Below are positions 1-31,560 of a stretch of DNA of 31,560 bases, in pieces. A program made the position numbers and the translations under genes. The stretch's first letter is position 1. Every line of letters begins with the position of its first letter. The DNA is taken from IMG/VR virus record IMGVR_UViG_3300026512_000047, positions 1-31,560 of that record; one strand, 5' to 3'. This stretch comes from a virus. The notes below the pieces were generated by a model that did no database searches, was not told where the DNA came from, and worked only from the letters and a program-made list of their open reading frames with translations.

Positions 1-546
1 ATCATTTTGGTTTTTCACATTATATTCAATTACAGAATTACTATATTTATCCATAAAGTTATCAAATTTTTCTCTACTACTAAAGTTCTTCTTTTTTATA
101 TTATACTCTCCTTTAACAATTTTAATAATATTATCTATAATTTCAGTTTTTAAAAAATTATTTATTTCCTTCCACTTTTTTTTACTGATATGTTTATTAT
201 AAACGCTTGAAATTCCAGTATGTCCAACATAATAGTATTCACTTATTTTTTTAAACAAATAAAATTGATTAAAATACTCTGATAACCACCATTGTTCTTT
301 TTCTGTAAACGGTGTTTCAACTAGAATACTATTATCTTTTAGTACCCATTCCGGATAAAAATCTGTAGCGTGCTGGTGGCTTAGTATGTCTGTAAAATTC
401 TCATTAAATGTTTCAATATATCCAAATCCCCAATACCAGTTACAATCCCATGATGGTTCTTCAAGAAAATATTCGGTATTATTTGCATCAATACCCAAAA
501 AATAATATGTGTGTGTACAACATCTAATTGTTTTTCTATCCAGCAT
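1..546 (-). CDS. Hypothetical phage protein, C-terminus cut by window edge
   Basis: An open frame of 182 codons runs from an ATG at 546-544 to the left edge without a stop, so the gene is partial at its 3' end. A GGAGG lies 9 nt before the ATG. The N-terminal part is rich in Cys, Trp and Tyr (CCTHTYYF near residues 9-16; SWDCNWYWGFGYIETF near 33-48) with a following SHQH motif; the C-terminal half is Lys-rich. No signal peptide or membrane segment is seen. I do not recognise a function. It follows the 115-residue gene on the same strand with about 50 nt between them and is probably co-transcribed with it. The aromatic, Cys/His-bearing N-terminus could be a small folded or metal-binding domain, but that is only a possibility. 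Confidence 0.75.
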   Translation of the reverse strand, partial: MLDRKTIRCCTHTYYFLGIDANNTEYFLEEPSWDCNWYWGFGYIETFNENFTDILSHQHATDFYPEWVLKDNSILVETPFTEKEQWWLSEYFNQFYLFKKISEYYYVGHTGISSVYNKHISKKKWKEINNFLKTEIIDNIIKIVKGEYNIKKKNFSSREKFDNFMDKYSNSVIEYNVKNQND

Positions 547-595
547 AACAAATAACCTCCACTTTATATTTAAATATATTGAATCTTAAATAATT

Positions 596-943
596 TTAAT
601 TATTATCAGTATGCTCACTATTTTCGGTTGATATAATATTTTTTATAATATGAGGATCTTTAGATATGGCAATTATTTTTAATACATCGTTCATCGGAAT
701 TTTAGTTTCGACAGATAAAGATTTAAACTGTGTAAAATCAATACCATAAACACTTTCAACTTCTTCTACTGCAAGTTTTGTAATCAAAAACGCAGTAATT
801 TCTGTATAATCACCAATTAATAAAACACTTGATTTTTCTTTTATAACCAATACTATATACCGATCATTCACAACATAGAACCCATTCGAGTCATATTGAC
901 TAGAATCGTACATAGATGACTCATCAACAATTATATTTTTCAT
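596..943 (-). CDS. Hypothetical protein, 115 aa
   Basis: Complete frame with GAGAGG 5 nt upstream of the ATG. The protein is acidic and soluble-looking, with a beta-rich first half (FYVVNDRYIVLVI, SSVLLIGDYTEI) followed by helices and a polar tail (STENSEHTDNN). No family recognised. It sits between the DUF285-type gene and the left-edge gene, all on the minus strand and closely spaced, which fits a small operon of accessory genes. No signal peptide, no membrane segment and no catalytic motif are visible. Confidence 0.7.
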   Translation of the reverse strand: MKNIIVDESSMYDSSQYDSNGFYVVNDRYIVLVIKEKSSVLLIGDYTEITAFLITKLAVEEVESVYGIDFTQFKSLSVETKIPMNDVLKIIAISKDPHIIKNIISTENSEHTDNN

Positions 944-973
944 AAATACCTCTCTTCCTTTATAACTATATTT

Positions 974-1612
974 TTATGATGAAACAATTTTTTGAATTTT
1001 CCATTCAGAAGGAATATCCATCAATGATCCATCAAAAACATCATCAAGATCATCTCTTAAATGAGTAATAATCCATTTTGATAAATTACATTCTATTTTT
1101 GAATGATTAAAAGCTCGTTTTGCTGAAATTAATTTTTCAATTTTCCATTTCGACAATCCTGTGATTTTACCTGAGTGCATAAATGCATAATCAATATATT
1201 GTATATTTTTTGTAAACCAATTTGACAAATCACATTCAATATTTGAATTATAAAAAATACCAGAAATATCAATAAGTGATAATGTTTTCCATTTCGATAA
1301 ATTTTGATTTTTAATAAACGAAGAACCAAACGTCCATCTCATATATTTAACATTAGATACATCGATATTTTCAATAATAATATTTGAATAACAAGAATCA
1401 AATGTATAATTCATACTAATAACATTAGATGTATCCCAATTAGATAAATCTATATCAGAATCAATATTATCATACTTAAATCCAAAAAACAACCAATCTA
1501 AATCTGTTACATTGGAAATATCAATATTTTCAAATTCTTCTTTAGATATAGAATTCACACTTAATTTTTCAACATATTCACGCAATTCATTTTTGGAATA
1601 TACTTTTATCAT
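974..1612 (-). CDS. BspA/DUF285-type leucine-rich repeat protein, intracellular form
   Basis: I choose the ATG at 1612 (MIKVYSKNEL) because AGAGG lies about 9 nt upstream; an ATG 30 nt further upstream lacks a ribosome binding site. The 212-residue protein carries degenerate tandem repeats of about 20-25 residues built on the pattern DLSNWDTSNV...M...F, for example NWDTSNVISMNYTF, IDVSNVKYMRWTF, LSKWKTLSLIDISGIF, LSNWFTKNIQYIDYAF and LSKWKIEKLISAKRAF. This is the signature of the BspA/DUF285 leucine-rich repeats common in Mycoplasma, Listeria and gut Firmicutes surface proteins. There is no signal peptide or anchor, so it probably stays in the cytoplasm or rides in the virion. In phages such repeats are usually of unknown role. 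Confident on the fold family, not on function. Confidence 0.8.
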   Translation of the reverse strand: MIKVYSKNELREYVEKLSVNSISKEEFENIDISNVTDLDWLFFGFKYDNIDSDIDLSNWDTSNVISMNYTFDSCYSNIIIENIDVSNVKYMRWTFGSSFIKNQNLSKWKTLSLIDISGIFYNSNIECDLSNWFTKNIQYIDYAFMHSGKITGLSKWKIEKLISAKRAFNHSKIECNLSKWIITHLRDDLDDVFDGSLMDIPSEWKIQKIVSS

Positions 1613-1696
1613 AATATTAAACCTCTTGATTAAATCAATCATATATTAAATTGTATTTCTTATACAAAAAAAATAAAAATAATTTATTGTTATGAA

Positions 1697-1736
1697 TAGT
1701 AGTGTGTATGAAAAATATTTTTCATACACACTACTA
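1697..1736. terminator. 40-bp perfect palindrome, probable terminator at the end of the csx16 cassette
   Basis: Bases 1697-1716 (TAGTAGTGTGTATGAAAAAT) are followed directly by their exact reverse complement at 1717-1736. RNA from either strand would form a long hairpin with an A/T-rich tip. It lies 10 nt beyond the csx16 stop codon. The following U tract is poor on the minus strand, so it may act as a terminator, an RNA 3'-end protector or a boundary element rather than a classical terminator. Confidence 0.55.
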
Positions 1737-1746
1737 AAAACTTCAA

Positions 1747-2031
1747 TTAAATCTTATTTACTTTGTAGATGCTTAACCCAATAAACCTCTTCCGAAGTTC
1801 GTCAAGGTTTAATTCTTTTCCCCTATCATCCGAACTGAGTTTTAGATCTGCTACAATCACAGCTTTACACTCAGATGCTAACGACAGAGGAAGTACACCA
1901 GCGACAACCTTCCCACGAACTTCATCTGAAGTTGTATGAGTTACGACTTTTGCATTATCAACATCGATCCCATTTTCCCGCAGCAACTCAACAGTTGCAG
2001 GATGTCTTGTGACTACGATATCAACTTTCAT
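1747..2031 (-). CDS. csx16: Csx16 (VVA1548) family CRISPR-associated protein, phage-encoded
   Basis: The 94-residue protein matches the Csx16/VVA1548 pattern along its length: VVTRHPATVELL near residues 6-17 (TRH at 8-10), then RGKVVAGVLPLSLASEC at 39-55 (family pattern: RGkvViGtLP.hLAaE), then SSDDRGKELNLDEL at 66-79. Length is typical of the family (about 90-110 aa). Csx16 is normally found as an ancillary gene of type III CRISPR loci. From memory, recent work assigns ring-nuclease activity on cyclic oligoadenylate to it, which would switch off type III signalling; this should be confirmed. Here it is the last gene of a cassette in a phage, with no cas effector genes, so an anti-CRISPR role is inferred. 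A purine-rich GAGGGGG precedes the ATG. Its GC is visibly higher than that of the tail genes, suggesting transfer. Confidence 0.85.
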   Translation of the reverse strand: MKVDIVVTRHPATVELLRENGIDVDNAKVVTHTTSDEVRGKVVAGVLPLSLASECKAVIVADLKLSSDDRGKELNLDELRKRFIGLSIYKVNKI

Positions 2032-2083
2032 AATAATACCCCCTCATTGTTATTACAACAAAATTAATTATATTAATATAACA

Positions 2084-2117
2084 AGTAAAGGATCAGATAT
2101 ATGTCTGATCCTTTACT
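2084..2117. terminator. 14-bp inverted repeat upstream of csx16 (possible terminator or attenuator)
   Basis: AGTAAAGGATCAGA (2084-2097) and TCTGATCCTTTACT (2104-2117) are exact reverse complements around a 6-nt loop. It lies between the 211-residue gene (stop at 2218) and the csx16 start at 2031. No good T run follows on either strand, so a terminator function is only moderately supported; it could attenuate read-through into csx16. Confidence 0.45.
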
Positions 2118-2118
2118 A

Positions 2119-2214
2119 TACCTTCCGGCACAATATTTGTATTGGAATAGACATTTTGATATTCGCACCTTTAACCCGTTGTGCATTTAACGGACACAAT
2201 ATCAAATTAAGCAG
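2119..2214 (+). repeat. Decayed CRISPR-like repeat pair, same 66-nt period as the mini-array
   Basis: 2119-2148 shares CACAA-Y-ATTTGTATTG with the repeat at 4221-4250 (19 of 30 positions identical overall, 15 of 16 in the core). 2185-2214 starts with ATTTAAC..ACACAA.AT, matching the 5' half of the same repeat (17 of 30 overall). The two starts are exactly 66 nt apart, the same 30+36 period as the intact pair, leaving a 36-nt spacer-like segment at 2149-2184. The whole element sits between the stop codon of the 211-residue gene and the inverted repeat before csx16. The match is seen in the sequence; calling it a degenerate array is inference. Confidence 0.5.
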
Positions 2215-2217
2215 ATT

Positions 2218-2853
2218 TTATATAATATCATTAAGGCATTTTTTACTAATGACGCCGGACTCAGTTGCTTTTTTAATTTCCTCTATATCTAGCGGTTTTT
2301 TTATGTCGTCGATTATACAACAAAGTTGCTTTTCCCTGTTGATTTTAAACTTTTTGAGCTTACGCAACAAAAAGCATAATATTTTTATAAATTCATCCGG
2401 CTTAATAGAACCTCTTCGCTCCTCAGAACTAGAAAATTCTATTATTTTTAATCTGTTTAATTCTTTTAATATTGAGACAAAGTAGTCATTAAGTGAACCG
2501 TCTACTTGCAGACTGAACATCATATTTCCAGGATACTGATCCAAACAGAAATATGCAGATGTTGCGTCGGATGCACTGCTTTCATAGAAATAGACTTCTT
2601 CCCATCTATTCCTCGTCTTCAAAAAATATAAGATAAGATTTTTAAGTCTATCAATTGATTCTTCAATTTCATTTTCTTTAAATATGGTATAGATAATTGA
2701 ATGTCCTTGTCGAAGATACCCATAAGTTTTTAGGGCTAAATATAGACCCGTTCCTCTAAAAAAGATTATATTATCATATACCTCAACACTTCCAATAATT
2801 GACTCTGCCTCTTCTTTTAAGAGGCCATTAATTTTCTGTAATTTATTATCCAC
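2218..2853 (-). CDS. Unknown cassette protein, 211 aa (candidate anti-CRISPR)
   Basis: The frame starts with GTG at 2853-2851, preceded by GGAGG with 6 nt spacing. The protein is soluble-looking and mixed alpha/beta: an N-terminal helix, IIFFRGTGLYLALKTYGYLRQG near residues 29-50, an aromatic segment RWEEVYFYESSASDATSAYFCLDQYPGNM in the middle, and a Lys-rich helical C-terminus. I recognise no family, no nuclease or HTH motif and no membrane segment. It lies between csx16 and the 176-residue gene, same strand, in the cassette that also carries CRISPR-like repeats. Guilt by association makes it a candidate anti-CRISPR or regulator, but nothing in the sequence itself proves this. Confidence 0.7.
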   Translation of the reverse strand: MDNKLQKINGLLKEEAESIIGSVEVYDNIIFFRGTGLYLALKTYGYLRQGHSIIYTIFKENEIEESIDRLKNLILYFLKTRNRWEEVYFYESSASDATSAYFCLDQYPGNMMFSLQVDGSLNDYFVSILKELNRLKIIEFSSSEERRGSIKPDEFIKILCFLLRKLKKFKINREKQLCCIIDDIKKPLDIEEIKKATESGVISKKCLNDII

Positions 2854-2908
2854 TTTACACCTCCATTAACATTCATTTTTTTCTTTTAGGGATAGAAAGG
2901 GACTGGAA

Positions 2909-3439
2909 TTAACAGTCCTCCAAGTCATTTTCTACCCCATTTTCTTTGAGAAATACTTTAGGAAGCCAGAAGTCAGGTTCTACCTGCTTGTATCTCACAA
3001 CGAGTAGGTCAGACCTAAATCTGACTCCATACTCATCGATATTATGGTCCAACCACTTTGGGTAACTAAACACAACCCAAAACGGATTCCCTTTTTTAGC
3101 CCAGTTAGGGAGCATCTCCTCAACTGGTCTAAAAATGTCAATTACTTTTTTTGCCGGGCACAATGCCTGTATTGTGCCCGGCAAAAGTTCTCCTGCCAAC
3201 ATAGGTATATTCCCTCTCTCGAAGAAGAGCATACTGTATTTTCTGTTTCTCGCAAATAGAAACTCCTCCTCTGGGTCACACCAAATTATGGGAGTTTCTA
3301 TGTTGACTTTATAAGGTTTCTGAAAGTTTCTCCCAGAAATCTTATAGAAAACACTTTCGTGTGATATGATGTCAATATCAGTTGACATCTTTAATGAATT
3401 CATTATTGCATTAAGTATCCTGAATTGAGACAGATTCAT
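2909..3439 (-). CDS. Unknown cassette protein, 176 aa, with an embedded repeat-like palindrome
   Basis: Complete frame with AGGAGG 6 nt before the ATG. Trp- and Pro-rich: IIWCDPEEEFLFARNRKYSMLFFERGNIPML near residues 51-81, NWAKKGNPFWVVFSYPKWLDHNIDEYGVRFRSDLLVV near 112-148, and DFWLP near the C-terminus. It is likely a compact beta-rich domain. No family recognised. The segment LLPGTIQALCPAKK is encoded by a 38-nt palindrome (3149-3186) that resembles the nearby CRISPR-like repeats, an unusual constraint within a coding region. It is one of four unknown genes between the mini-array and csx16. GC is higher than in the phage tail genes, consistent with acquisition by transfer. Function unknown. 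Confidence 0.72.
   Translation of the reverse strand: MNLSQFRILNAIMNSLKMSTDIDIISHESVFYKISGRNFQKPYKVNIETPIIWCDPEEEFLFARNRKYSMLFFERGNIPMLAGELLPGTIQALCPAKKVIDIFRPVEEMLPNWAKKGNPFWVVFSYPKWLDHNIDEYGVRFRSDLLVVRYKQVEPDFWLPKVFLKENGVENDLEDC
3149..3186. repeat. 16-bp-stem palindrome resembling the CRISPR-like repeat, inside a gene
   Basis: TTTTGCCGGGCACAAT (3149-3164) and ATTGTGCCCGGCAAAA (3171-3186) are perfect reverse complements with the loop GCCTGT. Aligned to the repeat at 4221-4250, it keeps CACAA and TGTATTG at the same spacing (12 of 16 core positions, 17 of 30 overall). It lies within the coding sequence of the 176-residue protein and has no partner 66 nt away on either side. It could be a solitary repeat unit, a regulator-binding site or an intragenic terminator-like hairpin. 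Confidence 0.5.
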
Positions 3440-3496
3440 CTTATGCCTCCTAAGAAATTTTTATTTCTTTTATTTTATTATTTTTTTGCTTAAGAT

Positions 3497-4123
3497 TTAT
3501 TCATAAAATTCCTTTTCTTCCTTATACAGGAAAAAATCTACCAACGCTTTATTTTTTTTATAATCGGCCATTGAATTAATAATTTTAATTATATGGCCTA
3601 TTATAAAAGCTACGTTGGTATTTATACTTATCTGTGGTATTTTGAAAACACATGATGGTAATGAAACAAAAGCACCAGGAATTCCAATGCCATTTTTTTC
3701 TGTAATTATATTTTTAAATAATGAGGTTGCTTCCTCAAACCTCCTTTCAATTATAGCGTCCACTATTTTTTTTAAGTTATTATCCCACCTCCATTCTGAT
3801 AAAAGTCGATTTACAAAGCTATCTATAGATTTTTTAATACGATATAAATTATGGGACGTTAAATCGACTTTATACAAAAATTTATCTATTTCTTCTTTAG
3901 GTAAACATTTGGGAAGTACAAAAACTATTCTCGTTACATCATATGTTGGAAGACAGTAGATGTTTGTCAATTTCTTATAAACGAGAATATTTTGTTTTCC
4001 TTCTTTTCCGATGTAAGCATTATAACCTTCATCTTTACTTGGCATTTCATAATAATATGAATACGTCAAACATTTTTTCGGCGACTTCTCTAATAGAGCT
4101 AACTTTATAATAATGTTTTGCAT
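3497..4123 (-). CDS. Unknown cassette protein, 208 aa
   Basis: The ATG at 4123 has GGAG 8 nt upstream and lies inside the end of the 50-residue gene, in another frame (77 nt overlap), which suggests translational coupling. The protein starts with a beta-rich region (MQNIIIKLALLEKS, YNAYIGKEGKQNILVYKKL, VTRIVFVLPKCLP) and continues with long helices (HNLYRIKKSIDSFVNRLLSEWRWDNNLKKIVDAIIERRFEEATSLFKNII). It ends with a hydrophobic, Gly/Ile-rich stretch (NTNVAFIIGHIIKIINSM) and a charged tail. I recognise no family. Position next to the CRISPR-like mini-array and upstream of csx16 makes it a candidate anti-CRISPR or regulator; the sequence alone does not show this. Confidence 0.68.
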   Translation of the reverse strand: MQNIIIKLALLEKSPKKCLTYSYYYEMPSKDEGYNAYIGKEGKQNILVYKKLTNIYCLPTYDVTRIVFVLPKCLPKEEIDKFLYKVDLTSHNLYRIKKSIDSFVNRLLSEWRWDNNLKKIVDAIIERRFEEATSLFKNIITEKNGIGIPGAFVSLPSCVFKIPQISINTNVAFIIGHIIKIINSMADYKKNKALVDFFLYKEEKEFYE

Positions 4124-4199
4124 TTTTGAACTCCATTTCTAAATCAAAAAGTGGATATTTTCTCTTTAAAATATCCAGAAAATCAATTAATAACATCAT
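4047..4199 (-). CDS. Small unknown protein, 50 aa, first gene of the cassette
   Basis: GGGAGG followed 5 nt later by two ATG codons fixes the start at 4199 (MMLLIDFLDILKRKYPLF). The frame stays open upstream through both CRISPR-like repeats, where each repeat encodes MLCWLN in this frame, but no ribosome binding site precedes those ATGs. The 50-residue product is amphipathic and helical with several Leu/Ile/Phe (LLIDFLDIL, SSIREVAEKMFDVFILL) and no clear membrane span. It overlaps the next gene by 77 nt. A 9-bp inverted repeat (4153-4161/4168-4176) lies in it. Small first genes of this kind are often regulators or anti-CRISPRs in such cassettes, but no HTH is evident. Confidence 0.5.
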   Translation of the reverse strand: MMLLIDFLDILKRKYPLFDLEMEFKNAKHYYKVSSIREVAEKMFDVFILL

Positions 4200-4220
4200 A
4201 ACAACCTCCCAATTGTTTAG

Positions 4221-4316
4221 ATTTAACCAACACAACATTTGTATTGAAACGATACTAAATCGAAAAAAAACGTAAGATCTATAAAAATTTAACCAACACA
4301 ACATTTGTGTTGAAAT
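4221..4316 (+). CRISPR. CRISPR-like mini-array: two 30-nt repeats, one 36-nt spacer
   Basis: Repeat 1 at 4221-4250 and repeat 2 at 4287-4316 are identical at 28 of 30 positions, starting ATTTAACCAA and continuing CACAACATTTGTATTGAAAC in repeat 1. Repeat 2 differs by A to G in the stem and C to T at its last base. The 36-nt segment between them (4251-4286) is unique in the window by eye. Repeat and spacer lengths, the internal dyad (CAACACAA-CAT-TTGTGTTG) and the 3' end ATTGAAAC, the usual 8-nt crRNA handle of type I and III systems, all fit CRISPR. Repeat 2 being altered at its 3' end fits a terminal repeat read on the plus strand. No cas genes are present, so it would rely on host Cas proteins. 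The alternative is a pair of operator sites for the divergent cassette. Confidence 0.65.
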
Positions 4317-4377
4317 AACTCTTTTCCTTTTATTGATGATAGATGCGTATTTGCCTATTTGCTTCGTTATTCAAAAT

Positions 4378-4404
4378 ATTATATATGTAGTTATTGTACA
4401 ACAA
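4378..4404 (-). promoter_or_regulatory. Weak candidate promoter for the csx16 cassette
   Basis: On the minus strand a TATAAT (4383-4378) lies 15 nt downstream of a TTGTTG (4404-4399). Spacing is short, so this is a weak call. If used, the transcript would begin near 4371 and carry both repeats, in antisense orientation, in its leader before the first gene at 4199. Confidence 0.3.
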
Positions 4405-4434
4405 CACGTAAAATAAAAAAAAATAATAAAATTG

Positions 4435-7400
4435 TTATATCTTTAATTCATACTCTCGCATTCGCTTAAATCTAATATTTAGCATTTCTGCCATTTTCTC
4501 TCCATCTGAAGAATCGTTATTACCACCATTATTATTAACAACACTACTGTTGTTAATATTGTTAATAACTGAAGCTGAAGTTTGCTTAAATGTATTTGCA
4601 GTCTGTACAGTAGATTCTTTTATTTCATCTATATATTTATCAATCGTTTCTATAATTTCATCAAACTTATCTGCAATACTTGTATCTGTTTCAAGCATTT
4701 TTAACTCTTCTGATTTAATTTTATTTGTTGGTAATATTTCTTTACTTTTATCAACATTTTCAGATTTTTCATTGTGTTTATTATCATTATTAAATATTTT
4801 ATCTTTCAAATAATTATAAACTAATCCATATGGTGTGTATTTAGCAACATTCTCCATTCCTGTTTTTATAGTATCAAATACATTTTCATGTTTCGTTTCT
4901 ACTTTATTTACTGCTTTTTCATTAATTTGACCATTTTCAGAAGAAACTTTTTCAATTTTATTTTCTGATGAGTTATTACCAAATAGCTTATCTTTTAAAT
5001 TCCAAGCTGCTGCATATAATTTATTTCCACCATATGTTATATATTTTCCTAAATGCTTTGGATCCCAAATAGCATCACCAATATGCCACAATAAACCATG
5101 TTTAGAAAATTCTTTATCTTGTTGAGCTATGTATTTTTGTAATGCCTCTTTACTTGAATAATCAGTTTTTGACCACTCTTTTGTTGCACCATAAGCTCCA
5201 AGTAATGCAGTTAAAGGTAAAGCTACTTTTCCTGCAACTTTTAATGCACCACTTCCCACAGTACCTAAAATTTTACCAGCATTACCTAATACATTTCCTA
5301 TAAATGACGTATCTTTAATAACATTAGCAGCTTTACCTGCTAGATTTGTACCTTGTGCAACTTTACCAGTAATATCAAATCCTTTTACAACATCACTAGC
5401 CTTACTTGTAATATTTGTCACTGTTGAAGTATGTTTAATTGCTTCTGCAGCTTTTGCAGTTTTAGCAGCAGCTTCTACTGTCTTTTCAGCTTTAGAACCA
5501 AAACCAAGAAAAGCTTTAATTTTAGAAATTAATTTAGGTAATGCTATTGTGATACCTGCAACAATAGCGTTCTTTATTGCTCCAGTTATGCCACCAACAA
5601 AGCCACCTATAGTAGAAAATATTCCCTTTATTTTTTGCCACGTTACATATTCAAAAAATTTCTTTTTCAAAGATGATAAACCCTTGGACATCTTTCCTGT
5701 CAACTTATTCTGAAATTCTAATAATGATCTAACAGCCTTATCACGTTTCTCACGCATTTTTTCCATATTCAATATTCTATTATTTAATGATTCAGTATTA
5801 TCTTTTTGTTTTTCATTCAATTTAGTATCTTCTTTAATATTCTCTGCAATTATCTTGAGCTGCTTATTATTATCTTTATCAATCTTCATTTTCTCTTCTT
5901 CTATTGATGTTTCAAATAAACCAGGTAACAGTAATGATCCTACAGTTTTTGCACCACTTTTAGCAACTGTTGTAACACCTGATGTTATTTTTGATGTTGT
6001 TCCGGCTACTCCTTTAGCAGTTCCTGAAATTAAGTTTTTCCATTCCTTAGCTTCGCCCTTTATTGGATTAAAAATCAAATCTTTAAAAGCTTTACCGTAA
6101 TCTGATACTCTGAATAAATTAGAAATTTTATCTGTAATATTAAAAAACGTATTATTTAACCAAGATTTTGCACCTGTTAACCCACTTTCTTTAGTTTGTG
6201 AAATTAAACCACCTACACCTTTAAAAATACTTTCAATTGGTTTATATATAAATTTAGATAGTTTCATTACCATACTTGGTGTTTTTAATGCAAAAGAAAT
6301 TACAGTTCTTGTACCCATACTAATCAATTTAATTGTTTGTCCAACATCATTCATAACTGTAAATGCAAGTTTCTTTATAATAGAAGGTGAATTAATTATA
6401 GTTCTAGCAACAGTTCTACCAAGTAAAAACGGAATATTTATTGTATGATACAATAATGGCATGTGTTTACCAATAAATCCCCATGCAATTTTTGAAATAC
6501 TTCTCTGAGATAAACCTTCTGACATCATTAATGTTGGACTCAATGTAACTGCCATGTCTGCAACTGTTTTTGCTAAAAATTTATCATATTGTACATCTTT
6601 AGCATATTCTTTCTGATATTTTTTATTATACTGTTGTTTTAATGAAAATAATGATAACTCTATCATTCCTTTCAGAGACTTTGTTTTTTCAAATGAATCT
6701 TTTATAACATCTACTTGATCTTCAATTATAGATACACCATTCTGCATTATATTTTGCGAATCATTCTTTATATTTTCAACTTTATCATCAATACTTTCTT
6801 TTGTTTTCTCTATTATATTTTTATTTGCTTTTGATTGTTCCTCAACATCAGAAATAGATTGTTGTTGTAAATCTTTTTCCTCTACTTCTAATGTAGATTG
6901 CTTTGATTTACCCGATTTAATTTTTTTACTTACAAATTCTTTTACAACTTTTCCGGTATCATATGCAACAACTGCTGGACCAAGTGGTGTAAAATAAATA
7001 AGTGATTTTCCAATAGATTTATAATCGCCTTTCAAAAAATTCTTGAATAATGAAAAATTACCAGCAAGACTACTATTCAAAAATGGTAAAATAGTTTCAC
7101 TTGCAGTTTTAATATATGATTTATCAAGAACATTCTTACCTTCATCATTTGTCAAAAATGAGTTAGTTTTAGCACGAACACTTTCTAATGTTTTATATGC
7201 AGAACTTTCACTTATTGTTGATGATGTTTCATTAACTTTTCTATTAATTATATTTTTGATATCTTCCTTAGATTCAGCATTTTTCAATTCTTCTTTTATA
7301 TCTGAAATATTATTAATTATTGTACCGTTTATTTCTTTTATAGAAGTTTTAACTTTTTCAACATATATAGTTTCCGTTTTCTTTAAATCATCAAGTTCAG

Positions 7401-8772
7401 ATACTATTTTACTTTTAGCATCTTCAAATTCAATTTCATCATTTTTAACTTTTTCTAAAATCTGTTTTATTTCTTCACTTTTACTCTTTGAAATTACTGA
7501 AACATTATTTATCAATTTATATTTGTATTCATTATCACCAAAGAAGTCTTCTTTGGATTTAAATTCTTGTACTTCTTTTGATAAATTATCATATTTATTT
7601 TTAATATATTCATTATATTCGTTTACACGTTTTATAACGTTTAACTGATCAACTTTTTGTGTCTGATATAAATTGATAACTTTATTCTGTATATCATCCT
7701 TTATTTTTATCAAATCATCTTTTGTACGTATTTCTGCTAATTTCTCATCCAATGATTTATTTAATTTTTTAGCTTCTTTCGTTAAAAACGATAAATCTTT
7801 AAATAATTCACTTTCCTTTATCTTTTCAATTTTATCAGAATGCTTTTCAATTAGTTCGTCTTTCTTATTGATAACGTTTCCCTTAATTTCATTTACAGTA
7901 TTAATACTTTTATTATAAACCTCAGATTCTTTTATTTTATTTAATGATTCAGTCGCTGAGGTATATGCATTTGATTTTTCAACTTTATTTGTAGTATGTG
8001 CAACACCTTTTACTATATCTTCTACAATACTTTTACTTTCTTCATGTTGTTCGTTTGGGTTTTCTTTGTATTTTTTAAACAAAGATACCACGCTTTCTTT
8101 TAATTCTTTTAACATTCCCAAAGAATATAGTATTTTAATGATAGCTCCGGAAAGTAATAATGAAGCAGCAAATTTACTCGTCATACCTTTTTGGTATTTA
8201 TTAGTAGTTTTCACTTGTTTAGAAATTTCATCCAATTTGTAATATTGCTCTTTGTGTTGTTGTTTTAGCATATTTATTGTTTTATTATCTAACGACACAG
8301 GTTTTTTACTTAACATACGTATACTTTCATCTTGTTTTAAAACCTGTTTATTTATCGTATTTAAATTTTTAACTGAATGATCTAATGTTTTTTGTTGTAG
8401 TGTTACACTTTTTTCTAACTCATCTAAACTTTCTTCAGCCGCCTTTGTATAGCTTTCTATATTATCTAAACTTCCTGTTTGATCATTTAATAACTCAGTT
8501 TGTTGTGATAATATTTCTTCTTGTTTTCTATTTCCAGTTATAAGTGTTTTAAAATTATCACTAATTTCCGCACTGTTTTCATTCAACCCATGAGATACAG
8601 CAGCTAAAAGTGGATTAATACTTGCAACAGCATTTAAAACTAAATCAGTTTTATTAACATCTAATGATTGAGATATTGATGTTGCGAATTGTTTGGTTAT
8701 ATTTGTAGCCGCATGTAAACGTGGTGAAGCTTCTACTCTATAATCAATTTCATCACGAATATCATTCAACAA
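4435..8772 (-). CDS. Tape-measure-like tail protein, 1445 aa
   Basis: The start is TTG at 8772-8770, 9 nt after GGAG; no ATG is better placed. The first 190 residues are coiled-coil-like (repeated Gln/Leu/Asp heptads). A hydrophobic segment lies at about residues 200-220 (FAASLLLSGAIIKILYSLGM), followed by a long Lys/Glu-rich helical region with loosely repeated SEVYNK/SAYTSA/ESLNKIKES motifs. The C-terminal third has Gly/Ala-rich hydrophobic stretches (GGFVGGITGAIKNAIVAGI and ALKVAGKVALPLTALLGAYG) and ends in an Asn/Ser-rich tail. Great length, helical character and scattered membrane-active segments fit a tape measure protein that sets tail length and is ejected into the host envelope. By the rule of about 0.15 nm per residue the tail would be near 200 nm. 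It is separated from the other tail genes by the lone plus-strand gene. Confidence 0.75.
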   Translation of the reverse strand: MLNDIRDEIDYRVEASPRLHAATNITKQFATSISQSLDVNKTDLVLNAVASINPLLAAVSHGLNENSAEISDNFKTLITGNRKQEEILSQQTELLNDQTGSLDNIESYTKAAEESLDELEKSVTLQQKTLDHSVKNLNTINKQVLKQDESIRMLSKKPVSLDNKTINMLKQQHKEQYYKLDEISKQVKTTNKYQKGMTSKFAASLLLSGAIIKILYSLGMLKELKESVVSLFKKYKENPNEQHEESKSIVEDIVKGVAHTTNKVEKSNAYTSATESLNKIKESEVYNKSINTVNEIKGNVINKKDELIEKHSDKIEKIKESELFKDLSFLTKEAKKLNKSLDEKLAEIRTKDDLIKIKDDIQNKVINLYQTQKVDQLNVIKRVNEYNEYIKNKYDNLSKEVQEFKSKEDFFGDNEYKYKLINNVSVISKSKSEEIKQILEKVKNDEIEFEDAKSKIVSELDDLKKTETIYVEKVKTSIKEINGTIINNISDIKEELKNAESKEDIKNIINRKVNETSSTISESSAYKTLESVRAKTNSFLTNDEGKNVLDKSYIKTASETILPFLNSSLAGNFSLFKNFLKGDYKSIGKSLIYFTPLGPAVVAYDTGKVVKEFVSKKIKSGKSKQSTLEVEEKDLQQQSISDVEEQSKANKNIIEKTKESIDDKVENIKNDSQNIMQNGVSIIEDQVDVIKDSFEKTKSLKGMIELSLFSLKQQYNKKYQKEYAKDVQYDKFLAKTVADMAVTLSPTLMMSEGLSQRSISKIAWGFIGKHMPLLYHTINIPFLLGRTVARTIINSPSIIKKLAFTVMNDVGQTIKLISMGTRTVISFALKTPSMVMKLSKFIYKPIESIFKGVGGLISQTKESGLTGAKSWLNNTFFNITDKISNLFRVSDYGKAFKDLIFNPIKGEAKEWKNLISGTAKGVAGTTSKITSGVTTVAKSGAKTVGSLLLPGLFETSIEEEKMKIDKDNNKQLKIIAENIKEDTKLNEKQKDNTESLNNRILNMEKMREKRDKAVRSLLEFQNKLTGKMSKGLSSLKKKFFEYVTWQKIKGIFSTIGGFVGGITGAIKNAIVAGITIALPKLISKIKAFLGFGSKAEKTVEAAAKTAKAAEAIKHTSTVTNITSKASDVVKGFDITGKVAQGTNLAGKAANVIKDTSFIGNVLGNAGKILGTVGSGALKVAGKVALPLTALLGAYGATKEWSKTDYSSKEALQKYIAQQDKEFSKHGLLWHIGDAIWDPKHLGKYITYGGNKLYAAAWNLKDKLFGNNSSENKIEKVSSENGQINEKAVNKVETKHENVFDTIKTGMENVAKYTPYGLVYNYLKDKIFNNDNKHNEKSENVDKSKEILPTNKIKSEELKMLETDTSIADKFDEIIETIDKYIDEIKESTVQTANTFKQTSASVINNINNSSVVNNNGGNNDSSDGEKMAEMLNIRFKRMREYELKI

Positions 8773-8978
8773 TTTATATTACTCCTTTTTGTTTATTGTA
8801 TTCAATACACTGCATATTTTTGTTCTTAAATTTTTCAACTTATATTTACAATTACTGTTATTATGTAACAAAAATTATCGATCTATGTATTTTGGTTAAT
8901 TAAATTAATATGTATTTGTGAAATATAACATGTTTGATTAATAGTTCGATATATAACCGGCAAAGTAAGTATTGCAAT

Positions 8979-9008
8979 AAATTGATATTAATTATTTAAT
9001 ATCAATTT
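8979..9008. terminator. A/T-rich hairpin in the divergent region
   Basis: AAATTGATATTAA (8979-8991) and TTAATATCAATTT (8996-9008) are exact reverse complements around TTAT. On the plus strand two more T follow, on the minus strand a mixed sequence. It lies in the leader of the tape measure transcript if the promoter at 9034-9061 is used. Function uncertain. Confidence 0.35.
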
Positions 9009-9033
9009 TTGGATAAACCCCTCCTTACGGAGT

Positions 9034-9061
9034 AGTATAATACATTTTTCTTAAATGTCAA
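9034..9061 (-). promoter_or_regulatory. Candidate sigma-70/A promoter toward the tape measure gene
   Basis: On the minus strand TTGACA (9061-9056) is followed after 16 nt by TATACT (9039-9034). The expected start is near 9027, giving a leader of about 255 nt before the TTG start at 8772. The -35 box is exact and the -10 box matches 5 of 6. Confidence 0.55.
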
Positions 9062-9314
9062 GATTTTTTTCGATAAAAAACGATCACTTCTGTTTTTTAA
9101 AATTACCGTTAATTGGTCACCATCCTTTACCGGCACTTCCGCTGTTTCAGTATTCTATTAGTGGTTAATTACCATTCATTATTCTTTATGGTAACAAAAA
9201 ATTATAGATATTTATAAATTGTTATTGTATTTCCAGAAATCTTAAATTAAAGAATTCTGTGATGTGATAAATATTTGTGTTAATTTAAATTCGTGAAATA
9301 TTGTGGTAACAATT

Positions 9315-9360
9315 GTGTTGAACTCGACGTGCTCCTTTGTGGTCGCACGTCGGTTCACAC
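9315..9360. other. GC-rich imperfect hairpin upstream of the rightward promoter
   Basis: CGACGTGC (9325-9332) pairs with GCACGTCG (9345-9352), and the stem continues through GAAC/GTTC and GTG/CAC with small bulges; the loop is about 12 nt. In this otherwise very AT-rich stretch the GC content stands out. It ends 30 nt before the -35 box of the 9390-9418 promoter and could be a regulator-binding site, or an RNA structure if transcribed. Confidence 0.4.
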
Positions 9361-9389
9361 ATAAATGATGGTTTTGTTATCGTACGACA

Positions 9390-9418
9390 TTGACAATTAA
9401 CATTAATAGAATTATAAT
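9390..9418 (+). promoter_or_regulatory. Consensus sigma-70/A promoter for the lone plus-strand gene
   Basis: TTGACA (9390-9395), a 17-nt spacer and TATAAT (9413-9418) match the bacterial housekeeping consensus exactly. Transcription would begin near 9425 and leave a leader of about 480 nt before the ATG at 9904. An exact consensus suggests use by unmodified host polymerase, as in early phage expression. Confidence 0.75.
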
Positions 9419-9903
9419 TCGATTAAGTTTGATTTCTGATAATTATTTCATAATTAGTATATAATTTGTTCTAGTAATGTACAGACAATTGAGACCAATA
9501 TATTGTTATTGTTATTTTAGCGGTAAAAACGCAAAAATAGTAAAAAATATTAAAACATGTAGTTTTTGACAGGATATTATAATTTTAAATATTCTCATTT
9601 TATAGAATTTCAGTATTTTTGAGATTTAAAAGTATATTTGTTGTTATAAAAACATTTATCGAAAAAATAATATAAAATGAACAATTTTTTAAAGAAAGTG
9701 AATTTTGTGGTTTATTTATTTTATGAAAAATATTTACACATAAAAATAAAAAATAGTCATATAAAATAACAATATTTTTTAAAATAAATTATTTGAATAT
9801 ACACAAAAAGTATGATAATATTTTTACTGAACAAAAATGAATCGGAATGATTTTATTTTTGAAAATTAAAAAGTGTAAAATGTATGGTAAGAAGGAGGCA
9901 TAA

Positions 9904-12381
9904 ATGAAAACATACACACATAAAGAGATCTTTAGATTTTTCTTCGATGAAACAGATGAATATGAAAAAAATATAAAAGATAGAATTGTTGGATATATGC
10001 ATAGCTATAATAACTTTAGAAATGTATATATTAGATTTGAAAAAAGAATAAATGCATTACTCGGTATTACAATTATGGATAGATTTATTGCATGTGATAT
10101 TGCATCTGATCCATCACTACGAAAACTTGATAATATAAAAAGAAATCTTACAAAAACGAATATGGAAATAATACAGAAAATAAAATCTAAAAAAGATGAA
10201 CTAGAAGATATATTAATTGAATTATATGCAGCATACAGAAAATTATCTATTCATTTATTATTAAATGCAGCTGGTGATGTTCATGATATGATAGAGTTAA
10301 AAGGTGGAATAAAACACGTTAATGAAAAAGATTTATTTTCATATCCAGTATTCAAACTAACTGTACCAAAAGTAATAACGTTAATACCTGTATCTTTAAA
10401 GAAGGATAAGAAAACAAATAAAGAAAAATTTGTATTAGCTAAAAGAAACAAATATACAAAGAATCTAACAGAAGCTGAAAGATTAAGAGCTATTACAATA
10501 AATTTTGTTTCTAATAATGATGGTAAATCAAGAAAAAATGATGACAAACGTGAAACAGTTCTAATGTTTGTAAAAGGAATACAAAATGTTGGAAATGTAT
10601 CAGCTATAGATTCTGAAACTCTTGATGAAAAAAGCTTTTATGTGTATGCAAGCAAGATATCTACTGTAAATAAAATTGTATTTGAATACAATACAAAGTT
10701 GGATATTCTAGAAGTTACTGGGTACAATCTAAAAAAGAGATCGGTTACAACTCCTATAATTACAAGATTTGTAGATGATGAAAAGAAAGGTTTACGTTCA
10801 AAGAAAAAGAAAAAAACAAAAATGAAATTTATAAACAGAATGAAAGCATTTACATTTCACCCATTTGCAATTGATATAACAGACAGGTTTATAACAATTA
10901 CTGATTTTTCTAAAGATTATCTAAATTATATAAGTAAACCATCAGTGTATATTGAAGGTCATCATATATTTAATTCAAAAGTAGATAATAACCCAAAAAC
11001 TATATCATTCGACAAAATATATGAAACTGCAAAAAATATTTATAATACTTATAAAACAATATTTGATAAATCAAAACATATAGATCCTAAAGTATTTGCA
11101 GAAAAGAAAACTGAAATGTATTATGCTTTAAATCTTTTTGTCGAGACAGAAATAAATAATCACTTTCTCCGTATATATAGTTTATTAAAAGGAAATGAAA
11201 GTAGAATGGTAATTGTAAATCGTGAGTATCTTTCTGATATGAATAAGAATCCGAATTCTGTTGTATACAATTTAATTTTACACTATATAGATAAGGCATT
11301 ATTAATGCTAAAATCAAAATTAATCGAAAATAATACAGAGATGGATTCTGACGAAGATGCAATTGAAAAAAACTTTTTCTATAAAGAATTTTCACCTGCT
11401 TCTTCTATACATAATTTCATAGATAATATTTCCCCGGATGGAAATGACGTGTATATGGAATATATGAAATATTGTGAATTTGAAAGCAAATCTAAACATT
11501 CTGAATATATTATGTCAAATGATTTTGCAAAGAACGATAAATATATTTATCTTGATAGAAAAACACATACAAACATATTCAGTGGATTTGTTAGAACTAT
11601 AAATATGCTAAAGTTTGTATTAAAGATCACAAATGATGAAAAATTTATTCTTGATAAATCCGATAATATTTATATATGCTCTCAGAATAATAGATCTAAA
11701 ATTAAAGATATGAAAGATTTAAAAAAGAATTATTCTTTACGTGAAGAAAATATTAAATATGCAGATACAGTAAAAAAAGTAATAAATGATAAACGATTGA
11801 ATCATAAGATTTGTCAGTTTAATAAATTAAGACCTTTCCCAGTTTCTGCAAAAGTTAAAACCAAAGATGATTATAAAAAATTTTCAGAATTTGTAAATGA
11901 ATATAAATATCATATGGAGTATTTATACAAAACCAATTATTTTTATGATCGTGGTATATATGAATCAAACATTTTAGCATCGTTTCCTGATTCTGATTCT
12001 GTTTTTGAATACCATGTACCAATAAATAAGAATAGTGAAATAATGGTTGATAATATGAGAAATATTTTTGCTCCTGTAGAAAATAGATTTTATATGTTTT
12101 TCAATATTAGATTTGAAGAAAGACATTGTTCAAATATACATAAACATAGTAAAAGATTATCAACTACGTATATGCACCTTAAATATGGTAAAAATGAAAA
12201 TTCTAAATATGATACATTATTCGCATTGGGTTATAATTCTGGTAAAGAGGAACCACCACATAATTATTTCAGAAGACCAATAAAATCACTGGTAGATAGT
12301 GAAAAATCAATAAATGAAGATGAGTATATGAGAAATAGTAGAATATTACGTATGGATACTAATATAGAAATACCATTATAG
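9904..12381 (+). CDS. Unknown large phage protein, 825 aa, only plus-strand gene
   Basis: The ATG at 9904 follows AGAAGGAGG with 6 nt spacing. The protein is Lys-, Asn- and Asp-rich, soluble-looking and without signal peptide or membrane segments. The N-terminal 110 residues are helical (FRFFFDETDEYEKNIKDRIV). A beta-rich part follows (FKLTVPKVITLIPVSL near residue 150), with a very basic patch, KKGLRSKKKKKTKMKF, near residue 300. The rest is mixed, with many Tyr/Phe and motifs such as RPFPVSAKVKTKDDYKKF and EPPHNYFRRPIKSL that I cannot assign. It sits between the tail block and the tape measure gene on the opposite strand with its own promoter and terminator, so it is expressed separately from the late genes. 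Possible roles include an early or regulatory protein, but the function is unknown. Confidence 0.8.
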   Translation: MKTYTHKEIFRFFFDETDEYEKNIKDRIVGYMHSYNNFRNVYIRFEKRINALLGITIMDRFIACDIASDPSLRKLDNIKRNLTKTNMEIIQKIKSKKDELEDILIELYAAYRKLSIHLLLNAAGDVHDMIELKGGIKHVNEKDLFSYPVFKLTVPKVITLIPVSLKKDKKTNKEKFVLAKRNKYTKNLTEAERLRAITINFVSNNDGKSRKNDDKRETVLMFVKGIQNVGNVSAIDSETLDEKSFYVYASKISTVNKIVFEYNTKLDILEVTGYNLKKRSVTTPIITRFVDDEKKGLRSKKKKKTKMKFINRMKAFTFHPFAIDITDRFITITDFSKDYLNYISKPSVYIEGHHIFNSKVDNNPKTISFDKIYETAKNIYNTYKTIFDKSKHIDPKVFAEKKTEMYYALNLFVETEINNHFLRIYSLLKGNESRMVIVNREYLSDMNKNPNSVVYNLILHYIDKALLMLKSKLIENNTEMDSDEDAIEKNFFYKEFSPASSIHNFIDNISPDGNDVYMEYMKYCEFESKSKHSEYIMSNDFAKNDKYIYLDRKTHTNIFSGFVRTINMLKFVLKITNDEKFILDKSDNIYICSQNNRSKIKDMKDLKKNYSLREENIKYADTVKKVINDKRLNHKICQFNKLRPFPVSAKVKTKDDYKKFSEFVNEYKYHMEYLYKTNYFYDRGIYESNILASFPDSDSVFEYHVPINKNSEIMVDNMRNIFAPVENRFYMFFNIRFEERHCSNIHKHSKRLSTTYMHLKYGKNENSKYDTLFALGYNSGKEEPPHNYFRRPIKSLVDSEKSINEDEYMRNSRILRMDTNIEIPL

Positions 12382-12385
12382 ATAC

Positions 12386-12432
12386 ATAAAAACTATGTGT
12401 GGTGTTTTTTAATATCCACACATAGTTTTTAT
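12386..12432. terminator. Bidirectional terminator between convergent genes
   Basis: ATAAAAACTATGTGTGG (12386-12402) and CCACACATAGTTTTTAT (12416-12432) form a 17-bp stem. A-runs on one side and T-runs on the other give a usable U tract in both directions. It begins 5 nt after the stop of the 825-residue gene and overlaps the stop codon of the HELTH gene. Confidence 0.85.
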
Positions 12433-13310
12433 AAACGATTTACTTTAGATACAAGTTGTACAGCTTCCGAAGAATTTGGCATGTTAGAGCATACAGATAA
12501 TATTTCACTTGCGAATATTAATTCCTGACCAAGTGATAATCCTTTTGGATATGAATTTACTATTGATTTATATCCAAGTATTATACGTTCTTGTACAGAT
12601 TTGTGAGTTACCATATTTCCTTCTAGTATCACTTTGATGGTATCAATTGTATCTTCAAATAACTTTTTATTCAATATTTTATTTGGGTAATAATTTTCTA
12701 TATTTTCAAGTATACTTATAAATCTATTCATTTGATTTGTTGCTATTTTTCCATAAATTGGATCTATTGCATTTTTATTTAAGTTTACCGTTAAAAGGAA
12801 ATGAGTATTATATAATTGATTATAAATTTCTGGTGTTACAACATTCATCCAATATGTCTTGTAAAAATGTTTTAATTTATTTTGAGTTAATGAAATCACT
12901 TTTGATAGATTATTTTGAAAATTATAATGTGTCAATTCGTGTGATATAATCTGACTTAATTTTATTAATTGTTTTGATGTTATGGAAGATAGAACTGTAC
13001 AGTTTTTATTTGCCTTTATTCCACACATGTCAATATTTATGAAAATTTCGTTTCTTATTGGATCATAAAACCCATACGATAGGTTTATCATACGTTTCTT
13101 CCAATACGCCACAAATTTGGTCCATATTGTTGCATCTATTACTACAAGATGTATTATAGAGCCAAGTTTATCATCTATGGACTTTTTAAACATACTACAT
13201 GGTTTGTAATTTACAAAGTCTTTCGTTTTTTCGTAAAATATTTCACATTCATATGCTTTAAATCCATGATCAAGTGAAATTATTTCAGGTTTGTTTTTAT
13301 TAAAAATCAT
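12429..13310 (-). CDS. Putative zinc metallopeptidase (HELTH) at the end of the baseplate operon
   Basis: The 293-residue protein has the zincin motif ISHELTHYNF with HELTH at residues 124-128: two His zinc ligands and a catalytic Glu. It is preceded by a beta strand segment (NEIFINIDMCGI near 87-98), as in gluzincin/metzincin cores. The third zinc ligand is not obvious; a downstream Glu or His in the helical C-terminal half (for example in ETIDTIKVILEGNMVTHKS-like helices) is possible. No signal peptide. GGAG lies 10 nt upstream of the ATG and overlaps the stop of the 317-residue gene. As the last gene of the tail/baseplate operon it could be a virion maturation protease, a tail-associated peptidase or simply a structural protein that keeps the motif. 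Motif seen; role inferred. Confidence 0.65.
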   Translation of the reverse strand: MIFNKNKPEIISLDHGFKAYECEIFYEKTKDFVNYKPCSMFKKSIDDKLGSIIHLVVIDATIWTKFVAYWKKRMINLSYGFYDPIRNEIFINIDMCGIKANKNCTVLSSITSKQLIKLSQIISHELTHYNFQNNLSKVISLTQNKLKHFYKTYWMNVVTPEIYNQLYNTHFLLTVNLNKNAIDPIYGKIATNQMNRFISILENIENYYPNKILNKKLFEDTIDTIKVILEGNMVTHKSVQERIILGYKSIVNSYPKGLSLGQELIFASEILSVCSNMPNSSEAVQLVSKVNRL

Positions 13311-13317
13311 TTTTAGT

Positions 13318-14271
13318 TTACTCCTTTATAATTTCCAGATAAATATTTACCAAGCACGCTAAATTTTGGTTTGTTACTTCTATTTTAAGTTGTTTTAATA
13401 CTTCTGCAGAATAATGTAGTTTCTTCAAATTCGCAATTACTTTTTGATATGATACTTGTTCGACATTATCCATTGTGTATATAACTTCATAAATTGATTT
13501 TCTAACCAATTCAACGTTTAATGATGTGATATTTAATATTTTTTCATACGTATCATCATTACATGACTTTGCTTTTTTTATGTTACCATATAACATAATA
13601 TTATTATAAACTATTTCAGTTAATGCTTCGTATCTTGATGTATCTTTAATTTTTGGTTGTACTTTCCCATTTTTAAGATCTATATATTTTCCTATGAGAC
13701 TTCGTAATGTTTGTGCCACTGAAGTTCTTAAATAATATGGAACATTTACTAATACTATTTTATCTGTACATCTGGATTTAAAATATTTAGGTATAAGATT
13801 ATTAAATACTGTAAAATTTAATTTTTTAATACCACCAAACACACCATATTTCTTTATTGTGAATTGTGATCTCATATTTGAAATTGTATAGTTCATATAT
13901 GCTTCATCACAATATTTTAAATTTTTGTTTAGATATGACTTATAATAAATTATTGTCGTTATGTGCATTATTTTTAAAATTGTTTCTAATTTTAATTTTT
14001 CAGAAAATTTTTTATCATTGTTATTACAAATATAATTAATCATGTAAACTAAAAATCTTGTTTGTTTTGTTTTCATCAATTTGAAATCTTTTCTTGGAAT
14101 ATTTGCCATAAATCTTGATATTTCAGAATCATCAACATATGAGTTTATAATTTTGTAATATCTTGTTAATACCATAAATTTCATACATGGATCGTTATTT
14201 ATATCAATTTCTAGTTCATTGATAAGTTTATCAATTTCAAATTTTAATTTTTGTATATTTATTTCACTCAT
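13318..14271 (-). CDS. Unknown protein in baseplate operon, 317 aa
   Basis: Complete frame with AAGGAAA before the ATG. Helical and Lys/Asn/Ile-rich, no membrane segment, several Cys scattered. Segments such as NFTVFNNLIPKYFKSRCTDKIVLVNVPYYLRTSVAQTLRSLIGKYIDLKNG near the middle do not match any family I know. It lies 15 nt after the gp6-like gene and a few nt before the HELTH gene, so it is almost certainly co-transcribed with them and may be a structural or assembly factor of the tail. Confidence 0.75.
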   Translation of the reverse strand: MSEINIQKLKFEIDKLINELEIDINNDPCMKFMVLTRYYKIINSYVDDSEISRFMANIPRKDFKLMKTKQTRFLVYMINYICNNNDKKFSEKLKLETILKIMHITTIIYYKSYLNKNLKYCDEAYMNYTISNMRSQFTIKKYGVFGGIKKLNFTVFNNLIPKYFKSRCTDKIVLVNVPYYLRTSVAQTLRSLIGKYIDLKNGKVQPKIKDTSRYEALTEIVYNNIMLYGNIKKAKSCNDDTYEKILNITSLNVELVRKSIYEVIYTMDNVEQVSYQKVIANLKKLHYSAEVLKQLKIEVTNQNLACLVNIYLEIIKE

Positions 14272-14286
14272 TTGTAATTTCCTTTT

Positions 14287-16908
14287 TTAAATTATAATTG
14301 GTATTATTTCTACATCTTGTTTTGTTGTGTAAACATATTCCGGAGTATAAAAATACATGTCTTCTTTTTTCATATTTTTTATTAGATCTCTATAAATAAT
14401 ATCAGTTTCAGGATGTATTATTCTAACATAGTTTACATCATCCAAGTTGTGTAATAAATCTGTTATTTTTGATAAATAAATACTATTTTGTATACCACGG
14501 CTATTAACATAATCAACTACTAAATTTTTACATTTATCAACAAGAGTATTAGAAATCGCATTTGAATGAACTTCAATTGTAAATTTTAATGGTAGATCAT
14601 AGTATGGTAATACCCATCTTCTTCCATCTGTTGCATAAATTAAATTATTTAAATTATTTCTTATTAACGTTCCTCTACCAACTCTTTTAGGAACCCATCT
14701 TACTCCATCAGAAAATAAGATATTACCAGAATAAGTGTAATATTCATATGTTGTGTCATTTATATCTGAAATTGCTATAAATTTTCCTTTATATTCTTGA
14801 AGTGTTGGATCAGGAATATCAGCAGGTTGTGTAAATATTCCTTCAACACAATAATCTGGTTCAGAATATTTTATATTGTATGTTTTACCAATGGTTTTTG
14901 CAAACTTACCAGAAATATTAACATTCATCATTCGTGTATCATGTTCATTTACACGTTGTATTAAATCAGAAATTGCTTGTAATTGTATTTTATTTTGCTC
15001 GTCTCTTGTTAATCCATCCCAGTACGTTTTTTCAAAAACAGGAACATCTAATCCAAGATATTCTGATGGATTATCACCTATAATATGACTGTAAGTTATA
15101 TTATTTAATGAAAACTGTATTTCATTTGTACTTTCATACTGTGTTGATATAACTTCTGTACCACTATTTATATTCGTTTCATAATTTGTTATTATAATTT
15201 TATTAACATTTTCTACATCTTTTCTTAATTTTTTATAAGTAAATTTCATAATATTATTATTTTCAATAAATTCAGTATTATCTGGGTCCATGACAATATT
15301 CCCACTTGGAGATACTAACGTTAATGTTTGTCTGAATGTATTGTATGCTACATCAGTTACAACTATATATGATTCAAATTGTATCATATCATATTCAGAT
15401 AAATATTCTGATGAACATTTTGACAGTATTGATTTTGCAATGTCATGGTTCTGTGGATCTGTTTTCTTATATGTTGTATTAAATGTGAATAAAATAAATG
15501 GTTTTACAAAAAAGTAATTTACAACTTTTTTATCTAAGTCTGTCTTTATTGTAAATGGACATATCCATTCCTTATCTTCATAATTAAATATTGTTTGTGG
15601 TTTTAATTCTACATCTGTGTCATATGGTAATTTTATTGGTATAGAATTTGTCCATGCTATCTTTTTATTGTAATTTATAACAAGGTACAAATCTACATCA
15701 TTACATGTTAGATCAGAACGTTTCAATATAGGTTCAGAAACAATATTTGTGTCTATTTCTAGTACATCTGGTAAATTTACATAATCCTCTCTGGAAACTA
15801 TACGTTTTATCATTTTCAATGATGAAATTGAATTTCTTTTTATTTCATCCAGTGTTTCAAAGTTTCTACCACCTTCTGCTTCTTCCGTATTTATTACTGA
15901 ATATGCAACTACAAAGTCACTTATCATCTCGTCACCATGTTGAATTGTACCTGCCATTACATTTCCTGATTCACCTTTTGTTACTTTTAATATTACTTTT
16001 AATATTCCTTTTGGTTGTTTTCCAAATGCACCATTACCGAATAATAGTTCTACACCATTACTTGTTACTATAGCTTCAAAACCTTTTTCGTTTGGTGTTA
16101 ATAATGCAAGTTTTCTCTCTGGCCATATTTCATATACTCTATCATCATCGTCTATTACTCCATCATGGTTTGTATCACTGATAGCAGGCTCACTTACTAA
16201 TACTTTTATATCGACTATGTTATCGTCAGAATGTGGTAACTGTATTTTTTTATAAAAATATTCAAATGGTTGTAATTGTGGAATAATAAATTCATATTCC
16301 TGTTCTTCATATTGCTCTGCTTCTATTAAAAATGATAAGACACTTTTATCATTTACTATATTTACATTATATGGTACTGAATATTCACCATCTTCTTTTA
16401 TTACACGAATACTTATTTCTGTACCATTAACACTTATCTTTGTCTCATATTTAGATTTAAAAACGATATTATTTCCGGCATAAAAATTATGCCCCCTTGG
16501 AATAACTGCGGATATTGCAACAGGAATTCCACTCGATGGATTTGTTACTAACTGATCTTGCCCACCAAGATCCATTTGTATTAATAAGTTTACTTTAGCT
16601 GGAACTGCTTTTTTAGGCATATAATCCAAATAAGTTGACCAGTTAAGAATAGTATCCGGTAATTCAGATGTTACAAGTGTTGATTCTCTATATAGAAATG
16701 TAGTGTAGTATAATAAATCTGATAAATGATATGATAAAGCGTTAAGAACATATGTATTAAAAGCACTATCACTGTTATCTAATTGTTTACCAGAAACTAA
16801 AAATATCTTCGAATATTCTTCAAGTAATTTTTTTCTTATTTCTTCTCTACTTGTTGAAACGTCAACAATACTTTTACTTGTTGTTGTATTTATTGTATTA
16901 GTATCCAT
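14287..16908 (-). CDS. Baseplate wedge protein, T4 gp6-like / baseplate J-like, 873 aa
   Basis: The protein has the marks of gp6/gpJ-type wedge proteins: an N-terminal helical region with RESTLVTSELPDTILNWSTYLDYMPKKAVPA (residues 75-104), a central beta region, the motif FGNGAFGKQP at 290-299 (family pattern FGdG..G..P), then GGRNFETLDEIKRNSISSLKMIKRIVSREDYVNL at 346-379. It forms the dimeric ring that joins baseplate wedges. T4 gp6 is about 660 residues, so this one is longer, with extra C-terminal domains. Residues 245-256 (DTNHDGVIDDDD) are an EF-hand-like Ca2+ loop, unusual in this family. GGAG precedes the ATG. It follows the gp25-like gene and the 209-residue gene, the usual order in contractile-tail modules. 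Confidence 0.85.
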   Translation of the reverse strand: MDTNTINTTTSKSIVDVSTSREEIRKKLLEEYSKIFLVSGKQLDNSDSAFNTYVLNALSYHLSDLLYYTTFLYRESTLVTSELPDTILNWSTYLDYMPKKAVPAKVNLLIQMDLGGQDQLVTNPSSGIPVAISAVIPRGHNFYAGNNIVFKSKYETKISVNGTEISIRVIKEDGEYSVPYNVNIVNDKSVLSFLIEAEQYEEQEYEFIIPQLQPFEYFYKKIQLPHSDDNIVDIKVLVSEPAISDTNHDGVIDDDDRVYEIWPERKLALLTPNEKGFEAIVTSNGVELLFGNGAFGKQPKGILKVILKVTKGESGNVMAGTIQHGDEMISDFVVAYSVINTEEAEGGRNFETLDEIKRNSISSLKMIKRIVSREDYVNLPDVLEIDTNIVSEPILKRSDLTCNDVDLYLVINYNKKIAWTNSIPIKLPYDTDVELKPQTIFNYEDKEWICPFTIKTDLDKKVVNYFFVKPFILFTFNTTYKKTDPQNHDIAKSILSKCSSEYLSEYDMIQFESYIVVTDVAYNTFRQTLTLVSPSGNIVMDPDNTEFIENNNIMKFTYKKLRKDVENVNKIIITNYETNINSGTEVISTQYESTNEIQFSLNNITYSHIIGDNPSEYLGLDVPVFEKTYWDGLTRDEQNKIQLQAISDLIQRVNEHDTRMMNVNISGKFAKTIGKTYNIKYSEPDYCVEGIFTQPADIPDPTLQEYKGKFIAISDINDTTYEYYTYSGNILFSDGVRWVPKRVGRGTLIRNNLNNLIYATDGRRWVLPYYDLPLKFTIEVHSNAISNTLVDKCKNLVVDYVNSRGIQNSIYLSKITDLLHNLDDVNYVRIIHPETDIIYRDLIKNMKKEDMYFYTPEYVYTTKQDVEIIPIII

Positions 16909-16935
16909 ATGTTAAATCTCCTATTATTTTATTTT

Positions 16936-17565
16936 TTATATAGAGATAAACTTACTATTTTGTATAACTTTAGTTTGAAGTTCAGTTGTAACAGTGTGTA
17001 ACTTTGTTGTAGCTTGAACTATTAAATTATAATCCAATGGTTCATATATTTTATCTGATATCTCTGAGTAAGCATATATTCTTTCAACCTGTTGTTCGAC
17101 ATTATTTAAATCAAAGTATTGTTCCTTTAGTATTACTTTATATATTGGCGCTTTATTTCCTATATATGATTGTTCAAACGATGATACTTGATATACATCT
17201 GTAGTTTCACTTCCATTAACATAGAAAGAGATTAAATCAAGTGCTGTTGGTTCAAAATTTATTTTTGGAAATACACATTGAGTTTCAGTTGCTGTATTTA
17301 CACCGTAGTTATTTTGTTGAAATCTTGGATTAGTCTGTTGTGAATAAGCAACCGGAAAGTAATTTATTTTTATCCATTTATACCCTGAATAATTTCCAAC
17401 TCTTTCGTATGCACCAAACCGTAAAACTTCTTTATCATATATTGAATTTACACTATCAAACAAATAATATGTTACTAAGATGGACGTGAATTCATACTTA
17501 TAGTATAGATTAATCAGATCTAGAAAATTTCCAAGAAACTGATAATTTCTTATACTATTATACAT
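16936..17565 (-). CDS. Putative baseplate or tail structural protein, 209 aa
   Basis: Complete frame with AAAGGAG 7 nt before the ATG. The protein is Tyr-, Asn- and Gln-rich and largely beta-predicted (SGYKWIKINYFPVAYSQQTNPRFQQNNYGVNTATETQCVFPKI), typical of a virion structural protein, with no catalytic motif. It lies between gp25-like and gp6-like genes, where wedge components such as gp53-like proteins are usually encoded. I do not recognise the family; a role as a small wedge subunit is inferred from position alone. Confidence 0.7.
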   Translation of the reverse strand: MYNSIRNYQFLGNFLDLINLYYKYEFTSILVTYYLFDSVNSIYDKEVLRFGAYERVGNYSGYKWIKINYFPVAYSQQTNPRFQQNNYGVNTATETQCVFPKINFEPTALDLISFYVNGSETTDVYQVSSFEQSYIGNKAPIYKVILKEQYFDLNNVEQQVERIYAYSEISDKIYEPLDYNLIVQATTKLHTVTTELQTKVIQNSKFISI

Positions 17566-17581
17566 ATCACTTCTCCTTTAT

Positions 17582-17968
17582 TTAATTCACGTCCAACAAA
17601 CTAACATACTCATTAGTTGCTATAATTGAGACTCTTTTACTTATTTTCTGGTACAATAAAGCATCTATTTCTATTATTACACCTTTTCTATCGTTAGTAT
17701 ATAATACATTAACCGCATTAATGTATAGATCTTCAATCTGATCAAGACTGTATTCCACTTCAGCTTTTATATTTTCAATAGTCATCTCATCTGACAAATC
17801 AAATAAATATTTATATAATTCCGAACCTACTTCAGGATCTCCAATATATGTACCACGAGGTATGGATAATGTTTTCACTATTGCATCTATTATTGCATCC
17901 ATATCCTCCACAGTTAAAAAATCACCGTTAGGTGCTAAATTTTCAGTATATCTTACTAGTTTTATCAT
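17582..17968 (-). CDS. Baseplate wedge protein, GPW/gp25 family, 128 aa
   Basis: Length and pattern fit the GPW/gp25 family: an N-terminal segment, a helix EDMDAIIDAIVKTLSIPRGTYIGDPEVGSELYKYLF (residues 21-56) with the family's R-G/P-E-G turn, then the helix MTIENIKAEVEYSLDQI and a terminal beta part. In T4, gp25 is a small wedge protein that helps link wedge and sheath. The ribosome binding site is weak (GAG before the ATG), and the gene starts 24 nt after the preceding small gene, so translation may depend on coupling. Followed by the 209-residue and gp6-like genes. Confidence 0.85.
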   Translation of the reverse strand: MIKLVRYTENLAPNGDFLTVEDMDAIIDAIVKTLSIPRGTYIGDPEVGSELYKYLFDLSDEMTIENIKAEVEYSLDQIEDLYINAVNVLYTNDRKGVIIEIDALLYQKISKRVSIIATNEYVSLLDVN

Positions 17969-17992
17969 ACCGTATTTGTTCTCAATTTTTTA

Positions 17993-18214
17993 TCAATTTA
18001 ATAATTCTATTGAGTTTTCGGAATCTGATTTTTCTTTTTCTTTTATTTGTACAAATATTTCATATATCTGATTTAAATCCGGTATCGGCATTTTTAGTAA
18101 TGTTACAAAATCCATTTTCATGTAGTATGATAATGTGAACAGTGTTACTAATCGCTCACGTCTATATTTTAATATATCACTAAGCCTGAATGACGTTACG
18201 AAAAAATTGTTCAA
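17993..18214 (-). CDS. Small overlapping protein after the gp26-like gene, 73 aa
   Basis: This frame overlaps the end of the gp26-like gene by 35 nt if started at TTG 18214-18212, which has GAGGAG 10 nt upstream; an upstream GTG at 18247 has no ribosome binding site. The product (NNFFVTSFRLSDILKYRRE..., KMPIPDLNQIYEIFVQIKEKE) is helical and charged at its C-terminus. The overlap is in the +1 (equivalently -2) frame, with a T-run (six T) just before the upstream stop. It could therefore be an independent coupled gene or a frameshift extension of the gp26-like protein, as for tail assembly chaperone pairs. Independent start favoured. Confidence 0.55.
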   Translation of the reverse strand: MNNFFVTSFRLSDILKYRRERLVTLFTLSYYMKMDFVTLLKMPIPDLNQIYEIFVQIKEKEKSDSENSIELLN

Positions 18215-18956
18215 TAAAGTCCAACTCCTCTGTATACATATTACCACAATGTTTACATTTAATTTTTATTTCAGTTTTAAAATAATACTTGTCAAATACA
18301 TCAACAAGTTTTTGCTTCATATTTCTTATTACCATTGCTGGTTGATTTTTAATTATAGTTATAATTTCCATGATGTTTTTATCCAATAGAAGTTCACCTT
18401 TATCTGATGTTATCTTATCAAGGTATAATAATATATTGATAATAGACGGATCAATTTCCATACCTTCTATTGTATCTGATAATAATGTTTCTTTTCTTAA
18501 TGTTGGTGCTTTAAATACCAAGTTTAATGGTGTTCCATCTATACCCTGTACAGAAAATATTTCCTTTAGATTAAGAAAATCAAATGGTGTTTTTCCCTTA
18601 TCATAGGGAACCATTTTAGAATGCTTATCAAGAAGTATTTTATTTTGATTTAATTTACCACATTGTGGACATTGTGTTTTTGATATATATTCATTTCCAT
18701 AAGAAATATGATATAATCCAGCAACTAAAGCTAATCTATCCATTATAGTTGTATTGTTTAAAAAATCATCTTCAGATTTTATAGCATCCGGTTTTTCTAA
18801 TAATGTCTTATATAATACTTTGTTAAATTGTTTAGTAATACCACTTTCAGATGCCACGACTACTGATTTTAAGTCCAATTCATCACCGTAACTCAACGCT
18901 TGTATTTTATATTTTGCATTAGTTTGTGGTGTTATTACTTCATATGATAGCTCCAT
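18180..18956 (-). CDS. T4 gp26-like baseplate protein with Zn-ribbon, 258 aa
   Basis: The protein starts MELSYEVITPQTNAKYKIQALSYGDELDL, then has CPQC at residues 96-99 and CKHC at 234-237, a split zinc-ribbon typical of T4 gp26-like baseplate proteins (T4_baseplate family). In T4 gp26 contributes to baseplate hub assembly. Length (T4 gp26 about 208 aa) is slightly greater. AAAGGAGG precedes the ATG. The gene ends in TAG immediately followed by TGA, and its end overlaps a small gene in another frame. Between the tube gene and the gp25-like gene, its place is as expected for a contractile tail cluster. Confidence 0.7.
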   Translation of the reverse strand: MELSYEVITPQTNAKYKIQALSYGDELDLKSVVVASESGITKQFNKVLYKTLLEKPDAIKSEDDFLNNTTIMDRLALVAGLYHISYGNEYISKTQCPQCGKLNQNKILLDKHSKMVPYDKGKTPFDFLNLKEIFSVQGIDGTPLNLVFKAPTLRKETLLSDTIEGMEIDPSIINILLYLDKITSDKGELLLDKNIMEIITIIKNQPAMVIRNMKQKLVDVFDKYYFKTEIKIKCKHCGNMYTEELDFIEQFFRNVIQA

Positions 18957-18970
18957 AAGAAATTCCTCCT

Positions 18971-19183
18971 TTAATTTAATTTATTAATGTCTGAATCAAA
19001 ATTTGTTATTTTATTATTTTCATCTTCCATTGCATGTTTGTACCCATGGATAAATGCACTCTTATAATGGAACTTTATTTTTTTGATAACATCAGAATCC
19101 TCACAATGTGTTTGCAATAATGATTCAATATATGACCAATGTTCATCAGCCAATTTTTTGGCATTAATCATTGACGCTGGCAT
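18971..19183 (-). CDS. Small conserved-looking tail-cluster protein, 70 aa
   Basis: The start is the ATG at 19183 (MPASMINAKK), 5 nt after GAAGGAGG; an upstream ATG at 19198 overlaps this ribosome binding site and is rejected. The product is a short helical acidic protein with DEHWSYIESLLQTHCEDSDVIKKIKFHYKSAFIHGYKHAMED. The pattern HYKSAFIHGYKHxxED feels familiar from small proteins next to tail genes in other large phages, but I cannot name a family. Placed between tube and gp26-like genes and ending 14 nt before the latter. Confidence 0.7.
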   Translation of the reverse strand: MPASMINAKKLADEHWSYIESLLQTHCEDSDVIKKIKFHYKSAFIHGYKHAMEDENNKITNFDSDINKLN

Positions 19184-19256
19184 AATAACCTCCTTCAAAC
19201 AAAATTAAAATAAATTTGTTTATATTATTGATTTGTTCTAAAAAAAATAAAAAATA

Positions 19257-19286
19257 TGGAATGTGCAAAAGAGTATGCACATTCCA
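19257..19286 (-). terminator. Terminator after the tail tube gene
   Basis: TGGAATGTGCA (19257-19267) pairs with TGCACATTCCA (19276-19286). On the minus strand the hairpin is followed by a long T-rich run (19256-19240). It lies 18 nt after the tube gene stop and would let tube mRNA be made separately from the downstream baseplate genes. Confidence 0.85.
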
Positions 19287-19304
19287 AAAATTTATAGTTT
19301 TATA

Positions 19305-20024
19305 TTATTGTCCGCTCCAATGTAAGAATTCGTCTCTTGCTTGTCCAATAGTTTCAATTATTGTACTTGCCATACCAGATACAAAACTCTGACCAGTAGC
19401 TGGACCGTTATCAGATCCTCTCCAAATATTATCTACGTTGAAATCAACATCTATTTCAACTTTATCATTTGTTGCTATATCTAAGTTGAAAGAATCGAAT
19501 GGATCTTTCTGTGGGAACATACCAGTTAATAAATCTGCAGTTTCAATTGTTTTTCCATCTGGTTTAGTTGTTATATAATATCCAGTTGCAGAATACTTTG
19601 TTTTAGTATATTCTGGTCCTTGTAATTGTGATGCACCAGTTCTTATATCTCTAATCATATTTACCCAACCGGATATTATGTTTTTAATTATAGCACCAGA
19701 TACTTCAACAAATGCTAATGTAGCTTGTTCACTTACATCAATATTTGTTGGATATGACCATTTTTTACCACCAAGTCCATTGATTGTTGTTTTATTCAAT
19801 GTTACAGTTGGTAGAGTAACCCTTATACATAGAGCAGATAGTGCTTTCTGTATTTCTTTATTAGACATAGTTCCTACATAATTTTGAAGATTATCTGGCA
19901 ATTTGTCAAAATAAAAAAATCCATACCCACTTATGAATGGATCTGCTACAGCTGGTTCAGTAGTACCACCGAACGATCTAGTGAATAAGTTATTATAAAT
20001 TGGTTTCTGTACATTACCTATCAT
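19305..20024 (-). CDS. Tail tube protein, T4 gp19-like, 239 aa
   Basis: A 239-residue protein directly downstream of the sheath, with AAAGGAGG before the ATG. It has the features of contractile tail tube subunits: an early VTLPTVTLNKTTINGLGGKKWSYPTNIDVSEQATLAFVEVSG segment (residues 69-111), then NIISGWVNMIRDIRTG. The C-terminal half (KVEIDVDFNVDNIWRG) is beta-rich. T4 gp19 is 163 residues, so this is longer. It polymerises around the tape measure to form the inner tube. It has its own terminator downstream, and another hairpin separates it from the sheath gene, which fits high and independent expression. Confidence 0.85.
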   Translation of the reverse strand: MIGNVQKPIYNNLFTRSFGGTTEPAVADPFISGYGFFYFDKLPDNLQNYVGTMSNKEIQKALSALCIRVTLPTVTLNKTTINGLGGKKWSYPTNIDVSEQATLAFVEVSGAIIKNIISGWVNMIRDIRTGASQLQGPEYTKTKYSATGYYITTKPDGKTIETADLLTGMFPQKDPFDSFNLDIATNDKVEIDVDFNVDNIWRGSDNGPATGQSFVSGMASTIIETIGQARDEFLHWSGQ

Positions 20025-20052
20025 TTTGTTTCCTCCTTTGATTATTTAAGAC

Positions 20053-20090
20053 CTATACCCTACAAAATAAATAAAAAATGTAGGGTATAG
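20053..20090 (-). terminator. Terminator or processing hairpin after the sheath gene
   Basis: CTATACCCTACA (20053-20064) and TGTAGGGTATAG (20079-20090) pair over 12 bp with a 14-nt loop containing an A run (T run on the minus strand). It lies between the sheath stop (20121) and the tube start (20024). Confidence 0.65.
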
Positions 20091-20120
20091 ATCATGTTAC
20101 GATATTACACTACTCTTGTT

Positions 20121-22763
20121 TTATTTTATGTAGAAGTCTAAGAAGAGTTTCTCAAGATCTCTCATAGGTTCAAGAACTATAGCTGCTCTTGCTTCTTTCT
20201 TTCTTCTCATATATTCATCAGCGAAAACTTTTACGCTGTAATCATAAAGTCCTCTTGCTTCTTTAACTTCTTTTAAGAATGCAGCAATTCCGTTCTCAAT
20301 TTCTTTCCATGTATACACATCGTTCAAATCAAATATAAAGTATCTTGTATAGTTTTCTAATGCTCTCTTTATATAAAGCACAGTTCTTACTATATTAAGG
20401 TTTTGCATTGCATCTGGTTTTCTATGTGCTGTTAACTGACCCCACAATACAGTTCCTTCTCTAAAGTGAACAGTTGGGTTAATCTGATTTAGATAGAATG
20501 TATCTCTATCTGTTTGGTTAGGACTATATCTCAACTGTTTAATTCCTTCAGCCATACCTCTTTCGAAACCAGCGACTGCATACCATACAGGATTGATTCT
20601 ATCATTCATGGCAATTAGCCATGCAGTATGATAAACAGGAGATACCCATATATCTTTACCACTATATGGCTCTCTGATTTTTCTATATGGCTCATAAAGT
20701 GCAGCATACCATGTATTGTAATAATAAATTTCACTTCTTTTCTTAAGTGCAACTTCTGCAGATAGGTTATCATCAAGGTCAAGAATAGCTATACAATCTC
20801 TTCTTAGTTTAGTTAATTCAACGGCTTTATCTTTTACATCTCTTGGATATCCACCTGCAAATACTAAATCAAACCATATATTATCAACAGACAATACATT
20901 ATTATCAGTTATTCCTGCATACGCATTAGTTAGTATTTTAGTTGCAACTGCAGTATCAATTTCATTAGTAGCTGGGTTAATAAGAGTTCCAAGTGAACCT
21001 GCTGACAAGTCTCTATCTTCTGCAGCATCCGTAAAATACTGATGTGCATTAACAAACGTATAGTCTGCAATGTCTATAACATCGTCTTTAGTTTTCATTG
21101 TTGTATATTCCATATATGGATCATACTTTATAATTTTACCGAATCCAACATGGATATACATTTCACCATCTTTCTTATTATAAATTAGTTCACCAGCAGG
21201 AACTATTTCTGTATTATGATATGGATCATACGATGGACTTGGGTCATATGGTGCGTGTGTTATTATATATGAAGGTTTATCGTATAAATATCCTTGTGCT
21301 TTATCTTTTACGAAATAATATTTTATATCCGGGTTGTCATCTGGAATATCGTCTGTCTTATATACTATATCATCAACAACGTAAGTTCCTGTAACTTTTC
21401 TGTATGGTGATACATATGGTGCATCATCAAATATCTGTTTGGAACTTACCATTATATGGGTTTTAGTTTCATCGAAATGTTCTTCATCAAGATAAACTCT
21501 AATATCATTTGGATATTTATTTAAAATATTCGTTATAAATAGTGATTCACCGCTATCATCAGTTTCACCCGGATCGAATGATACATAATACGGAGTTTCA
21601 ATTAAGTGATATTGATTATCTTCTTTCTTTTCAAAAATCTGGATTTCAAATCTGTTATCATAATTTTCCAATATTCTTGCTTTTATTCTATAATTGTTAT
21701 AATAATCTCCTCTACCTCTACCTCTTATCATAAACAATGGATAAACTTCTTCGTATGCGTAATGACCACCGGCTGGTGCATATGTATAACTTGCAGTATC
21801 ATCAACGAATACTATTTCATCTGATGTATCTACTTCGATTATATATATTTTTGATCCATCATAAGATTTAACAAATCTGTGTGGTATTTCATCGTTATTA
21901 GGATCATATGTCGTAGTTAGTTTTTCAGGTTTGACATAAACTCTTCTTGTAGGATCATTAGGATAAGGATATGCATACTGCCAATGTGGATCTGTATTAT
22001 CAGTAATTATTTCTGCTTTGAGTTTGTATATAGATGATCCATCATTTCCAAGTATATATGTTGGTTCAACTTTTATTCCTGGTAATCTAGAAATCGGTAT
22101 AAGTGTTGGTTTTGCATGGTTTCCAGTTGTATCCGTTCCACCATACATTCTAAACGTTATTGTTTCTCCACCAGTAGTTTGTCCCTGAATATATATTGGT
22201 GGCAATAATGTAAAACTATTTCCATCAAAAACATCAGGTATTACATCTTCTTTAGTTATATTTTCAATAGATGATACTCTACCTTCTAGTTTATATTCCT
22301 GAAAATATGTCTCATTTGTTGTAGCTGTTCCAACTCCATATATGGATTCTTTATTATCACCCATATATTTTACTGATGTCCACTGAATATCTGGGTTGTT
22401 TGGTTCATTAAAATCTACGCTTCCACCATCAGTAATTTTTACAGTAGGTCTTTTTACTAACCAGTATGCTAAGTTTGCATATGTTGCATCATCTGGCAAT
22501 ACTCTTATGTAGTATAAACTTGGAGATGCTGTAACAAACCTCTCACCAATAAGAGAACCATGTGCCCATCTTTTAAATCTGTTTACATTTGGTTTTCCGG
22601 TTTCTTTGATAAAATCTGTTTTTGAAGAAACATACTGTAATGAACTGTCTTCACCTTTATCAGAAATTATACATATGAATCCATTACTTGATGGTACTTG
22701 TTCAACATAGCTGTCTAAAACTGTTATTTTACTATAAACACCTGGTGATATTGCATTATTCAT
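20121..22763 (-). CDS. Tail sheath protein, 880 aa
   Basis: The N-terminus (SPGVYSKITVLDSYVEQVPSSNGFICIISDKG, residues 6-37) and the long C-terminal domain fit contractile sheath proteins. The latter includes ERGMAEGIKQLRYSPNQTDRDTFYLNQINPTVHFREGTVLWGQLTAH, RTVLYIKRALENYTRYFIFDLND and the final VLEPMRDLEKLFLDFYIK. T4 gp18 is 659 residues; here about 220 extra residues form an insertion in the middle, rich in Tyr, Asp and Pro (around residues 150-560), likely surface-exposed. GGGAGGG precedes the ATG. Followed by a hairpin and the tube gene, the standard sheath-tube order. Confidence 0.9.
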   Translation of the reverse strand: MNNAISPGVYSKITVLDSYVEQVPSSNGFICIISDKGEDSSLQYVSSKTDFIKETGKPNVNRFKRWAHGSLIGERFVTASPSLYYIRVLPDDATYANLAYWLVKRPTVKITDGGSVDFNEPNNPDIQWTSVKYMGDNKESIYGVGTATTNETYFQEYKLEGRVSSIENITKEDVIPDVFDGNSFTLLPPIYIQGQTTGGETITFRMYGGTDTTGNHAKPTLIPISRLPGIKVEPTYILGNDGSSIYKLKAEIITDNTDPHWQYAYPYPNDPTRRVYVKPEKLTTTYDPNNDEIPHRFVKSYDGSKIYIIEVDTSDEIVFVDDTASYTYAPAGGHYAYEEVYPLFMIRGRGRGDYYNNYRIKARILENYDNRFEIQIFEKKEDNQYHLIETPYYVSFDPGETDDSGESLFITNILNKYPNDIRVYLDEEHFDETKTHIMVSSKQIFDDAPYVSPYRKVTGTYVVDDIVYKTDDIPDDNPDIKYYFVKDKAQGYLYDKPSYIITHAPYDPSPSYDPYHNTEIVPAGELIYNKKDGEMYIHVGFGKIIKYDPYMEYTTMKTKDDVIDIADYTFVNAHQYFTDAAEDRDLSAGSLGTLINPATNEIDTAVATKILTNAYAGITDNNVLSVDNIWFDLVFAGGYPRDVKDKAVELTKLRRDCIAILDLDDNLSAEVALKKRSEIYYYNTWYAALYEPYRKIREPYSGKDIWVSPVYHTAWLIAMNDRINPVWYAVAGFERGMAEGIKQLRYSPNQTDRDTFYLNQINPTVHFREGTVLWGQLTAHRKPDAMQNLNIVRTVLYIKRALENYTRYFIFDLNDVYTWKEIENGIAAFLKEVKEARGLYDYSVKVFADEYMRRKKEARAAIVLEPMRDLEKLFLDFYIK

Positions 22764-22784
22764 TTCTTCCCTCCCTTGTTATTT

Positions 22785-23411
22785 TTAGCTATATATATAC
22801 CATAGTATTTGAAGAGCTAAATTAGTGCTCTTTACTATTGATGGAAATGTAACATGTGCAAATAGTTGGAATTTATCAGCTTTATTTGGATCTGCTTCTG
22901 GTTTATCACTATTTGCAATCCATAATCCAGCCTCATTAATATTTATATTGTTTGCTTCTGTCTCATCTAACGTAACATTTGCCTGTGCAATTAAATATCT
23001 ATTTGAATTTGCATTATCTTGAACGAATGACAAATCCTGAATTGGTTTCTTTTTACCACCATCTGCATATAATGTTGTGTTGTTACCTATTACTATCTCA
23101 TGACATAACTCAGTATCAGTACTTAATGGTGGATTTGGATTTAATGGATCTGTAGTTGGTGCGCCACCATCACCGAATGAAATCCATGAAATAAACCAAT
23201 CCTTATTATCATTATAGTATGACAAATCTGTATTGTTTTTATTAAATATTCTTGACAATAGCCATTCTCTTCCTGTGTATACAATTAAATTGCTTTTCGC
23301 TACGAGTTTTTTATCTTCACCTTTTATTTTAGCATAAACTTCAACAAATCCTTTATTCATTGAATCACCTCTTGGAAGTGATTCATATATAGTTATCTTT
23401 TTAGGTTTCAT
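22785..23411 (-). CDS. Putative phage structural protein, 208 aa
   Basis: Complete frame with GGAGG 9 nt before the ATG. After a charged start (MKPKKITIYESLPRGDSMNKGFVEVYAKI) comes a beta-rich part with VYTGREWLLSRIFNK, ISWISFGDGGAPTTDPLNPNPPLSTDTELCHEIVIG and NININEAGLWIANSD; the end is FPSIVKSTNLALQILWYIYS. The FGDGGAPTTDPLNPNPP stretch is typical of tail-fibre or baseplate-decorating proteins of gut phages. No membrane segment. Located directly upstream of the sheath gene, it is probably a virion protein. Exact role unknown. Confidence 0.65.
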   Translation of the reverse strand: MKPKKITIYESLPRGDSMNKGFVEVYAKIKGEDKKLVAKSNLIVYTGREWLLSRIFNKNNTDLSYYNDNKDWFISWISFGDGGAPTTDPLNPNPPLSTDTELCHEIVIGNNTTLYADGGKKKPIQDLSFVQDNANSNRYLIAQANVTLDETEANNININEAGLWIANSDKPEADPNKADKFQLFAHVTFPSIVKSTNLALQILWYIYS

Positions 23412-23477
23412 ATATTTTTACCTCCAGTTTACTACTTTATTTGTTCTCATTTTTTCATATTTTTGTTATATATATTT

Positions 23478-26400
23478 TTATGTTGTATTTATTTGTGCAA
23501 ATCCATATGTGTCATATTTAAATCCTGTATCGTATCTAAATGTACCATGAACTGTTAATGTGAAATCATCATACATTATTGAATTTATATTATTACTATC
23601 ATCATATGCATTATTTTTATCGTATTTTATGTGTCTAATATTCCATCTCTTTTCAAAAAATCTTAAACGTTGACGAAAATCTGAAGAATCTGTAATGTTT
23701 AGTTTTTCATCTTTGTCTTCATATTTTACTTTATAATGGTCAGATTCTCTTATATCTAAATTTTCACGTGGTATTTCTGATACTTTATAATATGGACAAT
23801 CATCTAGATAAATGTTTGATAACATGCGTTTAAAATAATTGAAGTTAATTGAATCTTCCATAGCAACCCAATCACCAACAGGATCTGCTATTTCTATAAA
23901 TGGTGAAATCATTAACAATCTTGAATAATATGGTTTAAACAAATCAGTTACTGCCATAATATTGTTAAATAAAGTATCTGGTTGTAATAAGTTCAAGTTT
24001 GCATCTTTAAATAATTGTGATGCTGCTACCAAAAGATTGTATAATATTTCTCCGGGATTAACTGAAGAATCTATTGCCATTTTATTATTCGGTGATATTT
24101 CGTATACAAAATCTGATAATTCTGTATAATCATCAAACATTGGTAAATCATCATGATCAGTTTCTACTTTATTTAATCTATCGTCTAATTTATCTTCTTT
24201 TAAATCTCTTGCAAAGTATTTTCTACATATTTCCTGAGTAGATAAATTTGGATCTGTTGGTTTAGTTGATGGAAAATATTCTAATTTACATGTTGCTAAT
24301 ATTTTCAATATTTTTGGATATAATGTTACAATATTTATATAAGTGCCATCATCTTTTTCACAGAAAACTATTTTACTTCTACTCGTTTCGTTTATAAATA
24401 TCCGTTTACAATTTTCTGATAAATCACCATTATTTCCTTCAAGCATATTATACTGTTTATATGTATCGCTTAAGATTCTAATATATTCTGGTATTTCTTT
24501 TATATCATATAAATCATGTATTTTATCGAGAAAGCCAGGTTCTGCAATTTTTGGATTTGATAAATCATAATCAGGGTAAGCACTAAATGAAACGATTGAA
24601 ATTATATTTTTTATATCATAATCAGAAACAGCATCATAAATCATATAACTATAATGGTTATTTTCGTATTTATCGTGGTGAATTGCGAATACATGTTCAA
24701 ATGTGTATGATCCAACATTTATATGCGCACCTATAGATTCTAATTTTTTATCTATATTAAAGTAAAAATAACAAGATTTTGTCCATGGTGTTTTTGAAAT
24801 ATAGTTTTGATTAATATCCATCTGAATATTACAAATATCAGTAGCAAATGAATATGGATCAGTTTCTCTATCGAATTTTTTATCAGTATCATATTTAAAT
24901 GGTCTTGGTTGTATTGCAAAAGTTTTGTTACAATATTCACCCATATTTTCAAATTTACCGTAAACTGGATGACCCATACCAAGTTCAAAGTCAAAATCAT
25001 ATTTCCAATTTGTATCATAGTAGTCACCACCAAATCCTTTTACATGATATGAAACCCTAAGTTCAGGGCTTTCACAACATGCAATTTCTAATTGTTTTAT
25101 AAGTGGCCAGTAATATGCAATTTCACCTGTATTTTTATTTTTAACATCTATAAAGAAATATTTTTTATTGAATGTATTTTCTAAGTCATATACGACATCC
25201 TTATCATACATTAAATGATTGTAAAGTAATTTTTTCGGTCCTTCCATACATTTATTATCATCTGCTTTATCTGGACCAGATGGTGGAACCATTGTTTCAA
25301 TATCTACAAATTCTAATCCATAATTCGAAAAATCTAATCCACAGAAATCTTGATCAGCAACAATTGTATTTTCATACTCGTAACATGGTTTACTTATTCT
25401 GGATGGTATTAACATTCCAGAAATATATTTTGGTACTATTTTTTCTTTTATATTATCAGAAACGTCGTATGTAATTTTAAATGTGTGATAAATTGGTAAA
25501 TTTGTATTTTGATCTTCATACACTAAATATAAGTAATCACCTTCAGCATAAACCATAGGCTGATGATTTTTCATTAATTTAGCAAATTCATATCGTTTTA
25601 TACCATGTATTCTTTTTATTAATAACTCAGTTATATCCAAGAATAGTTCGTATCTTGGGTCTGGATCTAACATTAATATTCTTGTGCCTTTACTTAATTT
25701 TGAACGGATAGAAATAAATAGACGATTTTTATTATCTGTTGATGCCTGTATCGTTGATAAATCATAATGTTTTGGATTTATTAGTGCCAATAGTTTTTTA
25801 TAACTTTTACAAATATTCCATATATAAATTGCACCTTTACAGTTATCTTCGTCGCTTCTTGAAATTAAATATGTTAATGTTGGTGTAGTTACAATGAATG
25901 GATCTTTCATCCATACAGTTTGATCTATATCCATGATTCTTGTTAATGAATAATTTGCCAAATTTAGAATATATGTTTTATAATTCTTTTCGCCATTTTC
26001 ATTATATCCACCGGTTATACATATACTGTTACATGCAACACCGGGTGTTATAATTGCATCTGTAAGTTTTAAACCTATATCTATTTTAAATACAGGATTA
26101 TTAAATGAATAACTATCGTTTATATATAAATTAGTATTGTATTCTCCGGTATCTTTAAATTTCCCACCAAGTATAACCATTTTATTTGCTGTATATGTTA
26201 TTCCAGCACCTTCAAGATTATCTATTTTCAACATTGAACTTTCAGCTTGCAGTGGATAGTTTACTGCAGGTATTTGTTGTAATACACTTTTAAATTTACA
26301 ATTTGAAATTTTTGATTTTATAGTTCCAAAATCATTACAATATCTGGTGTTAAATTGGTTATTTAATTCATCAATAATTATATCGCTTTCAGTATCTACA

Positions 26401-27344
26401 GGATTGAATGTATATGTTCGCCTGTTTGGATCATCATGAACTTCTCTATTTAATTCATTTGATGATGTATAAATATAACGTATAAATTCATAAATATCTA
26501 AGTAATTTACAGGATCCGGTAATAAATCTATTTTTATTGTATGTGTATTATTATAATCTGTCATATCTCCATTGGTTTTACCATCCTGATATTTTTGGTA
26601 ATCTAAAACTGCATATGTACGTAATAAATCTATTGCAGATATATTCGATTGCATATTGATAAATAAATTAACATTAAAGTATGGAGACATTGCTCTATTA
26701 ACTTTATACGTCATTAATTCTTCAGGTTTTAAATACCAATGCGGATCCAATCTTGTGTGTTTTTCTATTTCAACTTTAACTGGAGTAATAATATTATTGT
26801 TTCCTGGTACTATATCTTTTATATATTCTATAAAGTATGCGTCATTTTTATCTTTTTCAAATAGTAGCTCATTAATGTCTAATCTTCCGTTTATGATAAT
26901 GTCTAGCATGTTTCTTACAGATGTTAATGAGCCTTTAATTTTATAATTTTTTATAAGGTTTAAGAGAATTTGTCTTTTTGTATATTCATTAAAGTTTACA
27001 AAAGGAAATCCAAACGATTTTAATAAATTATCAAGTAAGTCATTATTAACTTTAAATGGATTAGAAATATTTTCTAAATCATATAGTATTGTTTTATTTG
27101 CTGCTAATGATTGACCTACTAATTCGAAAATACTTTTGCTTGCATCTGTATCGTATAATGGCTGAGATATTACATTATCATAAAATTTTTTGTACTTTGT
27201 GAAATTATTTAATGTTTCACTTGTATTTGAAACATTGGTTATTGAATATGATGGATTTTCTAAACGTCCTTGATTATACGAAATATTATCAAAGTACTTT
27301 TTAAATAATTCTAATATTTTTTCGATATCTAATTCTGTAACCAT
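23478..27344 (-). CDS. Large baseplate/tail protein with gpI-like N-terminus and Kelch-like segment, 1288 aa
   Basis: Residues 75-155 (ELVGQSLAANKTILYDLENISNPF..., LLDNLLKSFGFPFVNF..., RQILLNLIKNYKIKGSLTSVRNMLDIIING) resemble the helical region of P2 gpI-like tail proteins. Around residues 380-480 a Kelch-like pattern appears: NKMVILGGKFKDTGEYNTNLY..., then ICITGGYNENGEKNYKTYILNL. The remaining part is Tyr/Asp-rich and beta-predicted, with EISPNNKMAIDSSVNPGEILYNLL and other helical stretches near the C-terminus. Such multi-domain proteins attach receptor-binding parts to the baseplate (T4 gp7 is a 1032-residue analogue in size). The ATG overlaps the end of the 201-residue gene by 1 nt, showing translational coupling. 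Structural role likely, exact position inferred. Confidence 0.65.
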   Translation of the reverse strand: MVTELDIEKILELFKKYFDNISYNQGRLENPSYSITNVSNTSETLNNFTKYKKFYDNVISQPLYDTDASKSIFELVGQSLAANKTILYDLENISNPFKVNNDLLDNLLKSFGFPFVNFNEYTKRQILLNLIKNYKIKGSLTSVRNMLDIIINGRLDINELLFEKDKNDAYFIEYIKDIVPGNNNIITPVKVEIEKHTRLDPHWYLKPEELMTYKVNRAMSPYFNVNLFINMQSNISAIDLLRTYAVLDYQKYQDGKTNGDMTDYNNTHTIKIDLLPDPVNYLDIYEFIRYIYTSSNELNREVHDDPNRRTYTFNPVDTESDIIIDELNNQFNTRYCNDFGTIKSKISNCKFKSVLQQIPAVNYPLQAESSMLKIDNLEGAGITYTANKMVILGGKFKDTGEYNTNLYINDSYSFNNPVFKIDIGLKLTDAIITPGVACNSICITGGYNENGEKNYKTYILNLANYSLTRIMDIDQTVWMKDPFIVTTPTLTYLISRSDEDNCKGAIYIWNICKSYKKLLALINPKHYDLSTIQASTDNKNRLFISIRSKLSKGTRILMLDPDPRYELFLDITELLIKRIHGIKRYEFAKLMKNHQPMVYAEGDYLYLVYEDQNTNLPIYHTFKITYDVSDNIKEKIVPKYISGMLIPSRISKPCYEYENTIVADQDFCGLDFSNYGLEFVDIETMVPPSGPDKADDNKCMEGPKKLLYNHLMYDKDVVYDLENTFNKKYFFIDVKNKNTGEIAYYWPLIKQLEIACCESPELRVSYHVKGFGGDYYDTNWKYDFDFELGMGHPVYGKFENMGEYCNKTFAIQPRPFKYDTDKKFDRETDPYSFATDICNIQMDINQNYISKTPWTKSCYFYFNIDKKLESIGAHINVGSYTFEHVFAIHHDKYENNHYSYMIYDAVSDYDIKNIISIVSFSAYPDYDLSNPKIAEPGFLDKIHDLYDIKEIPEYIRILSDTYKQYNMLEGNNGDLSENCKRIFINETSRSKIVFCEKDDGTYINIVTLYPKILKILATCKLEYFPSTKPTDPNLSTQEICRKYFARDLKEDKLDDRLNKVETDHDDLPMFDDYTELSDFVYEISPNNKMAIDSSVNPGEILYNLLVAASQLFKDANLNLLQPDTLFNNIMAVTDLFKPYYSRLLMISPFIEIADPVGDWVAMEDSINFNYFKRMLSNIYLDDCPYYKVSEIPRENLDIRESDHYKVKYEDKDEKLNITDSSDFRQRLRFFEKRWNIRHIKYDKNNAYDDSNNINSIMYDDFTLTVHGTFRYDTGFKYDTYGFAQINTT

Positions 27345-27949
27345 TATGGTAACCTTTGAACATTATTTTCTAATAGTGTATAAAGTTGCTCGTATAGTGA
27401 GACATAACATATTCCCAGTGAGATAGTATCATGTGTTTGAATACTATCCAATAAATTTATATGATCACTAATTGTGATATTATTTTCTAATTTAAATTTC
27501 CAAAATAAAAAAGTATGTTGTATCCATATATTTGATGATGAACTCACATCGATTTGTGAGTTCGGATCATGACCATTTTCAATTTGTGTAATAAAATTAG
27601 TATACTCATTTTCAAATAGTAAATTATCAGTCGAACCAATTGTTGAACTGCATACAAAAAAATTACCTTTTGTTACTAATGCATAGTCATATATTTGTCT
27701 TGATAAATATTTTATATCTGATAAATTTAATATTTTTAATTTATATACATAATTTATATTTTGCGTATATAATTCTGGAAAGAATATCAATTTAAAAATT
27801 GAATTTTGATTTATTTTATTTTCAAAATCATTTTCATCATACAACTCTGGCATTGATCTTATAATGGATGGGACCACTTGAATCCCATCCATTATTTGTA
27901 AAGAATTTATTTTTTTCTGTAAATAAAACAAAAAGTCCAAAATAACCAT
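27344..27949 (-). CDS. Unknown protein before the large tail protein, 201 aa
   Basis: Open frame from ATG 27949, 11 nt after the stop of the His-rich gene; the ribosome binding site is weak, suggesting coupling. The product is hydrophobic at its N-terminus (MVILDFLFYLQKKI), then has SIIRSMPELYDENDFENKINQNSIFKLIFFPELYTQNINYVYKL and helical and beta segments ending LLENNVQRLP. It overlaps the next gene by 1 nt. No family recognised. Position suggests a tail or baseplate component. Confidence 0.7.
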   Translation of the reverse strand: MVILDFLFYLQKKINSLQIMDGIQVVPSIIRSMPELYDENDFENKINQNSIFKLIFFPELYTQNINYVYKLKILNLSDIKYLSRQIYDYALVTKGNFFVCSSTIGSTDNLLFENEYTNFITQIENGHDPNSQIDVSSSSNIWIQHTFLFWKFKLENNITISDHINLLDSIQTHDTISLGICYVSLYEQLYTLLENNVQRLP

Positions 27950-27960
27950 AGTTATCTATT

Positions 27961-28320
27961 TTACTTTTTATCTTTGTTATCTTTTGAGTCTTTTTGCTCA
28001 TTTTTCTTTTCCACTTTTGTCTCAGATGATTTGTTTGTTACGTGTGCGTTACTATTTTCTGTGGATGATTTGTTACTTGATGACTTATGATGAGTTGTGT
28101 GATGATGCTTATGCGTATGAGTTTTTGGCTCTGGTTCATTAACCGGTTCTATTGTGTATTTAAATTTCAATACTTTAAGTTCTTTTTCTGCATTTTCTAT
28201 ATATTCATCACCTATAACAAATATAGTTGCAGGCACTGTAAAGTATACACCATTCACTCTTCCTGAAAATCCAACTGGTTCAGTTATCTGAATTTTTACT
28301 CTTTTTTTATCTTTTTTCAT
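27961..28320 (-). CDS. Small protein with His-rich linker and Lys/Ser tail, 119 aa
   Basis: AGGAGG precedes the ATG by 9 nt. The first 60 residues form a small beta domain (KRVKIQITEPVGFSGRVNGVYFTVPATIFVIGDEYIENAEKELKVLKFKYTIE). A His/Thr stretch follows (residues 66-78, THTHKHHHTTHH). The last 40 residues are Lys/Ser/Asn/Glu-rich and probably disordered. The N-terminal domain is similar in style to short head/tail completion or decoration proteins; the His cluster could bind metal. Function not recognised. It lies in the late block between the acidic gene and the 201-residue gene. Confidence 0.7.
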   Translation of the reverse strand: MKKDKKRVKIQITEPVGFSGRVNGVYFTVPATIFVIGDEYIENAEKELKVLKFKYTIEPVNEPEPKTHTHKHHHTTHHKSSSNKSSTENSNAHVTNKSSETKVEKKNEQKDSKDNKDKK

Positions 28321-28365
28321 AATTTAAAATCCTCCTATTTATTATAAAATTTATACACATGCGGG

Positions 28366-28400
28366 AATGGGTAATGTAATTGTTGTATACATTACCCATT
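28366..28400. terminator. Inverted repeat between acidic and His-rich genes
   Basis: AATGGGTAATGTA (28366-28378) and TACATTACCCATT (28388-28400) pair over 13 bp with a 9-nt loop. It follows the stop of the acidic gene. On the minus strand no T run follows, so it may be an mRNA-stabilising or partial terminator hairpin; a short T run is present on the plus side. Confidence 0.45.
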
Positions 28401-28415
28401 ATATTTTTAAATTAA

Positions 28416-29774
28416 TTAAAAATCATATTCCTCCGAAGAGTTAGCATCATCTGTGTTTTCGTTTAGTGAATCATCTTCGTCAAATATATCATCAGAGTTT
28501 GTATCTTCACTTACCATTATATTATCGGATATTGATGATATAACTGAGTTAAGAATCTGTTCTTCCTCTTTTATCAATGATTCATTAATATCTTCTTCTT
28601 TCTGAGTTTCTGCTTTATCTTTTTCATCTTCTTTTTCTTCATCCTCATCCTCATCGTCTTCATCATCCTCTATATCTTCATCAAGATCATCCTCATCATC
28701 ACTATCATCAGATTCAGTTAGCATGTCAAAATCATCATCCATTAAATCATCTTCCAATAGTGGATCTGTATCAAAAAGATCATCTGACGTAGAATCAATA
28801 TCTTCATCTAAAATATCAAGATCGTCGTCAGAAACATCAATATCTTCATCTAAAATATCAAGATCGTCGTCAGAAACATCAATATCTTCATCTAAAATAT
28901 CATCTACATCGTCGAAATCTAAATCATCAGATTCTTCGATAATATCAGATTCGTTGTCAAACTCATCTAAAAATGATTCTTCAATATTATCTTCTTCGTC
29001 TTCTTCATTTTCATCATCTTCTTCTTCATCAATTTCGTCTTCATCTTCAAGATCTTTATCTTCGTCATCCTCGTCATCATCATTAATATTTCCATTATCG
29101 TCAAGATCATCATCTTCATCTTCTTCATCATCAATTTCGTCTTCATCTTCAAGATCTTTATCTTCGTCATCCTCGTCATCGAGATCATCATCATCGATAT
29201 CATCAGAAACATCAATATCTTCATCTAAAATATCATCTGTGTTGTCGAAATCTAAGTCTGAGTCTTCATTAAGTAACTCATCATCCAAATCTGTATCAAA
29301 ATCACCATCTTCATTTAAAATATCATCGGTTTCATCAATAAAATCATCAAACATATTTTCATCTAATATATCGTCGTAAATGTTATCTGTAACATTCTTA
29401 GATATATCAAATGACTCGTTAAAAATTCCGTCTACATCTGAACTAAAGTCATCGTCGCTTTCACTTAATTCATTTTTCATTTCTTCAAGTAATGCATCAA
29501 TATCTTCGTCTGATTCTGTAGATAATGACTCTTCTAATTCATTTAATGTATTATCTGCACTATTTGAATCAGATATAGAACTACCACCTTTTAACCATTT
29601 TACATACTCAGATTCATGAATATTTTCTTGTGCATCCTCTTTTTCCATATAATCTTCAAGAAGTTTTGCTACACTCTGTAGTGGTGAAAATGTATCCATC
29701 TGACTTTTGCCGTTCCAGTATCTTATTTTATCCTGTGGTGTCGATTGCTTTTTAGGATTTTTAATATTATCCAT
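28416..29774 (-). CDS. Extremely acidic, internally repeated protein, 452 aa
   Basis: AGGAGG precedes the ATG. The first 70 residues look ordinary (NPKKQSTPQDKIRYWNGKSQ, SVAKLLEDYMEKEDAQ, SEYVKWLKGG). The remaining 380 are dominated by Asp, Glu, Ser, Ile and Leu in repeats such as DILDEDIDVSDDDL and DEDDEDKDLEDEDEIDDEED. At the DNA level there are 42-bp tandem copies at 28795-28836 and 28837-28878, a partial third copy after that, and two exact 51-bp copies (29028-29078 and 29130-29180). Such acidic proteins occur as phage prohead core/scaffold components (T4 gp67 is a small acidic example) or as DNA mimics. Neither can be shown here. Its place in the late block argues for a virion-assembly role. 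Plus-strand Ser-rich frames opposite it are artefacts. Confidence 0.8.
   Translation of the reverse strand: MDNIKNPKKQSTPQDKIRYWNGKSQMDTFSPLQSVAKLLEDYMEKEDAQENIHESEYVKWLKGGSSISDSNSADNTLNELEESLSTESDEDIDALLEEMKNELSESDDDFSSDVDGIFNESFDISKNVTDNIYDDILDENMFDDFIDETDDILNEDGDFDTDLDDELLNEDSDLDFDNTDDILDEDIDVSDDIDDDDLDDEDDEDKDLEDEDEIDDEEDEDDDLDDNGNINDDDEDDEDKDLEDEDEIDEEEDDENEEDEEDNIEESFLDEFDNESDIIEESDDLDFDDVDDILDEDIDVSDDDLDILDEDIDVSDDDLDILDEDIDSTSDDLFDTDPLLEDDLMDDDFDMLTESDDSDDEDDLDEDIEDDEDDEDEDEEKEDEKDKAETQKEEDINESLIKEEEQILNSVISSISDNIMVSEDTNSDDIFDEDDSLNENTDDANSSEEYDF
28795..28902 (-). repeat. 42-bp tandem repeat in the acidic gene
   Basis: Units at 28795-28836 and 28837-28878 are identical 42-mers, followed by a partial copy to about 28902; a related copy begins near 29211. 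Each unit encodes 14 residues of the form DILDEDIDVSDDDL, so copy number can change without a frameshift. Confidence 0.85.
29028..29180 (-). repeat. Two exact 51-bp direct repeats in the acidic gene
   Basis: 29028-29078 and 29130-29180 are identical, 102 nt apart, encoding the D/E-rich part with DEDKDLEDEDEID. They fit recent duplication or unequal recombination within the gene. Confidence 0.8.
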
Positions 29775-29861
29775 AATATATTCCTCCTAGTTATATTTGT
29801 ATTTTTTCGTCTTTGTTCAGAGTTTTTCGATTTTGTTCTATAAAGACAAAAAATAAAAAAA

Positions 29862-29892
29862 ATGTTGGATAGGGTTAATCCCTATCCAACAT
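29862..29892 (-). terminator. Rho-independent terminator after the membrane-protein genes
   Basis: ATGTTGGATAGGG (29862-29874) pairs with CCCTATCCAACAT (29880-29892) around TTAAT. On the minus strand it is followed by a run of T (29861 downward). It ends the transcript of the 207-residue protein and the small peptide and isolates them from the acidic gene. Confidence 0.9.
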
Positions 29893-29930
29893 CATATATA
29901 AAGGGGGTGTTATGTATTCTTACACATTCA

Positions 29931-30014
29931 CTAATAATTTTTTATAACGTTAAACATAATATTCAACACTACGAACACTACAAATATTTTACTCCTCCAC
30001 GACGCTTTTTTCAA
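29931..30014 (-). CDS. Very small membrane peptide, 27 aa
   Basis: A TTG start at 30014-30012 lies 5 nt after AAGGAGG, the best ribosome binding site in this stretch. The frame encodes 27 residues: a basic N-terminus (KKASWRSK), a hydrophobic core IFVVFVVLNIMFNVI and a short end KNY, then TAG. It looks like a single-span membrane peptide. It follows the 207-residue membrane-anchored protein by 24 nt and precedes the terminator at 29862-29892, so the two share a transcript. It could be a small partner of that protein, a toxin-like peptide or a leader. Too short to assign. Confidence 0.45.
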   Translation of the reverse strand: MKKASWRSKIFVVFVVLNIMFNVIKNY

Positions 30015-30038
30015 TTTAACCTCCTTAAACAGGTTTTT

Positions 30039-30662
30039 TTATTTTTTTAAAAGCTCGTAGTCAGTTCCGTTTTCATATACTGTAGTATATACTTTCTTTT
30101 TATCATCTGTTAGTCTATTACCATAATGAATCATTCCAATTTTTTGAAATTTTCCATCTTTTCCATATTTGACATAAATAGATGCATTACATTCGTATAC
30201 ACCATCTTCATCATTTTTTGATAACGTTATGAAATCATCAAGCTTTATTGCATCTGTTTTGTCTTTTGTTAACCATTTATTTAAGAATTTAATATTCTCT
30301 CTATCTTTTTCTGTGAAGTATAATCCAGATAGATATGGGTTTTTCGAATATCCTTCCGCTAGTTTTGATGAATATAAAATATCTGGATATAGTATTTTCT
30401 TTGCATTTTCTATAGGAGTTTGTGCATTACATCCTGCTAAGTGTCGTGGAGAATTTGCAAAGTGTGCATATATTACATATAGTAATACAGCAACAACAAT
30501 AAGAGCAACAGCTGCTATTGGTGCTTTTTCTTTTAAGAAATCATCATTTTTATCGTATTTCTTAAACTCTTTTTTGGTATCGTCAATTCCTTTTTCAAAT
30601 CTTTCTTTCATTTTTTCTCTCATTTTTTTTGATAACTCATCAAACTCATGTCTGTTCATCAT
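30039..30662 (-). CDS. Membrane-anchored protein with extracytoplasmic domain, 207 aa
   Basis: AAGGAGGG lies before a double ATG (30662 and 30659). Residues 1-46 are highly charged and helical (SKKMREKMKERFEKGIDDTKKEFKK). One membrane span lies at 47-68 (APIAAVALIVVAVLLYVIYAHF), and about 135 residues follow with two Cys (residues 78 and near 154), probably on the outer side. The topology, short cytoplasmic helix, one span and mixed alpha/beta domain, recalls VirB8-like or NTF2-like phage membrane proteins, but the similarity is only general. It may act at the host membrane during infection or lysis. Function unknown. Confidence 0.75.
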   Translation of the reverse strand: MMNRHEFDELSKKMREKMKERFEKGIDDTKKEFKKYDKNDDFLKEKAPIAAVALIVVAVLLYVIYAHFANSPRHLAGCNAQTPIENAKKILYPDILYSSKLAEGYSKNPYLSGLYFTEKDRENIKFLNKWLTKDKTDAIKLDDFITLSKNDEDGVYECNASIYVKYGKDGKFQKIGMIHYGNRLTDDKKKVYTTVYENGTDYELLKK

Positions 30663-30710
30663 TAATACCCTCCTTATAAAATACTTTTATTTTTTAATTC
30701 TAATTTATTT

Positions 30711-30719
30711 TGATATAAT
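30711..30719 (+). promoter_or_regulatory. Extended -10 promoter for a plus-strand small RNA
   Basis: TGATATAAT is a complete TGnTATAAT extended -10 element; no good -35 box is seen 17 nt upstream, which is usual for this promoter class. Transcription would begin near 30726, on the strand opposite to the neighbouring genes. Confidence 0.55.
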
Positions 30720-30725
30720 GTGATA

Positions 30726-30822
30726 CTTCGCATTGGCCTTCCGCTCGGAAGGACAACAGCGTGCTAGTCACGAAATTTTATGATTTCCCCTTTTTCCGCT
30801 AATATTTTATTAGCGGTATTTT
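30726..30822 (+). ncRNA. Candidate small non-coding RNA (about 97 nt)
   Basis: It lies between an extended -10 promoter (30711-30719) and a terminator hairpin (30796-30816, with TATTTT). The RNA would fold into a 5' hairpin: CCTTCC-GCTC-GGAAGG (30737-30752) extended by TTG/CAA and CGC/GCG pairs with small bulges. A single-stranded linker with CCCCTTTTT follows, then the terminator. There is no ribosome binding site or reading frame, and GC is far above the surroundings. It matches no RNA family I can name (not a tRNA). Orientation is opposite to the flanking genes. Confidence 0.5.
30796..30822 (+). terminator. Terminator of the candidate small RNA
   Basis: CCGCTAATA (30796-30804) pairs with TATTAGCGG (30808-30816) around TTT, then TATTTT follows on the plus strand. 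On the minus strand the hairpin is followed by A and G, so it is directional toward plus-strand transcripts. Confidence 0.7.
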
Positions 30823-30859
30823 AAACACTATCACATTTATCAAGAATGATATATTTTAT

Positions 30860-31072
30860 TTATTTGTTAAACATAATAGGTGCAATATTTTCATCAAACC
30901 ATTTTTTTGCATTTTCTTCTGTTTCAAAGAAATCTGATTTTAATTCAGATGTGGATGTTTTAAAAACCCAATAAATGATTTTTATATCTCCTATTACGGT
31001 TTTGAATAAATACACAAATGAAATATTTTCAATATTAACATAATTGTCATCTTTAATTTGTACGAATTTCAT
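30860..31072 (-). CDS. Hypothetical protein, 70 aa
   Basis: AGGAG lies about 7 nt before the ATG. The 70-residue product has a beta-strand pattern (KFVQIKDDNYVNIENISFVYLFKTVIGDIKIIYWVFKTST) followed by a helix EENAKKWFDENIAPIMF. This resembles small ligand- or protein-binding beta folds common in phage early genes, but no family is recognised. It ends before the non-coding stretch that carries the plus-strand small RNA. Confidence 0.7.
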   Translation of the reverse strand: MKFVQIKDDNYVNIENISFVYLFKTVIGDIKIIYWVFKTSTSELKSDFFETEENAKKWFDENIAPIMFNK

Positions 31073-31094
31073 AACACATCTCCTATTTTTTTAT

Positions 31095-31370
31095 TTAGAA
31101 AACATAATATGTTATGTAATCTTCTTTATTAGTCTGTGCCCACAATAAATCTTTTTCAAAATTAGAAATTATGTATGGATCTAATTCAAGATCATTATAG
31201 TTTTCTAACGCATCACGTACTTTATCTACACTAATATCAACAAATCCTGTGTCGCATGATAATTGACCGAATAAATCTAAAAAATCAACCAATTTTTCAT
31301 TATGTGTAAGATTAAATGTTGGCATTACTTCATACTCAATTTTATTTAATCTATATGCTCTTATTGACAT
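31095..31370 (-). CDS. Hypothetical protein, 91 aa
   Basis: I choose the ATG at 31370 (MSIRAYRLNKIEYEVMPTFNL) since it is 8 nt after AAAGGAG; an ATG 6 nt upstream is only 2 nt from the ribosome binding site. The product is acidic and helical (KLVDFLDLFGQLSCDTGFVDISVDKVRDALENYNDLELDPYIISNFEKDL). No family recognised; similar small proteins exist widely in phages. Tightly spaced with its neighbours on the minus strand. Confidence 0.7.
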   Translation of the reverse strand: MSIRAYRLNKIEYEVMPTFNLTHNEKLVDFLDLFGQLSCDTGFVDISVDKVRDALENYNDLELDPYIISNFEKDLLWAQTNKEDYITYYVF

Positions 31371-31386
31371 ATACATATCTCCTTTC

Positions 31387-31560
31387 TTAGACTTTCTTGT
31401 TTATTTTATTATTACTTTTTAAAATATTCTTTGTTTTTAATAATTTGTCATATATAACCCACATTGTATTTATTTTTGTTGTTATCATATCGTGTACAAG
31501 TTTTTCAAGATTTATTATATTTTCATCTAGTCCAAGTAGTTTTAATTTTATGTCTACTTT
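31387..31560 (-). CDS. Partial unknown gene, C-terminal 57 residues
   Basis: An open minus-strand frame enters from the right edge and ends in TAA at 31389-31387. The visible part (KVDIKLKLLGLDENIINLEKLVHDMITTKI...) is helical and Lys-rich, ending KSNNKINKKV. Its stop lies just before the ribosome binding site of the 91-residue gene, so the two are probably co-transcribed. Its start and identity lie outside the window. Confidence 0.6.
   Translation of the reverse strand, partial: KVDIKLKLLGLDENIINLEKLVHDMITTKINTMWVIYDKLLKTKNILKSNNKINKKV

What the first reader, a model, noticed from the sequence alone, without database searches (positions are those of the whole stretch)
4221..4316. Phage-borne CRISPR mini-array with a single spacer and no cas genes
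Two 30-nt repeats (28/30 identical) flank a 36-nt unique spacer, and repeat 1 ends in ATTGAAAC, the usual type I/III crRNA handle. The second repeat is altered at its 3' end, as terminal repeats are. Arrays without cas genes in viruses are known (archaeal viruses and some huge phages) and are thought to use host Cas proteins against competing phages. Here the array abuts a cassette that ends in csx16, which suggests a link with a host type III or mixed type I/III system.
Basis: partly seen in the sequence, partly recalled or inferred. Interest (0 to 1): 0.85.

Follow-up and report, generated by a model that had tools for sequence, protein, structure and literature searches.

The report
Phage mini-CRISPR arrays beside csx16
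A fragment of a large tailed phage carries one intact and one decayed miniature CRISPR array, without any cas genes, on either side of a small gene cassette next to a predicted enzyme that switches off type III CRISPR signalling, so the phage probably borrows or blocks its host's CRISPR machinery.

Summary
In detail: two 30-nt repeats (28/30 identical) flank a 36-nt unique sequence at 4221-4316; simulated sequence gives nothing comparable. The CRISPR reading has independent support. The type I-B array of Sulfurospirillum sp. 'SP' (plasmid pSulSP, beside cas6-cas7-cas5-cas3-cas4-cas1-cas2) has a 30-nt repeat 25/30 identical in register, with the same 66-nt period and 34-38-nt spacers.

New here: a second, decayed single-spacer array (probable) in the same orientation and period at 2119-2214, 87 nt upstream of csx16. 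The two arrays bracket four genes of unknown function. Csx16 (a cA4 ring nuclease family) is well supported by sequence and by a confident model.

Not shown: the exact host repeat, the target of either spacer, transcription, or any close relative of the phage. Best reading: leaderless mini-arrays whose RNA is processed by host Cas6 and loaded on host effectors, to target competitors or to sequester the effectors, in a counter-CRISPR island with Csx16. Phage mini-arrays are a known kind; the paired arrangement beside a ring-nuclease gene is the unusual part.

The parts
4221..4250 (+). Array 1, repeat 1 (30 nt); stem ACAA/TTGT at repeat positions 12-15/19-22, 8-nt handle ATTGAAAC at 4243-4250
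   Evidence: 25/30 identical to the Sulfurospirillum I-B repeat
4251..4286 (+). Array 1 spacer S1, 36 nt, no protospacer found
4287..4316 (+). Array 1, repeat 2 (terminal); A23G and C30T relative to repeat 1; perfect 8-bp hairpin
   Evidence: on the minus strand also scored as terminator-like
4243..4308 (+). Predicted 66-nt crRNA after Cas6 cleavage in both repeats (handle + S1 + repeat 2 positions 1-22)
   Evidence: Inference from the stem position and general knowledge of Cas6 cleavage at the 3' base of the repeat stem
2119..2148 (+). Array 2 (degenerate), repeat copy A: positions 7-30 kept, hairpin kept (-6.2 kcal/mol), handle ATTGGAAT
   Evidence: best hit in the window after array 1 with outside CRISPR repeats only (1 of 1500 simulations reach it)
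2149..2184 (+). Array 2 spacer-like interval S2, 36 nt, 42% G+C in a 27% G+C phage
   Evidence: no protospacer in named phages or plasmids
2185..2214 (+). Array 2, repeat copy B: positions 1-18 kept (15/18 to array 1), 3' half lost
   Evidence: exact 66-nt register with copy A
1747..2031 (-). csx16, 94 aa, predicted cA4 ring nuclease
   Evidence: Pfam 2.9e-17; PADLOC 6.4e-16; conserved residues in 15 viral homologues; model pLDDT 93; best structural neighbours are CARF and ring-nuclease proteins, Z up to 4.8
2218..2853 (-). Gene of unknown function between the arrays (211 aa)
   Evidence: No family match
2909..3439 (-). Gene of unknown function between the arrays (176 aa)
   Evidence: No family match
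3497..4123 (-). Gene of unknown function between the arrays (208 aa)
   Evidence: No credible family match; structure prediction failed
4047..4199 (-). Small gene (50 aa) with a Shine-Dalgarno-like GGGAGG upstream of its ATG; its start is 21 nt from repeat 1
   Evidence: Sequence; no family match

Best explanation
The locus is a genuine cas-less mini-CRISPR array (shown by repeat anatomy and by homology to a type I-B array), accompanied by a second, decayed mini-array 2.1 kb away beside csx16 (probable). Inferred steps: array RNA is transcribed along the + strand during infection. The host Cas6 cuts 3' of the ACAA/TTGT hairpin and leaves a 66-nt crRNA with the handle AUUGAAAC. That crRNA loads onto the host's type I-B effector, or onto a type III effector that shares the repeats. 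The loaded complex then either (a) attacks a competing phage or plasmid that carries the protospacer (about 45%), or (b) mainly keeps host Cas6 and effector occupied with a harmless guide, as RNA anti-CRISPRs do (about 25%). In parallel Csx16 would destroy cyclic tetra-adenylate made by a host type III system. Together they would form a counter-CRISPR island.
For: Repeat pair far beyond chance. 25/30 in-register identity, same 66-nt period and spacer size in the pSulSP I-B locus. With that outside repeat alone the two copies are the top hits in the window, 28.1 bits against a maximum of 18.5 in 300 simulations. The core stem ACAA/TTGT followed by an 8-nt handle is invariant or near-invariant in all related repeats. 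The two differences in repeat 2 fall outside the predicted crRNA. A second array in the same register and orientation. No cas genes. csx16 beside it. The related-repeat scan of viral contigs found larger cas-less arrays inside Campylobacter phage records.
Against: No host array with the identical repeat was found; reviews say mini-array repeats are identical to those of the host (PMC11656645). No protospacer. No leader, and no promoter-like site just upstream on the + strand. Repeat 2 also reads as a minus-strand terminator. No related phage to show spacer turnover.
Confidence: 0.62

Rival explanations
1. RNA anti-CRISPR: the repeats are decoys and the spacers have no target. Their RNA occupies host Cas6 and backbone proteins and gives non-productive complexes. 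Array 2, with one intact hairpin and handle and a truncated second repeat, is the clearest case.
For: Array 2 begins 87 nt from the start of csx16, and racr candidates are enriched within 1 kb of anti-CRISPR genes (PMC10651486). No protospacer was found for either spacer. Copy A keeps the hairpin.
Against: Tested RNA anti-CRISPRs are solitary repeats; array 1 has two good repeats and a full-length spacer, which should give an ordinary crRNA.
Confidence: 0.25
2. Regulatory DNA or RNA: the palindromic repeats are a pair of operators or terminators for the minus-strand genes and have nothing to do with CRISPR.
For: Repeat 2 scores as a minus-strand terminator; the repeats lie in the intergenic space upstream of a minus-strand cassette; the core is palindromic.
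Against: Identity extends over all 30 nt, well outside the palindrome. A real CRISPR repeat matches in register with the same period. The motif is not spread upstream of other genes in the window. Repeat 1 and copy A are not followed by a T run on the minus strand.
Confidence: 0.07
3. Non-functional remnant: CRISPR fragments picked up by recombination with a host array, now decaying.
For: Array 2 is clearly eroded; no leader or promoter was seen.
Against: Array 1 keeps both repeats almost intact, and its two changes lie outside the predicted crRNA.
Confidence: 0.15
4. CreA-like guide: the spacer directs the host effector to a partly matching site in the phage's own or the host's genome to repress a gene.
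For: One-spacer, two-repeat layout as in CreTA (PMC9458426). A 14-nt seed match with one mismatch lies at 5794-5829 on the minus strand.
Against: Total and seed matches are no better than for shuffled spacers (57 and 39 of 300 reach them). The seed match lies inside a coding gene. There is no cas locus nearby. Host genome not available.
Confidence: 0.07

Closest known systems
Virus-borne mini-CRISPR arrays (SPV1/SPV2, PMC6858448; phage mini-arrays reviewed in PMC11656645)
   Same: One spacer, two repeats, no cas genes, intergenic; leaderless like the bacterial-phage cases described there
   Different: Target unknown; the identical host repeat not found; a second, eroded array lies nearby beside csx16
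RNA anti-CRISPRs / solitary repeat units (PMC10651486)
   Same: CRISPR-repeat mimic in a phage near a predicted anti-CRISPR gene; array 2 has a single intact hairpin
   Different: Array 1 is a full repeat-spacer-repeat; no inhibition data; the subtypes tested in that paper were I-C, I-E, I-F and V-A
Type I-B CRISPR array of Sulfurospirillum sp. 'SP' plasmid pSulSP
   Same: 30-nt repeat, 25/30 identical in register; 64-67-nt period; same hairpin core and handle position
   Different: 56 exact repeats with a complete cas operon; five repeat positions differ; none of its spacers matches the window
Phage-encoded Csx16 ring nuclease (PMC12409355)
   Same: Stand-alone Csx16 in a virus; that survey found Csx16 in two of 28,114 phage genomes
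   Different: Here it lies beside mini-CRISPR arrays; no related repeats were seen near Csx16 in 20 other viral contigs
CreTA / CreA RNA (PMC9458426)
   Same: Two repeats around one spacer outside a normal array; degenerate repeats in array 2
   Different: Not linked to a cas operon; no significant match to a nearby promoter; no toxin RNA recognised

Membership tests
Viral mini-CRISPR array | Near-identical repeats of CRISPR size around a unique spacer of similar size | tested here: met
   28/30 identical, 30/36/30 nt, beyond simulation
Viral mini-CRISPR array | Repeat homologous to a genuine cellular CRISPR repeat | tested here: met
   25/30 in register with the pSulSP I-B array
Viral mini-CRISPR array | Repeat identical to that of the host's array | tested here: inconclusive
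   Host unknown; no exact match in the genome collection
Viral mini-CRISPR array | No cas genes in the virus | tested here: met
   the record is a fragment, so this holds for 31.5 kb only
Viral mini-CRISPR array | Spacer matches a competing virus | tested here: inconclusive
   No match in named phages, plasmids or exact viral-contig scan
Viral mini-CRISPR array | Spacer changes between related viruses | tested here: inconclusive
   No related phage could be fetched
Viral mini-CRISPR array | Processed crRNA is made | not testable with these tools
   Needs RNA from infected cells
RNA anti-CRISPR (solitary repeat unit) | Solitary repeat, not part of an array | tested here: not met
   Array 1 has two repeats; array 2 has one and a half
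RNA anti-CRISPR (solitary repeat unit) | Inhibits the cognate CRISPR system | not testable with these tools
   Needs a plaque or interference assay
CreTA | Linked to a cas operon and partly complementary to a nearby promoter | tested here: not met
   No cas genes in the record; matches no better than shuffles
Csx16 ring nuclease | Csx16 sequence family | tested here: met
   PF09652 at 63 bits, cut-off 25; PADLOC 6.4e-16; the NCBIfam Csx16 model hit is below its cut-off, 24.5 against 46.35 bits
Csx16 ring nuclease | CARF-like fold | tested here: inconclusive
   Model pLDDT 93. The eight best chains are cOA-binding CARF or ring-nuclease proteins, but Z is only 3.5-4.8 and Foldseek alone gave no significant hit
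Csx16 ring nuclease | Degrades cA4 | not testable with these tools
   Biochemistry needed; shown for another Csx16 in PMC12409355

The most novel reading that the evidence does not exclude
A two-layer counter-CRISPR island: phage mini-arrays feed host Cas6 and the type I-B/III effectors with phage guides, redirecting or sequestering them, while Csx16 erases the cA4 alarm that a type III effector would raise; the four unknown genes between the arrays would be further anti-CRISPR proteins.
Probability: 0.25. Interest if true: 0.72.

Novelty: new member of a known kind. Interest (0 to 1): 0.5.

Why it matters
Phage mini-arrays have been proposed to act in competition between viruses, and solitary repeats as RNA decoys; few natural loci let the two be told apart. 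Here an intact array and an eroded, single-hairpin array lie 2 kb apart, with a predicted ring nuclease next to the eroded one and unknown genes between. That gives a testable locus for guide versus decoy function, a short list of anti-CRISPR candidates, and evidence for mini-arrays in a phage whose host probably has Campylobacterota-type CRISPR.

Tried and rejected
Exact and degenerate repeat scans of genome contigs and viral contigs found nothing; a paired-core pattern found only four records with Campylobacter-type arrays. The S1 28-mer in viral contigs and BLAST of the spacers gave no protospacer. pSulSP spacers against the window: none. CRISPR-like repeat pairs near 20 other viral csx16 genes: a few pairs in L034, L046 and L047, unlike this repeat and not inspected further. 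Blast hits H2-H5 to parts of the region looked like chance. CreA-like self-targeting: no better than shuffles. A whole-repeat ungapped score did not single out array 2; the local-score tests did, but they were designed after the pair had been seen. Structure of the 208-aa neighbour: pLDDT 34, not used. Foldseek alone gave no significant match for Csx16. Host relatives could not be drawn because the record is a virus. The hairpin at 3149-3186 inside gene 2909-3439 resembles the repeat core but was not counted as part of the system.

Full report
Observation. The window is a whole IMG/VR record of 31,560 bases, probably a fragment of a larger phage with a contractile tail: sheath and baseplate proteins match PHROGs, with only distant relatives among named phages such as phiR1-37, AR9/PBS1, LPJP1 and NCTB. 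The two repeats at 4221-4250 and 4287-4316 are as described, 28/30 identical with a 36-nt interval. The best pair in 60 simulated sequences was 24/30.

Is it CRISPR? A sensitive BLAST of the region against 72,556 plasmids gave one hit clearly better than chance (E = 1e-3): the array of the type I-B locus on Sulfurospirillum sp. 'SP' plasmid pSulSP. Its repeat CTTGAACCGACACAAGATTTGTATTGAAAT is 25/30 identical in register, and none of 200,000 shuffles reaches that even with the last 8 nt held fixed. Its spacers are 34-38 nt and its period 64-67 nt. Scanning the window with this outside repeat alone, the two copies rank first at 28.1 bits; the best of 300 simulations is 18.5. Arrays found by a paired-core scan of viral contigs (GTTTGCTAATGACAATRTTTGTGTTGAAAC) share 20-21/30, and one of them lies in a record similar to phage genes on Campylobacter fetus plasmids. 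These alone would not be significant, but they share the invariant stem ACAA/TTGT and the 8-nt handle after it. So the repeat is of the Campylobacterota I-B style. The phage's own host remains unknown.

Anatomy. Cas6 cleavage after the stem would give a 66-nt RNA covering 4243-4308 (inference from established type I Cas6 processing). Both differences of repeat 2 (positions 23 and 30) lie outside that RNA. A23G makes repeat 2 a perfect 8-bp hairpin of -8.1 kcal/mol, which on the minus strand also looks like an intrinsic terminator for the upstream gene. No sigma-70-like promoter was found on the + strand between 3993 and 4535, so transcription is unproven.

A second array. Searching the window for parts of the repeat exposed 2119-2148 (positions 7-30 kept, hairpin kept at -6.2 kcal/mol) and 2185-2214 (positions 1-18 kept), 66 nt apart and on the same strand, between gene 2218-2853 and csx16. 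With a position model made only of Sulfurospirillum and Campylobacter repeats, 2119 is the best hit after array 1 (1 of 1500 simulations reaches its score). The pair statistic is reached in 0, 4 and 7 of 1500 simulations under the three models tried. A plain ungapped count did not single it out, and the statistic was chosen after seeing the pair, so I call it probable. Its 36-nt interval has 42% G+C against 27% for the phage, as a foreign spacer might; 5.7% of all 36-nt stretches of the window are as rich.

Neighbourhood. csx16 at 1747-2031 is well supported. Its model (pLDDT 93) has CARF and ring-nuclease proteins, including the viral anti-CRISPR of entry 6scf, as its eight best structural neighbours, at low Z of 3.5-4.8. 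Csx16 has been shown to be a cA4-specific ring nuclease and was found in only two of 28,114 phage genomes (PMC12409355). I found it in 20 IMG/VR contigs, and on plasmids and in Methanobacterium virus PhiF3 with no other cas gene annotated in the stretches examined. None of the 20 viral contigs shows this kind of repeat pair near it. The four genes between the arrays have no credible family match.

Function. Phage mini-arrays are described as leaderless and are thought to use host Cas proteins against related viruses (PMC6858448, PMC11656645). Solitary repeats act as RNA anti-CRISPRs and cluster with anti-CRISPR genes (PMC10651486). Array 1 fits the first kind in anatomy; array 2, with one intact hairpin, lies nearer the second. 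Protospacers were not found for either spacer, and self-complementarity is no better than chance.

Verdict. Observation confirmed. CRISPR identity is strongly supported. The host guess is replaced by Campylobacterota type. Function is inferred only. Phage mini-arrays are a known kind; the pairing of two arrays around a cassette next to a predicted ring nuclease is the part worth follow-up.

Noticed in passing
L010 (IMGVR_UViG_2654587581_000001) 5373-6721 and record positions 41836-43222; also L009 and L011: Campylobacter phage records carry CRISPR arrays (39 matching repeat pairs in L010's record) in between phage structural genes, with no Cas1 or Cas6 in the records.
   Followed up: partly
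window 3149-3186: A perfect 16-bp G+C-rich hairpin (TTTTGCCGGGCACAAT / ATTGTGCCCGGCAAAA, -27.4 kcal/mol) inside gene 2909-3439; its CACAAT/ATTGTG core resembles the CRISPR repeat stem.
   Followed up: partly
window 2088-2115: A strong hairpin (-14.5 kcal/mol, z -4.5) between array 2 and the csx16 start, possibly a terminator or regulator of csx16.
   Followed up: no
window 974-1642: A DUF285 / PARCEL-repeat protein, a family of Mycoplasma and Listeria surface proteins, directly downstream of csx16.
   Followed up: no
L028-L047: Stand-alone Csx16 genes in 20 IMG/VR contigs, one 321 kb and one 137 kb long; phage Csx16 may be more common than the two genomes reported in PMC12409355.
   Followed up: partly
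window 28416-29774: A 452-aa very acidic, D/E-rich repetitive protein; its repeats are the only others in the window that rival the array for direct-repeat score.
   Followed up: no
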